A DNA stretch of 64,000 nucleotides. Origin: Buttiauxella massiliensis. GTDB taxonomy: Bacteria; Pseudomonadota; Gammaproteobacteria; Enterobacterales; Enterobacteriaceae. Positions 1-64,000 of the stretch are shown piece after piece. The stretch is taken from assembly GCF_902500225.1 (NCBI RefSeq), contig NZ_LR722649.1:248001-312000 (forward strand). The letters run 5' to 3'. A model generated the notes under the pieces. The model ran no database searches, had not been told where the DNA came from, and saw only the letters and a program-made list of their open reading frames with translations. How positions within the stretch are numbered: the stretch's first letter is position 1; each line of letters opens with the position of its first letter. The translations under genes were made by a program, and so were the position numbers.

Positions 1-47
1 GTGTCACCAACGTAGCCGGTGACGGCGAAAAGCGTAAATTTGCCTGA
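1..47 (+). CDS. ileS: Isoleucyl-tRNA synthetase, C-terminal end (partial)
   Basis: The third frame reads the last 14 codons of a protein ending [14 protein letters not shown], followed by TGA at 45-47. This matches the conserved C-terminal zinc-ribbon tail of enterobacterial IleS. The TGA overlaps the lspA start codon (TGATG), the usual ileS-lspA coupling. The body of the gene lies outside the window. Confidence 0.9.
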
Positions 48-553
48 TGAGTAAATCGATAAGTTCGACCGGCTTGCGCTGGCTGTGGCTTGTAGTGGTG
101 GTTCTGATTGTCGATCTGGGCAGCAAATACCTGATCCTCCAGCATTTCATGCTGGGGGACACCGTATCGCTGTTCCCGTCGCTGAATCTGCACTATGCCC
201 GCAATTACGGTGCCGCGTTTAGTTTCCTGGCGGATAAAGGGGGCTGGCAGCGCTGGTTCTTCGCGGGTATCGCTATCGGTATCTGCGTGATTTTGGCTGT
301 GTTGATGTATCGCGCCAAAGCAAGCCAGAAGCTGCATAACATCGCCTATGCTTTAATCATTGGCGGTGCACTCGGCAACCTGTTTGACCGTTTATGGCAC
401 GGCTTTGTGGTCGACATGATTGATTTCTATGTCGGCGACTGGCACTTCGCCACGTTTAACTTGGCTGATACGGCAATCTGTATCGGCGCGGCGCTGATTG
501 TGCTGGAGGGGTTCTTTGTCTCCTCCGACAAGCCCGCAAAAGAAAAAGGGTAA
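47..553 (+). CDS. lspA: Lipoprotein signal peptidase (signal peptidase II)
   Basis: This inner-membrane aspartyl protease removes the signal peptide from diacylglyceryl-prolipoproteins. The 168-residue length fits the family (about 164 in E. coli). Four hydrophobic segments are visible, near residues 12-31, 70-88, 99-113 and 139-156. The conserved NYGAAFS box begins at N53. The two expected catalytic aspartates are D123, in the stretch running from GNLFDRL to VVDMIDF, and D141, in FNLADTA. The ATG overlaps the ileS stop codon, so translation is probably coupled. fkpB follows after 3 nt. The product would process, for example, the lipoprotein encoded at 22091. Confidence 0.97.
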
Positions 554-556
554 CCC

Positions 557-1027
557 ATGGCTGAGTCTATCCAGGCCAATAGCAGAGTTTTGGTGCATTT
601 CACGCTGAAACTTGAAGATGGCTCCACTGCCGAGTCGACCCGCAATAACGGCAAACCGGCACTCTTCACGCTGGGTGACGAAACACTGTCGCCAGGCATG
701 GAAGACCAGCTAGTCGGCTTAAAAGCAGGGGACAAAAAAGCGTTCTCTCTGGCACCGGAATCCGCGTTTGGTATTCCAAGCCCGGACATGATCCAGTATT
801 TCTCGCGTCGTGAATTTATCGACGCGGGCGAGCCGGTTCCGGGTGCCATTATGCTGTTCACTGCAATGGATGGCAGCGAGATGCCAGGCGTTGTGCGTGA
901 AGTCAACGGTGATTCCATCACCGTTGACTTTAACCACCCACTCGCCGGGCAAACCATTCATTTTGATATCGAAGTACTGGAAATTGACCCGGTACTGGAG
1001 GCGTTGAATGCAGATCCTGTTGGCTAA
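557..1027 (+). CDS. fkpB: FKBP-type peptidyl-prolyl isomerase (SlpA)
   Basis: This is a cytoplasmic SlyD-like FKBP prolyl isomerase/chaperone. Residues 10-80 carry the N-terminal half of the FKBP fold ([12 protein letters not shown], with [23 protein letters not shown]). The inserted-flap domain follows ([17 protein letters not shown]), then the closing strand ([26 protein letters not shown]). The 156 residues are about 7 more than E. coli FkpB, because the reading frame continues past the usual end and overlaps the first 20 nt of ispH. Position between lspA and ispH is as in E. coli. Confidence 0.95.
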
Positions 1028-1958
1028 CCCACGCGGCTTTTGTGCCGGGGTCGACCGCGCTATCAGCATTGTTGAAAACGCGCTGGCGATTTACGGCGCA
1101 CCGATTTACGTCCGTCACGAAGTGGTGCATAACCGCTACGTGGTCGATAGCCTGCGCGAACGCGGGGCGATTTTCATCGAGCAAATCAGCGAAGTGCCAG
1201 ACGGCGCAATCCTGATTTTCTCCGCACACGGGGTTTCCCAGGCGGTGCGTAACGAAGCCAAAGGGCGTGATTTAACGGTGTTTGACGCAACGTGCCCGCT
1301 GGTTACCAAAGTGCATATGGAAGTGGCTCGCGCCAGCCGCCGTGGTGAAGAATCCATTCTGATTGGCCACGCAGGCCACCCGGAAGTGGAAGGCACCATG
1401 GGCCAGTACAGCAACCCGAAAGGCGGCATGTATCTGGTTGAATCACCGGAAGATGTCAGCAAGCTGGATGTGAAAAACGAAGCCAAACTGTCGTTTATGA
1501 CGCAGACCACGCTCTCTGTTGATGACACTTCTGACGTGATAGATGCGCTGCGTAAACGCTTCCCGAAAATCATTGGCCCGCGTAAAGACGACATTTGCTA
1601 CGCCACTACCAACCGTCAGGAAGCCGTGCGAGCACTGGCTGACGAAGCGGATGTGGTGCTGGTCGTTGGCTCGAAAAACTCGTCTAACTCCAACCGCCTG
1701 GCAGAACTCGCACAGCGCATGGGCAAATCCGCATATCTAATTGATGATGCGGCGGATATTCAGGAATCCTGGGTTAAAGATGCGGTTTGTGTTGGCGTTA
1801 CGGCAGGGGCGTCCGCACCAGATATTCTGGTGCAAAACGTTCTGGCTCGCCTGCGTGAACTCGGCGGCAGCGAAGCCCGCGAGCTAGTCGGGCGCGAAGA
1901 AAACATTGTTTTCGAAGTGCCGCGTGAGCTGCGAGTGGATGTTCGTGAAGTAGAGTAA
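1008..1958 (+). CDS. ispH: 4-hydroxy-3-methylbut-2-enyl diphosphate reductase
   Basis: IspH catalyses the last step of the MEP isoprenoid pathway, reducing HMBPP to IPP and DMAPP with a [4Fe-4S] cluster. The three cluster cysteines are at C12 ([10 protein letters not shown]), C96 (DATCPLVTK) and C197 ([10 protein letters not shown]). Substrate-binding residues H41, H74, H124, E126 and T167 also fall at the E. coli positions. The length of 316 equals that of E. coli. The start overlaps the 3' end of fkpB by 20 nt, which suggests translational coupling. A hairpin terminator follows at 1982-2018. Confidence 0.98.
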
Positions 1959-1981
1959 CGTAAGCCATTCTCGAAAATGAG

Positions 1982-2018
1982 AAAATGCCAGCTGGATTAA
2001 ACCACCTGGCATTTTTTT
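1982..2018 (+). terminator. Rho-independent terminator after ispH
   Basis: Arms AAAATGCCAG (1982-1991) and CTGGCATTTT (2006-2015) pair perfectly and run into a T tract. It ends the ileS-lspA-fkpB-ispH unit, just before the rihC ribosome-binding site. Confidence 0.85.
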
Positions 2019-2030
2019 ATGGAGGAAAAT

Positions 2031-2948
2031 ATGAGTAGCACTCCAATCATTCTCGACACCGATCCTGGCATCGACGACGCCGTGGCGATTGCCGCTGCAC
2101 TTTTTGCCCCACAGCTTGATTTAAAACTGGTGACGACGGTCGCCGGAAACGTCAGCGTGGAGAAAACCACGCGCAACGCATTGCAGCTCATGCACTTCTG
2201 GCAGCGGGATATTCCGGTAGCGCAAGGTGCCGCCACACCGCTGGTACGCAAACTGCGCGATGCCGCGTATGTTCACGGTGAATCGGGCATGGAAGGTTAT
2301 GCCTTTGTTGAACACCAACGCCAGCCGCTGGATAAACCCGCGTTTCAGGCGATTTATGAATGTTTAAATGCCAGCGCAGAACCCGTCACGCTGGTGGCTA
2401 TCGGCCCCCTGACTAACATCGCGCTGCTGCTTACCCAATACCCGGATTGCAAAGCGAAGATCAAACGCCTGGTGATCATGGGCGGATCGGCAGGGCGGGG
2501 TAACTTCACGCCAAATGCGGAATTTAATCTCGCCATCGATCCGGAAGCGGGCGCTCGCGTATTTGAAAGCGGGCTGGAGATCGTGATGTGCGGCCTTGAT
2601 GTGACTAACCAGGCGGTACTTAGCCCGGAATATCTGGCAACGCTTTCTGAGCTCAACCAAACCGGGAAAATGCTGCATGCGTTGTTCAGCCACTACCGCA
2701 GCGGCAGCATGGCGACGGGCTTGAGAATGCACGATCTGTGCGCCATCGCGTGGCTGGTGAAACCTGAATTATTCCAGACTAAACACTGTTTTGTGGCGGT
2801 AGAAACCCACGGTGAATTTACCGCAGGCACTACGGTTGTTGACATCGAAGGGCGTTATCAGCGCGAGCCAAACGCGCATGTGGCGCTGGATCTCGACGTT
2901 GCGGGTTTCCAGAAATGGGTGGCGGAAGTCCTGGAGTTAGCCCCTTAA
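2031..2948 (+). CDS. rihC: Non-specific ribonucleoside hydrolase
   Basis: RihC hydrolyses the N-glycosidic bond of purine and pyrimidine ribonucleosides, giving ribose and free base for salvage. The Ca2+-binding signature DTDPGIDD is at residues 9-16. Other family blocks are [36 protein letters not shown] and [13 protein letters not shown] take the ATG at 2031 as the start because GGAGG (2021-2025) stands 5 nt upstream. An in-frame ATG at 2019 overlaps the terminator T tract and has no ribosome-binding site. The 305 residues compare with 304 in E. coli. In E. coli dapB would come next; here the island begins. Confidence 0.95.
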
Positions 2949-2992
2949 ATATTAAACGCGACGCAGATCGACTTTCTTCGGCCTGATAATGA

Positions 2993-3008
2993 GGTTAATC
3001 GATTAACC
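2993..3008. promoter_or_regulatory. Operator 1 of the PTS/cupin regulon (perfect 16-bp palindrome)
   Basis: GGTTAATCGATTAACC is a perfect palindrome with the central CG typical of LacI-family operators. It lies 45 nt before the first cupin gene, just upstream of a TATGCT sequence (3013-3018) that could be a -10 box. Near-identical sites stand before the PTS operon (8814-8829) and before the regulator gene (8936-8951). Inference: the LacI-family protein encoded at 8984 binds all three. Confidence 0.8.
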
Positions 3009-3052
3009 TTGCTATGCTGATTAGGCAGTTCTCCTTGGGCCGGAGAAATAAA

Positions 3053-3616
3053 ATGAATGTACCTGTCATCGTGCCACCGGGTATGGCATTCCTTAACGGC
3101 CATTTCACGGCTGAAAATATCATTACCAAAACTACACGCAGCGGCGATCTGGTCGGCGTGTTCCAGGACGACGCCGCATGGCGAGCATTACCCGCCGACA
3201 CGCCAATTTATCAGGTTGAAATGCTGCAATCTCCACAGGGAGAAGGCGAGCTTTTTGTCGGCACTACGCATCTCAATCCGGGGCGCGTGGGTGATGAGTT
3301 TTATATGACTCGCGGCCATTTCCATCAGCGGCGCGAGCAGGGAGAAGTCTATTTTGGCCTGCGCGGCAGCGGATTGTTGCTGCTGCAAAGCGAACAGGGC
3401 GAAGCGCGGCTTGAGCAAGTGTCGCCAGGTTCAGTGCATATTATTCCCGGCAATACCGCGCACCGCTTGATCAACACCGGTTCGGAGGTGCTTTCAGCAC
3501 TTGCCGTCTGGCCGACGATCGCCGGGCATGATTACGCTTCTCTGGCGCAAGGTTTTAAACGACGCGTCTTTTTGCTGGAAGGGAAAATTCAGGCGAAGGA
3601 GGTGCAAAATGGCTGA
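3053..3616 (+). CDS. Cupin-type (archaeal-type) glucose-6-phosphate isomerase
   Basis: The protein belongs to the cupin phosphoglucose isomerase family, which interconverts glucose 6-phosphate and fructose 6-phosphate and is unrelated to enteric Pgi. All four metal ligands known from the Pyrococcus enzyme are present: H89 and H91 in GHFHQ, E98 in GEVYFGLRG, and H137 in IPGNTAHRL. The start at 3053 is chosen over an upstream in-frame ATG at 3014, because a GGAG motif (3042-3045) precedes it and the family starts with the PPG-containing strand. Length is then 187 residues. The gene overlaps the next cupin gene by 8 nt. The true substrate may be another hexose phosphate. Confidence 0.85.
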   Translation: MNVPVIVPPGMAFLNGHFTAENIITKTTRSGDLVGVFQDDAAWRALPADTPIYQVEMLQSPQGEGELFVGTTHLNPGRVGDEFYMTRGHFHQRREQGEVYFGLRGSGLLLLQSEQGEARLEQVSPGSVHIIPGNTAHRLINTGSEVLSALAVWPTIAGHDYASLAQGFKRRVFLLEGKIQAKEVQNG

Positions 3617-4391
3617 GCCACTCCTCAATTATGGGTTGGATATGCAGGTCCATCACCAGCCAATGGGCTTTAGCTACGGCGAAGAGGTAATTGGGCCGGT
3701 GCCGGAGATCCGTAAACTCGAACAGATCCGTGCTTCATTGCGTGATCCTTTGTGCCAGGGGCCGGAAGATGTTTACGCGATCGTCATGGATGTTGCTCGA
3801 TTGCAGGACAGGGAAGAACTTAAAAAACGGATGTTACTGTTTGGCGTGGTGACTTACGCTTCCGGGCGGTTGGGCGATGAACCTGTCCGCAGCCAGGGGC
3901 ATATTCATCGAATTAGTGCGCATAGTGGCTGGTCGCCGCCAGAGCTATATGAAATCTGGCAGGGCAAAGCGATTATTTACATGCAGGAATATGTTGCCGA
4001 CGATCCCGGCCACTGCTTTGCAATCGTGGCCGGGCCTGGCGAAAAAGTGCTGGTGCCGCCGGGTTGGGCGCATGCCACTATCTCTGCATCACCTGATGAA
4101 CCACTGACGTTTGGTGCCTGGTGCGACCGGGAATATGGATTTGAATACGAAGCTGTGCGGGCATACAAAGGGCTGGCGTGGTATCCACTATTGCAGGATG
4201 AGCATATTGCCTGGCAGCATAACCGTCGCTATATGCCGGGGCGTTTGCAGGTGACTTCACCGCGCAGCTATACCGAATTTGGAATTACCGATGAGCCGCT
4301 ATATCAACAATTTATTGATGATCCCGCGCGTTTTCAGTTTATTTCAAAACCAGGAATGGTGGGGCCGAAGTGGGTGGGTTTCCACCCTTAA
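3609..4391 (+). CDS. Second cupin sugar-phosphate isomerase of the glucose-6-phosphate isomerase family
   Basis: This 260-residue cupin protein shows the same active-site pattern as its upstream neighbour: H98 and H100 in GHIH, E112 in PPELYEIWQGK, and H155 in VPPGWAHAT. It is longer, with a C-terminal extension of about 70 residues (from about 190) not found in the 187-residue protein. Its ATG overlaps the end of the first cupin gene by 8 nt, so the two are probably co-translated and may form one complex or act in sequence. Assignment as an aldose/ketose-phosphate isomerase rests on family; the substrate is unknown. The REP/terminator region at 4396-4477 separates it from the convergent PTS operon. 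Confidence 0.8.
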   Translation: MAEPLLNYGLDMQVHHQPMGFSYGEEVIGPVPEIRKLEQIRASLRDPLCQGPEDVYAIVMDVARLQDREELKKRMLLFGVVTYASGRLGDEPVRSQGHIHRISAHSGWSPPELYEIWQGKAIIYMQEYVADDPGHCFAIVAGPGEKVLVPPGWAHATISASPDEPLTFGAWCDREYGFEYEAVRAYKGLAWYPLLQDEHIAWQHNRRYMPGRLQVTSPRSYTEFGITDEPLYQQFIDDPARFQFISKPGMVGPKWVGFHP

Positions 4392-4395
4392 AAGG

Positions 4396-4477
4396 GTCGG
4401 ATGACGCTCACGTTAATCCGACCTACGGGCTTGGTGTTGTACGGTGGATAAGCGTTAGCGTCATCCACCGTTTTTTT
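4396..4477. repeat. REP pair (BIME-like) that includes a terminator
   Basis: Two imperfect REP-like palindromes face each other. The first is GTCGGATGACGCT...AATCCGAC (4396-4421). The second is GGTGGATAAGCG...CGTCATCCACC (4443-4469), followed by seven T. It lies between two convergent operons. The second palindrome plus its T run would terminate the cupin operon on the plus strand. Related elements occur at 41049-41119 and 53304-53330. Confidence 0.7.
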
Positions 4478-5291
4478 AAGAGAACAACCCCACCGCTACG
4501 CCTACTGCCGCTAACACTAATAACAGCAACATCGCTTTCACCGGTGACACGCCGCGTTTTGCCATCAAATACCAGGTACCAATCACCACTAACAGCGGCA
4601 ACAGGTTCGGGAAAATTCCATCCAACATTTGTTGCACATGGATATTCACACCATCTTTGGTGACAAACTCCAGTCCGGTGCCAAGCTTCACGTAACTTGC
4701 CGCCACGCCGCCCATCACAAATACGCCGAGCAACGATAGCGCTTCACGCAGGCGAGTCGATTTGCTGCTCACCAGCATCTCAACGGACGTCGACCCCATG
4801 CGGTAGCCTTTCAGGAACAGGAACCACGAGCCAGGAATGATAATTGCCAGCCATGCTACACAGTAAAATAGCGGCCCTAGAACATTCCCTCCCGCCGCCA
4901 GCGCCATACCGATACTCAGCAGAATCGGGATTAACATCCCCGGAATCATTGAATCGCCAATCCCAGCCACCGGCCCCATCAGTCCCACTTTCAGCGTGTT
5001 GATAGTTTCGCCGTCGATGGGCTCACCGTTGGCGCGTTTCTCCTCAAGACCCAGCACCATGCCATTGACTATCGCACCCAACTGCGGCTCGGTGTTATAG
5101 AATGACGCGTGGCGTTTGAGCATCTCTTTGCGTTGTTCATCATCGGGATAGAGCTTTTTCGCCACCGGCAACATACTCAAACAAAAGCCGAATGACTCCA
5201 GGCGCTCAAAGCTCATTGAGGAGAGGTTGTACATCATCCAACTACGCCAGCAACGGCGCAGATCCTGGCGAGTGAGTTTACGTTCTTCCAT
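4476..5291 (-). CDS. PTS mannose/fructose/sorbose-family IID component
   Basis: EIID is one of two membrane subunits of mannose-class PTS permeases. This 271-residue protein opens with the family signature (LTRQDLRRCWRSWMMYN, then SFERLESFGFCLSMLPVAKKLYP). It contains the MGPVAGIGDSMIPG loop and ends in several membrane segments (about 185-270). Its start codon overlaps the stop of the IIC gene by 1 nt, so the two should be made in step. It is the last gene of the PTS operon, which reads regulator-distal to proximal as PMI-like, IIA, IIB, IIC, IID. Confidence 0.93.
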   Translation of the reverse strand: MEERKLTRQDLRRCWRSWMMYNLSSMSFERLESFGFCLSMLPVAKKLYPDDEQRKEMLKRHASFYNTEPQLGAIVNGMVLGLEEKRANGEPIDGETINTLKVGLMGPVAGIGDSMIPGMLIPILLSIGMALAAGGNVLGPLFYCVAWLAIIIPGSWFLFLKGYRMGSTSVEMLVSSKSTRLREALSLLGVFVMGGVAASYVKLGTGLEFVTKDGVNIHVQQMLDGIFPNLLPLLVVIGTWYLMAKRGVSPVKAMLLLLVLAAVGVAVGLFS

Positions 5292-6088
5292 CAGAATTCA
5301 TCCTCATCATCAGCGGGCGTGGAGGCTGCACGTTCAGCCTGTGGCTCAGGTTTGTAGTTGTAGTGAATCAGTGCCAGTAACGCGCCGACAATCACCAGCG
5401 CCACCATATTTAGCTTCAGGAAAACAATGCAGATAAACCCCACCAGGAAGTAAATCAACATGCTGTAATTCTTGATGATTTGTTTAAGCAGAATGGCGAT
5501 ACCGACAGCTGGCAGAATCCCGCCCAGCACGTTCATGGTGGAAAGAACGATGTGTGGCAGGCTGTCCATAAAGGCATTGATGTACTGCGCGCCGAAATAG
5601 ACTGCGATAAACGTCGGAATAAAACGCATCAGGAAGTTGGTGGCTTGCGGCCAGATTGCGCTGTTGAGATACACGCCGCGCTCGTCGCCCTTTTCCAGCG
5701 CGATATCCGCACGGTGGTTCCACCAGGAATTGAGCACCATCATGGCGTTGAATAACACGGTGCCGGCAATGCCGATAGTGGCAGCTAACGCTACAGCCAC
5801 TTCCGGGCCTTTATTGGAAAGAATGCCCAATGCAATGGCCGGGAAGGCCACAAAGTTGAGATCCGCAGGCATAGAACCACCGGGGGTTACCATGGCGATA
5901 TACACGGCTTGAACCGCCACGCCGATGATAATCCCGGTTTGCACATCGCCGAGAATAAAACCTACCAGCATCCCTGAAACCAGTGGGCGGGTAATCAGAT
6001 ACCAGCCGCCGGTCAACCCCAGCAGCCATGGGCTACTAAGCGCACCGAGGTAACAGAGAATGCCGATTAGAGCTGCTTCGAAAGCCAT
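5291..6088 (-). CDS. PTS mannose/fructose/sorbose-family IIC component
   Basis: EIIC forms the sugar translocation channel together with EIID. The 265 residues are mostly hydrophobic, with family blocks GGWYLITRPLVSGMLVGFILGD, VQAVYIAMVTPGGSMPADLN and NVLGGILPAVGIAILLKQI. The C-terminus is an acidic, cytoplasmic-looking tail (PADDEDEF). Its stop overlaps the IID start. The gene starts 11 nt after the IIB stop. The sugar transported cannot be read from the sequence; the family covers mannose, fructose, sorbose, N-acetylgalactosamine and Amadori compounds. Confidence 0.93.
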   Translation of the reverse strand: MAFEAALIGILCYLGALSSPWLLGLTGGWYLITRPLVSGMLVGFILGDVQTGIIIGVAVQAVYIAMVTPGGSMPADLNFVAFPAIALGILSNKGPEVAVALAATIGIAGTVLFNAMMVLNSWWNHRADIALEKGDERGVYLNSAIWPQATNFLMRFIPTFIAVYFGAQYINAFMDSLPHIVLSTMNVLGGILPAVGIAILLKQIIKNYSMLIYFLVGFICIVFLKLNMVALVIVGALLALIHYNYKPEPQAERAASTPADDEDEF

Positions 6089-6099
6089 AATGCACTCCT

Positions 6100-6594
6100 T
6101 TATTTGAGTTTTTGTCGAGCATCTTGCCAGCTGTAACTGCTGGCATCGGGTACCAGTCGAAATTCAATCTGGTGCCCGCGCAGCGAGAGATAGTCGAACG
6201 CCGCTATCTCTTCCGGATTCACAGACTGATTCGGGCCAATGGTGGTGGTAGTGGCTCGTGCGCTCATCGGGCCAACGTTGATTTTCTTATTGCTGTTTTG
6301 CAGGCTGATTCCCGCTTCTTCAATGCGTTTTAGCGTCACCGGAGATTTACCAATCACGAAATAATGCTTCTCACTGGCGATGATCTTCGGCAGTTTTTCA
6401 ATCGCGGTGGCGGTATCAAATAACCAGACTTTGGTATCCTGCACCGCACCTTTCATCACCGAAGACAACAACGGATCGGCGGCGACAGCGTCATCAATGG
6501 CGATGATCCCATCGCACGGCAACTCTTTTGCCCAGCGGGTGATCAACTGGCCGTGGATCACCCGATCGTCAATGCGTACAAAAGAAATACTCAT
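6100..6594 (-). CDS. PTS mannose/fructose/sorbose-family IIB component
   Basis: This 164-residue cytoplasmic phosphotransfer protein receives phosphate from EIIA and passes it to the incoming sugar. The phosphorylated histidine is H14 in the signature RIDDRVIHGQ. The family block INVGPMSAR is at about 115-125. It is a stand-alone domain, not fused to IIA as in E. coli ManX. It starts 9 nt after the IIA stop and is followed by IIC after 11 nt. Confidence 0.93.
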   Translation of the reverse strand: MSISFVRIDDRVIHGQLITRWAKELPCDGIIAIDDAVAADPLLSSVMKGAVQDTKVWLFDTATAIEKLPKIIASEKHYFVIGKSPVTLKRIEEAGISLQNSNKKINVGPMSARATTTTIGPNQSVNPEEIAAFDYLSLRGHQIEFRLVPDASSYSWQDARQKLK

Positions 6595-6603
6595 CGTTGC
6601 CCC

Positions 6604-7032
6604 TTAGAAATCATCAGATTGTGTGGTTTCAGCCAGTTGGGCCTGAACCAGTGAGTCACGCGATTCTTCCAGTAAAACCGCTGCCGCTTGGGCTACATCG
6701 GTCAGATCTTTTATTTCATCGCTCAGCAATAGCATCGGGAAATTAACACCTCCCAACACTGCCATTGGCGGCTGCGTTTGCGGATCGAACGCATGGTGGC
6801 AGGCAATATTCCAAGGCGTGCCGCTTTGCAAATCGCACAGCACCAGCACGCCATCAGCATCTTTGGCGGCCTGTTTCAGCACCGCAGCAAACTCATCACC
6901 AAAACTATTGATGCCCTTGTTCTCCGTTAGCATCACCGGGAATACATGCGGTAATTCGCCATAAACCATTTTGCTACCGGCCAGTAGTGCTTCGGCAAGC
7001 AAGCCATGTGTTGCCAGAATTACGTTGATCAT
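6604..7032 (-). CDS. PTS mannose/fructose/sorbose-family IIA component
   Basis: This 142-residue EIIA-Man-type protein accepts phosphate from HPr. The predicted phosphohistidine is H9 in ILATHGLLAEALL. The block VLVLCDLQSGTPWNIA, including the conserved D-x-x-GTP, forms the active-site edge. Only 4 nt separate it from the upstream 582-residue isomerase-like gene, so the order is isomerase-IIA-IIB-IIC-IID in a single transcript. Confidence 0.93.
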   Translation of the reverse strand: MINVILATHGLLAEALLAGSKMVYGELPHVFPVMLTENKGINSFGDEFAAVLKQAAKDADGVLVLCDLQSGTPWNIACHHAFDPQTQPPMAVLGGVNFPMLLLSDEIKDLTDVAQAAAVLLEESRDSLVQAQLAETTQSDDF

Positions 7033-7036
7033 CTTG

Positions 7037-8785
7037 TTATCCTCTTACCCAGGCTTTCATGGTGGCGAGCTGTTGACCTACACCGCTACCGTATGGGGAA
7101 ATGCGATATTCGCCGACCGCCGCCGGAACAATGAAGGTTTCGGCGTAATGCACCACAAAGGGTTCGAATGCGCCGCTCGGGCTTTCAACCAGCGCTTCAC
7201 TGCCTTCCACCAGATTCAGTACGTTTACGCCACCATGAGTGTGGTGCGTGACAGGTTGCGTAAACCAATGGCGGCGGGTTTCGATAAACTCACGTTCATG
7301 TAGACCCGTACGTTCTTCGCACCAGCCATCACCTTCCGCGATAGGCTCGAAATGATTCACCAGATGCTCGGTGACCCATTGCGTATCACGTTTCCAGTCA
7401 ATCACTTGTGCACCGTGTTCAAGATGCACCGGACGTGGCAGACCATCCAGACCGAGGCGGCCCCAGTCCCACAATTTGAAGGTGAAAATAAACGGCGTGG
7501 CGCTGATCTCCAGTACCATTGCACCGGATCCAGAGCAGTGAACAGTGCCTGCCGGGATCAGGAAGTGATCGTGTTTACGTGCCGGGAAACGGTTAACGAA
7601 TTTCTCATCATCAAACGCTTTTTCGCCCCGCTGCGCACACGCAAGATCGTCGAGCATTTCCTGTGGATTGATGCCTGTTTTGGTCCCCAGATACACTTGC
7701 GCACCAGGCTCGGCTTCCAGCATGTAATAGCTCTCATCCTGGGTGTAATGCATGCCGAAATGCTGCTGGATGTATTCGGTAATCGGGTGAACCTGGAAGC
7801 TTAAATTCTGCCCGCCGATGGTATCGAGGAAGTCGAAGCGGATCGGGAATTCCGCACCAAAACGGGCATGAACACGCTCGCCAAGCAGCGGGCGAGGGTA
7901 GAGCAACACCAGATCCTGAGAGGGGATCTCGATCCGCTCATCACCAAAACGCAGTAACAGGCTGTTCTCCTCGGGCACACAGTCAAAACACCATGCGTAA
8001 TTTGGCTTTGAGGGATCGAGATCGAATTTGTCTTTCATCCATTGCCCGCCCCAGACTCCTGGGTCGAAGAATGGCACTACGCGGAACGGTTGTTGCGTGG
8101 TTTGTTGGAGCGCATGGCGCAGCGCATCGCCGCTCACCATCGCCGGTTGTTCAGGGTTATTGGTGTCGAGCAAGAAATCCGCACGCTTGAGAAGCGGCGT
8201 TTTATGGCGGTCAAACACGCGCCATTCAATGAAGAAAGCGCGTTTGTAGCGGCGCAGAATATCTTCGCTCTCGTTGTTCGCACCCCAGTTACCCAGTTCG
8301 CCACGGCGAAAACGCTGCTGGATTTCCCAACGGGCGAGGTCGGCATAAACCAGCACATCACCTTCGTGAACCAGCGCCGCGCCTGGGCCGTAAACCACCA
8401 CCAGGCCGTGCGTGGTTTCAGCGACTTCTTGTTGCAACGCCGCCAGTTTTACCGCGCAGAAGAACTCGTTTAACTCATGACAGGAAAGCACGCCAAACAC
8501 GCGGTCGTCCGTCAGGTTGTGGGCCAGCAAATCATGCAGATGTTGCTCGCTCAACCGCGCAGATTCGGCGTTAATCACCCGTGCGGGATTGAGATGGCTA
8601 ATGAGTTGCGAATGCAGTTCGTCGAGCTGAACGCCGGGGTAGCAATCAATCACCAGCACGGTTTTACCCGCGTGCGATAGCTTCTCGCTGACAGCCTGTT
8701 TTATGGCAGGCCATCCACGCCATGCCTGATGGTCAAACCCCGCGACTTTGACTTCGGGATACTTGTCGTAAGATGCCGGATGCAT
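7037..8785 (-). CDS. Type I phosphomannose isomerase-like protein with extra N-terminal domain
   Basis: The C-terminal part (about 235-582) is a class I mannose-6-phosphate isomerase cupin. Its metal ligands are Q331 and H333 (LSFQVHP), E351 (DESYYMLE) and H416 (IPAGTVHC). The first 230 or so residues are not part of ManA. They contain a hydrophobic strand after a degenerate P-loop-like segment (HAGKTVLVIDCYPGV, 38-52), YGPGAAL, and an RRY/RWEIQQRF basic helix. They resemble a nucleoside-kinase-like fold without an intact Walker A, which is a tentative reading. It is the first gene of the PTS operon, with AGGGAG before its ATG and the operator at 8814-8829 close upstream. Probable role: isomerising the sugar 6-phosphate delivered by the PTS. 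Confidence 0.8.
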   Translation of the reverse strand: MHPASYDKYPEVKVAGFDHQAWRGWPAIKQAVSEKLSHAGKTVLVIDCYPGVQLDELHSQLISHLNPARVINAESARLSEQHLHDLLAHNLTDDRVFGVLSCHELNEFFCAVKLAALQQEVAETTHGLVVVYGPGAALVHEGDVLVYADLARWEIQQRFRRGELGNWGANNESEDILRRYKRAFFIEWRVFDRHKTPLLKRADFLLDTNNPEQPAMVSGDALRHALQQTTQQPFRVVPFFDPGVWGGQWMKDKFDLDPSKPNYAWCFDCVPEENSLLLRFGDERIEIPSQDLVLLYPRPLLGERVHARFGAEFPIRFDFLDTIGGQNLSFQVHPITEYIQQHFGMHYTQDESYYMLEAEPGAQVYLGTKTGINPQEMLDDLACAQRGEKAFDDEKFVNRFPARKHDHFLIPAGTVHCSGSGAMVLEISATPFIFTFKLWDWGRLGLDGLPRPVHLEHGAQVIDWKRDTQWVTEHLVNHFEPIAEGDGWCEERTGLHEREFIETRRHWFTQPVTHHTHGGVNVLNLVEGSEALVESPSGAFEPFVVHYAETFIVPAAVGEYRISPYGSGVGQQLATMKAWVRG

Positions 8786-8813
8786 AGTATTCTCCCTGTT
8801 TTCGATAAATTAA

Positions 8814-8829
8814 GATTAATCGATTAACC
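8814..8829. promoter_or_regulatory. Operator 2 of the PTS/cupin regulon
   Basis: GATTAATCGATTAACC differs from the perfect palindrome at 2993-3008 at one position only. It lies 28 nt upstream of the first gene of the PTS operon (minus strand), where a repressor would block that promoter. Confidence 0.78.
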
Positions 8830-8900
8830 CATTTTGAACAGAGTGGTAAACGCGATTAACCCGCAATTTTTGGCAAGGAGTTGCCATAAGTTGAGTTATC

Positions 8901-8916
8901 TGTGATGGGTTTCACA
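8901..8916. promoter_or_regulatory. CRP-cAMP binding site
   Basis: TGTGATGGGTTTCACA has both consensus CRP half-sites (TGTGA and TCACA) at the canonical 6-bp spacing. It lies in the 198-nt divergent region between the PTS operon and the regulator gene, and between operators 2 and 3. Inference: catabolite control of the PTS operon and perhaps of the regulator. Confidence 0.8.
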
Positions 8917-8935
8917 TGGGAGTATGCAATTTTTT

Positions 8936-8951
8936 GGTTATTCGATTAATC
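8936..8951. promoter_or_regulatory. Operator 3 of the PTS/cupin regulon (autoregulatory)
   Basis: GGTTATTCGATTAATC matches the perfect operator at 14 of 16 positions and keeps the CGATTAA core. It ends 32 nt before the ATG of the LacI-family gene at 8984, so the regulator probably represses itself. Confidence 0.7.
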
Positions 8952-8983
8952 TGTATGAAATCGCTAAATTTTGAGGAGTGCCA

Positions 8984-10000
8984 ATGAGCACTGTTACCCT
9001 GGCCCAGGTTGCAAAACAGGCCGAAGTTTCAACGGCTACCGTTTCCATGGTATTGCGCAATCGAGGGCGAATTTCTGATGCCACCCGCCAGCGAGTGCTG
9101 AAAGCGCTGGACGATCTCGGCTACGTTTATAATCAGACGGCGGCCAATTTACGCAACCGCACCAGCAACCAGGTGGGCTTGTTGCTTCACGATATTACCA
9201 ACCCGTTTTACGGTGAAATGACCGCCGGATTGAGCCAGGAAATGGAGCGCCACGACTTGCTGTTGTTCCTGGCAAACAGTGAAGAATCCGGCGAGCGTCA
9301 GCAAAAATTCGTTGATTCGCTGATGCGCAATAACGCCTGCGGCATGGTGCTGTGCGCGGCGCGGGAAACGCCGCCGCTGTTTTTTGAAACCCTCAAGCGG
9401 CGCAATATCCCGGCGATTATGGTGGTGCGCCCGATGGACGATGTGGATTTTGATTTCGTCGGCACCGATAACTTCCTCGGTACGCAACTGGCGACGCAAC
9501 ACTTGCTGCGCCTGGGCCATAAGCACATCGCATTTATTGGCGGCAGTGAAAATTCGATCAGCCGCGCCCAGCGCATCGGCGGCTACAGCAGTAAATTGCT
9601 TGAGCATCGTATTCAGCCGAACAGCGAATGGGTGGTTTCCTCCCTCGCCAGCCAGAGTGATGGCGCGCGCGTGGCGGAAGAGTTGTTCAGGCAGTATCCG
9701 GAAATCACCGCTGCGGTTTGTTATCAGGATATTGTGGCGTTGGGCGTGATGCAGACGCTGCGTAAAATGGGACGCCAGCCGGGCGTGGATTTTGCGCTGG
9801 TGGGGTTTGACGATATTACTGAAGCGTCGTTGGTGCAGCCCGCGCTGACCACCGTTTCGGTGGCCGCGAAAGAGATTGGCCGCAAGGCCGGGGAGTTATT
9901 GTTTAGCCGCATTCAGGGCAATGACGAACCGCCAAAACGCATTATTCTCCCGCCAACTTTAGTCGTGCGGGAGTCATGCGGTTTTGGTTTGTTACGGTGA
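8984..10000 (+). CDS. LacI-family transcriptional regulator of the PTS/cupin genes
   Basis: The 338-residue protein has a LacI helix-turn-helix and hinge at the N-terminus (TLAQVAKQAEVSTATVSMVLRN, about 4-25), then a hinge helix region (TAANLRNRTSNQVG). A periplasmic-binding-protein-like effector domain follows (LLLHDITNPFYGEM, FVGTDNFLGTQLATQHLLRLGHKHIAFIGG, LVGFDDITEASLVQPALTTVS). I use the ATG at 8984, with GAGGAG 5 nt upstream; a GTG at 8978 overlaps that site. Three shared palindromes (2993, 8814, 8936) make it the likely repressor of both cupin and PTS operons. Its stop overlaps the convergent symporter gene by 9 nt. Confidence 0.9.
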   Translation: MSTVTLAQVAKQAEVSTATVSMVLRNRGRISDATRQRVLKALDDLGYVYNQTAANLRNRTSNQVGLLLHDITNPFYGEMTAGLSQEMERHDLLLFLANSEESGERQQKFVDSLMRNNACGMVLCAARETPPLFFETLKRRNIPAIMVVRPMDDVDFDFVGTDNFLGTQLATQHLLRLGHKHIAFIGGSENSISRAQRIGGYSSKLLEHRIQPNSEWVVSSLASQSDGARVAEELFRQYPEITAAVCYQDIVALGVMQTLRKMGRQPGVDFALVGFDDITEASLVQPALTTVSVAAKEIGRKAGELLFSRIQGNDEPPKRIILPPTLVVRESCGFGLLR

Positions 10001-11534
10001 TTCTGGCGTTAGGCTAGCCGGGGTTTTGCGCCCTGGCGTGTTGCCCCAGACTTTGTCGTATTCGTAGCCTGTCAGGTCTTTAATCACTTTGCGGGTTTCC
10101 ATATCGCAGTCTGCGAGATCCCCGCCCAGTTTCAGACGTGCCACTTCTTTAATCAGCGTTTTGTGGGATTCGCGGGTCAGTTTGAATTTGAACGTCATCC
10201 AGAAGCTGATGGACAGCAAAGCCGCAGTGGCAAAGACCATCAGCCCAACAATGGCGTGTAACGCTTCGATAGGTTGCTCGCCCTGGCCTTTAACAAAGCC
10301 GCTTTCTTCCAGCACCACGCCAATCAACATAATCGCCAGTGCCACGGTGCTTTTCCGGGTTAATACCATCACGCCAGCAAAGATTCCTTCACGACGTTTT
10401 TTGGTGACGATTTCGTCAACATCAGGAATAAAGCTGTAAATATTCCATGGGATAAAATAGAGCCCGGCACGTGAAAAACCCAATACCACAAAGACGGCGG
10501 AGAATAATACGACCGAGACATTGATATTGTTGATATAAGCATAAAACAAGAAAGCTAATACGGCGAAAATACAACTATAAGATAACCGCAGCGCCCCCGA
10601 TGGCGTGAAGTTTAATTTGCTCAGTAACATCATGAATACGAATGTTCCCGGAACAGAAACAAAAGCCGCCACGATTAAATAACCTGAAACGGCAGCTGCA
10701 TCCTGATGTAAACCGTAAACCACATAATAGGTAAATACCGAGCCGAAAACGTCCATCGCGGTAAACGACGCAATATAGATAATAATATGCTGACGGAACA
10801 TTTTAATTTTAAATGAGGACAGCAGATCTAATACCAGGCTTTTTAAGTGGTGCCAAAGATTGCCACTATTGGCACCTTCCGGTTCGGGTTCAAACTCTTC
10901 GCGCACATCTTTCGCCTCCCAGGTACACATCCAGGTGGTGAACACCGCAATGCAAAAAATAGCCGAGAACAACAGGCCGGTGTAGGTGTACGTCATCGGG
11001 TTATCTTTGCCGGTGAACTGCATAATCACGCCCGGCACCGACACCGCAAGAAAGCCGCCAAGCTGCGAACAAATCATGCGCACGCCAGATAATTTGGCGC
11101 GTTCGCTGTAGCGGTTGGTCATTTCGGCGGCCAGTGTTTCCCAGGGAACCAGCACCATTGCCGAGAGCAATTCGATAGAAAGATAGGTGCCGAGATAATA
11201 CCAGTAGCCCATATCCGTGACCCACAACATGGCGTACAAAAACATCAGTGGGGCGCTGAGTAATAAGAAGAAACGACGGCGGCCGAAACGTCTGCCCAGC
11301 CAGGTGTTGGCGAAGTTATCGGTGATATAACCCATAATCGGGCTTAATACCGCATCAATAACTCGTGCAATAGCAAATATCGAACCGGCTTCTAATACCG
11401 ATAATCCGCAAGAAGTGGTGTAGAAAAATAACAGCCAGGTGCCAATAATGGCAAATTCCCCACCGCCAAATAAATCGGTGACACCATAATCCTATGGCTG
11501 TTCCGTAGCCAACTCTGCGTTCAGTAGGTTTCAT
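9992..11534 (-). pseudogene. GPH-family (MelB-like) sugar:cation symporter, frameshifted near its start
   Basis: The protein is a major-facilitator-type glycoside-pentoside-hexuronide symporter with about 12 membrane segments (for example LLSAPLMFLYAMLWVT, LLSAMVLVPWETLAAEM, VVLFSAVFVVLGFSRAG). The ATG at 11534, with AAAGGA upstream, begins MKPTERRVGYGTAIG. After that codon the frame needs a shift of one base: around 11488-11493 the minus strand reads ATAGGATTATGG, where ATA-GGN-TAT-GGT would keep the frame. The correct frame (GVTDLFGGGEFAIIGTW...) then runs unbroken to 9992. Without the shift, translation from 11534 goes out of frame after about 15 codons. From 11335 a 447-residue piece remains, lacking the first membrane helices. 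It is either a recent inactivation or a one-base sequence error. Confidence 0.75.
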
Positions 11535-11581
11535 ATTATTCCTTTCTTTTTATATGTAGGATGAAAAGGAAATCGATTATT

Positions 11582-12598
11582 TTAAATATCTATCCAGTCT
11601 CTGGTAATAGAAGATTGATAAATGGCCTCAACCATACGCAATGAAATTTCAGCCTGATGAATATCGACGTAATGACGGTTATTGGGGCTTTCTAAAGAAT
11701 GATAAAAATTATGAATCGCCTGCTGGTGGCTGCTTCCCCAATAACACTTTTGAGCTGCGTCCGGTAATTCGTCACTGGCGAGTAACTCTTTATGTTCTCC
11801 GGCAATTACCCACAAATGATTGTGATGCAGTTGTAGCAGGCCACGTTCACAATGGATTTCCAGCAGTAGCGGTGAGTCCGTGGTATTGCAGTTGGTGGCG
11901 TAGAAAATCCCCCGCGCGCCGTTGGCTAATTCCATATTGGCGATAGCGGTGTCTTCAGCTTCCGTTGCAGCACTTAAAAAGCTGCTTTCCACTACGCCTT
12001 TGAGCGCGTTCACGCCACCGGCAAACCACTGCATTAAATCCAGCGTATGAATCGCCTGATTGATTAACAGGCTGCCGCCTTCGGTGGCAAAACGCCCGCG
12101 CCACGGGCTTTGCGCGTAATAGTCGTGAGGGCGGTTCCAGGTTAGTACCGCTTTGATGCTCAACACTTTTCCGTATGCGTTCGACTCCAGCAGAGCTTTA
12201 ATCTTCTGGCTGCTCGGGTTCAGGCGGTTTTGATAACAGACGCCGAGCTGAGTGGTTGCGCTCGCCAGCGCGTTTTTAATCTCCTTCACTTCACCGGGAT
12301 TGAGCGCCACTGGCTTTTCCGTAAACACGTGTTTCCCGGCGGCGAGGGCGGCAATAATCATCTCTTTGTGGGCGAAATGCGGGGTGCAAATATGCACCAC
12401 ATCAATCTCGGCATCGCATAACATTTCCCGGTAATCGGCGTAATAACGGCAGCCGTACCGTTCGGCAAGTGCGTGGCCTTTTACTGAATCTGTATCGACA
12501 ATGGCCCATAGCTGGCAGGCTGGATTCGCTTGAATGGCCTCGACGTGCAAGGTGTGGATCGCTCCACACCCGACGACCGCGGCCTGTGTCGTCTTCAT
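11582..12598 (-). CDS. Gfo/Idh/MocA-family NAD(P)-dependent oxidoreductase (first of three)
   Basis: The N-terminal Rossmann fold starts with AAVVGCGAIHTLHVEAI, the Gfo/Idh/MocA dinucleotide site. The catalytic-lysine motif is TEKPVALN, and the substrate-domain helix is LINQAIHTLDLMQW, with the usual His and Asp. Length is 338 residues from the ATG at 12598. Further upstream in-frame starts would overlap the preceding gene and lie before the Rossmann strand. The gene follows the second dehydrogenase by 2 nt and precedes the symporter gene by 47 nt. Such enzymes oxidise sugars, sugar acids, glycosides or inositols; the substrate here is unknown. Confidence 0.88.
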   Translation of the reverse strand: MKTTQAAVVGCGAIHTLHVEAIQANPACQLWAIVDTDSVKGHALAERYGCRYYADYREMLCDAEIDVVHICTPHFAHKEMIIAALAAGKHVFTEKPVALNPGEVKEIKNALASATTQLGVCYQNRLNPSSQKIKALLESNAYGKVLSIKAVLTWNRPHDYYAQSPWRGRFATEGGSLLINQAIHTLDLMQWFAGGVNALKGVVESSFLSAATEAEDTAIANMELANGARGIFYATNCNTTDSPLLLEIHCERGLLQLHHNHLWVIAGEHKELLASDELPDAAQKCYWGSSHQQAIHNFYHSLESPNNRHYVDIHQAEISLRMVEAIYQSSITRDWIDI

Positions 12599-12600
12599 CG

Positions 12601-13668
12601 TTATTGCACCCCGTTTGCCAGCATTTGCGCCCGCACGCACAGCTCGGCGGCTTTGAATGCGTGCGCCTGGGTCATCGCATTTTCGGTGCGGTTCAGGCAA
12701 TCCAGAATCAGCTCGCCAAAGAACGGGAAGCCCACTTTCCCGGCAACCGGATAGCGGAATTCGCCTTCTTTATTTACCAGATACACCACGTCCTGTTCGC
12801 CACGAGTGATATCAACATATTTACGGATTTCGATATAACCGTCGGTGCCGAGCAGCGTCAGACGCCCGTCGCCCCAACTACTCAGCCCGGTTGGTGTGAA
12901 CCAGTCGCAGCGGAAATAGCCGCTGGCACCGTTCTCGCCTTTGAGCATCGCATCGCCGAAATCTTCAAATTCTGGATATTGCAGATGGGCGAAGTTATTG
13001 GTTTGCGCCGCGACAACGTGCGCTTCGCTGTTGCCGGTGTAATACAGGAATTGTTCAATTTGATGGCTGCCGATATCACACAGGATGCCGCCAAAGCGCT
13101 TCTTAAAATAGAACCAGTCCGGGCGGCCTGTTCCTTCGCGGTGTGGCCCCATCCCCAGCGTTTGAATCACTCGCCCGATTGCGCCGTCACGCACCAGTTG
13201 CCCGGCAAAAACTGCACTTTCTACATGCAATCTTTCGCTGTAATAGACCGCATATTTGCGCCCGGTTACGGCGACTTTTGCTTTGGCCGCAGCCAGTTGT
13301 TCCAGTGTGGTCAGCGGCGCTTTATCGGTGAAATAGTCTTTCCCCGCATCCATGACTTTCAGGCCAAGTGCGCAACGTTCATCAGGAATCGCCGCTCCGG
13401 CAACCAGTTTGACGCTCTCATCTTGTAGAATCGCGTCAAGCGATGGTGCGACTTTTGCCTGCGGGTATTGCTTAAGAAATTGTTCGATTTTCTGCGGATC
13501 GGGGTCGTAAACCCATTTCAGCGTCGCACCCGCTTCAATCAGGCCGTTGCACATGCCATAGATATGACCGTGATCGAGTGCGGCGGCGGCAAACACAAAA
13601 TCACCCGGCTGCACCACCGGCTGTGGTTTGCCTTTTGGCGCGTAATTCATCCCGTCTTTGATGCTCAT
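12601..13668 (-). CDS. Gfo/Idh/MocA-family oxidoreductase with atypical motifs (second of three)
   Basis: This 355-residue Gfo/Idh/MocA-type protein has about 20 extra residues before the Rossmann strand (FVFAAAALDHGHIYGMCNGL). The usual glycine-rich GxGxxG is replaced by AALDHGH. The EKP motif reads TDKAPL (Lys kept, Glu changed to Asp). The substrate-domain helix reads CDIGSHQIEQFLYY, with Glu where Asp is common. These differences mark a distinct subfamily, possibly with another cofactor handling or substrate. It lies 2 nt from both neighbours and is surely in the same transcript. Confidence 0.82.
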   Translation of the reverse strand: MSIKDGMNYAPKGKPQPVVQPGDFVFAAAALDHGHIYGMCNGLIEAGATLKWVYDPDPQKIEQFLKQYPQAKVAPSLDAILQDESVKLVAGAAIPDERCALGLKVMDAGKDYFTDKAPLTTLEQLAAAKAKVAVTGRKYAVYYSERLHVESAVFAGQLVRDGAIGRVIQTLGMGPHREGTGRPDWFYFKKRFGGILCDIGSHQIEQFLYYTGNSEAHVVAAQTNNFAHLQYPEFEDFGDAMLKGENGASGYFRCDWFTPTGLSSWGDGRLTLLGTDGYIEIRKYVDITRGEQDVVYLVNKEGEFRYPVAGKVGFPFFGELILDCLNRTENAMTQAHAFKAAELCVRAQMLANGVQ

Positions 13669-13670
13669 GT

Positions 13671-14816
13671 TTATGCCCCTTTATCCATATCTTTGCCTAA
13701 TGGGATTGCGTCTTCGTTGGCGAAGTTTTCCACCGAGGCCGATTTTTCAAAGAAATGCGGTGCCATTTTCACTAAGCCGCCGGTCTGGTAATACGGGTCG
13801 CTTGCGCTAATTGGCAGCGAAACAATGCTGCGGGTGATGGCTGATTTATAGATTGCGGTGATGAGTTCCAGCGAACGTTTACCTTGCGGGCCATCAACTA
13901 ACGGCGCGGTGCCGGTTTGCAGCGCGTGCAGGAAGTTGTCGATTTGCCCGGTGTGCAGCGTCCAGTTCAGGCGCGGGATAGTCTGGTAGCTATCTTCAAG
14001 CTGGTTTTCCAGCGAGGTATCGCGGGCTTCTATCGGGAAACCATTGGGTGCGGCGATGCTGGCGAATTTATCCCACGGTGCAGAAATACGGGCTTTCTCT
14101 CCCTGAATAACAATCTTCTGATCTTCACCGTGGTGCACGACGGAGGCGGTCAGTTGCGTCAATGCGCCTGTGTCATATTTGAAAATCGCGGCGCTGAGAT
14201 CTTCGACTTCGGCGTTGTCATGGGAAACGTTGGTGGTGATGGCGACCACTTCTGTCGGGAAGCCGAGCATCCACTGAATGGCGTCGATATGGTGCACCGC
14301 ATGGTTGAGCGTGCAGCCGCCGCCTTCTTTTTCCCAGGTACCGCGCCACCAGAATGAATCCACCTGCGCGTGGCAAATTTTGCCTATTTGGTTGCTTTCG
14401 AGCACTTTTTTCAAACGCCAGAAAGCATCGGTAAAGCGGTTCTGGGCGATGATCGACAGCGTTTTTCCGCTTGATTTAGCGGCGTTAATCATCGCATCGC
14501 ATTCCTGGAGTGAAGCCGCCATGGGCTTTTCACACAGCACATGTTTACCCGCATTGAGCGCATCAATAGAAATAGCCGCGTGAACATATGGCGGAGTGCA
14601 GATATCAAATACATCAATGGATGGGTCGTTAAGAATATCCTGATGGTTGCTGTAGATTTTGGCATTCACCAGCCCGTAATGCTTTTTCTTTTCTTCGGCT
14701 TTTTCAGGGTAGATATCAACAAGGGCGACAATCTGGCTGCGGTCAGGAAATTCAAGATAGCCCTGAATGTGATTGTGGGAAATATTACCGGTTCCGATAA
14801 TAGCGATTCTTTGCAT
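13671..14816 (-). CDS. Gfo/Idh/MocA-family oxidoreductase (third, promoter-proximal)
   Basis: The 381-residue protein starts with the dinucleotide-binding strand and loop RIAIIGTGNISHNHIQGYLEF. It carries the lysine motif CEKPMAAS and the substrate helix LNHAVHHIDAIQWMLG. A C-terminal tail of about 40 residues (from about 340) goes beyond the first dehydrogenase. It is the first gene of a minus-strand operon (three dehydrogenases, then the symporter) that diverges from the LacI-family gene at 15019. Family membership is clear; the substrate is not. Confidence 0.88.
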   Translation of the reverse strand: MQRIAIIGTGNISHNHIQGYLEFPDRSQIVALVDIYPEKAEEKKKHYGLVNAKIYSNHQDILNDPSIDVFDICTPPYVHAAISIDALNAGKHVLCEKPMAASLQECDAMINAAKSSGKTLSIIAQNRFTDAFWRLKKVLESNQIGKICHAQVDSFWWRGTWEKEGGGCTLNHAVHHIDAIQWMLGFPTEVVAITTNVSHDNAEVEDLSAAIFKYDTGALTQLTASVVHHGEDQKIVIQGEKARISAPWDKFASIAAPNGFPIEARDTSLENQLEDSYQTIPRLNWTLHTGQIDNFLHALQTGTAPLVDGPQGKRSLELITAIYKSAITRSIVSLPISASDPYYQTGGLVKMAPHFFEKSASVENFANEDAIPLGKDMDKGA

Positions 14817-14925
14817 TGGGCTCTCACTTATAGTGAAAATATTCAGTAATAATCATTTTTTGAGAGCATAGTTATGGTTTTTTTTGCACGCAACCGCTAT
14901 TTATGACAGGAATTGCACGGCATAA

Positions 14926-14946
14926 ATAATGCCGTGGTGATGAAAC
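14926..14946. promoter_or_regulatory. Inverted repeat in the divergent promoter region, candidate operator
   Basis: CACGGCAT and ATGCCGTG form perfect 8-bp arms around AAATA. The site lies between the dehydrogenase operon (start 14816) and the LacI-family gene (start 15019). It differs from the palindrome of the first half of the island, so it is a candidate site for the second regulator. The odd-length spacer is less typical of LacI-family operators. Confidence 0.45.
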
Positions 14947-15018
14947 GAAAATGCTTGTGACGAGAAATAGTTAGTCATGAAAATAATCTCAAAACGCTAA
15001 TGAGGCATCGAACACAAA

Positions 15019-16086
15019 ATGACGGGGAAGCTGAAAATCAAAGAGATAGCCGGGCTGACAGGGCTTTCGCCAAGCACGGTGTCCAGAGTGCTGGCAGGTA
15101 AAAATAATGTCAGCCCGCAAGCAAAAGAAAAGGTTTTTTACCACGCACGTTATATGGGTATTTTACGCGATATCCCCGCCAGCCGTTTGCTGATGAATAC
15201 ATTATTAGTTTGTGCTCCGGTGGCTGCTTTTACGTCTAATGGCGACCTCTATTATTACGAAGTGATTCAGGGAATTATTTCCGAAGTTTCACATTACGAT
15301 ATTCACGTAAAAAAATGTGCGCTGGATATTAACGAAGCGGATACCGCTTTATTTATGAAACACGTTAATCAGGAAGAGGTCGATGGCGTAATAATCATTG
15401 GCATTGATGATGAGTCTTTGTATCGCCTGGCCGCAGAAAGTAATAAACCCGTCGTGACAATTAATGGTCGGGATAAAAAGATGCGCCTTGATTGTGTTTC
15501 ACCCGATCATGCCTCCATTGGTTATAGCGCGGCAAAGCACCTGTTAGAAAAAGGCCATCGTCAGGTACTTTTATTTACCGATTTGCGCCGGGAAACCATG
15601 ATCCAACGGCTCGAAGGCTTTAAACGAGCCTGCCAGGATCACCATCTTGCTTTTGATGAGTCCGAACATTTGCTGGTGACGAAAGGCTACGGCGAGACTG
15701 AAGCGCGGGTTAATTTTATAAAATATCTCGAGCAGCGTTCCAGAGAACAGCTGCCGTCGGCCATTTTATGCGGCGGCGGAGCGATTGCACGCGCCGTGCT
15801 CAGCGAACTGAAAAACCGCCAGCTTCTGATGCCAGAAGATATTTCCGTAATGAGTTGTGCTTATTCCCATGAAATGGACGAAATAAAATCGATGGGATTA
15901 ACCGCCGCTTTTCAGCCGTGCCGCGAGTTGGGTATCGAAGCCGTTTGTATCCTGCAAAGCCGCTTAACGCGCAACATCAGCTCCCGGTTTAATTTATTGC
16001 TCCAGGGTTCCATTGAGTTGGGAAATTCGGTGGCAGATGTGAACTGGCGGCGCAGGGAGTTGTATCAGACGCATTCAATCCCATAA
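15019..16086 (+). CDS. LacI-family transcriptional regulator of the dehydrogenase/symporter operon
   Basis: The N-terminal helix-turn-helix reads LKIKEIAGLTGLSPSTVSRVLAGK (about 4-27). A ligand-binding domain follows, with DGVIIIGIDDESL, PDHASIGYSAAKHLLEKGH and an SVMSCAYSHEMDEI block where FDD is usual. Length is 355 residues. The divergent position next to the dehydrogenase operon makes it the likely local regulator. The spacing of a GAGG motif (15001-15004) to the ATG is long (14 nt), so the translation signal is weak. It is the last gene of the island; dapB follows after 149 nt. Confidence 0.88.
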   Translation: MTGKLKIKEIAGLTGLSPSTVSRVLAGKNNVSPQAKEKVFYHARYMGILRDIPASRLLMNTLLVCAPVAAFTSNGDLYYYEVIQGIISEVSHYDIHVKKCALDINEADTALFMKHVNQEEVDGVIIIGIDDESLYRLAAESNKPVVTINGRDKKMRLDCVSPDHASIGYSAAKHLLEKGHRQVLLFTDLRRETMIQRLEGFKRACQDHHLAFDESEHLLVTKGYGETEARVNFIKYLEQRSREQLPSAILCGGGAIARAVLSELKNRQLLMPEDISVMSCAYSHEMDEIKSMGLTAAFQPCRELGIEAVCILQSRLTRNISSRFNLLLQGSIELGNSVADVNWRRRELYQTHSIP

Positions 16087-16223
16087 AAGAATCATGGGAT
16101 TAATGGCTTCTACTGATAATTCCGCCGTTTTGTCATAAATTTCTAATTATCGGTGTTTTCAAGTGGCGAGCCTGAGCAGGGCTGGTTAACCTGAGAACGT
16201 TATAGTTACAGATTAAATAATAA

Positions 16224-17057
<834 letters not shown>

Positions 17058-17109
17058 CCGTTATTACCCATCGTGATGTGGTTATTACAATCATAATTAC
17101 TTGATTGAT

Positions 17110-17138
17110 AGGGCAATATTTTATTGCCCTTTTTATTT
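17110..17138 (+). terminator. Rho-independent terminator after dapB
   Basis: Arms GGGCAATA and TATTGCCC around TTT are followed by a T-rich tract. Confidence 0.85.
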
Positions 17139-17387
17139 ATGGTTATTTTGGTTGTTTGTTTCAATTATTTGTTTGAAATTCTTATAATTATATCTTTATA
17201 ACCCTTTTATCGTTGTTTTTTTATCATTTTTGACCATTTGGTCCACTTTTTACCTTCTTGTAATCAGATTCCCATTCATCCTGGCCCGCAACCGATTACG
17301 CACTGTAAGTTAGCTGTTGATTTCACCGGTCAATTCCTCTTTTTTACATCAGAACGCTAAAAAACACATAAAAAGTTACGCTTATGG

Positions 17388-17416
17388 TAGACTTTTTCCC
17401 GGCCTCTCACTAGAAT
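17388..17416 (+). promoter_or_regulatory. carAB promoter P1 (candidate)
   Basis: TAGACT (17388-17393) and TAGAAT (17411-17416) are spaced by 17 nt. The following GCCGCCGTTTG matches the start region of the pyrimidine-controlled P1 promoter of E. coli carAB. This promoter and P2 lie in the 466-nt gap between dapB and carA. The AT-rich upstream half of the gap (17140-17380) contains GACCATTTGGTCCACTTTT, also conserved in E. coli, where PepA, IHF and PurR bind. Confidence 0.6.
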
Positions 17417-17454
17417 GCCGCCGTTTGTCAAAAATCCAAATGACAGGCTGTTTT

Positions 17455-17495
17455 GCATTGATTCCTGAATTCGTTTTGAATTAATATGCAAATAA
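17455..17495 (+). promoter_or_regulatory. carAB promoter P2 with ArgR boxes (candidate)
   Basis: TTGATT (17458-17463) and TAATAT (17482-17487) form a promoter with an 18-nt spacer. TGAATTAATATGCA (17477-17490) matches half of the ARG-box pattern and is nearly identical to the E. coli carAB P2 operator. Arginine repression through ArgR is expected. Confidence 0.6.
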
Positions 17496-17523
17496 ATTGA
17501 CTGTTTATTCCCTGGAGGGCGTT

Positions 17524-18684
17524 TTGATTAAGTCAGCAATATTGGTTCTGGAAGACGGAACCCAATTCCACGGTCGGGCCATTGGGGCATCGGGTTCGGC
17601 CATTGGGGAAGTCGTTTTCAACACCTCTTTGACCGGTTATCAAGAAATCCTCACTGATCCTTCCTACTCCCGCCAGATTGTCACTCTTACTTATCCTCAT
17701 ATCGGAAATGTCGGCACCAATGCTGCTGACGAAGAATCCTCCCAGGTACATGCGCAAGGCCTCGTTATCCGTGACCTACCACTGATTGCCAGCAACTACC
17801 GCAATACCGAAGACCTTTCTTCCTACCTTAAGCGCCATAACATTGTGGCCATCGCCGATATCGATACCCGTAAGCTGACCCGAATCCTGCGTGAGAAAGG
17901 TGCACAGAACGGCTGCATTATTGCCGGTGAAAACCTGGACGCGGCACTGGCGCTGGAAAAAGCGAAAGCCTTCCCTGGCCTTAACGGCATGGATCTGGCG
18001 AAAGAAGTGACCACTCAGGAAGCTTATGCCTGGCAGCAAGGTAGCTGGACGCTGGAAGGCGAATTACCTGAAGCGGCGAAAGAAGAAGACTTACCATTCC
18101 ATGTCGTGGCTTACGATTACGGCGTGAAGCGCAACATTCTGCGCATGTTGGTTGACCGCGGTTGCCGCCTGACAGTGGTTCCAGCACAAACGCCAGCAGA
18201 AGAAGTGCTGAAGATGAACCCAGACGGCATCTTCCTTTCTAACGGCCCAGGTGACCCGGCACCGTGTGATTACGCTATCAGCGCAATCAAATCCTTCCTG
18301 AAAACCGACGTGCCGGTATTCGGTATCTGCTTAGGCCACCAGTTGCTGGCTCTGGCAAGCGGCGCGAAAACCGTGAAGATGAAGTTTGGTCACCACGGTG
18401 GTAACCACCCGGTTAAAGATTTGGATCGCGATTGCGTGATGATTACTGCCCAGAACCACGGTTTTGCGGTAGAGGAATCAACACTTCCGGCGAACCTGCG
18501 CGTGACCCATAAGTCATTGTTTGATGGCACGCTGCAAGGCATCCATCGTACCGATAAAGCGGCATTTAGTTTCCAGGGCCACCCTGAAGCAAGCCCGGGT
18601 CCACACGATGCGGCACCGCTTTTTGACCACTTTGTCGAATTGATTAAGCACTACCGTTCTACCGCCACTCTTAATAGCAAGTAA
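17524..18684 (+). CDS. carA: Carbamoyl phosphate synthase small (glutaminase) subunit
   Basis: CarA hydrolyses glutamine and channels ammonia to CarB for carbamoyl phosphate, the precursor of pyrimidines and arginine. Its class I amidotransferase nucleophile is C269 (FGICLGHQ), and the downstream His/Glu pair is in [11 protein letters not shown]. Translation should begin at the TTG at 17524, as in E. coli, because CTGGAGGGC lies just upstream and MIKSA is the conserved N-terminus. This gives 386 residues. An earlier in-frame start at 17497 would add nine unconserved residues. Confidence 0.96.
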
Positions 18685-18702
18685 GTATCAGGAGCTAAGA
18701 AA

Positions 18703-21700
18703 ATGCCAAAACGTACAGATATAAAAAGCATCCTGATCCTCGGCGCAGGCCCGATTGTTATCGGCCAGGCGTGTGAGTTCGACTACTCCGGTGCGCAGGC
18801 GTGTAAAGCGCTGCGTGAAGAGGGTTACCGTGTCATTCTGGTGAACTCCAACCCGGCAACAATTATGACCGACCCGGAAATGGCCGATGCGACTTACATC
18901 GAGCCGATTCACTGGGAAGTGGTTCGCAAAATCATTGAGAAAGAGCGCCCGGATGCGGTTCTGCCAACCATGGGCGGCCAGACTGCGCTGAACTGCGCGC
19001 TGGAACTGGAACGCGAAGGCGTGCTGGCAGAATTTGGCGTCACCATGATTGGTGCTACCGCTGATGCGATTGATAAAGCCGAAGACCGCCGCCGTTTCGA
19101 CGTGGCGATGAAAAAAATCGGCCTTGATACTGCGCGTTCTGGTATTGCTCACAACATGGAAGAAGCGCTGGCGGTTGCGGCTGACGTGGGTTATCCGTGC
19201 ATCATCCGCCCTTCATTCACCATGGGTGGCACCGGCGGAGGTATCGCTTACAACCGTGAAGAGTTCGAAGAAATCTGCGAGCGTGGTCTGGATCTTTCGC
19301 CAACCAAAGAGCTGCTGATTGACGAATCATTGATCGGTTGGAAAGAGTACGAAATGGAAGTTGTGCGTGATAAAAACGACAACTGCATCATCGTTTGCTC
19401 TATCGAAAACCTTGACCCGATGGGTATTCACACTGGTGACTCCATCACTGTTGCGCCAGCGCAAACGCTGACCGACAAAGAATACCAAATCATGCGTAAC
19501 GCCTCGATGGCGGTTCTGCGTGAAATCGGCGTAGAAACTGGCGGTTCCAACGTGCAGTTCTCGGTTAACCCGAAAACTGGCCGTTTGATTGTTATCGAGA
19601 TGAACCCGCGCGTGTCGCGCTCTTCTGCGCTGGCATCCAAAGCGACTGGTTTCCCGATTGCGAAAGTGGCGGCGAAACTGGCAGTTGGCTACACTCTTGA
19701 TGAACTGATGAACGACATCACCGGCGGCAAAACGCCAGCCTCGTTCGAGCCGTCTATCGACTACGTTGTCACCAAAATCCCTCGCTTTAACTTCGAAAAA
19801 TTCGTTGGCGCGAACGACCGCCTGACCACGCAGATGAAATCTGTTGGTGAAGTGATGGCGATTGGCCGCACGCAGCAGGAATCCCTGCAAAAAGCGCTGC
19901 GCGGCCTGGAAGTGGGCGCGACTGGTTTTGACCCGAAAGTGAATCTGGATGACCCGGAAGCGCTGACCAAAATTCGCCGCGAGCTGAAAGATGCTGGTGC
20001 TGAGCGTATCTGGTACGTGGCTGACGCATTCCGTGCGGGCATGTCTGTGGATGGTGTGTTCAACTTGACCAACATCGACCGCTGGTTCCTGGTGCAGATT
20101 GAAGAGCTGGTGCGTCTGGAAGAGAAAGTTGAAGAGATCGGTATCACTGGCCTGGACTACGACTTCCTACGCATGCTCAAACGCAAAGGTTTTGCGGATG
20201 CGCGCCTGGCGAAACTGGCTGGCGTTCGCGAGTCTGAAATTCGCAAACTGCGTGAACAATATAAGCTGCACCCGGTTTATAAGCGCGTTGATACCTGTGC
20301 GGCGGAGTTCTCAACCGACACCGCGTACATGTACTCCACGTATGAAGACGAGTGCGAAGCTAACCCGAACAACGACCGTGACAAAATCATGGTACTGGGC
20401 GGTGGCCCGAACCGTATCGGCCAGGGTATCGAGTTTGACTACTGCTGCGTACACGCATCCCTTGCGCTGCGTGAAGATGGTTACGAAACCATCATGGTTA
20501 ACTGTAACCCTGAAACGGTTTCTACCGACTACGACACTTCAGACCGCCTGTACTTCGAGCCAGTAACCTTCGAAGACGTACTGGAAATCGTCCGCGTTGA
20601 GAAACCTAAAGGCGTTATCGTGCAGTACGGCGGCCAGACTCCGCTGAAACTGGCACGTGAACTGGAAGCAGCAGGTGTTCCGATTATCGGCACCAGCCCG
20701 GACGCGATTGATCGTGCAGAAGACCGTGAGCGTTTCCAGCACGCAGTTGACCGCCTGAAGTTGAAACAGCCAGCCAACGCCACTGTGACTACCATCGAAA
20801 TGGCGGTAGAGAAAGCGGCACACATCGGCTACCCGCTGGTGGTTCGCCCATCCTACGTTCTGGGCGGTCGCGCGATGGAAATCGTTTATGACGAAATCGA
20901 CCTGCGCCGTTACTTCCAGACAGCGGTAAGTGTCTCTAACGATGCACCAGTGCTGCTCGACCGCTTCCTTGACGATGCGGTAGAAGTGGATGTCGATGCG
21001 ATTTGCGACGGTGAAACCGTGCTGATTGGCGGCATTATGGAGCACATCGAACAGGCAGGCGTTCACTCCGGTGACTCTGCATGTTCTCTGCCAGCTTACA
21101 CGCTGAGCCAGGAAATCCAGGACGTGATGCGCCAGCAGGTGCAGAAACTGGCTTTCGAACTGCAAGTTCGCGGTTTGATGAACGTGCAGTTTGCGGTGAA
21201 AGATAACGAAGTCTACTTGATTGAAGTTAACCCACGTGCTGCGCGTACCGTACCGTTTGTCTCTAAAGCAACCGGCATGGCACTGGCTAAAGTGGCGGCG
21301 CGAGTGATGGTTGGGCAAACCCTTGTACAGCAGGGCATGACCAAAGAAATCATTCCACCGTACTACTCGGTGAAAGAAGTGGTACTGCCGTTCAACAAGT
21401 TCCCAGGCGTTGACCCACTGTTAGGGCCAGAAATGCGCTCTACCGGTGAAGTGATGGGCGTAGGCCGTACCTTTGCAGAAGCTTTCTCCAAAGCGATGCT
21501 GGGCAGCCAGTCCACCATGCGTAAACCAGGCCGCGCACTGCTGTCTGTTCGCGAAGGCGACAAAAAACGTGTTGTAGACCTGGCGGCTAAATTGTTGAAG
21601 CAGGGCTTCGAACTGGATGCGACTCACGGTACTGCGGTTGTGTTGGGTGAAGCTGGCATTAACCCGCGTCTGGTGAACAAGGTGCATGAAGGTCGTCCGC

Positions 21701-21927
21701 ACATTCAGGACCGTATCAAGAATGGCGAATATACCTACATCATCAACACCACAGCTGGCCGTCAGGCGATTGAGGATTCCAAGCTGATTCGCCGTAGCGC
21801 ACTGCAATACAAAGTGCACTACGACACCACGCTGAACGGTGGTTTTGCTACAGCGATGGCGCTGAACTCTGACGCGACTGAAAAAGTGATTTCAGTGCAG
21901 GAAATGCACGCGCAAATCACTAAGTAA
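18703..21927 (+). CDS. carB: Carbamoyl phosphate synthase large subunit
   Basis: The 1074-residue protein (1073 in E. coli) contains two homologous ATP-grasp halves. The first begins [19 protein letters not shown], with [13 protein letters not shown] and [12 protein letters not shown]. The second begins [20 protein letters not shown], with [13 protein letters not shown] and [14 protein letters not shown]. The C-terminal allosteric domain (about 935-1074) binds UMP, IMP and ornithine. It lies 18 nt after carA, with AGGAGC as ribosome-binding site. A strong terminator follows. Confidence 0.98.
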
Positions 21928-21947
21928 TCGCTTCTCGATACTTTTGA

Positions 21948-21971
21948 AACCCGCTTCGCGCGGGTTTTTTT
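21948..21971 (+). terminator. Rho-independent terminator after carB
   Basis: AACCCGC and GCGGGTT pair around TTCGC, followed by eight T residues. Confidence 0.9.
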
Positions 21972-22090
21972 TCGCTTATTGTTGTGGAGAGCGACACTTC
22001 AGAGTGTTCTGTATTTGCCCGCGAGGCCGGAAAGTTCTGCTAAAGTTTTTAGTCTGAAGATGAGAAATGACTACAAACAGGGAGAACTAC

Positions 22091-22324
22091 ATGCAAAACA
22101 AAATTCTGCTGGCGTCCATATTCGCTGCTGCAACGCTGATGACTGTTGCAGGCTGTTCGTCTAATCAGGCGGTAAAAACCAGCGATGGCAAAACTATTGT
22201 GACCGACGGCAAGCCGCAGGTTGACGACGACACAGGCCTGGTTTCTTACAAAAATGCTGAAACGGGCAAGACCGAGCAGATCAACCGCGATCAGGTCAAA
22301 TCTATGGGCGAGCTGGATAACTAA
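22091..22324 (+). CDS. YgdI/YgdR-like small outer-membrane lipoprotein
   Basis: The 77-residue protein has a lipoprotein signal peptide (MQNKILLASIFAAATLMTVAGC, lipobox VAGC). A short domain follows, with SDGKTIVTDGKPQVDDDTGLVSYKN and QINRDQVKSMGEL, matching the YgdI/YgdR family (DUF903) of unknown function. I choose the ATG at 22091, after GGGAG, over an upstream in-frame ATG at 22067 that would spoil the signal peptide. It lies where E. coli has caiF and the cai/fix genes, so it is a lineage-specific neighbour of carB. Confidence 0.85.
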   Translation: MQNKILLASIFAAATLMTVAGCSSNQAVKTSDGKTIVTDGKPQVDDDTGLVSYKNAETGKTEQINRDQVKSMGELDN

Positions 22325-22362
22325 TTCAGGTTTTCCCACTTAGCCCGTCAAGAATTATGACT

Positions 22363-22426
22363 ATTAGCCTGTTGAATTACTGACTACACTCTTTGAGAAA
22401 AGAGAGCAGTAAAACAACAGGCTAAT
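22363..22426. repeat. 12-bp perfect inverted repeat bracketing the kefF leader
   Basis: ATTAGCCTGTTG (22363-22374) and CAACAGGCTAAT (22415-22426) are exact reverse complements, 40 nt apart. The right arm ends 3 nt before the kefF ATG and covers its probable ribosome-binding region (ACAGG). A smaller hairpin (CTCTTTGAGAAAAGAG) lies inside. It could be an RNA structure controlling kefF or the remnant of a small mobile repeat. Confidence 0.6.
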
Positions 22427-22428
22427 TG

Positions 22429-22959
22429 ATGATCTTAATTATTTATGCGCACCCCTATCCGCAACACTCCCATGCCAACAAGAAAATGCTCGAACAAGCA
22501 TCACTTCTACCCGATGTAGAAGTGCGCTCCCTCTATGAGCTTTACCCCGATTTCAATATTGATATTGCCACTGAACAGCAGGCATTAAACCGCGCTGATT
22601 TGGTTATCTGGCAGCATCCTATGCAGTGGTACAGCATGCCGCCATTGATGAAACTGTGGATCGATAAGGTACTGGCTCACGGCTGGGCGTACGGTCACGG
22701 CGGAACGGCGCTGCGCGGAAAAAACGTCATGTGGGCGGTTACTACTGGTGGTGGCGATAACCACTTTAATCTGGGGGACCACCCAGGCTTTGATGTGCTT
22801 GGACAACCATTGCAGGCGACTGCCCTTTACTGCGGTATGAACTGGCTACCGCATTTCACCGTTCATTTCACTTTCGTTTGCGATGAGAACACGCTCGAAG
22901 TACAGGCCGAGCAATATAAACAACGGTTGCTCGACTGGCGGGAGGCGAACCATGGATAG
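22429..22959 (+). CDS. kefF: Glutathione-regulated potassium-efflux ancillary protein
   Basis: KefF is a flavodoxin-like quinone oxidoreductase that binds KefC and is needed for its full activity. The FMN-site N-terminus is [19 protein letters not shown]. The family motifs [20 protein letters not shown] and [11 protein letters not shown] follow. From the ATG at 22429 the length is 176, equal to E. coli. It overlaps kefC by 8 nt, consistent with balanced synthesis of the complex. Confidence 0.95.
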
Positions 22960-24808
22960 TCACAGCATGATTCAGGCGCTGATTTATCTCGGCTCCGCCG
23001 CGATCATTGTGCCCATTGCCGTGCGGCTTGGATTAGGTTCGGTGCTTGGCTACCTGATTGCCGGGTGCATTATCGGCCCGTGGGGATTCAGGCTGGTGAC
23101 CGATGCCGAAACTATTCTGCATTTTGCGGAAATCGGCGTGGTGCTGATGCTGTTCGTCATTGGCCTTGAACTTGACCCACGCCGCTTGTGGACGCTACGT
23201 GCGTCGGTGTTTGGTGGCGGTGCGCTGCAAATGGTGGCGTGCGGTTTGCTGCTTGGTTTGTTCTGCATGTTCTTAGGGCTGCGTTGGCAGGTAGCCGTTT
23301 TGATCGGCCTTACGCTGGCGCTCTCTTCTACCGCCATCGCTATGCAAGCCATGAACGAGCGCAACCTGACGGTTTCGCAAATGGGGCGCAGCGCGTTCGC
23401 CGTGCTGTTATTCCAGGATATCGCTGCGATCCCGCTGGTAGCAATGATCCCGTTATTAGCCAGTAGCGGTGCGACTACTACCCTGGCTGCGTTTTCCATT
23501 TCAGCTCTGAAAGTGGTTGGTGCATTGGCCATCGTTGTATTGCTTGGCCGCTATGTGACTCGCCCGCTGCTGCGATTTGTAGCCCGTTCCGGCCTGCGTG
23601 AAGTGTTCAGCGCCATGGCCTTATTTATGGTATTTGGTTTTGGTTTATTGCTCGAAGAGGCCGGGCTTTCGATGGCGATGGGAGCGTTTCTTGCCGGTGT
23701 GTTACTGGCAAGTTCTGAGTATCGCCATGCGCTGGAAAGTGATATCGAACCGTTCAAAGGTTTGCTGCTCGGGCTGTTCTTTATCGGTGTGGGCATGTCG
23801 ATAGACTTCGGCACGCTGCTTGAGAATCCACTGCGGATTATTGCGCTGCTGTTCGGATTCCTGGCGATCAAAATCATTACGCTCTGGATTGTGGCAAAAC
23901 CGCTGAATGTGCCGCGCAAGCAACGGCGCTGGTTTGCTGTTTTGCTGGGGCAAGGTAGTGAATTTGCTTTCGTGATTTTTGGTACAGCAAGAATGGCTGA
24001 GGTGTTAGATGACAGTTGGGCGAAATCGCTGACCCTTGCTGTTGCGCTATCAATGGCGGCAACGCCGCTACTGCTGGTATTACTCAACCGTCTGGAGAAA
24101 TCGGGTAAAGAGCAGGCGCGAGAAGCGGATGAAATCGATGAAGAACAGCCGCGAGTGATTATCGCAGGCTTCGGTCGTTTCGGGCAGATTGCCGGCCGTT
24201 TGTTACTCACCAGTGGGGTAAAAATGGTGGTTCTTGACCACGACCCAGACCACATTGAAACGTTGCGTAAGTTCGGCACCAAAGTCTTTTATGGTGATGC
24301 AACACGCGTGGATTTACTGGAGTCCGCCGGGGCTGCAAAAGCTGAAGTGCTGATCAATGCTATCGACGATCCTGATGCCAACATGCAGTTAGCAGAGTTG
24401 GTGCAGGAGCACTTCCCACATTTGAAAGTGATTGCGCGAGCACGCGATCTTGACCACTTCATTCGCCTGCGCCAGTTGGGTGTTGAACAACCAGAGCGTG
24501 AAACATTTGAAGGTGCACTAAAAGTGGGGCGTCGGGCACTGGAAGGTCTGGGCGTTGGCAGCTACGAAGCACGTGAGCGAGCCGATCACTTCCGACGTTT
24601 TAATACGCAGATGGTTGAAGAGATGGTTCCGGCTCCAGACTGGTCAGCGCGAGCCGATGTGCTCAAGCGCACCAGTGCCATGCTGACTGAGGTGATTAAC
24701 GAAGATCGTACTCATCTGAATGTGATTCAGCGCCACGGCTGGCAGGGGACGGAAGAAGGGCTTCATTCGGGGAAACTGGCTGATGAGCCGCCAGTGAAAC
24801 CGGAATAA
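22952..24808 (+). CDS. kefC: Glutathione-regulated potassium-efflux system antiporter
   Basis: KefC is an inner-membrane K+/H+ antiporter of the CPA2 family. It is held shut by glutathione and opened by glutathione adducts, protecting cells from electrophiles. About 12 membrane segments occupy residues 1-380, with the family blocks [13 protein letters not shown] and [13 protein letters not shown]-like. The RCK domain begins at about 400 ([18 protein letters not shown], an NAD-type glycine motif). The start at 22952 ([10 protein letters not shown]) gives 618 residues (620 in E. coli). An upstream in-frame start at 22883 lies inside kefF. Confidence 0.96.
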
Positions 24809-24810
24809 CG

Positions 24811-24838
24811 AAAAAGCTCCCGAATTTGGGAGCTTTTT
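24811..24838 (+). terminator. Rho-independent terminator after kefC
   Basis: AAAAAGCTCCC and GGGAGCTTTTT form an 11-bp perfect stem. It is symmetric, so it can also serve the convergent exporter gene. Confidence 0.9.
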
Positions 24839-24862
24839 AAAATCTATTGGTTTGAGTAAAAG

Positions 24863-25477
24863 TCAGCTCAAAGCCACTTTAATCCCCAGCGCAATCAACA
24901 TGCCGCCCAGCAGTTTATCGACAATTTTCTGTGCTTTAGCCAGGCCGCGACGCACCGGTTCGCTCTGAATCAGCACCACTAATACCGGCCACCAGACCAT
25001 GGACAACATCAGGATCACGCCTGCGTACCAGAGCTTTTCCATGGTGCCGGAATTCACGTTTAAAACTTGTGTGAAAACAGAAAGGAAAAAGAGTGTCGCT
25101 TTCGGGTTCAGCAGGTTGCAAAGATAGCCTTGTAAGAAGGCCTTTTTGAGCGTGGTTTGTTGGTGTTCAACCTGGCTGACATCCATTTTGCTGCCGCCGC
25201 GAGCAAACAGCGCGTGCAAACCAATCCAAATCAGATAAGCCGCACCGGCGTATTTGAGCACATCAAACAACCATGGGGTCGTGGTAATCACCACCGCTAA
25301 ACCCGCGACACAATAAGTCATGTGCGTGGCGACGCCGCTGATAACACCTAATGACGTCATCATCGCCGCAGCGCGTGGATAACGGGCCGCATTTTTAATA
25401 ACCAGGAAGAAATCAGGCCCGGGAGATAGCATTCCCAAAGTGGCAATGGTGGCGACGAAAAGCGTGGTTTCTAACAT
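24863..25477 (-). CDS. LysE/RhtB-family amino-acid exporter
   Basis: The 204-residue membrane protein has about six hydrophobic segments and the RhtB signature LGMLSPGPDFFLVIKNAA near the N-terminus. GAAYLIWIGLHAL and GYLCNLLNPKATLFFLSVF follow. Family members export homoserine, threonine, lysine or similar compounds; this one matches no specific E. coli member by eye. It sits alone between kefC and folA, which are adjacent in E. coli, so it is an insertion relative to that genome. Confidence 0.87.
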   Translation of the reverse strand: MLETTLFVATIATLGMLSPGPDFFLVIKNAARYPRAAAMMTSLGVISGVATHMTYCVAGLAVVITTTPWLFDVLKYAGAAYLIWIGLHALFARGGSKMDVSQVEHQQTTLKKAFLQGYLCNLLNPKATLFFLSVFTQVLNVNSGTMEKLWYAGVILMLSMVWWPVLVVLIQSEPVRRGLAKAQKIVDKLLGGMLIALGIKVALS

Positions 25478-25696
25478 GGTTTAATCCGGTGCAGTCAAAG
25501 AAACGTGAACTATACCGCAGCTATTGCATAAACTTATAGAGGGTGACGGAGAGCGGTTAAGTATTTTTTACGTCATCTTTTACAATGCTTCTGACACTTT
25601 TACGCTAACTCGTTGTTCCTGCTATAACAGGAAGTAATGCGTTACGCCTTTACAGTCGCAGAACAAAAATATTCTCACCGACAAGCTTGCGGACAG

Positions 25697-25725
25697 TCGA
25701 CGAAAGAATGCGCTTTCCGTATAGT
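25697..25725 (+). promoter_or_regulatory. folA promoter (candidate)
   Basis: TCGACG (25697-25702) and TATAGT (25720-25725) are separated by 17 nt. The context CGTATAGTGGCGGCAATTTTTT closely matches the E. coli folA promoter. The rest of the 283-nt gap upstream (25478-25696) shows no gene or clear element. Confidence 0.5.
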
Positions 25726-25760
25726 GGCGGCAATTTTTTCACCACCCTTGGGTTAATAGA

Positions 25761-26240
25761 ATGATCAGTCTGATTGCTGCATTAGCGGTAGATCGTGTAA
25801 TTGGCATGGAAAACGCCATGCCCTGGGAAATACCTGCCGATCTGGCCTGGTTTAAACGTAATACGTTGAATAAACCTGTCGTGATGGGGCGTTTGACCTG
25901 GGAATCCATCGGTCGTCCGCTGCCAGGTCGCAAGAACATCGTTATTAGCAGCAAGCCCGGCACCGATGACCGCGTCGAGTGGGTATCATCCATCGAAGAC
26001 GCGATTAAAGCCTGTGGCGATGCGGAAGAGATTATGGTGATTGGTGGCGGTCGTATTTACGAACAATTCCTGCCAAAAGCTCAGCGCCTGTATCTGACGC
26101 ACATTGATGCGGAAGTGGAAGGCGACACGCACTTCCCGGATTACGATCCGGACGAGTGGCAGTCAACGTTTAGTGAATTCCATGATGCCGATGAGAATAA
26201 CTCACACGGTTATTGTTTTGAGGTTCTGGAGCGTCGTTAA
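25761..26240 (+). CDS. folA: Dihydrofolate reductase
   Basis: FolA reduces dihydrofolate to tetrahydrofolate with NADPH and is the trimethoprim target. The 159 residues equal E. coli in length. W22 and the proton-relay D27 are in [13 protein letters not shown]. The NADPH-binding stretches are [12 protein letters not shown] and [13 protein letters not shown]. Positions commonly changed in resistance, such as D27 and W30, look wild type. Residues 23-24 read Glu-Ile where E. coli has Asn-Leu, ordinary variation. Confidence 0.97.
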
Positions 26241-26255
26241 GACGGGCTGGAAAAT

Positions 26256-26284
26256 AAAAAACCCGGTAATGACCGGGTTTTTTC
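26256..26284. terminator. Bidirectional terminator between folA and apaH
   Basis: AAACCCGGT and ACCGGGTTT pair around AATG, with A-rich and T-rich flanks on the two sides. It serves the convergent folA and apaH units. Confidence 0.88.
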
Positions 26285-27136
26285 TTACGAAGCAATAGCC
26301 GTTTCACCCTCGCCCATATCTTTCTGGCGATTGGAGGGCTGAACGAAATAGGTTTTGTCTTCCCAGCGTAGGCAAGTTAGATCGCCACCCCAGCAGCAGC
26401 CGGTATCAAGCCCGTATATGCCCTCTGGTGTGCCTTTGCCTTCCAGCGATGCCCAGTGCCCGAAGATAACGGAATACTCAGCGGTCACAGGCCCAGGGAT
26501 GGCAAACCACGGTTTCAGTGGTGCAGGAGCACTTTCTGGCGTGTCTTTGCAGTACATATCCAGCTGCCCATTCGGGAAGCAATAACGCATGCGGGTCAGC
26601 GAATTGGTAATAAAGCGCAGACGAGCGAGCCCTGAAAGTTCAGGCGACCAGTTGTTAGGCATATCGCCATACATCGCATCGAGGAATAACGGATAGCTGT
26701 CGCTTGAAAGCACGGCTTCAACATCACGCGCACAGGCCATTGCAGTATTCAAATCCCACTGCGGCGTAATCCCGGCATGTGCCATCACCAGTTTTTTCTC
26801 TTCATCAACCTGTATCAGAGGTTGGCGACGTAACCAGTTCAGCAGTTCGTCGGCATCTGGCGCTTCCAGCAATTGGGAAACGCGATCTTTGGGTTTATTG
26901 CGGCTAATGCCTGCATAAACTGCCAGAAGATGCAGATCATGATTACCGAGAACGATGCGAGCACTTTCACCAAGCCCGCGCACAAAACGCAGCACTTCAA
27001 GCGAGCCTGGTCCACGCGCGACGAGATCGCCCGTAAGCCATAAAATATCTTTGCCAGGTGTAAACTCAACCTGTTGCAGCAGGGCTACCAGTTCATCGTA
27101 ACAACCATGAACATCGCCAATCAGGTATGTAGACAT
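26285..27136 (-). CDS. apaH: Bis(5'-nucleosyl)-tetraphosphatase, symmetrical
   Basis: ApaH splits Ap4A into two ADP and also removes Np4 caps from RNA. Metallophosphatase motifs are in order: [37 protein letters not shown], with the later blocks [10 protein letters not shown] and FGHWASLEG. The start [12 protein letters not shown] at 27136 is chosen because homologues begin there. An upstream in-frame extension to 27316 overlaps apaG. Length is 283 residues. It is the last gene of the surA-pdxA-rsmA-apaG-apaH operon. Confidence 0.96.
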
Positions 27137-27140
27137 CGTA

Positions 27141-27518
27141 TCAGTGAATAAAGGCTGGGATAGCCAGACGGAATACGGGAATAGCGACACGGAAAGCATC
27201 GCCCTGAGAGTCGACCATTTCGTAATGGCCTTGCATGGTGCCAAGCGGTGTTTCAAGTACTGCACCGCTTGTGTAGCTATATTCGTTGCCCGGTTCAATA
27301 TGCGGCTGGACGCCAATCACGCCCTCACCCTGAACTTCAGTTTCATGGCCGTTTCCATTGGTGATAAGCCAGTAACGACCAAGCAATTGAACCGGTGTTC
27401 GCCCCAGGTTGCGGATGGTTACAGTGTAAGCAAAGACGAAACGTTCGTTCTCCGGAGAGGACTGCGCTTCGATATAAACGCTTTGTACCTGAATGCATAC
27501 GCGGGGCGAATTCAACAT
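27141..27518 (-). CDS. apaG: ApaG-domain protein
   Basis: The 125-residue ApaG protein (DUF525) has a fibronectin-III-like beta fold and an incompletely known function. Conserved parts are [44 protein letters not shown] and [20 protein letters not shown]. Length equals E. coli. It lies 2 nt after rsmA and 4 nt before apaH, as in E. coli. Confidence 0.95.
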
Positions 27519-27520
27519 CG

Positions 27521-28348
27521 TTAACTCTCCTTTGGCTGCTGCTGTGGGTGCTCAGCCAAATAGTTTGCCAGTTGGCAATACTGCGCGACTGAGATGTTCT
27601 CAGCGCGTAGGGTTGCGTCGATTCCCAGCTCCGCCATCACCTCTGGGCTAAACAGATGGCCAAGGCTGTTACGAATCGTTTTACGACGCTTGTTAAAGGC
27701 TTCAGTGGTGATGCGGCTTAACACACGCAGCTCTTTAACTGGGTTCGGTATTACTGCATGTGGTACCAGGCGCACAACGGCAGAGTCAACTTTCGGTGCC
27801 GGTGTGAAGGCCGTTGGTGGCACTTCAAGTACTGGGATCACATTGCAATAATACTGAGCCATGACTGATAAACGACCATACGCTTTACAGTTAGGGCCAG
27901 CAACTAAACGGTTTACCACCTCTTTTTGCAGCATAAAGTGCATGTCAGCAATGGCATCAGTATAGCTAAAGAGATGGAACATCAATGGCGTGGAGATGTT
28001 ATACGGCAGGTTGCCAAAAACGCGCAACGGCTGACCGATTTTTTGCGACAGCTCTCCAAAATCCATTGTCATGGCATCTTGCTGATAAATCGTCAGCTTC
28101 GGTGCCAGGAATGGATGCGTTTGCAGGCGAGCTGCAAGATCGCGGTCCAGTTCAATGACGGTCATTTCATCCAGGCGTTCACCCACGGGCTCGGTTAATG
28201 CGCCAAGGCCGGGGCCGATTTCAACCATCGCCTGGCCTTTCAGTGGATTAATAGCAGAGACAATACTGTCGATAACGAACTGGTCATTAAGGAAGTTTTG
28301 TCCAAAACGTTTACGGGCTAAATGGCCCTGGTGGACACGAGTATTCAT
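27521..28348 (-). CDS. rsmA: 16S rRNA (adenine(1518)-N6/adenine(1519)-N6)-dimethyltransferase
   Basis: RsmA (KsgA) dimethylates A1518 and A1519 in helix 45 of 16S rRNA, late in 30S assembly. The SAM site is [10 protein letters not shown] followed by [15 protein letters not shown]. The catalytic motif is NLPYNIST, and the C-terminal domain includes [14 protein letters not shown]. Length is 275 (273 in E. coli). The ATG overlaps the pdxA stop (ATGA), so the two are probably coupled. Confidence 0.97.
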
Positions 28349-29334
28349 TGAGTATTAGCAATCATCTTGATGGCGAGATTAAGCGCCGTAATAAAACTGC
28401 CGACCTCGGCTTTCCCCTGACCGGCTAGATCTAGCGCGGTGCCATGGTCAACCGAAGTGCGGATAAAAGGTAAGCCTAGCGTGATATTTACCGCCCGACC
28501 AAAGCCCTGATATTTGAGTACCGGCAAGCCCTGGTCGTGGTACATCGCCAGCACTGCATCGGCGTTATCGAGATACTTAGGCTGAAACAGCGTATCTGCC
28601 GGTAGCGGGCCAGAAAGCTTCATTCCAAGACTGCGCATTTCATTCAGTACTGGAATGATGGTATCAATTTCTTCAGTACCCATGTGGCCACCTTCCCCGG
28701 CATGGGGGTTGAGGCCACAAACCAGTACATGCGGCTGCGCGATACCAAACTTGGTTTGCAGGTCATGATACAGGATGGTGATTATCTGGCGTAATAAATC
28801 TGGCGTTATCGCATCACTAATGGCTTTAAGCGGCAGATGTGTCGTCACCAGCGCAACGCGAAGTTCTTCGGTCGCCAGCATCATCACAACTTTTTCGCTG
28901 TGCGATCGCTCTTCGAAAAACTCGGTATGCCCGATAAAGGGAATACCAGCATCGTTAATAATGCCTTTATGTACCGGCCCGGTGATCAGTGCTGCAAATT
29001 CACCCTTGATACAACCATCACATGCCCGAGCCAGCATATCCACCACATACTCACCGTTCTTCACATCAAGCAACCCCGGTTTGACTGGTGCTCGTAGTGC
29101 TATGGGCAGTATGGTGAGTGTTCCGGCAGTTTGCGGGCTTGCAGGAGCGTCAGGCGAGTAAGGAATGAGCTGAAGAGGAAGACCGAGAAGAGCTGCACGT
29201 TCCAGGAGTAATTCGGGAGACGCTGCGACAACCACTTCGACAGGCCAGTCGCGCTGTGCCAGCGCGATGACCAGATCAGGACCAATCCCGGCTGGTTCGC
29301 CGGGAGTGATGACTACACGTTGGATATTAGCCAT
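28345..29334 (-). CDS. pdxA: 4-hydroxythreonine-4-phosphate dehydrogenase
   Basis: PdxA makes the amino-ketone that PdxJ condenses into pyridoxine 5'-phosphate. The 329 residues match E. coli in length. Visible family blocks are [37 protein letters not shown] (with the metal-site His), [15 protein letters not shown] and [13 protein letters not shown]. It overlaps surA by 8 nt and rsmA by 4 nt within a tight operon. Confidence 0.97.
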
Positions 29335-30619
29335 TGCTACCTATGACTTTCACATAAGCAGATGCGCGTTGTTCTTGCATCCAGGTCTGTGCTTCTTCAG
29401 AGAACTTACGGTTGAACAGCATGCGATACGCACGGTCTTTCTGCGCAGCATCAGTCTTATCAACGCTACGAGTATCCATAAGTTCGATCAAGTGCCAGCC
29501 GAAAGAGGAGTGAACCGGTGCACTCAACTCACCTTTATGCATTTTCGACAGTGCATCACGGAAGGCAGGATCGTAGATATCGGTAGCAGCCCAACCCAGG
29601 TCACCGCCCTGGTTTGCTGAACCTGGATCTTCAGAGAACGATTTTGCTGCCGCAGCGAAGGTCGTTTTTCCACTCTTAATATCAGCTGCAATCTGGTTTA
29701 ACTTAGCTCGTGCTTGGTCGTCACTCATGATTGGCGATGATTTCAGTAAGATATGACGTGCATGAACTTCAGTCACAGAAATGCTCTGGCTCTGGCCACG
29801 CAGATCGTTCACTTTCAGGATATGGAAACCAACACCTGAACGAATCGGACCGATTACGTCACCTTTTTTCGCCGTGCCTAATGCCTGAGCGAAAATAGTT
29901 GGCAGTTCCTGGATACGCCCCCAACCCATTTGACCACCTTTCAGTGCTTGCTGGTCAGCAGAGTAGGTGATTGCCAGTTTGCCGAAATCACCACCATTTT
30001 GCGCTTGTGAAACAATGTCACGCGCTTGCTTTTCCGCATCGTCTACCTGAGTAGAAGTAGGGTTTTCCGGCAATGGAATCAGGATGTGGCTCAGGTTAAG
30101 TTCGGTGCTGCTGTCGTTTTGGCTACCAACCTGCTGCGCAAGGGAATCAACTTCCTGCGGTAGAATAGATACGCGACGACGAACTTCACTATTACGCACT
30201 TCCGAAATGGTCATCTCTTTGCGGATCTGAGCACGGTAAGAATTGTAATTAACGCCGTCATACGCCAGACGACTACGCATCTGATCCATGTTCATTTTGT
30301 TCTGAGCGGCGATATCAGCAATGGCTTTATCAAGCTGCTCATCCGTCACTTTAACGCCCATTTTCTGACCCATCTGCAGCATGATCTGGTCCATGATCAG
30401 ACGTTCCAGAATTTGATGACGCAGAGTGTTGTCGTCAGGAAGCTGTTGCCCGGCCTGTTGGGCGCCGCTCTTCACTGACTGCATCATGCCGTCAACGTCA
30501 CTTTCCAGTACCACACCGTTATTCACTACGGCTGCAACTTTATCGACCACTTGTGGGGCCGCGAAAGAGGTGTTCGCCACAAGGACGACACCGAGAAGCA
30601 GCGTTCTCCAATTCTTCAT
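29327..30619 (-). CDS. surA: Periplasmic peptidyl-prolyl isomerase/outer-membrane protein chaperone SurA
   Basis: SurA escorts unfolded outer-membrane proteins, including LptD, across the periplasm. The signal peptide ends NTSFA before APQVVDKV. The N-terminal chaperone domain covers about 21-170. Two parvulin domains follow ([12 protein letters not shown], then [12 protein letters not shown], each with the GWGRIQELP or [11 protein letters not shown] pattern), then a short C-terminal helix. I use the ATG at 30619 (MKNWRTLLL), which gives 430 residues (428 in E. coli). An upstream in-frame start at 30643 would place charged residues before the signal peptide. Confidence 0.96.
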
Positions 30620-30672
30620 ACTTTTTCCATTTCTTAGCCGCAAAGCGGACTGCTAATTCAAGTCAAAGTGAA

Positions 30673-33036
30673 TTACATCGAGCTCTGATACGGCAGAATG
30701 TTTGAACGCAACATCTGCTGTGTGCCCAGGCCGTAGTTGGAACTCAGGCCACGTAACTCGATGTTAAAGCCAATTACGTTGTCGTATTTGCTTTGGTTAT
30801 CTTCCCAACCGTTAATTTTGCGCTCATAACCTAAACGAATCGCATAACAGCAAGAGTTGTACTGCACGGCTAACATGGAGTCAGCCGCTTGTTGTGCATT
30901 GGTATCGTAGTAATACGCTCCAACAACAGACCAGCGATCAACGATAGGCCAGCTCGCTGTCATACCAACTTGTGAGATGCCATCTTTGTACTGGTCTTTA
31001 TTGATGTCGATTTTAGAAACAGTAGCACCGATGTATTCAGGGCTTGCGTAACGGTAGTTAAATTGTACCAGGCGATCGTTATCTTTACGATATTCGATAA
31101 CGCCGTTACCGGTCGCAATATTATCAAGGCGTGTATCGTACTGTACGCCACCGCGTAAACCCCAGCGGTCAGTCATGCGCCAATAGGTATCGCCAGCCCA
31201 TACCACAGAGCCTGTTTCGTCACCTTTTTCACTGTTAATCGTTTCATCACCAGTACGAGACTCGGTGAAGTAGTAGATTTGACCAACAGAAACATTAAAA
31301 CGTTCAATCGCTGCGTCATCATAAACACGAGTTGTAACCCCCGTGGTGACCTGGTTGGCTGAAGCTATACGGTCAAGGCCGCCGTAAGTACGATCACGGA
31401 ATAAGCCTGAGTAGTCAGATTGCAACAGCGCAGAATCGTAGTTGTTGATGTTACTTTGGTCACGATACGGCACATACAGATACTGTACGCGTGGTTCAAG
31501 GGTTTGCGCCCAGCCTGCAGCAGAGTCCATATCACGGTCGAAAATCAGTTTTCCGTCCATTTTGAACTGGGGTAGGGTACGGTTTACCGTCGATTCTAAC
31601 TTGCTGTTGCTATTGACATTTTTTTCGTATTTTTCGAGATTATCCTGCTGATAGTGTGTTGCCATCAGCTTGGCTTCGGTATTAAGGCTCGCCCAACCAT
31701 TGGATAACGGTAGGCTAATGGTTGGCTCAACATGCAGGCGTGTAGCTTCCGGCATGTTTTTATTAAAGTTAGTAAACTTAACTGCCTGACCATAGATACG
31801 CGTATCAAACGGTCCAACGTCATTTTTATAGTAGTTCATATCCAACTGCGGCTGAGCGCTGTATGAATTTGCACCACTATTTTGTTGAGACTCAAATATC
31901 TGGAACTGTTTTGTCGCAAGTGTGGCGTCGAAGTTTTCGACGGCATAACCAATACTAAATTTCTGCGTGGCATAACCGTCAGTACTGGAACCATATTGCG
32001 AAGTAAAGTCGTTGAAGTAGCTAGGATCGCTGACTTTGGTGTAGTCGATATTAAAACGCCACACCTGATCCATCACACCACTGTGTCTCCAGTAGAATAA
32101 CCAGCGACGCTCATCCCCTTCTGGGTTCTTAGCTGTATCGTCTTTGTATTCGTCATCAGACAGCAGGTAGTCGAATTCCATCAAGCCCGCACCCGCTTCG
32201 GTCAGGTAGCGGAATTCGTTCTGCCATTGAGTACCACGTTGCTCCATATAGTGCGGAGTGATTGTGGCATCAAAGTTTGGTGCGATGTTCCAGTAATACG
32301 GCAGAGAAAACTCAAGGCCATTATTGGTACTGTACTTCGCATTTGGGATGAGGAAACCGGAACGACGTTTATCACCAATTGGCAACTGCAAATAAGGGCT
32401 ATAGAAGACAGGAACCGGGCCCAGTTTAAAACGGGCATTCCAGATTTCCGCGACTTCTTCTTCACGATCCTGAATCACTTCACTTCCCACAACGCTCCAG
32501 GTATTAGAACCCGGCAAACAGGAAGTAAATGTGCCATTTTCCAGAATGGTGTAGCGATTATTGCCGCGCTGCTTCATCAGATCGGCAGTACCCCGGCCCT
32601 GGCGGTCTACCATTTGGTAGTCACCTTCCCAGACGTTGGTATCTTTGGTGTTCAGGTTTGACCAGGCTTTTGGCCCTTTAAGAATAACCTGATTATCATC
32701 GTAATGTACGTTGCCGACAGCATCGACGGTGCGGACAGGGTCCGTCTGACCTTCAACCTGTTTTTGGTGTAGCAGCACTTCATCAGACTGTAGGCGGCTA
32801 TTGCCTTGCTGAATATCAACATTGCCAGTAAACACCGCATCATCAGGATAATTTCCTTTTGCGTGATCGGCATTTATAGTAACGGGTAGGTTGTTGGTAT
32901 CTCCCTGAATTAAAGGGCGATTGTAACTTGGGATACCAAGCATACACTGCGACGCAAGATCGGCAGCCATACCTTGTTGACTATACAGCGCTGCGCCAAT
33001 CAAGGTGGCCAGCAAGGTGGGAATACGTTTTTTCAT
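30673..33036 (-). CDS. lptD: LPS-assembly protein LptD
   Basis: LptD is the outer-membrane beta-barrel that, with LptE, inserts lipopolysaccharide into the outer leaflet. The signal peptide ([20 protein letters not shown], cut after GMAA) is followed by an OstA-type periplasmic domain and a large barrel. The disulfide-forming cysteines are present: C31 (ASQC), one in FTSCLPGS, and the adjacent pair in [12 protein letters not shown]. The start at 33036 gives 787 residues (784 in E. coli). The barrel loops differ from E. coli, as expected for surface-exposed regions. surA follows after 53 nt. Confidence 0.96.
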
Positions 33037-33219
33037 ACGTGTTATTCGTTGTTCCATCATCAATGGCTTAGCGTCGGCAAACGGTCAGAGACTAACTTAC
33101 TCATCACCACAGCGCTAGTGTTAATCCTTCCCGTTCAGCAGAGTGCCGTTAGGCACCGCTATCAATGACGGGTATGATAAAGCAAATTCTAGCCGACGGC
33201 ATGACGATTTGGGGAGTAT

Positions 33220-34029
33220 ATGCAGTATTGGGGAAAAGTACTCGGTGTCGCAATAGCACTAATTATGGGTGGTGGCTTCTGGGGTGTGGTTTTAGGATTG
33301 CTGATTGGCCATGCCATCGATAAGGTGCGTAGCCGTCGTCAGTCCTGGTTTTCTAACCAACAACAGCGTCAGTCACTGTTTTTTAGCACCACATTTGAAG
33401 TGATGGGCCACCTGACTAAGTCAAAAGGGCGCGTCACAGAAGCAGACATCCAAATAGCCTCGCTATTAATGGATCGCATGCAATTACATGGTGATGCGCG
33501 TAGTGCAGCACAACATGCGTTTCGTGTTGGCAAAGAAAATGGCTACCCGCTACGTGAAAAAATGCGTCAGTTACGCAGTGTGTGCTTTGGCCGTTTTGAC
33601 CTGATTCGGATGTTTCTTGAAATTCAAATTCAGGCGGCGTTTGCTGATGGCTCTTTGCACCCTAACGAACGGGAAGTGTTGTACGTTATTGCGGAAGAAC
33701 TCGGCATTTCACGCATCCAGTTCGATCAGTTCTTACGCATGATGGAAGGCGGGCAGCAATTTGGTGGTGGATACAATCAGTCGCAAGGCGGTGGTTTCCA
33801 GCAACAGCGTGGTCCGACACTCGAAGATGCATGCAATGTACTCGGCGTTAAAAGCACTGACGATGCAACGGCCATTAAGCGTGCATATCGCAAATTAATG
33901 AGCGAGCATCACCCTGATAAGCTGGTTGCTAAAGGTTTACCGCCAGAGATGATGGAGATGGCCAAGCAGAAAGCGCAGGAAATCCAGAAAGCGTACGATC
34001 TGATTAAGACGGCGAAAGGATTTAAGTAA
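33220..34029 (+). CDS. djlA: Membrane-anchored DnaJ-like co-chaperone DjlA
   Basis: The protein has one N-terminal membrane segment ([23 protein letters not shown], rich in glycine). The TerB-like domain (about 55-180) contains [11 protein letters not shown] and [26 protein letters not shown] Gln/Gly-rich linker follows, then a C-terminal J domain with the HPD motif in MSEHHPDKL. Length is 269 (271 in E. coli). It acts with DnaK at the inner membrane. It is transcribed divergently from lptD. Confidence 0.95.
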
Positions 34030-34035
34030 TAGAAA

Positions 34036-34064
34036 AGCCTCTCAAGTTGAGAGGCTCTTTTTTA
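34036..34064. terminator. Terminator between djlA and rluA
   Basis: AGCCTCTCAA and TTGAGAGGCT form a stem followed by T residues. It lies between convergent genes, and the T run overlaps the rluA stop codon. Confidence 0.85.
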
Positions 34065-34721
34065 GAAGTCTGCCGGAGCGCGGAACGTCATGGGGGTTCC
34101 ATACTCTGGGTGGGTAATGGTCAGCATTTCAGCATGAAGCTGTAAACGCGGAGCCATTGCCAGGGCTTCCGGTGTTGCGTAGAAGCGATCGCCAAGAATG
34201 GGATGACCCAGTGCCAGCATATGAACGCGTAACTGATGTGAGCGTCCGGTAATCGGTTTTAACAATATGCGAGCTGTGTTATCCGCCGCATACTCAAGAA
34301 CCTGATATTCCGTCTGCGCCGCTTTGCCGGTTTCATAACACACTTTCTGCTTTGGCCGGTTCGGCCAATCACAAATCAGCGGTAAATCCACCAGACCCTC
34401 TTCCGGCTGAGGATGGCCCCAAACCCGCGCCACATACTGCTTTTTCGGCTCACGTTCACGAAACTGACGCTTCAGCTCGCGCTCTGCCGCTTTAGTCAGC
34501 GCCACGGCGATTACGCCGCTGGTCGCCATGTCCAGGCGATGCACTGATTCTGCCTGCGGGAAGTCGCGCTGAATGCGGGTCATCACGCTGTCTTTGTGCT
34601 CATCCAGACGGCCCGGTACAGACAACAAGCCCGAAGGCTTGTTGACGACCATGATGTGGTCATCTTGATAAAGGATGACCAGCCAGGGATCGGTAGGCGG
34701 GTTATAGGGTTCCATTAACAT
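34062..34721 (-). CDS. rluA: Dual-specificity RNA pseudouridine synthase RluA
   Basis: RluA makes pseudouridine 746 in 23S rRNA and 32 in several tRNAs. The catalytic aspartate is in VHRLDMATSGV. The block PITGRSHQLRVHMLALGHPILGDRFY is typical of the family. Length of 219 equals E. coli. Its ATG overlaps the rapA stop by 1 nt (TAATG). A second ATG two codons in (34715) is also possible. Confidence 0.96.
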   Translation of the reverse strand: MLMEPYNPPTDPWLVILYQDDHIMVVNKPSGLLSVPGRLDEHKDSVMTRIQRDFPQAESVHRLDMATSGVIAVALTKAAERELKRQFREREPKKQYVARVWGHPQPEEGLVDLPLICDWPNRPKQKVCYETGKAAQTEYQVLEYAADNTARILLKPITGRSHQLRVHMLALGHPILGDRFYATPEALAMAPRLQLHAEMLTITHPEYGTPMTFRAPADF

Positions 34722-37627
34722 TATTGGTGTGTCACCACGATCAGACGCAATGCATCCAGGCGCCAGTTGGCTTGCGCAAGGCTTTCCAACACTTGTTGAC
34801 GGTTGCTTTCGATTGCTTCGAGTTCATCATCACGAATGTTTGGGTTCACCGCTTTCAGCGCTTCCAGACGGGAAAGCTCAGAGCTTAACTTCTCATCAGC
34901 TTCTTCGCGCGCCGCTTTAATCAGCACTTGTGCCGCAGCTTCCACTTTCTCTTCTGCCAGTTGCAAAATTGCGTGGACATCTTGCTGCACCGCATTCACC
35001 AGTTTACTGCCGGTATGGCGATTCACTGTGCTGAGCTGGCGGTTAAAGCTTTCGAATTCCACCTGAGCGGCAAGGTTGGTGCCGTTTTTGTCCACCAGCA
35101 TGCGCACAGGCGTTGGCGGCAGGAAGCGGTTGAGCTGCAATTGCTTCGGCGCTTTTGCCTCAACAACATAAATCAGCTCCAGCAATAATGTCCCCACAGG
35201 CAGTGCTTTGTTTTTCAACAAAGAGAGTGCACAGCTACCAGTATCGCCTGAGAGAATCAGATCCAGACCATTACGGATGATCGGGTGTTCCCATGTCACA
35301 AACTGCGCATCTTCACGCGACAGGGCCACTTCACGTTCGAAGGTGATAGTACAACCATCTTCTGGAAGCCCCGGGAAATCAGGCACCAGCATGTGATCGC
35401 CAGGGGTCAGCACCACCATGTTGTCGCCACGGTCGTCCTGATTAATACCGACGATGTCGAACAAGTTGAGAGCAAAACTCACCAGATTGGTGTCGTTATC
35501 CTGCTCGGAAATAGACGCTGCTAACGTTTGTGATTTCTCACCGCCGTTAGAGTGAATTTCCAGCAGGCGGTCACGGCCCTGTTCCAACTGAATCTTCAGC
35601 GCATCATGCTGTTCACGGCATTGCTTGATAAGCGCATCGAAACCGTCGGTATTTTCAGGAGTTGCTAAATACTCAATCAGTTGCGGATAAACGCTGTCGT
35701 AAATTGTGCGGCCGGTAGGGCAAGTGTGTTCGAATGCATCCAGACCTTCGTGGAACCACTTCACCAGTACCGATTGCGCAGTTTTCTCAAGGTAAGGAAC
35801 GTGAACCTGGATATCGTGCGCCTGTCCGATACGGTCCAGACGGCCAATACGCTGCTCCAGCAGATCTGGGTTAAACGGCAGATCGAACATCACCAGTTGG
35901 CTGGCGAACTGGAAGTTACGGCCTTCGGAACCAATCTCGGAACACAGCAGTACTTGAGCGCCGGTGTCTTCTTCGGCAAACCATGCGGCTGCACGGTCAC
36001 GCTCGATGATGGACATGCCTTCATGGAATACTGCGGCACGAATACCTTCGCGCTCACGCAGAACTTGTTCGAGCTGTAATGCTGTCGCGGCTTTGGCACA
36101 AATCACCAGCACCTTCTGAGAGCGGTGGCTTGTCAGGTAACCCATCAGCCATTCGACACGCGGGTCGAAGTTCCACCACGTGCCGCTATCACCTTCAAAT
36201 TCCTGATAAATCTGCTCTGGGTAGAGCATGTCGCGTGCACGCTCTTCCACGGATTTACGTGCGGCCATAATGCCGGACACTTTAATCGCGGTTTGATACT
36301 GCAGCGGCAGTGGCAAACGAATGGTATGCAGTTCGCGTTTCGGGAAACCTTTAACGCCATTACGGGTATTACGGAACAACACACGGCTGGTGCCATGGCG
36401 GTCCATCAGCATGGAAATCAGCTCCTGGCGCGCCGCATCACTACCTTCACGATCGCTGTTCGCGGTTTGCAACAGAGGCTCGATATCCTGCTCGCCAATC
36501 AATTCACTCAGCATATTGAGCTGATCGTTGGTCAAGTGATTGCCTGCCAGCAGCAGCGCAACGGCATCGGCCACCGGGCGGTAGTGTTGCTGTTCTTCAA
36601 CAAATTGCTCGAAATCGTGGAAGCGGCTCGGGTCCAGTAAACGCAGACGGGCGAAGTGGCTTTCCAGGCCCAACTGCTCAGGCGTTGCGGTTAATAGCAA
36701 AATACCTGGAATATGTTCTGCCAGTTGTTCAATGGCCTGGTATTCACGGCTTGGGGCATTTTCGCTCCACACCAAATGGTGGGCTTCATCGACTACCATC
36801 AAATCCCACTCGGCTTCACAAAGATGCTCAAGGCGTTGCTTACTGCGGCGCACGAAATCAAGCGAGCAGATAACCAGTTGTTCTGTTTCGAATGGGTTAT
36901 CGCTGTCGTGCTGGGCTTCGGCATAACGCTCGTCATCAAAGAGAGCAAAACGCAGGTTAAAGCGGCGGAGCATTTCAACCAGCCACTGGTGTTGCAGGGT
37001 TTCCGGCACCACGATCAATACGCGTTCAGCGCTGCCAGCCAGCAGTTGCTGGTGCAAAATCATCCCGGCTTCAATGGTTTTACCTAAACCTACTTCGTCA
37101 GCGAGCAATACGCGTGGCGCATGACGACGACCCACATCGTGGGCAATGTTTAGCTGGTGTGGAATCAGGCTGGTGCGCATGCCGCGCAGGCCGCTCCACG
37201 GTTGGCGATACTGCTCGCTTTGGTAAACGCGGGAACGGTAACGCAGGGCGAAGCGATCCATCCTGTCAATTTGCCCGGCAAAAAGACGGTCTTGCGGCTT
37301 GCTGAACACCAGTTTGCTGTCGAGGAACACTTCGCGCAGCATGGTACCGGCTTCTTCTGTATCCAGGCGCGTACCGATGTAGGCAAGTAAGCCGTTTTCT
37401 TCTTTAACTTCATCAACTTTGAGTTGCCAACCTTCATGGCTGGTGACGGTATCACCCGGGTTAAACATCACGCGTGTGATAGGTGAGTCATTTCTGGCGT
37501 ACAGTCGATTTTCACCGGTGGCAGGGTAGAGCAGGGTCACCATACGTGTGTCTAAAGCGACCACGGTTCCCAGTCCCAGTTCGCTTTCGGTATCGCTGAT
37601 CCAACGTTGACCAAGTGTAAAAGGCAT
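34721..37627 (-). CDS. rapA: RNA polymerase-associated ATPase RapA
   Basis: RapA is a Swi2/Snf2-type ATPase that recycles stalled RNA polymerase. The N-terminal Tudor-like domains come first, starting [18 protein letters not shown]. The helicase motifs are [15 protein letters not shown] (Walker A), [11 protein letters not shown] (DEAH), [10 protein letters not shown], and [15 protein letters not shown] with [13 protein letters not shown] in the second RecA lobe. Length is 968, the same as E. coli. It is followed by rluA with overlapping stop and start. Confidence 0.98.
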
Positions 37628-37771
37628 AAGATTTCGGCTCTATTATCAGTGACTAAGATTTGCAGGCAATAGTAAAACGACCGCGCGCAAAGGGGCGGTA
37701 GTTCAAAAGTAGATTTAAGGATGATTCAGGAGGGCGCTATGGTACTGGAAGCAAACGCATTCGTCACCAAC

Positions 37772-37890
37772 TCGTCATACTTCAAATTGCAACTGCGTTG
37801 ACTGCACTCACTCACCCCAGTCACTTACTCTAGTAAGCTCCAGGGGATTCGTTCCCTTGCCGCCTGGTTGCACTTTGAATTATTTAGAGT
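37772..37890. repeat. ERIC (intergenic repeat unit) element 1
   Basis: The stretch contains CACTCACCCCAGTCACTTAC and AGTAAGCTCCAGGGGATTC, which match the conserved core of the enterobacterial ERIC repeat. The ends ACTTCAAATTGCA and GAATTATTT are in the expected inverted layout. It lies in the 266-nt gap between rapA and polB; the remaining sequence (37628-37771) shows nothing recognisable. It is nearly full length (about 120 bp). Confidence 0.9.
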
Positions 37891-37893
37891 TTC

Positions 37894-40254
37894 TCAAAAT
37901 AACCCTAACTGCCCTGTCATCAGTGTAGCAAAGTCATCCTCAAGGAAGGGTAAAATTCCTTCAGCCACGGGTTGGAGCTGGCGGGTCAGGTAGTGATCGT
38001 AGTCCAGCGGCGACTCCTGATAATCCACAGGCTCAGGACCGTTGGTTGTGATCACATACTTAATTGTCCCACGGTTCTGATATTGCGGCGCACGGCCAAG
38101 CCGTTGATTATGCTCATCTGCAAGGCGTGCGGCACGGACATGCGGTGGCACATTTTTTTGATATTCGCTTAGCGGTCGGCGCAGACGTTTGCGGTAAATC
38201 AACTGCGCATCTAGCTCACCGGCCATCAAACTGGCGATAGTTTCGCGGATATAATCCTGATATGGCTCGTTACGGAACACGCGCAAATAAAGTGTTTTCT
38301 GGAACTCCTGCGCCAGCGGCGTCCAGTCAGTACGCACGGTTTCCAGTCCTTTGAACACCATGCGCTGCTTGTCATTTTCCTGAATCATTCCGGCGTAGCG
38401 TTTTTTGGAACCTTCAGCGGTGCCACGAATAGTTGGCATCAGGAAGCGGCAAAAGTGGGACTCGTATTGCAGTTCAAGCTTACTGTCTAGCTGCTGGGTT
38501 TCTTGCAGATGCGCTTTCCACCACGCATTAACGTGATTCACTAATTGCTGGCCAATACGCGCCGCATCTTCTTCTGAGTGGGCTTTTTTCAGCCAGACAA
38601 ACGTGGAATCCGTATCGCCGTAAATCACGTCGTAGCCCTGAGATTCAATCAGCTCCCTGGTTTGTAGCATGATCTGATGCCCGCGCATGGTGATCGACGA
38701 GGCAAGGCGAGGATCAAAGAAGCGGCAGGCACTGGTGCCCAACACCCCGTAAAACGCATTCATAATGATCTTCAGCGCCTGGGACAATGGCTTGTTGCCA
38801 TGACGTTTGGCTTCATCGCGACCAGACCAGATTTGCCCGACGATTTCGGGCAGGCAATGCGTATTCCTGGAAAAATGCGCGCCAAGAAAACCATCAACGG
38901 AATGCTCAGCTTCCGGGTGCGCCATCCCCTCAACCAGGCCAACCGGGTCGATAAGAAATGTGCGAATAATCGACGGATAAAGACTTTTGTAATCGAGTAC
39001 TAACACTGAGTCGTAAAGGCCTGGGCGCGAGTCCATGACATACCCGCCAGGGCTCGCCTGCGGAGGCACATCTCCAAGATTTGGAGCAACATAACCGGCA
39101 CGGTGCATGCGTGGAATATACAGATGACCAAATGCCGCAACAGAGCCGCCGTGGCGGTCAAGCGGCAAACCGTTAACTGTTGCCCGCTCAAGTAAAAATG
39201 GCATTAGTTCGGTTTTGTGGAAAATCCGCGTTACAAGCTCGCAGTCTTTAAGATTGTACTTCGCAAGTGCCGGCTTATCTTCGGCAAAACGACGGTCAAT
39301 TTCGTCCATCCGCTGCCACGGGTTATCAATCGCTTTACCTTCGCCGAGTAGTTCCTGAGATACAGTTTCGAGAGAAAATGAGGAGAAATTCCAGAAGGCA
39401 GATCGCAGTGCTTCGATACCATCGATAATCACGCGCCCTGCGGCCTGTGCGAAAAATACACCTTGCTTGAAACCATGTTCGCGCCATTCCAGCAGACTGT
39501 TTTCACGCCCAAGGCGCAGTGGCACCTGATAGCGCTCGGCCATTTTTTGCAGCACGCGCAAATCGAACTGCACCACGTTCCAGCCAATCAACACATCGGG
39601 ATCGTGCTCGGCAAACCAGCTATTGAGTTTTTCGATTAATAGTGGCCGGCTGGCGACATATTCCAGCGTAAAATCCAGCCCGCTGGCGTCGCCATTTTCC
39701 GGGCCAAGCATATAAACGATACGCTGCCCGCAACCTTCCAGGCCGATGCAATACAGTTCGCCGTGGCGAGTAGTTTCGATGTCCAGCGACACCCATTTCA
39801 GCGGTGGGCGGTAATCCGGCGCGGGTTTTAGCTTAGTTTCAACCAACACGTTATTTTGCGACTCGCTGCTAAACCAGACGGGTGCAGTAATAAAACGTTC
39901 CATCAAGAAACGTTCTGGCGGGCGAATATCGGCTTCATAAACTCTGATGCCGCCATCGCGCAACAGTTTTTCGATACGCATAAGCTGGCGATGCTGGCGG
40001 CAATAAAGGCCACAAACGGGCTGACGATGGAAATCTTTGAGGGGCAGCGGTGTGAGCCGATACTGGCTTTCGCGCTCAAGTAAACGTGCGGCTTCGGCTT
40101 GTTGTGACTGTGGGATAAATGCGACCGATTCCTGGCGCGGCAGGCGCACTTTTACCGGGCCATCATCTGTTGCCAGCCAAAATTCAACGTCAGTACCGAG
40201 TGGGGTATCTCGCCAGTGACGCGTAAGTAGAAACCCCTGACGAGCTTGCGACAC
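37894..40254 (-). CDS. polB: DNA polymerase II
   Basis: Pol II is a family B polymerase with 3'-5' exonuclease, used in replication restart and translesion synthesis. Exo I is [12 protein letters not shown]. The polymerase motifs are [13 protein letters not shown] (motif A), [12 protein letters not shown] (motif B) and [12 protein letters not shown] (motif C). The protein ends GQLGLF, the beta-clamp-binding tail. It starts with GTG at 40254, as in E. coli, and has 786 residues (783 in E. coli). In E. coli it is SOS-controlled, but I see no clear LexA box in the 76 nt upstream. Confidence 0.97.
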
Positions 40255-40269
40255 GCTGCATTCTCATAA

Positions 40270-40300
40270 AGGAAAAAGTGGTCTGATTATAGACCACTTT
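40270..40300 (-). terminator. Terminator of the araBAD operon, overlapping a possible polB -10 box
   Basis: Read on the minus strand, AAAGTGGTCT and AGACCACTTT pair perfectly around a 6-nt loop and are followed by TTCC. The loop region also reads TATAAT (40286-40291 on the minus strand), a possible -10 box for polB. It sits between araD and polB. Confidence 0.75.
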
Positions 40301-40330
40301 GTCAGGGGTTACTGCTTTTATATACAGTGT

Positions 40331-41026
40331 TTACTGCCCGTAATAAGCTTTCGCACCATGCTTACGCAAATAATGTTTATCCAACAGTGTCTGTTGCATA
40401 TCCGGTAATTCAGGCGAAAGTTGGCGGCAGAATATGCCCATATAGGCCACTTCTTCCAACACGATAGCATTGTGTACCGCATCGACCGGGTCTTTTCCCC
40501 AGGCGAACGGACCGTGGGAATGCACCAGTACACCGGGCATTTGTGCGGCGTCGATTCCACGTTCAGCAAAAGTTTTCACAATTACTTCGCCGGTTTGCCA
40601 TTCGTAATCGCCATTGATCTCTTCATTGGTCATTTTGCGGGTGCAAGGAATGGTGCCGTAGAAGTAATCCGCTTGGGTGGTGCCCGTTGCGGGAATGGAT
40701 TTCCCGGCCTGCGCCCAAATGGTCGCGTGGCGCGAGTGGGTATGGACGATACCGCCGATGTGCGGAAATTGCAGGTACAGCAGGCGGTGGGTTGGTGTGT
40801 CGGACGAAGGTTTTTTATTGCCTTCAACCACTTCACCGGTTTCGAGGCTCACGACGACCATATCTTCTGCCATCATCACGCTGTAATCGACACCGGACGG
40901 TTTGATGATCAGCACACCGCGCTCGCGATCCACCGCGCTGACGTTCCCCCAGGTTAGGGTGACCAGATTATGTTTCGGCAGCGCGAGATTCGCTTCGAGT
41001 ACCTGACGTTTGAGATCTTCTAACAT
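40331..41026 (-). CDS. araD: L-ribulose-5-phosphate 4-epimerase
   Basis: AraD converts L-ribulose 5-phosphate to D-xylulose 5-phosphate, the last step of L-arabinose catabolism. It is a class II aldolase-fold zinc enzyme. The metal-site region is [15 protein letters not shown], with [12 protein letters not shown] further on. [11 protein letters not shown] belongs to the phosphate-binding face. Length of 231 equals E. coli. A REP pair of about 70 bp separates it from araA. Confidence 0.97.
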
Positions 41027-41048
41027 ATTAAGTCCCGGTCAAATTAGT

Positions 41049-41119
41049 GTCGAATGGCGCGTGCGCTTATCCGACCGACTTGAAGTTGTAGGGTGGATAA
41101 CGCACGCGCCATCCACCGT
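41049..41119. repeat. REP pair (BIME-like) between araA and araD
   Basis: GTCGAATGGCGCG...CTTATCCGAC and GGTGGATAACGC...GCGCCATCCACC form two facing palindromes, like those at 4396-4477. In E. coli REP sequences also stand between araA and araD. They may stabilise the upstream part of the message. Confidence 0.75.
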
Positions 41120-41127
41120 TCTCCTGA

Positions 41128-42630
41128 CTAACGTTTGTAGCTGTAATAAACCTCGTTCCAGCGCAGCGAATCTTTAAACGCCGGCAGACGAGTGTCGTTA
41201 TCAATAACCGCCAGTTCGATACCGTGCAGTTCGCTGAACAGGCGCATATCGTCAAGCGTCAGAGACTGGCTGAACACGGTATGGTGCGCACCACCTGCCA
41301 GGATCCATGCTTCAGAAGCGGTTGGCAGATCCGGCTGCGCTTTCCACAGTGCATTCGCCACAGGAAGTTTCGGCAACTGGTGCGGTGCTTCAACGGTATC
41401 AACGCAGTTCACCAGCAGACGGAAACGATCGCCCAGATCAATAAGGCTCGCGTTAAGTGCCGGACCAGTTTGGGTGGAGAAGATCAAACGTGCAGGATCG
41501 TCCTTGCCACCTATCCCCAAGTGTTGAACATCGAGGATTGGTTTTTCGGCAAGAGCAATGGATGGGCAAACTTCCAGCATATGGGAACCGAGCACCATAT
41601 CGTTGCCGTTTTCAAAGTGATAGGTGTAGTCCTCCATGAAAGAGGTGCCGCCCTGCAGACCGGTTGACATCACCTTCATGATGCGAAGCAGAGCGGCGGT
41701 TTTCCAGTCGCCTTCGCCCGCAAAGCCGTAGCCTTGCTGCATCAGGCGTTGCACTGCCAGGCCCGGAAGTTGTTTCAGGCCGTGCAGGTCTTCAAAGGTG
41801 GTGGTAAAGGCGTTGAAACCGCCATATTCGAGGAACTGTTTCATCCCTAATTCGATGCGTGCAGCATCAATGACGTTTTGGCGTTTATCGCCGTTGATTT
41901 GCGCGGCGGCTGTCAGGCGATAGCTGCTTTCGTATTCGTCGACCAGCGCATTGACGTCACCGTCGCTAACAGCATTCACGACCTGAACCAGGTCGCCAAC
42001 GGCGTATGTATTGACTGAGAAACCGAATTTCATCTGCGCGGCAACTTTGTCGCCATCGGTCACCGCCACTTCACGCATGTTGTCGCCAAAACGCACCACT
42101 TTTAGCTGACGAGTATCTTGTTTTGACACCGCCTGGCGCATCCAGGAACCAATGCGTTGATGGGCTTGCGGATCTTGCCAGTGGCCGGTCACCACTGTGT
42201 GCTGCTGGCGCATACGCGCGCCGATGAAACCGAACTCGCGACCGCCATGCGCGGTCTGGTTCAGGTTCATAAAGTCCATATCAATGCTGCCCCATGGGAT
42301 TTGCGCATTGAACTGGGTATGGAATTGCAGCAGCGGCTTGGTCAGGATGCTCAAGCCATTGATCCACATTTTTGCCGGCGAGAAGGTGTGCAGCCACACC
42401 ACCATCCCTGCGCACTTATCGCTGTAGCTGGCATCGCGGCAGATAGCGGTAATTTCATCCGGCGACGTGCCCAATGGTTTTAACACCAGTTTGCACGGCA
42501 GTTTGGCTTCTTTGTTGAGCGCATTCACAACCTGCTCGGCGTGTTGATTCACCTGACGCAACGTTTCCGCACCGTAGAGATGCTGGCTGCCAATTACAAA
42601 CCACACTTCATATTGTTCAAAAATGTTCAT
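41128..42630 (-). CDS. araA: L-arabinose isomerase
   Basis: AraA isomerises L-arabinose to L-ribulose and needs Mn2+. Conserved blocks include [72 protein letters not shown] and EVCPSIA. I prefer the ATG at 42630, because AAGGA lies 7 nt before it and only about 1 nt before the ATG at 42636. This gives 500 residues, the same as E. coli. Confidence 0.97.
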
Positions 42631-42640
42631 CGTCATGTCC

Positions 42641-44347
42641 TTAATGGGTCACAGTGGCCTGAGCTACACGAGTAACCGCAGCTGGGGCAGAAGGGAGATA
42701 GTGTTGTTCCGCGCTAATCGCCCATTGCTGGTAACGGCGATAGAGCTGTTCAAAGCGCTCGGCGCGTTGAGAATCGGGTTGCAGTGTGCTTTCAATCTGG
42801 CTGGCCATGGCGAGTTGGGCACGGGAAATATCTGCGTGAATACCCGCGGCAACAGCGGCAAAAATGGCCGCGCCTAATGCACAGCACTGGTCAGAAGCGA
42901 CAATCTGTAGCGGGCGATTCAGTACATCAGCGCAGACCTGCATGATGACCGGGGATTTTCGTGCAATTCCGCCAAGTGCCATCACGTTAGTGACGGGAAT
43001 TCCTTGCTCGGTGAAGCATTCCATAATCGCCCGGGCACCAAACGCGGTCGCGGCAATGAGCCCGCCGAATAGCGCTGGTGCGTCTGTTGCCAGGTTTAAA
43101 TCGGTGATTACACCTTTCAGGCGCTGGTTGGCATTCGGGGTGCGACGGCCGTTAAACCAGTCGAGCACTACCGGCAGATGTTCAAGGGAAGGATTCTTCG
43201 CCCAGGCTTCAGTAAGCGCTGGCAGCAACTGCTTCTTGCTGGCGTTGATTTGCTCGCGCAGTTCCGGATGCGCAAGCGCCAGTTGTTCCAGCGGCCAGCC
43301 CAGGACACGGCCAAACCAGGCGTAGATATCGCCGAACGCCGATTGCCCGGCTTCGAGGCCGATAAAATCAGGAATCACGCTACCATCAACTTGCCCACAA
43401 ATACCTTTTACTGCGCGGTCGCCAACGGTGGATTTGTCGGCAATCAAAATGTCGCAAGTAGAAGTGCCGATAACTTTCACCAGCGTGTTCGGCTGTGCAC
43501 CAGCCCCAACGGCACCCATATGGCAGTCAAACGCACCACCGGAAACTACCACGCTTTGTGGCAAACCAAGGCGCTCAGACCATTCGGCGGAAAGGTTGCC
43601 CACCGGAATATCCGCAGTCCATGTTTCGGTAAACATCGGGTAAGCCAGATTCTGGTTAATCACCGGATCCAACTCATCAAAGAAACTCGCCGGAGGCAGA
43701 CCGCCCCAGCTTTCATGCCACAAGGATTTATGCCCGGCGCTACAGCGACCACGGCGAATATCCTGTGGTTGTGTGGTACCGGAAAGCAGCGCCGGGACCC
43801 AGTCACACAATTCAATCCAAGACACAGCAGCTTGCGCTACTTTTTGGTCGGCACGGGTAACGTGCAGGATTTTTGCCCAGAACCATTCGCTGGAGTAAAT
43901 GCCGCCGATATAACGGGAATAGTCATTTTTCCCAGGCTGGTGGCACAAGCGGGTAATCGCTTCGGCTTCTTCAACCGCAGTATGATCTTTCCACAACACG
44001 AACATGGCGTTCGGGTTGTCGGCAAATTCTGGGGTGAGTGCCAGCACATTCCCGTTAGCGTCAATTGGCGCGGGAGTTGAACCGGTACTGTCAACGCCAA
44101 TACCACAAACCCGGGCGCGCTGTTCAGCCGTCAGTTCGGCGAGAACGGTTTTAACCGCGCGTTCCATGGACTCAATATAGTCTCGTGGGTGATGGCGAAA
44201 CTGGTTATTTGGGGCGTCGCAGTATTGGCCTTCTTGCCAGCGCGGATACCACTCCACACTGGTCGCAAGCTCTGCACCATTTTCACAATCAACGGCTAAA
44301 GCGCGAACGGAATCACTACCAAAATCGAGGCCCAGCGCAATCGACAT
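42641..44347 (-). CDS. araB: Ribulokinase
   Basis: AraB phosphorylates L-ribulose and is a member of the FGGY kinase family. The N-terminal phosphate loop is [16 protein letters not shown]. The substrate region has [16 protein letters not shown], and the C-terminal ATPase part has [30 protein letters not shown] and [14 protein letters not shown]. Length is 568 (566 in E. coli). It is the first gene of araBAD and starts 10 nt before araA. Confidence 0.97.
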
Positions 44348-44382
44348 TTTTAAACTCCCTGACCTGTTATCTATGGAAATGA

Positions 44383-44411
44383 CATTAGTTTTTATGCAGA
44401 AAAACAGTCAG
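44383..44411 (-). promoter_or_regulatory. araBAD promoter
   Basis: On the minus strand, CTGACT (44411-44406) and CTAATG (44388-44383) are separated by 17 nt. The weak -35 box overlaps the AraC half-site I2, as in E. coli, which explains AraC-dependent activation. Confidence 0.65.
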
Positions 44412-44445
44412 GTCGTATTCGCTGTAGTTATGGAGAAATGTGCTG
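44408..44445 (-). promoter_or_regulatory. AraC activation sites araI1 and araI2
   Basis: On the minus strand, I1 is CAGCACATTTCTCCATA (44445-44429) and I2 is CAGCGAATACGACCTGA (44424-44408). They are 4 bp apart, the same order and spacing as in E. coli, and both keep the GCA/GCG...CCATA/CCTGA contacts. Confidence 0.78.
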
Positions 44446-44455
44446 TTCCGTTGAG

Positions 44456-44477
44456 AAGTGTGACGCCCCGCAAATAA
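44456..44477. promoter_or_regulatory. CRP site in the ara control region
   Basis: AGTGTGACGCCCCGCAAATAA contains the strong TGTGAC half-site, and the reverse strand (ATTTGCGGGGCGTCACACTT) closely matches the E. coli ara CRP site. It stands between araI1 and araO1, as in E. coli. Confidence 0.75.
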
Positions 44478-44481
44478 TCGA

Positions 44482-44498
44482 TGTGGATATTTCTGCTA
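44482..44498 (-). promoter_or_regulatory. AraC site araO1 (one half visible)
   Basis: On the minus strand TAGCAGAAATATCCACA matches the AraC consensus (TAGC...TCCA). It lies just upstream of the CRP site, where E. coli has araO1, which controls araC transcription. Confidence 0.65.
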
Positions 44499-44640
44499 CT
44501 TTTATAAACACTTTGGTTATCTTCACAAAACCCCCAGGTTGTCAGATAAAAAGCATAGGTGCAGGTAAATTGCGGCTTTATGATGAGAATCGGACGGTTT
44601 ACGGTTCAGACAGTGTTGCCCTGGCAAGGAATAGCACGGA

Positions 44641-44658
44641 TATGGACAAATTGTTTCT
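44641..44658. promoter_or_regulatory. AraC looping site araO2
   Basis: TATGGACAAATTGTTTCT closely matches E. coli araO2. It lies in the araC leader, about 200 bp from araI1. The distance suggests that AraC represses araBAD by the same DNA loop. The rest of the 339-nt gap holds the araC promoter. Confidence 0.68.
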
Positions 44659-44686
44659 ACACCCTTCTTGAATAGCGAGCTTGTAG

Positions 44687-45532
44687 ATGGCTGAAATGCA
44701 AAATGACCCACTGTTGCCGGGGTACTCTTTTAATGCCCATTTAGTCGCGGGATTAACGCCGATTGAAGCCGAAGGGCCGCTGGATTTTTTCATCGACCGC
44801 CCGTTAGGAATGAAAGGTTACATCCTGAATTTAACGGTGAAGGGTGAAGGAGTTATCAATAATCAGGGTAAAAACTACGTTTGCCGCCCTGGCGATATTC
44901 TATTGTTCCCTCCGGGTGAGGTGCATCACTATGGCCGCGCTCCGGATAGCAAAGAGTGGTATCACCAGTGGGTTTACTTCCGCCCGCGTGCGTATTGGCA
45001 GGAGTGGCTAAACTGGGACCCTATCTTTGCGCATACCGGTTTCTTCCGTCCTGATGACGCCCATCAGCAGAATTTTTCACAGTTGTTTGGCCAGATAATT
45101 GAATCCGGGCAGGCAGAAGGGCGCTACGCCGAATTACTGGCGATTAACCTATTAGAGCAGCTGTTGTTGCGGCGTATGGAAGTGCTGAGCGCATCCCTCA
45201 ATCCACCGCTTGATAACCGCGTTCGCGATGCCTGCCAGTACATCAGCGACCATCTGGCCGATAACCATTTTGATATTGCAGGTGTGGCGCAGCATGTTTG
45301 TTTATCGCCTTCACGTCTGTCGCATCTGTTCCGCCAGCAGCTTGGTGTCAGTGTTTTAAGCTGGCGCGAAGACCAACGCATCTTGCAGGCAAAACTGTTG
45401 TTGAGCACGACCCGCATGCCGATTGCCAGCGTCGGGCGCAATGTCGGCTTTGAAGACCAGCTCTATTTTTCTCGCGTCTTTAAGAAATGTACCGGTGCCA
45501 GTCCGAGTGAATTCCGTGCAGGCTGTGAGTAG
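44687..45532 (+). CDS. araC: Arabinose operon regulator AraC
   Basis: AraC both represses and activates araBAD, depending on arabinose. The N-terminal arm and cupin-like arabinose pocket ([43 protein letters not shown]) occupy about 1-170. The DNA-binding domain has two helix-turn-helix motifs: [21 protein letters not shown] and [23 protein letters not shown]. The 281 residues are about 11 fewer than in E. coli, because the variable C-terminal tail is missing after FRAGCE. It is transcribed divergently from araBAD. Confidence 0.97.
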
Positions 45533-45550
45533 GTACTACTATTTATCTAT

Positions 45551-45672
45551 CCCCAAAATAATTCTCGTTGTGGAAAGGCTACCAGACTGTAAGTCCTCAG
45601 GAGCATAGCAAACTATGTGACTGGGGCGAGCGGGTGCAGTCAACGCATCTACAGCGTGAAGAATGAAGGGGA
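45551..45672. repeat. ERIC element 2 (diverged)
   Basis: Opposite in orientation to element 1, it contains TGTGACTGGGGCGAGCG, TGCAGTCAACGCATCT, and TAAGTCCTCAGGAGCATAG in place of AAGCTCCTGGGGA. Short complementary ends are CCCC (45551) and GGGG (45672). It fills the gap between araC and yabI. Confidence 0.82.
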
Positions 45673-45748
45673 TATTCATACAATTGATGTCTTGACGGTT
45701 GTCTCATCACTCAGGAGAATCGCCCACTCGTTTCTCGACGGATGCTTT

Positions 45749-46522
45749 ATGGAAGCTTTGCTGGAACACTTTATTACTCAGTCAGTGGCGTATTCACTTT
45801 TCGCGGTGATGCTGGTGGCCTTTCTGGAATCACTTGCGCTGGTCGGGCTAATCCTTCCTGGTACAGTCATGATGGCAGGGCTTGGCGCGCTGATTGGTGG
45901 CGGTCAGGTGGGCTTTTATCACGCCTGGGCTGCCGGAATTGTCGGTTGCCTGTTGGGCGACTGGATTTCGTTCTGGCTGGGAGGCCGCTTTAAAGGGCCA
46001 CTGCATCGCTGGTCGTTTATGAAAAAGAACAAAGCGCTGCTGGATAAAACCGAGCATGCGCTGCATCAGCACAGCATGTTTACCATCCTGGTCGGCCGTT
46101 TTGTTGGCCCGACACGCCCGCTGGTGCCGATGGTCGCAGGCATGCTAGACCTCCCGGTTTCTAAATTTATCATCCCGAACATTATTGGCTGCATTTTCTG
46201 GCCACCCATCTACTTCTTGCCGGGGATTCTGGCGGGTGCCGCGATTGATATTCCTGCGGATATGCAAAGTAGCAGCTTTAAATGGCTCTTGCTGCTAGTA
46301 GCACTGGGGCTGTGGCTGGCGGGATGGTTGTGTTGGCGCTGGTGGCGCAGTGGTAAAGCAAGTACTGACCGTTTAACTCAGTACTTGCCGCGATCTCGTT
46401 TGCATTGGTTAGCACCAACAATGACGGTGCTGGCTGTGGGGAGCTTTGTTGCAATCCAGATGCACCCGATGATGCCGATTTACCGCAGTATTCTTTGGAA
46501 AGTGCTCACCGGGCACCACTAA
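45749..46522 (+). CDS. yabI: DedA-family inner-membrane protein YabI
   Basis: This DedA/SNARE-associated-like membrane protein belongs to a family linked to lipid scrambling and the proton-motive force. The conserved pieces are [26 protein letters not shown], the charged loop [25 protein letters not shown] and [16 protein letters not shown], with the essential Arg. The ATG at 45749 ([12 protein letters not shown]) matches E. coli. Upstream in-frame codons lie inside the ERIC element. Length is 257. The 3' end overlaps thiQ (convergent) by 17 nt. Confidence 0.94.
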
Positions 46523-47210
46523 TGCCCAACAGTGCTGATGCGCTGGCTTCTCCACTCAGTAAGGTTGCCGTGTCGCCATCCCAGGCGATACGGCCATCGA
46601 CCACCACAAGACTTCTTTCAGCGATTCGCGCTGCATCTTCAATACTGTGTGACACCATCAATAGCGTCAGTTGCTGCTGGCGGCATAGGTTATCAAGCAG
46701 TTGCAGCATCTCCTGGCGTAGTGCCGGGTCGAGTGCTGAAAATGGCTCATCGAGCAGCAAAATCGGTTGTTCACGTACCAGACAGCGGGCGAGGGCGACA
46801 CGCTGGCGCTGGCCGCCAGAAAGTTGCGCTGGCAGCCTGTCGAGTAAATCGCTTATCGCCATTTGGTTGGCAATTGTTACCAGACGTTCGAGCTGTGCGG
46901 CATTAAGCTTCAGGCCAGGATTTAACCCCAGCCCAATGTTCTGGCGCACAGTCAGGTGGTTAAAAAGATTGTTCTCCTGGAACAGCATCGACACCGGGCG
47001 CTGTGCGGGTGCCGTCGCCGTATGGTCATTGCCATTAAGCATAATCTGCCCGCTGGCAGGCGTGAGAAAACCGGCAATCAAACTCAGCAGCGTACTTTTC
47101 CCCGCCCCGCTAGGCCCCAACACCGCAACGCGCTCTCCGACATTAATTTGCATCGAAAAGCGCATCGGTAAATGGTGATAGAGCCAGGTTATATCAGTTA
47201 GCGTTAGCAT
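46506..47210 (-). CDS. thiQ: Thiamine ABC transporter ATP-binding protein
   Basis: ThiQ powers import of thiamine, TMP and TPP. Walker A is [12 protein letters not shown], the signature is [15 protein letters not shown], Walker B is [13 protein letters not shown], and the switch His is in MVSHSIED. The start at 47210 (MLTLTDITW) agrees with E. coli; a second ATG three codons upstream (47219) is possible. Length is 234. Its ribosome-binding site (AAGGGA) lies in or next to the ERIC element that separates it from thiP. In E. coli thiP and thiQ overlap. Confidence 0.95.
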
Positions 47211-47318
47211 TCCCTTCATCCTTCAAGTTGCAGGTGTGTTGGCTGCTTTCTTTCATCCAGGTATGTTCCCTTGCTTCATTCACTTGCCGCCTTCCTGCAA
47301 CCTGAATCATTTTGGGAA
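47211..47318. repeat. ERIC element 3 (truncated or diverged) inside the thi operon
   Basis: CTTCAAGTTGCAGGTGTGTTGGCTGC at one end and CTTGCCGCC...CTGCAACCTGAATCATT at the other are typical ERIC arms. The CCCCAGTCAC core is altered or deleted. The element spans the thiP stop codon, so the last 10 or so residues of ThiP are ERIC-encoded. It also reaches the thiQ ribosome-binding region. Confidence 0.78.
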
Positions 47319-48913
47319 TGGCGTCCCGGAAGTTTTTCAATCAATGTGAATAAAGCAAAGCACAGTATCAGCAGGATTAGCGCGGTAGCGGCACCATCCT
47401 GGCTGCGATATGAACCAATTTGCTGATATAGGTAGAACGGTAGCGTGCGGAAATCTTCATTACCAAACAGCGCCACTACGCCAAAATCACCAATCGACAG
47501 CACGCAGGCAAATGCCAGCGCTTGCGCAAGTGGGCGCTTCAGGGCGCGCAACTCGATATAACGCAGGCGGTTTAAGCCGCTGATATTCAGCGACTGGCAC
47601 AGCTTGTTGTAGCGTTCAGCCACGTCCAACATAGGGTTTTCCAGCACTTTCAGGGCGTAGGGAACCGCCATTAATGCATTGGTGAAAATCACAATGCCAT
47701 CGGCGGATTGCGGCAAACCTACAGTGTTATTGAGCAGCAGGAAAAAGCCCGTCGCCAGCACGATACCCGGCATCGCGAGGATTAACATGCCGCTCAATTC
47801 CAGCGTTTGCCCGGCAAATGCGCGGTTGCGCAGGCGTAATTCTCGTGAACTCCATAGCAGCATTACCGTGATAACTACGCTTATCAATCCCGCGCCGACT
47901 GCAATTCTTAACGAGGTGAATAATGCCTGCCAGAGAATCGGCTGTGACAGCACGCTGTTAAAACCGCTGTTGATGCCATCAATGATGACCGCCAGCAGCG
48001 GAGGCAACAGCAGCAACAGTGCGAGTGAAATTAACAATCCGTCGCACAGTTTCCGGCGCAGGTTATCTTGTGGGTCACGCCAGCCCTGCATTTGGCTGAT
48101 ACCCACAGGAATGGCTTTACTGAGTCGTTGGCTCATCAGCACCAGGCCAAGACAGCAAACCATTTGTACTATTGCGAGCAGTGCCGCACGAGCAGGGTCG
48201 TAGTCATAACTGAGTGCCTGGAAGATGGCCAGTTCAATGGTGGTTGCCTGCGGCCCGCCGCCGAGCGAAAGCACGGTGGCAAAACTGGCGAAGCAGAGCA
48301 TAAAAATAAGCGCGGCGGCGGGGAGAATCTGGCGGCGTAGCCACGGCCATTCGACAAAACGGAAGAAGTTCCAACCCTGCATGCCAAGCTGTGCGGCGAC
48401 CTGTCGTTGTTCGCTGGGGATATTTTCCAGCGCCTGAAGCAGCAGGCGTGTAGCCATTGGCAGGTTGAAAAAGACGTGGGCCAGCAAAATGCCTTTCAGG
48501 CCATAGGGTGAGAACCCCCATTCGATGCCAAGCCAGGCGCACAGTGAGGCCAGCCAGCCTTCACGGCCATACACCGTCAGAATACCGAACACTGCCACCA
48601 ACACTGGCAAAACCAGCGTCATGGCGCACAGACGTAACAGTGCTAATCGCCCAGGGAAACGGCGTCGGTAAAGCGCACGGGCAAGAAAAATGGCCGGGAA
48701 CACCGAAAGGGTGGCTGAAAGAAATGCCTGCCAGAAGGAAAAGCGAAGTACGTGCCACAAATAGCTATCCTGCACCAACGCGCGGATATCGGTTTGCGGC
48801 GCGTTAAACCACAGCGCCAGAAAAGCCGCCAGGGCTACGGCTACCACGAGAGTGGCGGCGCATAGCCCTGGAATCAGCCAGACGGGAATTAGCGGCTGAC
48901 GGAGCGTTGCCAT
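47276..48913 (-). CDS. thiP: Thiamine ABC transporter permease
   Basis: ThiP is the inner-membrane permease of the ThiBPQ importer. It has two homologous halves with about 12 membrane segments in all. Each half has an EAA-type loop for ThiQ contact (EQRQVAAQLGMQGWNFF and ERYNKLCQSLNISGLNRL). Length is 545 (536 in E. coli). The extra C-terminal residues (after IEKLPGR) come from the ERIC element at 47211-47318. Its start overlaps the end of thiB by 25 nt. Confidence 0.95.
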   Translation of the reverse strand: MATLRQPLIPVWLIPGLCAATLVVAVALAAFLALWFNAPQTDIRALVQDSYLWHVLRFSFWQAFLSATLSVFPAIFLARALYRRRFPGRLALLRLCAMTLVLPVLVAVFGILTVYGREGWLASLCAWLGIEWGFSPYGLKGILLAHVFFNLPMATRLLLQALENIPSEQRQVAAQLGMQGWNFFRFVEWPWLRRQILPAAALIFMLCFASFATVLSLGGGPQATTIELAIFQALSYDYDPARAALLAIVQMVCCLGLVLMSQRLSKAIPVGISQMQGWRDPQDNLRRKLCDGLLISLALLLLLPPLLAVIIDGINSGFNSVLSQPILWQALFTSLRIAVGAGLISVVITVMLLWSSRELRLRNRAFAGQTLELSGMLILAMPGIVLATGFFLLLNNTVGLPQSADGIVIFTNALMAVPYALKVLENPMLDVAERYNKLCQSLNISGLNRLRYIELRALKRPLAQALAFACVLSIGDFGVVALFGNEDFRTLPFYLYQQIGSYRSQDGAATALILLILCFALFTLIEKLPGRHSQNDSGCRKAASE

Positions 48914-49872
48914 TCACTGATCCAGCTGGCGCGATGGGAAGAGACGTCTTGCGGGCTAAATTCCAGCGTGGTCTGCGGTTTTACCAGACCATTAAAGCCT
49001 TCTGGCAATTTCACGTCTGTGACCGGGTACATCCAGTTGCCGATTGGAATGGTGTTCTGGAACTCAGGCGTGGTAATGAACTTCATGAATTTCGCTGCCA
49101 ACTCTGGCTGCTTGCTTGAAGCCAGGCGACCCGCAACTTCCACCTGCAAGTAATGCCCTTCGCTGAAATTGGCTGCCGCGTAGTTATCTTTTTTCTCTTC
49201 GATGATGTGATATGCCGGAGAGGTGGTGTAGCTCATCACCAGGTCGCTTTCGCCTTTAAGGAACAGACCGTAGGCTTCAGACCAGCCCTTGGTGACGGTA
49301 ACGGTTTTTTTGGCCAGTTTCGCCCAGGCTTCAGGCGTTTTGTCGCCATATACTTTTTGCATCCATAACAGCAGGCCGAGACCTGGGGTGCTGGTGCGTG
49401 GATCCTGGTAAATCACTTTCCATTTTTGGTCACTTTCGACCAGTTCTTTCAGGCTTTTCGGCGGGTTTTTGAGTTTGTTTTTGTCATACACAAAAGCGAA
49501 ATAGCCGTAATCGAACGGCACAAACGTATTGTTATTCCAGCCACCTGGGATTTTTAGTGAACCAGTGTCAATGTTGCTCGGCGCGAACAGTTTGGTTTGC
49601 GCAGCCGCTTCCAGCAGATTGTTATCCAGCCCCAGAACCACGTCGGCTTTGCTGTTTTTACCTTCCATGCGCAGTCGGTTAAGCAGTGACACGCCATCTT
49701 CGAGTGCGACGAATTTCAGCTCGCAATTGCAGTCTGCTTCAAAGGCTTTTTTTACCGCAGGGCCTGGGCCCCAGTCGGCAGCGAAAGAGTCGTAGGTGTA
49801 AACAGTCAGCAGGGGTTTGGCGAAAACAGGGGCGGCGACGAGCGCCAGTAACGGCAGGAATTTTTTGAACAC
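48889..49872 (-). CDS. thiB: Thiamine-binding periplasmic protein
   Basis: ThiB captures thiamine and its phosphates for the ThiPQ transporter. The signal peptide (MFKKFLPLLALVAAPVFA) is cut before KPLLTVYTYDSF. The ligand-site segments FAADWGPGPAVKKAFE, TKGWSEAYGLFLKGE and SYTTSPAYHI are conserved. Length of 327 equals E. coli. It is the first gene of thiBPQ, with a TPP riboswitch in its leader. Confidence 0.97.
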   Translation of the reverse strand: MFKKFLPLLALVAAPVFAKPLLTVYTYDSFAADWGPGPAVKKAFEADCNCELKFVALEDGVSLLNRLRMEGKNSKADVVLGLDNNLLEAAAQTKLFAPSNIDTGSLKIPGGWNNNTFVPFDYGYFAFVYDKNKLKNPPKSLKELVESDQKWKVIYQDPRTSTPGLGLLLWMQKVYGDKTPEAWAKLAKKTVTVTKGWSEAYGLFLKGESDLVMSYTTSPAYHIIEEKKDNYAAANFSEGHYLQVEVAGRLASSKQPELAAKFMKFITTPEFQNTIPIGNWMYPVTDVKLPEGFNGLVKPQTTLEFSPQDVSSHRASWISEWQRSVSR

Positions 49873-49917
49873 TTTGCACCTCTTTAAATTAGGGGTGGCA
49901 AAGGACTTTGAGAATTG

Positions 49918-50000
49918 AGCCTCAAATCCCTTCGCCGGCGTTATCCGGATCAGGTTCGACGGGTATCATCTCAGCCAGACTTTCGTCTTAGCACCCCGTT
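49918..50000 (-). ncRNA. TPP (thi-box) riboswitch upstream of thiB
   Basis: On the minus strand the aptamer begins GGGGTGCTAAGACGAAAGTC, continues with the signature CTGAGATGATACCC and CGAACCTGATCCGGATAA, and closes at GGCGAAGGGATTTGA. These are the THI-box elements that bind thiamine pyrophosphate. It lies about 45 nt upstream of the thiB ATG and should reduce thiBPQ expression when TPP is plentiful. Confidence 0.95.
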
Positions 50001-50033
50001 GAGAACGCGTGCATTGTAATGATTTTGTGAAAC

Positions 50034-51722
50034 TTACGAAAGCTCTTTACCTGTATTCACAGATTGCGGTTCCGGTGGTGCAAACCACGCCGATTTAAAA
50101 TCAAACCAGCCCAGTGTGTTCATTCGCACGCCGCGCATACTGCGCTGCCCTTCAATGCGCAACCAATGGTGGATTAATGGCAAAATATCATTGTTTTCAA
50201 CTCGCTTTTGGCACCATTCTGGCAGAGAAAGCTCGCCGTTGTGCCATTTCCGGGTATCGGTTTCCCAGTCATTTTCGATGCATTTTTGAATCAGAGGGAC
50301 TTCATACAGATGCGAATAAAGGGAGAATTCTAAAGGCAGAGTGAAGTTTGCGCTGTTAAGCCAGATATCGCTTTCTGCATCGCCCTGGTGCCACTCCTCA
50401 TAGCTGACTTCCTGCACCACAAGCTTAACGCCTGCGCGAGCCAGCAATTCTTCCATCACTTTACTGATCATGCGGTGTTCAACGTGGTCGCGGTAAAACG
50501 TCAGCGTTACAGATTCCAGACCATCAGGTTTTTCGAGCACCGGTTGTGGGCGAGCGTGGTGCCAGCGCGGCAGCAAACCGTACGCCGGGAACCAGTACTG
50601 CTGATTTTGCTCGCCCGCGCTATACAGCAGGTGAATTGGTGCCAGAACGTGACTCAGCCAGCGGCGCACTTCTGGATTGCTGCCCGATTTTGAACGGCTA
50701 TCGAACAGAATGTAATAACAGCCTTCTTCAAGGCGGCTTTCAATCGCTTTCTCGCTGTCGGGCATCCCTGAGAGTTGCACCGCGCAACTCATCTCTTCGC
50801 CAATTTCCGGCAGTACCCAGAAATTTACCTCGTCAATCAATGCGCGATAGCCGAAGTAATCATCGTAAGCCTGAATCTTCAGCTGGTTAGTGTTATTGCG
50901 CACAACAGAGTACGGCCCAGTACCGACGGGCTGGCGGGAAAAATTGCTTAGGGTTTGCCATTCACGCGGCAGAATCATCGCGTTAACACTGCCCAATAAC
51001 CAAGGTAGCCATTGGTCGGGTTGCGAGAGCGTGATATCCAGCGTCCATGCAGTTGGAGAGGTGATTTGCGTGATGTGCGAATACAGCGGCAAACTATTAA
51101 TGCGTTGCAGGGAAGTCATCACATCAAGCATATCCAGCTCACGTCCATGATGGAAATGAACGCCGGGGCGCAGATAAAAACGCCAGTGTAATGGGGAAAT
51201 TTGCTGCCAGTGATGGGCGATATCTGGCTCCAGTTCCCCATTTTCCTCATTTATGCGGATTAACCCACTGAAAATTTGCCGGGCAATATGGGTTTCTGAA
51301 CGACGTAAAGCCGAGCCTGGTAATAGATTTAACAGTGGACGGTAATAGAGAACGCGAAGGATATGCCGCCCTTGACGGAAGCTGCGGCCAAGATGGGAAA
51401 TCAACATTTGGCGTACTGCGGCTTTATCACCAACGATCTGCACCAGTTGATCAATCCTGTCTTGCTCAAGAAGATCTTCAGCCCGCTGTTGTTGCAGTGC
51501 AAGGCCGGTATACAGGAATTCCAACTGTGAACGCTTGCCGCGCCCGACCTCTGCTTTCCAACTGAGCCAGCCCGTTTCCTGCATTGCACTAAGCAGCGTA
51601 CGCATATGGCGACGGGAGCAATTCAGCAGCTCTGCCAGCTCATTGAGCGTGGTTTCCTGCGGCTTACCTTCAAAGTTTTGCCATAAACGTATGAACTGTT
51701 GTTGCAGACGACTGCTGGACAT
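50034..51722 (-). CDS. sgrR: Sugar-phosphate stress regulator SgrR
   Basis: SgrR activates sgrS during glucose-phosphate stress and represses itself. The N-terminal DNA-binding region (about 1-110) has the helix-turn-helix part [22 protein letters not shown]. The rest resembles a family 5 solute-binding protein ([30 protein letters not shown]), here used as a cytoplasmic ligand sensor. Length is 562 (551 in E. coli). It is divergent from sgrS/sgrT, the conserved arrangement. Confidence 0.96.
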
Positions 51723-51784
51723 AAAAGAGGAACTCCCGTCAGAAACTCATCAATTTAACTTTCCTCATATTACGCCAATAATCA

Positions 51785-52045
51785 TCAACGTTGAAAGCGA
51801 GGAGGTGCATATGAAACGGTCACCAGTTATTAAGTTTTATCATCAGTATTTTGCCGCAACACAAAATGTTTCCGCTGGATGGCTGGCTCGCCTGACAGCA
51901 TCGCAACGACTGAAGATGCTCGAGGACTTAATGCAGTGGGAAATTACCGTTCCCGAGACCGGGAAGCACTAACTCGTTGATACATGTGTGACTGAGAATT
52001 GGTGAATTTCACCTGGCCAGCAGATTGTTCCTGCTGGCTTTTTTA
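51785..52045 (+). ncRNA. sgrS: SgrS small RNA (boundaries approximate)
   Basis: The 3' part contains TGTGTGACTGAGAATTGGTG (51985-52004), the ptsG-pairing region of E. coli SgrS with one change. A small hairpin follows (GGTGAATTTCACC), then the terminator GCCAGCAG/CTGCTGGC plus T tract ending at about 52045. The RNA also encodes SgrT. The 5' end is inferred from position between sgrR and sgrT. It should silence ptsG mRNA through Hfq when sugar phosphates accumulate. Confidence 0.88.
51811..51972 (+). CDS. sgrT: SgrT, small inhibitor of glucose uptake
   Basis: This 53-residue reading frame lies inside SgrS, starting after GCGAGGAGG. It shares the SgrT pattern FYHQYFAAT...WLARL...QRLKMLEDLMQWE with E. 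coli SgrT (43 residues), which blocks the glucose transporter PtsG. Here it is about 10 residues longer, with an extra stretch at the N-terminus (MKRSPVIK) and a short extra tail. Confidence 0.87.
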   Translation: MKRSPVIKFYHQYFAATQNVSAGWLARLTASQRLKMLEDLMQWEITVPETGKH

Positions 52046-52113
52046 TACCCGTCATTAGGGTATAGTTTACGTTTTGCACACCCAATGAGCGCTCGAACAA
52101 AAGGAATTTCTGC

Positions 52114-53292
52114 ATGCTGTGGTTTTTGACACGAGGACGACGCCTCAATCCGGTATACGCTGCGTTTATGGCAGTAGCTTTTATGATGGGGATTGCGGGG
52201 GCTCTTCAGACGCCAACTCTTAGCCTTTTTTTAACGCGCGAAGTGCAGGTGCGACCTTTCTGGGTCGGGTTGTTTTATACCGTCAATGCGATAGCCGGGA
52301 TCCTGGTCAGTCTCGCGCTGGCAAAACGTTCCGATAGCCGGGGCGACCGTCGCAAACTGATTATGGTTTGCTGTGTGATGGCCGTAGCAAACTGCATTTT
52401 GTTTGCTTTTAACCGCCATTACCTGACGTTAATTACTATTGGCGTCATGTTTGCCTCAATTGCAAATACCGCCATGCCGCAAATTTTCGCTCTTGCTCGT
52501 GAGTATGCAGATAACTCAGCACGTGAAGTGGTGATGTTCAGCTCAATCATGCGTGCGCAGCTCTCCCTTGCGTGGGTTATCGGGCCGCCATTATCGTTTA
52601 TGCTGGCGCTAAACTACGGTTTTACCACTATGTTTCTTATCGCGGCCGGGATTTTCGTTATCTCGCTCGCGCTAATATTCTTCGCACTTCCTTCAGTTGC
52701 AAGGATTGAGCAGCCCGCGGATGTTGCCCTTACGCAAGTCAGCGGCTGGAAAGATAAAAACGTCCGTATGCTGTTTATCGCCTCAATGCTGATGTGGACC
52801 TGCAACACCATGTACATCATTGATATGCCTCTGTGGGTCAGTAGTGATTTAGGGTTGCCTGAATCGCTGGCGGGGCTTCTGATGGGAACGGCTGCGGGAC
52901 TTGAGATCCCGGCAATGATACTTGCAGGCTATTACGTGAAGCGCTTTGGTAAGCGGCGCATGATGGTGATTGCTGTGGCGGCTGGCGTGTTGTTCTACGT
53001 CGGCTTGATTCTATTCCATAGCCGCACGGCGCTGCTGTTGCTCCAGCTTTTTAACGCGGTGTTTATCGGTATCGTCGCGGGTATTGGAATGTTGTGGTTC
53101 CAGGATTTAATGCCGGGCAGGCCGGGTTCAGCAACCACACTATTCACCAATAGTATTTCAACGGGTGTTATTCTGGCGGGTGTGCTACAGGGAGCGCTGG
53201 CGGAAAGTTTTGGGCACCATTCGGTGTACTGGCTGATTGCCGGGCTGTCGGTGCTGGCGTTGATTTTGACCAGCCGGGTGAAGAATATTTAA
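52114..53292 (+). CDS. setA: Sugar efflux transporter SetA
   Basis: SetA is a 12-segment major-facilitator exporter of glucose analogues and lactose-like glycosides, and in E. coli is linked to SgrS. Conserved parts are YAAFMAVAFMMGIAGALQTPTLSLFL, FYTVNAIAGILVSLALAKRSD, VMFSSIMRAQLSLAWVIGPP, and MLWFQDLMPGRPGSATTLFTNS near the C-terminus. Length of 392 equals E. coli. AAGGA precedes the ATG. It follows sgrS after about 70 nt and may be read with it. In E. coli the leu genes follow; here hemW does. Confidence 0.95.
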   Translation: MLWFLTRGRRLNPVYAAFMAVAFMMGIAGALQTPTLSLFLTREVQVRPFWVGLFYTVNAIAGILVSLALAKRSDSRGDRRKLIMVCCVMAVANCILFAFNRHYLTLITIGVMFASIANTAMPQIFALAREYADNSAREVVMFSSIMRAQLSLAWVIGPPLSFMLALNYGFTTMFLIAAGIFVISLALIFFALPSVARIEQPADVALTQVSGWKDKNVRMLFIASMLMWTCNTMYIIDMPLWVSSDLGLPESLAGLLMGTAAGLEIPAMILAGYYVKRFGKRRMMVIAVAAGVLFYVGLILFHSRTALLLLQLFNAVFIGIVAGIGMLWFQDLMPGRPGSATTLFTNSISTGVILAGVLQGALAESFGHHSVYWLIAGLSVLALILTSRVKNI

Positions 53293-53303
53293 GCCGAAAT
53301 AAT

Positions 53304-53330
53304 GTCGGATGACGCTGCGCGTCATCCGAC
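53304..53330. repeat. Single REP-like palindrome between setA and hemW
   Basis: GTCGGATGACGC and GCGTCATCCGAC are perfect arms around TGC. The element lies between two convergent genes, exactly at the novel setA-hemW junction. It may end both transcripts, although no long T run follows. Confidence 0.72.
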
Positions 53331-53336
53331 AGCTAA

Positions 53337-54473
53337 TCAGTCGGCCAGAAAAATCTCTAATAACGAATTCAAAAACAGCTTTCCGTGCTCGGTAATCTGC
53401 CAAAAATCTTCTGTCTCAACCAAATAATCCTTCGCAATCGCTTCGTCTAACTGCGCACGAATCACCGACTCATCGAGTCCGGTATACAGGCTAAATTCGT
53501 TGCGTGGCGCTGCTTCCAGCAAGCGGAAACGGTTCATAAAGAACTCGAATGGCTTGTCGGCTTGTTCAACATCGTGCTGCTTATCGAGGTATTTACCTTC
53601 CATATAACCGCGCGGATGGCGTGTTTTTGCGGTGCGCAAAATACGGCCGTCTGGAAATGTAACTTTACCGTGCGCACCGCAGCCAATCCCCAGGTAATCA
53701 CCAAAGCGCCAGTAGTTCAGATTGTGCTGGCATTGGTAACCCGGTTTTGCATAGGCTGAGGTTTCATATTGCTGATATCCCGCAGCGGTCAACAGCTTGT
53801 CGCCTTGCTCGAAAATATCCCATAGCGCATCGTCATCCGGCAATTTCGGCGGGCGTGAGCTAAACAAAGTATTCGGCTCAATCGTCAGCTGATACCACGA
53901 AAGATGCGGAGGATTGAGCTCAATCGCCTGGCGCAAATCGTCGAGCGCCTCTTCCAAAGATTGATCCGGCAGGCCGTGCATGAGATCCAGGTTAAAGCTG
54001 CGCAAGCCAAGCCCGCTAGCCAGATGTGCTGCACGTTTCGCTTCGCCTGAATCGTGAATACGCCCCAGGCGCTTGAGTTTCGGTTCGCTGAAACTCTGCA
54101 CACCGATAGAAATGCGGTTCACGCCGGCGCGCTGGTAACTCACGAAACGGTCTGCTTCTACCGTCCCGGGATTAGCTTCCATTGTGATTTCCGCCTCTGC
54201 TGCCAACGGCAGGCGAGCACGCACACCGTCGAGCAGGTTTTGCATCGCCTCGCCTGAAAGCAGACTCGGCGTACCGCCACCAATAAAGATGGTCTTTATT
54301 TCACGTCCTTGTGCCATTGGCGCGTCATTTTCCAGATCGCGCAACAGGTGGGTGACATACTCGTCGTGCGGTACGTCGCCTTTGAGTGCATGAGAGTTGA
54401 AGTCACAGTAGGGGCACTTCTGTACGCACCACGGGATGTGAATATAGAGACTCAGAGGTGGCAAATTAGCCAT
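53337..54473 (-). CDS. hemW: Heme chaperone HemW (radical-SAM-like)
   Basis: HemW is related to HemN, but is now seen as a heme carrier rather than a coproporphyrinogen oxidase. The radical-SAM cluster motif is in [18 protein letters not shown] (Cys-x3-Cys-x2-Cys). [18 protein letters not shown] and [17 protein letters not shown] follow. Length of 378 equals E. coli YggW. It overlaps rdgB by 8 nt, at the end of the yggS-yggT-yggU-rdgB-hemW run. Confidence 0.95.
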
Positions 54474-55059
54474 TTTTCATTGCTTCCAGTAACAGTTTTA
54501 GTGCGCGTCCGCGGTGGGAAATCGCACGTTTTTCATCACGAGTCAGTTCAGCGGCAGTTTTGCCTTCACTCGGGACAAAGAAAATAGGGTCGTAGCCGAA
54601 GCCACCTTCACCCGCAGATTCACGGGTAATCTGGCCTTCCCAACTGCCGTGGCAAACCAGCGGAGTGGGGTCTTCTGCATGGCGCATATAGACCAGCACG
54701 CAATGGAATCGTGCTTTGCGCTGATCGTCCGGCACATCTTTCAGTGTAGCCAGTAACTTTTCCAGGTTCTGCTGATCTGAGGCATCAACACCTGCATAGC
54801 GTGCGGAGTAAATCCCCGGAGCACCACCCAGTACATCAACAGCCAGACCGGAGTCATCGGCAATTGCAGGCAGGCCGGTAACTTGTGATGCATGGCGTGC
54901 TTTCAGAATCGCATTCTCGATAAACGTCAGGCCGGTTTCTTCGGCTGACTCAACGCCCAGCTCAGTTTGCGCCACGACATCCAGACCAAAATCGCCCAGT
55001 AAATCGGCGAGTTCACGCACTTTACCGGCGTTACCGGTCGCGAGGACAACTTTTTGCAT
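54466..55059 (-). CDS. rdgB: dITP/XTP pyrophosphatase
   Basis: RdgB (HAM1 family) removes non-canonical purine nucleotides such as dITP and XTP. The substrate-binding start is [18 protein letters not shown]. The catalytic region is [25 protein letters not shown], and the C-terminal block is [15 protein letters not shown] with [12 protein letters not shown]. Length of 197 equals E. coli. Confidence 0.97.
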
Positions 55060-55087
55060 AGTGAGAAAATCCTGTGAAATTGGCTAA

Positions 55088-55390
55088 TTATTCGAGCAAA
55101 GCCGCGACTTCCGTCGGGATGTGTTGCGGGTCGATAATCTTAATTTGTTTATGACGGCCCAGTTCGCCTTTCTCAAGCAGCACCTGGCTTTTGGCAACTT
55201 TGAACTGCTTAGCCAGGTATTTTACCAGATGAGCGTTGGCTTTGCCGTCTATCGGCGGGGCGGTGATGGCGACTTTTAGCTCGTCGCCATGCAGCCCGAT
55301 AATACTATCCCGGCTGGCTTTAGGCTGAATATACAGCCGTAAAACCAGCCCGTCAGAGTTAAGACTCACTGCACTCACAGCAAATACCAA
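55088..55390 (-). CDS. yggU: DUF167-family protein YggU
   Basis: The 100-residue protein belongs to the YggU/DUF167 family of unknown function. The conserved elements are [39 protein letters not shown] and KYLAKQF near the middle. It overlaps the 3' end of yggT by 16 nt and precedes rdgB, as in E. coli. Confidence 0.93.
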
Positions 55391-55944
55391 AGCCCCGGGA
55401 ACAAGTCCATGCCGAGGTAATTCAGCGCATAGAGAATCAAAATGACGATCATCGCTGAAAAATCGATGCCACCCATGGCTGGAAGCACGCGGCGAATTGG
55501 CGCCATCATTGGCTCAGTTAGTTGCATCAAAACGTATTCAATTGGGCTGCGGCCCTGGCTTATCCAGCTCATCAGCGAGCGGATAATAATCACCCAAAAC
55601 ACCAGCGTACCGGCGGATTTCAGCAGTGATAACAAGCCAACAAGCAAGTTCATCGGGTCAAGCGACAATGCGCCAACCTGAATGAGCAGCAAAACCGGGT
55701 ACTTCAATGTGGTGAGAATAAACGCCACCAGCAAAGAGGCGGTATCAATTGGCCCAATCGACGGAATTACCCGGCGCAGTGGCCCGACAATCGGTTGAGT
55801 AATCTTGACGATAAACTGCGCAAAAGGATTATAAAAATCACAACGTGACCACTGCATCCAGATGCGAATCAGCAGCACCATTACATACAGTTCAATCAGC
55901 GTTTTGACCAGGAAAGTCAACGTCAGCATGGCGTTCCTCAACAA
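55375..55944 (-). CDS. yggT: YggT-family membrane protein
   Basis: The 189-residue integral membrane protein contains two YGGT repeats. Each has the pattern [38 protein letters not shown] or [38 protein letters not shown]. The function is poorly known; the family is linked to osmotic tolerance and cell division in other bacteria. It lies 10 nt after yggS. Confidence 0.93.
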
Positions 55945-55954
55945 TTATAATGAA

Positions 55955-56659
55955 TTAACGAGCAGGGTAATCCCGCGCGCCGAAAATAGCGGTTCCAATG
56001 CGCACCATGGTGCTGCCTGCAGCAATCGCGGCGTCCATGTCATCGGTCATGCCCAGGGACAACGTATCAACCGTTGGATAACGGTTTTTGAGCGATGTGA
56101 AAGCGTCTGCCATTTTCTGGCAAACCGCTAACTGATGCTCGTAATCAGGTTCAGGGGCAGGAATAGCCATCAAACCTCGTAACACCAAATTCGGCAGAGC
56201 AGCGACATCAGCCGCCAGTGCATCGAGCTCACTGAGCGCTATGCCGGATTTGCTTTGCTCATCACTAATATTAATTTGAATCAGTACGTTAAGCGGTGGC
56301 AGCTCAGTTGGGCGCTGTTCGCTCAGGCGAGTTGCAATTCGCAAACGATCGACGGTGTGGCACCAGTCAAAATGTTCAGCAACCAGACGGCTTTTGTTCG
56401 ACTGCAATGGGCCGATAAAGTGCCATTCCAGTGGGGTCTCACCGTTTTCGGCAAAGTAACGAATTTTGTCCACGCCTTCTTGCACGTAGTTTTCACCAAA
56501 AATTCGTTGTCCAGCAACACCGGCTTCTGCGATGGCACTCGCAGGCTTAGTTTTGCTGACTGCAAGCAGAGTAACTTCTTCTGGAGCACGGCCGCAGCGT
56601 TCAGTTGCCGCCAGGATTTTGTTCTGAACCTGTGCCAGATTGTGCGCTATCTCGTTCAT
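55955..56659 (-). CDS. yggS: PLP homeostasis protein YggS
   Basis: YggS binds pyridoxal phosphate and keeps vitamin B6 in balance. The Schiff-base lysine is in LLAVSKTKPASAI. FGENYVQEGVDKI, WHFIGPLQSNKSR, LSLGMTDDMDAAI and GSTMVRIGTAIFG are conserved. The ATG at 56659 (MNEIAHNLAQVQ) gives 234 residues, as in E. coli; an upstream in-frame start at 56713 would overlap the divergent yggR gene. Only 15 nt separate the two divergent start codons. Confidence 0.96.
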   Translation of the reverse strand: MNEIAHNLAQVQNKILAATERCGRAPEEVTLLAVSKTKPASAIAEAGVAGQRIFGENYVQEGVDKIRYFAENGETPLEWHFIGPLQSNKSRLVAEHFDWCHTVDRLRIATRLSEQRPTELPPLNVLIQINISDEQSKSGIALSELDALAADVAALPNLVLRGLMAIPAPEPDYEHQLAVCQKMADAFTSLKNRYPTVDTLSLGMTDDMDAAIAAGSTMVRIGTAIFGARDYPAR

Positions 56660-56674
56660 AGGTTGAAAAGTGAT

Positions 56675-57679
56675 ATGGATATCGAAGAAATTGTGGCCCT
56701 TAGTGTAAAGCATAATGTCTCTGATCTACACCTGTGTACGCAGCTTCCTGCTCGCTGGCGCAGGCAAGGGCGGCTTGAACCTCTGCCCGAAAGCGCGCCA
56801 GCTCCCACAGTGTTGCTGGATGCCTGGCTGACAAACGGGCAACGAGAAGAGCTGGAAGAGCATGGGCAATTTGATTTTGCTGTCACCCTCGCGAGCGGTA
56901 CGCGGCTGCGCGCCAATGCTTTTCGCCAGTTGCAGGGGGACTCACTCGCACTACGGATACTCGCTTCCCACACTCCAAAACTTGAATCGTTAAACGTTCC
57001 TGCCATTGTCCCGGAATTACTAAAATCTGCTGATGGATTGATTCTGGTAACGGGGGCCACAGGCAGTGGGAAATCCACCACGCTTGCCGCAATGGTAGAC
57101 CACCTAAATCATCAGCTCGACGGGCATATTCTCACACTGGAAGATCCTATCGAGTTTGTTCACTACTCGCAGCGTTGTTTGATTCAACAGCGGGAGCCTG
57201 GTCGGCATTGCCGATCGTTTGCCGCAGGTTTACGTGCGGCACTGCGCGAAGATCCTGATGTCATTTTGTTGGGCGAATTGCGTGACAGCGAAACCATCCG
57301 CCTTGCACTCACCGCCGCAGAAACCGGGCATCTGGTATTAGCCACACTCCATACTCGCGGGGCAGCGCAAGCCGTGGAGCGGCTGGTGGATGTGTTTCCC
57401 GCAGAAGAAAAAAACATGGTGCGTAGCCAACTGGCGGGCAGTTTAAAAGCAGTGCTGGCGCAGAAATTATTGCCTGATAGCCGTGGAGGGAGGGCGGCAG
57501 TGTTCGAATTACTGGTTAATACACCCGCCATGGCGAGCCTTATCCGCGAAGGTAAGACGCACCAGTTACCGGGGCATATTCAAACTGGGCAGCAGTATGG
57601 CATGCAAAGTTTTGCTCAAGGTGAAGCGGTGTTACGTGCGGAAGGTCGTATTGCCGATGGGGAAAAAAATGATGGTTAA
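56675..57679 (+). CDS. yggR: PilT-like secretion/pilus ATPase YggR
   Basis: The 334-residue protein belongs to the PilT/GspE ATPase family. Walker A is LVTGATGSGKSTTLAAM, the Asp box is LTLEDPIEFVH, Walker B is LREDPDVILLGELRD, and the His box is ETGHLVLATLHTRGAAQ. The start MDIEEIVALSVKHNVSDLHL is typical. No pilus or secretion gene lies nearby, so its role as a retraction ATPase is uncertain, as for E. coli YggR. The hicAB pair follows directly. Confidence 0.92.
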   Translation: MDIEEIVALSVKHNVSDLHLCTQLPARWRRQGRLEPLPESAPAPTVLLDAWLTNGQREELEEHGQFDFAVTLASGTRLRANAFRQLQGDSLALRILASHTPKLESLNVPAIVPELLKSADGLILVTGATGSGKSTTLAAMVDHLNHQLDGHILTLEDPIEFVHYSQRCLIQQREPGRHCRSFAAGLRAALREDPDVILLGELRDSETIRLALTAAETGHLVLATLHTRGAAQAVERLVDVFPAEEKNMVRSQLAGSLKAVLAQKLLPDSRGGRAAVFELLVNTPAMASLIREGKTHQLPGHIQTGQQYGMQSFAQGEAVLRAEGRIADGEKNDG

Positions 57680-57733
57680 AATTATTGCCTCTGTGTGTAT
57701 TCGTGTGTATTGTTTTTCCATCAGGAGAAAACC

Positions 57734-57916
57734 ATGAATTCTTCTGACCTTATTAAGGAACTGAAGGCCGCAGGATGCGAACCCGCCAGAAATTCTGGAG
57801 GCAGCCACTGGATCTGGTGGTCGCCAAATACTGGGAAAACTTTCCCAGTTCCGCATCCAAAGAAAGATCTTCCCATCGGTACTGTCAGATCCATTCGTAA
57901 ACGCGCGGGAATATGA
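57734..57916 (+). CDS. hicA: HicA-type mRNA interferase toxin
   Basis: The 60-residue protein matches HicA, a double-stranded-RNA-binding-like ribonuclease. The catalytic His is H25 in NSGGSHWIWW. VPHPKKDLPIGTVRSIRKRAGI is the typical C-terminal half. I take the ATG at 57734 after CAGGAG; an upstream in-frame start is possible but would add unconserved residues. The stop overlaps a possible hicB start (ATGA at 57913). The pair stands between yggR and yqgF, which are adjacent in E. coli. Confidence 0.9.
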   Translation: MNSSDLIKELKAAGCEPARNSGGSHWIWWSPNTGKTFPVPHPKKDLPIGTVRSIRKRAGI

Positions 57917-57939
57917 TTCCCAACTCACGGAGATTACCT

Positions 57940-58401
57940 ATGTTTTTTTCTGTTGGCGTGGAGATGCCTGCAAACGAGAACGAAGCGTTCGGTCTGGTTG
58001 TGCCGGCGTTATGCAATGATGAGTTTGGCTGTGTATCAGCGGCAGATTATCAGGATGAAATCGCAGAAATGGTACGCGAGGCCATTTTGTTAATCGCGGA
58101 TGAAATGGTAAAGCGTGGCGTCGACATTACGCAGATTAAAGATGCCGGGCCATTCATCTACGCGGCAAATCCAGAATATGCGTATTGTAATCAGTGGCTG
58201 CTAGTTGATGTTGATTTGTCGGCCCTGGAAGGAAAACAACAGCGGATAAACATTACTCTGCCGGATACGCTACTTATGCGAATTGATAACCGTGTAAAAC
58301 AGCCATCATCGGGTTACCGGGATCGCAGTCATTTTCTGGCGGTCGCAGCAAGGCATGAGCTGATTAATGAGTCTTCAGACATGCCTGACAAAAAAGACTA
58401 A
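57940..58401 (+). CDS. hicB: HicB-type antitoxin
   Basis: The protein is 153 residues long from the ATG at 57940. The ATG at 57913, overlapping the hicA stop, would add nine residues. The N-terminal degraded RNase-H-like fold is [23 protein letters not shown], and the region [28 protein letters not shown] matches HicB. The C-terminal part ([17 protein letters not shown], then [14 protein letters not shown]) is a ribbon-helix-helix DNA-binding domain, so the pair should repress its own promoter. Its 3' end overlaps convergent ruvX by 4 nt. Confidence 0.87.
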
Positions 58402-58817
58402 GGATTATAGTCAAACCAGCTTTCAAGGATGATAACCGCCGATGCAGAGTCAATACTGCCTTTATTGAGGGCGCGGAAACCACCGTGCTCGAACAACCCA
58501 GCGCGTGCTTCCACGGTGCTGAGGCGTTCATCCTGCAAAGAGACTTTTACGCCAAAGCGGCCATGCAGGCGGTTGGCAAATTTACGTGCACGTGCGGTGA
58601 GTGGTTGCTCGGTGCCATCCATATTCAGTGGCAAGCCTACGACGACTTCATCGGGTTGCCACTCTTTGAGGATTTTCTCGATAACGTTCCAGTCGGGTGT
58701 GCCGTCTTGTGCTTTCAGTGCAGTTAAGGGGCGTGCCGTCCTGGTAATGCGTTGGCCGATGGCGACACCAATACTTTTGGTACCGAAATCAAAGGCTAAT
58801 AAAGTTCCACTGCTCAT
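58398..58817 (-). CDS. yqgF: Putative pre-16S rRNA nuclease / Holliday junction resolvase-like YqgF
   Basis: This RNase-H-fold nuclease (RuvX) trims the 5' end of 16S rRNA. The motif [19 protein letters not shown] holds the first catalytic Asp. [25 protein letters not shown] and [13 protein letters not shown] hold the others. Length is 139 (138 in E. coli). Its start overlaps the yqgE stop by 1 nt. Confidence 0.95.
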
Positions 58818-59380
58818 CAGGCGTGTCCCGCTTCACTTGGCATGTTATGGATATCAATGCCGATTAATTTTGCGGCTTCACGCCAGCGTTCAGAAATCGG
58901 GGTGTGGAAAAGAATAGAGGCATCTGCCGGAGCTGTTAGCCACGCATTGTCCAGAATCTCTTGTTCCAACTGCCCTTTTTCCCACGAGGAATAACCTAGG
59001 GCGACAATCACATCCGCAGGCTGTTTTGCCGTGCCGATGGTTTCCAGGACATCGCGAGATGTGGTGATCACCGTGTCATCTGAAATACGGATACTGGAGG
59101 CGAAACAGTCTGGGGCGGAATGCAAAATAAAACCACGGTCTTCCGCCAGCGGGCCGCCAATAAAAACAGGCTTATCAAGGCGAATAGCTGGATCACGTGG
59201 CTCCGGGTCGATCTTTAGTTTTTGCAGGACACCGTCAACCTTGAGATTTTCGAGGGGTTTATTAATGATTATCCCCATAGCACCGTCTTCGTTGTATTCG
59301 CAAATATAAACGACAGCACGCTTAAACAATGGGTCCTGGAGCGCCGGCATGGCAATTAGAAAGTGATGCTGTAAATTCAT
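58817..59380 (-). CDS. yqgE: AlgH/YqgE-family protein
   Basis: The 187-residue protein of the UPF0301/DUF179 family has unknown function. Conserved blocks are [54 protein letters not shown] and [16 protein letters not shown]. Length equals E. coli. It lies between gshB and yqgF, as in E. coli, with the yqgF start overlapping its stop. Confidence 0.95.
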
Positions 59381-59458
59381 TGTCAGAGGTTCTGGTTCCG
59401 GTTGAAAAAGCGAGCAGTCAGTTTATCACTACTGAGCGGGCTAAGCCCGCTCACAGGA

Positions 59459-60406
59459 CTATTTCGCCAGACGTGTCTCGATAGCATCAAACAACATGCC
59501 AGTAATAGAAACCGGGAATTCTGCTTCGATTTCACGAATACAGGTTGGACTGGTGACGTTAATCTCAGTCAGGCGATCGCCGATGATATCCAGGCCAACA
59601 AAAATCAACCCTTTAGCTTTAAGAGTAGGGCCAACACGACGGGCAATTTCCCAGTCGCTTTCGGTCAATGGGCGCGGTTCGCCACGGCCACCTGCTGCCA
59701 GGTTGCCACGAGTTTCGCCACCTTGTGGAATACGCGCCAGGCAATATGGAACAGGTTCCCCATCTACCACCAGAACACGTTTGTCACCATCGACAATGGC
59801 AGGCAGGTAATTCTGCGCCATGCAGTAACGGTTGCCGAGTTCAGTCAGCGTTTCCGCGATAACACCAATGTTAGGGTCACCTTCTTTAACACGGAAAATT
59901 GAAGCACCACCCATGCCATCTAACGGCTTGAGGATGATGTCACCGTGCTTTTGCCAGAACGCTTTAAGCTGCGCTTTGTTGCGGGTCACCAGTGTTTCTG
60001 GCGTCAAATCAGCAAACCAGGCGGTGAACAGCTTTTCGTTACAGTCGCGCAGGCTTTGCGGTTTGTTAACGATCAAAGTGCCTTGTTCTTCGGCGCGCTC
60101 AAGAATATACGTCGCGTAGATAAATTCGGTATCAAACGGAGGATCTTTACGCATCAGGATGACGTCGAGATCGGCAAGCTGGATGTCTTGCTCACTACCA
60201 AATTCGTACCATTTATCGTAGTTCTGCTCGACGCTGACCAGGCGGGTGCGTGCGTGTGCTTCACCGTTGATCAAATACAGATCGGCCATTTCCATGTAAT
60301 GCAGTTCATAACCACGGCGCTGTGCTTCCAGCAGCATGGCAAAGCTTGAGTCTTTCTTGATGTTAATGTTTGCGATGGGGTCCATCACGATGCCGAGCTT
60401 GATCAT
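59459..60406 (-). CDS. gshB: Glutathione synthetase
   Basis: GshB joins glycine to gamma-glutamylcysteine with ATP. This ATP-grasp enzyme shows GIVMDPIANINIKKDSSFAMLLEAQRRG at the N-terminus. LKPLDGMGGASIF, the flexible-loop region IPQGGETRGNLAAGGRGE, and FVGLDIIGDRLTEINVTSPTCIREIE follow. Length is 315 (316 in E. coli). Its product also gates KefC, encoded at 22952. The 152-nt gap before it holds a hairpin repeat at 60455-60530. Confidence 0.97.
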   Translation of the reverse strand: MIKLGIVMDPIANINIKKDSSFAMLLEAQRRGYELHYMEMADLYLINGEAHARTRLVSVEQNYDKWYEFGSEQDIQLADLDVILMRKDPPFDTEFIYATYILERAEEQGTLIVNKPQSLRDCNEKLFTAWFADLTPETLVTRNKAQLKAFWQKHGDIILKPLDGMGGASIFRVKEGDPNIGVIAETLTELGNRYCMAQNYLPAIVDGDKRVLVVDGEPVPYCLARIPQGGETRGNLAAGGRGEPRPLTESDWEIARRVGPTLKAKGLIFVGLDIIGDRLTEINVTSPTCIREIEAEFPVSITGMLFDAIETRLAK

Positions 60407-60454
60407 TGTTTTTCTCCATTAAAGCTGGCTACAGGGCGTTATCGTTGCAGGCAG

Positions 60455-60530
60455 TCTGGGTGCGGACAGCGCGCAGTATTCGCAGCGTACATTAGTACGT
60501 GAGAATGCGAGCACTGCCCAAGGCCAGAAT
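60455..60530. repeat. Imperfect palindromic intergenic repeat between rsmE and gshB
   Basis: CAGTATTCGCAGCGTAC and GTACGTGAGAATGCGAGCACTG can pair around ATTA, with the strongest arms CGTAC/GTACG. GCAGTCTGGG and CCCAAGGCC lie outside. The layout resembles the boxC-type GC-rich palindromes of enteric intergenic DNA. I am not sure of the family name. Confidence 0.5.
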
Positions 60531-60558
60531 GGCAAAAAAGATAGCCTTGTACCAGTTT

Positions 60559-61290
60559 TTAGCCCAGGTCGCCAAAACGCACTTGCAGCGCAGTAATGGC
60601 TGTGAGCGCGGTAGTCTCAGTGCGTAGAACGCGAGGTCCCAACAGAATATCAGTAAACTGATGACGTGCGGTCATGGCAATTTCATCAGCCGTTAAACCG
60701 CCTTCCGGGCCAATTAGCAGGCGCACACGTTCAACAGGTTGCGGCAATGTATTAATACTGGCGCTGGCACGAGGATGCAGATTGAGCTTCAGACTCGCAT
60801 CTTCTTCAGCACACCACACTTCAAGATCCATCGCCGGGCGCACTTCTGGCACGATATTTCGACCGCATTGCTCGCAGGCTGCAATAGCAATTTTCTGCCA
60901 CTGGCCGAGCTTCTTATTCAGGCGCTCGGCATCCAGTTTTACGCCACAGCGTTCGGAAAACAAAGGCGTAATCACGTTCACACCCAGCTCGACTGCTTTC
61001 TGAATAGTGAATTCCATCTTTTCACCACGCGACATCACCTGGCCGAGATGTAGATGAAGTGGGGACTCACGGTCATCAACATTTGCGCTCAGGACTTTGA
61101 CACGCACGCTTTTTTTATCGGCCTGAACAATTTCAGCCTCAAAAATCTGATTGCTGCCGTCAAACAATTGCAACGCGTGGCCTGCACTCATGCGCAGTAC
61201 GCGGCCAACATGGTTTGCTGCATCTTCGCAAAGCGCGATGTCCTGGCCGACGGAAAGGAGTTCAGGGTGATGAATGCGGGGTATACGCAT
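60559..61290 (-). CDS. rsmE: 16S rRNA (uracil(1498)-N3)-methyltransferase
   Basis: RsmE methylates U1498 of 16S rRNA and is a SPOUT-fold enzyme. An N-terminal PUA-like part ([12 protein letters not shown] to about 70) is followed by [25 protein letters not shown]. The SAM knot is [14 protein letters not shown] with [17 protein letters not shown] use the ATG at 61290 (MRIPRI), which gives 243 residues, as in E. coli. An upstream in-frame start at 61365 overlaps endA. Confidence 0.96.
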
Positions 61291-61343
61291 GGTTTTTAAT
61301 ATCCAAAAGCGGGAATAGTGATAACAATTCCCGCTAGTGTAGG

Positions 61344-62051
61344 TTAGCTGTTTTGTGCCTGGCAAGCCCGCAGCACATAAGGGTTATGATTGCCCTGAAC
61401 TTTAGCGATACGTTCGTCGCGTTCACACTCCCAGGTAGTGACTGGATATTGCTTATTCCACGCCTCAAACAGTTGGGTTTGCTGGCGAGAAAGGTTGAGC
61501 TGATATTGGTCACGCATATAGAAGTATGTGCGGGCGATGGCACCACGGGCACGCGCTGGTGGCTCGGCAATCTTTTCTTTGAAGTCCACTTTCATTGCGC
61601 ATTGCCCATACTGGCCTTCGCCGCCATTCCACTGGCTATACATAAAGTTGTTACGGTCAGCATTCACTTCACCAACAGCCGGTTGCAGGTTATGCATATC
61701 GCTTTCCATCTTGCGATATTCCGGGTCTTTAGCGCAGTTTTTACGGCCACCATCTTGCCAGCACTGGCGCTGGTGGCCGAATTGCCAGGCTGGAACAACA
61801 TGTTCCCATTCGATACGTGAGGCGCGGTTTTCATTTTTACGCACTTTGTAGCCGCATGACTCTAGATCGGGAACACCCTTTTTCCCTTCCCAGTTAATTT
61901 TACATCCACAATAGAAGTCGCCTGGCGCGTCGGCATTCACTTTGGCACCGGCCGCTTTTGCCTGAGAGAAATTATTGATACCGGCGCTGAACGTGGAGAA
62001 AGAGCAGAGGGCTGCAACAAGTGCAACAGCCAAAGAAATTTTGCGAGACAT
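61344..62051 (-). CDS. endA: DNA-specific endonuclease I
   Basis: EndA is a periplasmic, non-specific double-strand DNase. The signal peptide ([23 protein letters not shown]) differs from E. coli. The beta-beta-alpha-metal active site is [21 protein letters not shown]. Family cysteines are in [18 protein letters not shown] and [10 protein letters not shown]. Length of 235 equals E. coli. Confidence 0.96.
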
Positions 62052-62143
62052 TTCCAGAATCCTTTTTAAAACGTGCTCGCACCGTACTTGAAGCTTTATT
62101 GGGATTCAATAAGCTAAATCAGGAAACTTTATGAATAATATTT

Positions 62144-62659
62144 TTAATTACAGGAGGTTGTAACGTCGGGTTTTAACAGGTCGCCACATTGCACGCAGCG
62201 GTATTCTGATTCGCCGCGCAGGACTTTGTTATGACGGCGCACCGTCAATTGATGTTGTTGGCAACGGCAGCGATACGGGAAGGTATTTTTGCGAACGGAT
62301 TGCACTTCAAACTTATGTGTCCGGCGGGCAGGAACGCCAAGCACTGTTTCCATCATCCATTTCCACTCTTTGCCATGTGGCGCTGCGCGGCCAAAGTGTT
62401 TCCACACCAACAAATGAGCCAGTTCGTGCGGCACCACCTCATCAATAAAGGTTTGCTGGTTTTCCATTAACAACACCGGGTTGAGGCGGATTTCGTAGCT
62501 ATCCATCCATGCGGTGCCCGCAGCCGTGCCTCGCTGCTGATATACCAGCTTCGGTTCAGGATAGTTACGGCCTAAGTGCAGATTTGCCTGTTGAAGCTTT
62601 TCCCGTAGGCAACGCATAACGGCTTGCTGGATGGCGATGGGGAGTCTTGGGGATTTCAT
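62144..62659 (-). CDS. sprT: SprT-family zinc metalloprotease-like protein
   Basis: The 171-residue protein contains the zinc-protease motif [16 protein letters not shown] (HExxH) and a C-terminal zinc-ribbon with cysteines in YRCRCQQHQ and [10 protein letters not shown]. SprT relatives act on DNA-protein crosslinks in eukaryotes; the enteric role is not known. E. coli SprT has 165 residues. It lies between endA and galP, as in E. coli. Confidence 0.94.
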
Positions 62660-62695
62660 AGCGGCAAAGAATAGTGCGAGGTGGTGCAGGGTGCA

Positions 62696-62722
62696 AGCCC
62701 TTCTCCCGTTAAGGAGAAGGGC
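62696..62722. terminator. Hairpin between galP and sprT
   Basis: GCCCTTCTCC and GGAGAAGGGC form a 10-bp perfect stem around CGTTAA. No clear T run follows on either strand, so termination after galP is plausible but not certain. Confidence 0.55.
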
Positions 62723-62731
62723 GGCTATTGC

Positions 62732-64000
62732 TTAGTTGTGAGCACCAATCTCACGTAACCGGCGGCCTTTCATCAGGTTACGTTCGATGTGTTCCAGGGA
62801 AACGTGTTTAGTTTCCGGAACCAGCCACACAGTGAGAACAATAAAGAACAGGTTCAACGCGGCGTATACCCAGAAGGTATTCGCATTGCCCAGCGTGTTA
62901 AGCATGGTCAGGAACGTTGCACCCACAATCATGTTCGCAATCCAGTTGGTGGCGGTTGAGCAGGTGATACCGAAATCACGCCCTTTCAGCGGCTGGATTT
63001 CAGAACACAGTACCCAAATCAGCGGACCGGCGCTCATCGCAAAACCAACGATAAACATCAGCAGCATGGCGATAGCGAAGTATTGCGCTCCCTGGGAATG
63101 AATGCCGACGTGCAGCATCGTACCGAGAATGCCCATGCCCACGGCCATAACCATGAAGCCCAGTACCAGTGTAGGTTTACGGCCCCAACGGTCTACCAGA
63201 CCAATCGCAATGAAGGTTGCCAGTACGTTGATAAGACCAACAATGACGGTGCCCCACATTTGCTGAGTGGTGTTGGTGAAGCCTGCAATTTCGAAGATTT
63301 TCGGTGCGTAATACATGATGACGTTCATACCGGTGAACTGTTGCATCACCTGAAGCAGAACACCCAGGAACACGGCACGACGGAAGTGGCTGTTTTCTTT
63401 AAACAATGACCATCCGCTTTGTTTCACCTTCAGGCTTTCACGGATTTCTTCCAGTTCGCGTTTTGCTTCGGCACTGGTGTCACGTAAGCGCATCAAGACA
63501 CGCTCAGCATCATGGAAGCGACGTTTTGCGGCGAACCAACGTGGACTGTCTGGCAGGAAGAAGACGCCTACAAGCAAGATCAACGCAGGAATGGTGATAA
63601 CACCCAGCATCCAGCGCCATGAGCCGTTATAGCTGAAAGCTGTATCGGAAAGGTAAGCGCCAAGAATACCGATGGTAATCATCAACTGGTACATCGAGAT
63701 CATGCTGCCACGGATTTTCTCAGGAGCAATTTCTGACAGGTAAAGTGGGGCGGTATAAGACGCAACACCGACTGCCAGGCCGAGCAATACACGGGAGAGA
63801 ATCAGAATTTCAGTGTTCGGTGCAAAAGCCGAGCACAGTGAACCTGCAACGAAAAGCACTGCGCCAATCATCAGGCTGTATTTACGCCCGATGCGGAAGG
63901 AGAGCCAACCACTGCCAACGGCACCGACAGCTGCACCAAACATCATCGAACTCACAACCCACTCTTGCTGGTGCGCAGTTATCTGGAAATCTTTAGCGAT
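62732..64000 (-). CDS. galP: Galactose:H+ symporter GalP (5' end outside window)
   Basis: GalP is a sugar-porter-family MFS symporter for galactose and glucose. The 422 visible residues correspond to about residue 43 to the end of E. coli GalP (464). They begin [20 protein letters not shown]. Signatures are [67 protein letters not shown] and [16 protein letters not shown]. The reading frame stays open to the window edge, so the true start lies beyond position 64000. Confidence 0.96.

Follow-up and report, generated by a model that had tools for sequence, protein, structure and literature searches.

In E. coli mannose is catabolized through ManXYZ, ManA and Pgi, and in the utilisation of 2-O-alpha-mannosylglycerate mannose-6-phosphate is released by MngB. 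In the cupin-type phosphoglucose isomerases (PGIs), the histidine of the GHDY motif contacts the substrate. In the accessible text of PMC4718643, the type I phosphomannose isomerase (PMI) BaM6PI has Gln, His, Glu and His as metal ligands, and its Lys116 represents the lysine that, by the proposed mechanism, shifts the C2 proton in enzymes of this type. According to the accessible portion of PMC3878776, the mannose regulon governed by ManR in B. thetaiotaomicron is said to reach fructose-6-phosphate, and the part of PMC4052901 that was available describes five orthologous groups of ManR regulons under LacI-family control that serve the use of mannose and mannosides. Here we describe a locus of Buttiauxella massiliensis that, with moderate confidence, serves to catabolize mannose or a mannoside via mannose-6-phosphate under the control of a LacI-family regulator. 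A preliminary description knew of no characterised pathway with this set of genes, and our literature searches found no paper describing the set.

Organization and predicted regulation of the cluster

The window is the whole stretch of DNA analysed, 64,000 nt of assembly GCF_902500225.1 (contig NZ_LR722649.1, positions 248,001-312,000, forward strand). Among its open reading frames, those at 3053-8785 encode two PF06560 cupins (cPGI1 and cPGI2) and a PMI-like protein together with a complete EIIABCD of the mannose family (Table 1), and alignments indicate that metal ligands are retained in all three isomerase-like proteins. The Pfam models for EIIA, EIIB, EIIC and EIID are all above cut-off, so that the four subunits are present. 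No EII subunit reaches the cut-off of any NCBIfam model that would tell its sugar specificity, as for example EIID with PRK11103 (PTS mannose transporter subunit IID; 188 bits, cut-off 365). As stated in the preliminary description, the cluster holds no separate gene for a kinase, a deglycase or an aldolase.

Table 1. Features of the cluster and their positions in the window
Feature	Position	Strand	Details
LacI-type palindromic operator TTAATCGATTAA, upstream of cupin pair	2995..3006		exact match
cPGI1, cupin-type PGI homologue	3053..3616	+	187 aa; PF06560 80.4 bits
cPGI2, longer cupin-PGI homologue	3609..4391	+	260 aa; PF06560 62.5 bits
EIID, mannose-family PTS	4476..5291	-	PF03613 304 bits
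EIIC, mannose-family PTS	5291..6088	-	PF03609 219.6 bits
EIIB, mannose-family PTS	6100..6594	-	motif RIDDRVIHGQ; PF03830 127.2 bits
EIIA, mannose-family PTS	6604..7032	-	motif ATHG; PF03610 56.5 bits
PMI-like (ManA-like) protein	7037..8785	-	582 aa; type I PMI fold after an N-terminal domain of unknown function
LacI-type operator TTAATCGATTAA, upstream of PMI-like/PTS operon	8816..8827		exact match
LacI-type operator, upstream of regulator gene	8938..8949		one mismatch to TTAATCGATTAA
LacI-family regulator	8984..10000	+	PF00356, PF00532, PF13377; start 8978 or 8984

Besides the three sites of the cluster, the 64 kb hold two unrelated matches to TTAATCGATTAA, each with two mismatches. A palindrome of this type is present in all 34 of the gaps between LacI and PMI-like genes tested, and a site precedes cPGI1 in 22 of 23 relatives tested. 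The common palindrome supports the prediction, already made from the window, that the cupins, the PTS and the PMI-like gene form a single LacI regulon. A homologue of the regulator adjoins the PMI-like gene in most enteric loci; the regulator itself scores 310.2 bits with the MalI-subfamily model NF007449 of NCBIfam, 0.2 bits over the cut-off of 310.

The cupin proteins

Both cupins exceed the PF06560 cut-off of 20.7 bits, and cPGI1 matches the T. litoralis PGI 1j3p at 1.1e-38. In an alignment of 29 cPGI1 sequences (the window and 28 of 40 listed locus copies), H89, H91, E98 and H137, which align to 1j3p and which we take to be the metal ligands, are invariant, as are H159 and Y161 of the GHDY motif. 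The metal ligands of cPGI2 (H99, H101, E113 and H156) are likewise invariant in 22 sequences (the window and 21 of 35 listed; residue numbers are one above those of the 260-aa protein), all of which carry Phe179, in the same numbering, at the GHDY histidine, so that G-F-x-Y replaces G-H-x-Y. The AlphaFold model of cPGI2 (pLDDT 94) has the PGIs of P. furiosus and T. litoralis as its top Foldseek matches (TMt 0.74-0.77). The identification of two archaeal-type PGI cupins, each with four metal ligands, is thereby confirmed.

The reading frame of cPGI2 opens with an ATG 8 bases short of the end of cPGI1, which suggests coupled translation, and both genes are present in 33 of the 41 loci that have either. 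This pairing, together with the Phe of cPGI2, would fit cupins that act as sensors or modulators of a sugar-phosphate pool, possibly as a cPGI1-cPGI2 complex, rather than as catalysts of bulk flux. We regard such a role as very unlikely, since throughout the alignment cPGI1 keeps its metal ligands as well as the two GHDY residues, His and Tyr, and both sequence and fold searches match PGIs best.

The PMI-like protein

At a threshold of 0.001 neither Pfam nor NCBIfam matches the PMI-like protein, and up to an E value of 10 it matches no Pfam PMI model, whereas a canonical ManA (locus L052) matches PF20511 and PF21621. Nevertheless, its sequence matches B. subtilis ManA (1qwr) at 1.5e-12, and the best solved folds for its AlphaFold model (pLDDT 92) in Foldseek are mannose-6-phosphate isomerases, with TMt values of 0.81-0.82 against 1qwr (E values of 1.4e-24 and 1.1e-23). 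The protein is thus predicted to have a PMI fold, and the earlier reading of a type I PMI-like protein encoded beside a full EIIABCD holds. Its family, with at least 56% identity to the window protein across an alignment of 45 sequences, spans enteric bacteria, Bacteroidota, Bacillota, Spirochaetes and Verrucomicrobia, as judged from record titles. The extra N-terminal domain is conserved and is perhaps, as an impression only, a degenerate kinase-like fold. Three proteins combine a ROK domain with the PMI-like part in one chain (L118 by Pfam, L120 and L122 by BLAST), L118 being a distant relative that scores 37.7 bits with the manA model TIGR00218, below its cut-off of 116.2.

Alignment to 1qwr and canonical ManAs places the metal ligands at Q331, H333, E351 and H416 and the Arg of the last motif at R443, all invariant in the 45 sequences. 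Two residues before the Glu ligand, Q349 replaces the proposed catalytic lysine in 45/45, whereas this lysine is kept in the four canonical ManAs shown (L052, L053, L077 and L087), and Asp318 stands where 1qwr has a second lysine. With the ligands and Arg443 retained, the loss of both lysines could mean that the pathway does run via mannose-6-phosphate but with a PMI-like enzyme of other chemistry than ManA, namely an anomerase, a direct C2 epimerase yielding glucose-6-phosphate or a lysine-free isomerase. The failure to match any Pfam PMI model and the conserved extra domain point the same way, as does the fact that 31 of the 35 genomes with a PMI-like gene also show a match to a canonical type I PMI, a count that takes in weak matches and at least two rows that are PMI-like proteins themselves. 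However, a search for type I enzymes found none in the other four genomes, whose catabolic isomerase could be the PMI-like protein; the ROK fusion fits a plain kinase-isomerase; and PMI-fold proteins do not always have the lysines, both being absent from the putative A. fulgidus PMI 1zx5 in the alignment and the second from the canonical ManA of L053. We consider this alternative possible but clearly less probable than a plain isomerase route.

More speculatively, the PMI-like protein might found a new class of enzymes, PMI-fold metalloenzymes with a conserved N-terminal domain and an exchanged lysine that rearrange mannose-6-phosphate, or some other hexose phosphate, in a different way; cPGI1 and cPGI2, as a coupled pair, would act with it, and the module would have spread across phyla behind an interchangeable PTS or kinase entry. 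The family is widespread and yet has neither a Pfam model nor the lysine of the proposed mechanism. An assay of the protein would uncover either a lysine-free PMI or some other reaction, and would allow the module, which is widespread and probably mannose-catabolic, to be annotated correctly.

Distribution and genomic context

The host genome encodes Pgi, ManA and a second Man-family EIID outside the cluster, in agreement with the redundancy first remarked upon, and in consequence a plain mannose route looks redundant; GH38 is absent from this genome. Among 394 Enterobacterales genomes, the PMI-like protein occurs in 12 and PF06560 in 12, with 10 in common (Fisher p 3e-18, leaving out two marginal PF06560 matches, G057 and G079), and by their coordinates the genes are neighbours in all 10. 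This exceeds chance expectation; conserved co-occurrence of the gene set had been proposed as a check.

We surveyed 80 PMI-like loci, which are not independent, calling neighbours by BLAST thresholds within 9 kb. A PTS alone accompanies the gene in 32, a ROK kinase alone in 27, neither in 20 and both in a single locus, in which the ROK match is only 24% and 5 kb off; PTS and ROK kinase thus tend to replace each other. GH38 mannosidases are found in 21/80 loci, and Pfam or NCBIfam models bear out the call in all eight that were scanned (L028, L034, L042, L043, L063, L067, L073 and L074), and GH2 enzymes in 6/80, that of L083 carrying mannosidase Ig domains. In 19 genomes having both genes, GH38 lies beside the PMI-like gene in 10 and beside canonical ManA in 2, and ROK in 9 and 0, respectively, although three of the ManA stretches end early at contig ends. 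In three enteric relatives (L028, L030 and L034), the operators precede a mannoside-PTS-like gene, followed by a GH38 gene. The best model for the former is the mannosylglycerate PTS PRK09765 (427, 445 and 170 bits, respectively, the L034 gene being merely 314 aa) and for the latter the mannosylglycerate hydrolase PRK09819 (632 bits in L028, 655 in L034), all under the NCBIfam cut-offs of 763 and 1138 bits; the GH38 of L030 is a BLAST-only call whose sequence ends at the locus end. Some of the 13 Bacteroidales regions read hold GntR, GH92, GH38, ROK or MFS genes.

Mannosidases, ROK kinases and mannoside-PTS-like genes beside PMI-like relatives indicate mannose-6-phosphate, and the frequent proximity of mannose-releasing enzymes makes mannose more likely than an exotic sugar. 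We hypothesize that EIIABCD imports and phosphorylates the sugar to give mannose-6-phosphate, which the PMI-like protein would convert to fructose-6-phosphate; the cupin PGIs, as accessory enzymes, would most likely equilibrate the latter with glucose-6-phosphate, so that no additional kinase or aldolase would be needed for the product to enter central metabolism. Rather than a route for an exotic hexose, the cluster would then be a duplicate of the ManXYZ-ManA-Pgi pathway with its own regulation and a patchy distribution.

The preliminary description had instead taken three isomerases as a sign of an unusual sugar phosphate in need of more than one rearrangement. In such a pathway an unusual hexose would be imported as its 6-phosphate and rearranged successively by the three proteins to fructose-6-phosphate. 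Besides the host's redundancy and the non-canonical active site, such a pathway would account for the joint presence of all three proteins in 33/80 loci and for a canonical ManA within 9 kb at four loci (L052, L053, L077 and L087), which would be surprising for two enzymes with one and the same function. Glucokinase is the best-scoring model for each of the three separate ROK kinases scanned, all below cut-off, with allose kinase a close second in L083, and L041 has a GlcNAc 2-epimerase-family gene with a 45% relative in L046. However, this argument is weakened by the cupins, neither of which lies within 9 kb at 39/80 loci, nor at 7/33 PTS loci, nor in the 13 Bacteroidales regions; they look dispensable and, given the PTS loci, accessory. 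As the neighbouring glycosidases are also largely GH38, with ROK and mannoside-PTS-like genes nearby, we find an exotic hexose unlikely.

In weighing the mannose route, we counted in its favour the PTS/ROK replacement, the GH38/GH2 neighbours, the MngA/MngB-like genes behind the same operators, the Bacteroidales neighbourhoods, the ROK fusions and the best solved folds. Counted against it were host redundancy, Gln349/Asp318, the canonical ManAs near the PMI-like gene at four loci, the sub-cut-off MngA/MngB-like and EII matches, the host's lack of GH38, the 2/19 ManA genes with GH38 neighbours, the ROKs scoring as glucokinase and a regulator that is MalI-like by 0.2 bits. Judged from sequence, the cluster most likely represents mannose catabolism of a new form, with a putative isomerase whose active site is unusual and whose chemistry is possibly different.

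Comparison with known systems

The cluster resembles the ManXYZ-ManA-Pgi route of E. coli in its Man-family PTS, which would give mannose-6-phosphate, its type I PMI fold and a predicted downstream PGI. In contrast to that route, it has operators of the LacI type, EIIA and EIIB encoded by separate genes, a PMI paralogue with an extra domain and without the proposed catalytic lysine, and PGIs of the cupin rather than the Pgi type. As far as the accessible text on the B. thetaiotaomicron ManR (GntR) mannose/mannoside regulon goes (PMC3878776), some Bacteroidales PMI-like loci resemble it in having GntR, alpha-mannosidase, kinase and transporter genes, a likeness in the types of gene present; the BT2103 regulon uses a kinase and a permease where the window has a PTS, and GntR where it has LacI. 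With the LacI-family ManR regulons, as partly accessible in PMC4052901, the likeness is in LacI-family control of a use of mannose or mannosides, predicted for the cluster, and at family level only. In L028, L030 and L034 the same operators precede genes similar to MngA/MngB, but this likeness is below curated cut-offs, and the genes are not in the window, whose genome is without GH38. Finally, both cupins share the fold and metal ligands of the P. furiosus and T. litoralis PGIs, from which they differ in the greater length of cPGI2 and its lack of the GHDY His, and in that both belong to a predicted PTS regulon.

Gene content, regulon and conservation

In the 4.88-Mb genome of Buttiauxella massiliensis from which the window comes, the gene set singled out in the preliminary description is real; Pfam confirmed both cupin phosphoglucose isomerase homologues, cPGI1 and cPGI2, as well as all four mannose-family PTS subunits. 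The two cupin genes, the start codon of the second falling within the 3' end of the first, converge on an operon encoding, in this order, the phosphomannose isomerase-like (PMI-like) protein, EIIA, EIIB, EIIC and EIID, beyond which a LacI gene is oriented divergently. The flanks are rihC on one side and, on the other, a second, separate cluster extending to dapB. This second cluster encodes a transporter (GPH/MFS_2), a further LacI protein and three oxidoreductases of the Gfo/Idh type, and among the named loci its complete set is found only in two Buttiauxella loci (L015 and L016); a frameshift in the adjoining GPH transporter gene was rejected, as the frame stays open to 11488.

Features of the cluster and of related loci
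Feature	Sequence	Position	Strand	Details
cPGI1	window	3053-3616	+	
cPGI2	window	3609-4391	+	
EIIA-EIID	window	4476-7032	-	
PMI-like gene	window	7037-8785	-	582 aa
N-terminal domain of PMI-like protein	window	8120-8785	-	well conserved
LacI gene	window	8984-10000	+	
Palindrome TTAATCGATTAA	window	2995		exact
Palindrome	window	8816		exact
Palindrome	window	8938		one mismatch
Second cluster	window	9992-16086		
ROK kinase domain/PMI-like fusion	L118	4724-7387	+	887 aa
Third PF06560 protein (280-288 aa)	L125	350-1192	-	258 bits
Third PF06560 protein (280-288 aa)	L126	504-1370	+	252 bits
MngA-like gene	L034	6395-7339		314 aa; EIIA part and late EIIC part only; GH38 gene directly after
PTS EIIC and GH1 glycosidase genes	L030	14452-17154		between EIID and cupin pair

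Promoter and terminator scans gave a signal no higher than shuffles. The palindrome was sought in 35 gamma-proteobacterial loci, and a site deviating at no more than two positions was present in all 34 testable gaps between the LacI and PMI-like genes and in 22 of the 23 cPGI1 upstream regions tested (L048 being the exception, and L041 and L046, with cPGI1 on the opposite strand, standing outside this count); in total, 115 such sites occur per 724,842 bases scanned. This recurrence supports well the common regulon that had been predicted, and the genes are apparently co-regulated. The LacI protein barely reaches the MalI subfamily model (310.2 for a cut-off of 310).

The conserved co-occurrence of the set, a check proposed beforehand, was examined in 394 genomes of the Enterobacterales as GTDB delimits the order, including Aeromonas and Vibrio relatives. 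The PMI-like protein and PF06560 were each found in 12 genomes, ten being common to both, and in all ten the genes are adjacent by coordinates (Fisher p 3e-18, after removal of G057 and G079, whose PF06560 matches are marginal, with E 9.8e-4 and 5.3e-4). In G217 and G220 the PMI-like protein is present and no PF06560 was found, and the protein occurs in three of the four genomes of the same species or genus, G306 lacking it. Among the 80 named loci, the best 80 of at least 588 picked by similarity to the PMI-like protein, both cupins lie near its gene in 33, only cPGI1 in seven, only cPGI2 in one and neither in 39, where absence denotes no BLAST match within 9 kb in the flanks retrieved, some of them short; owing to this selection enteric loci weigh heavily and the loci are not independent. 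No match to 2900-9000 was found by megablast among 20,395 E. coli records, but this mode requires roughly 85% identity and would therefore miss other enteric copies, such that absence from E. coli is not claimed; a genome record titled E. coli (L029) carries a copy at 77%. The gene set is conserved, and no description of it was found in the literature searched, in agreement with the earlier statement that no characterised pathway of this composition is known to its author.

The PMI-like and cupin proteins

Scans of the PMI-like protein with Pfam and NCBIfam gave no significant match, but a PDB search matched B. subtilis ManA (1qwr), and its AlphaFold model is similar to solved mannose-6-phosphate isomerases; the closest named record among the matches listed is from Buttiauxella izardii (95%). 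The N-terminal domain gave nothing significant when scanned alone with Pfam, and its PDB profile matches are likewise insignificant (best E 0.12; NDUFA10 at 0.35), so a kinase-like fold is an impression and not a result.

In the family the metal ligands Q331, H333, E351 and H416 are kept, as is R443. In BaM6PI a lysine is proposed to move the C2 proton, according to PMC4718643; Gln349 occupies this position in the PMI-like family, and Asp318 that of a second lysine of 1qwr. Both residues are invariant across 45 aligned relatives (the window protein together with those of 44 loci out of the 80, with L058, L060, L072, L079 and L093 left out) and recur in all six of the distant family members from Bacteroidales that were displayed, ROK-fused ones among them. 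Canonical ManA from four loci in which the PMI-like gene is present as well displays the first lysine in 4/4 and the second in 3/4. The putative A. fulgidus enzyme 1zx5 has neither, and the lysines are therefore not universal in the PMI fold. With both positions altered and 1zx5 lacking both lysines, the standard mechanism can, on sequence, be neither assumed nor excluded for the PMI-like protein. In L052, L053, L077 and L087 the PMI-like gene has a canonical manA gene no more than 9 kb away, which suggests that the two enzymes may have different roles.

All metal ligands are kept in cPGI1, together with the histidine and tyrosine of the GHDY motif, and the ligands are also kept in cPGI2, in which phenylalanine replaces this histidine (the alignments cover 28 of the 40 locus copies listed for cPGI1 and 21 of the 35 listed for cPGI2). 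The C-terminal extension of cPGI2 is common to a third PF06560 protein (26% identity) of two other enteric genomes, whose family score is much higher. In L125 the gene for this third protein comes after an apparent glucose-type PTS gene, as judged by eye, perhaps an independent pair of PTS and cupin isomerase.

Substrate of the cluster

Among the best 80 of at least 588 loci, the phosphorylating step beside the PMI-like gene is a PTS in 32, a ROK kinase in 27 and both in one, in which the ROK match is weak and distant; neither was found in 20. GH38 is present in 21/80, a GH38 gene of L030, truncated at the locus end, sitting more than 9 kb away and not being counted, and GH2 in 6/80, although GH2 matches apart from L083 are possibly not mannosidases; mannosidase identity was checked for eight GH38 and one GH2. 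As a control, 20 canonical ManA neighbourhoods were taken from genomes bearing the PMI-like gene, L146 being dropped as the same cluster, which left 19 of 31 genomes, three of the neighbourhoods shortened by contig ends. GH38 was found in 2/19 (L128 and L133) and ROK in 0/19, against 10/19 and 9/19 at the PMI-like loci of the same genomes (p 0.013 and 0.001). In three enteric loci, namely L028 of Enterobacter kpr-6, L030 of Superficieibacter and L034 of Enterobacter ENT03, the operators lie upstream of a gene whose best model is a mannosylglycerate PTS, and in L028 and L034 the best model of the scanned hydrolase gene behind them is mannosylglycerate hydrolase, all these matches scoring under the curated cut-offs and the transporter gene of L034 being short. 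MngB releases mannose-6-phosphate.

We hypothesize that this is probably a mannose or mannoside cluster, in which mannose-6-phosphate would be fed to fructose-6-phosphate and glucose-6-phosphate, the cupin isomerases being accessory to this route. The preliminary description had instead proposed that three isomerases and the PTS serve an unusual sugar phosphate, arguing from redundancy with Pgi and ManA. The redundancy is genuine, and because the genome has these functions elsewhere and the PMI-like active site is altered, an unusual sugar retains some standing, albeit as an unlikely substrate; the three separate ROK kinases scanned also point away from mannose, with glucokinase as top score and allose kinase nearly equal in L083.

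A mannose or mannoside route may also be viewed in the light of the Bacteroidales, where the PMI-like protein occurs in 27 of 198 genomes, in 17 at 52% or more (query genome included) and in ten at 36-41%. In the 13 regions examined no cupin genes were found, BLAST identified GntR in five and GH38 in three, and Pfam placed GH92 in L113, L116 and L117 and GH38 in L115 and L119. The PMI-like part is fused to a ROK domain in L118 (Pfam) and in L120 and L122 (BLAST). According to PMC3878776, the ManR regulon of B. thetaiotaomicron covers mannose uptake, conversion to fructose-6-phosphate and alpha-mannosidases, and the Bacteroidales PMI-like regions are alike in content, a resemblance rather than an identification.
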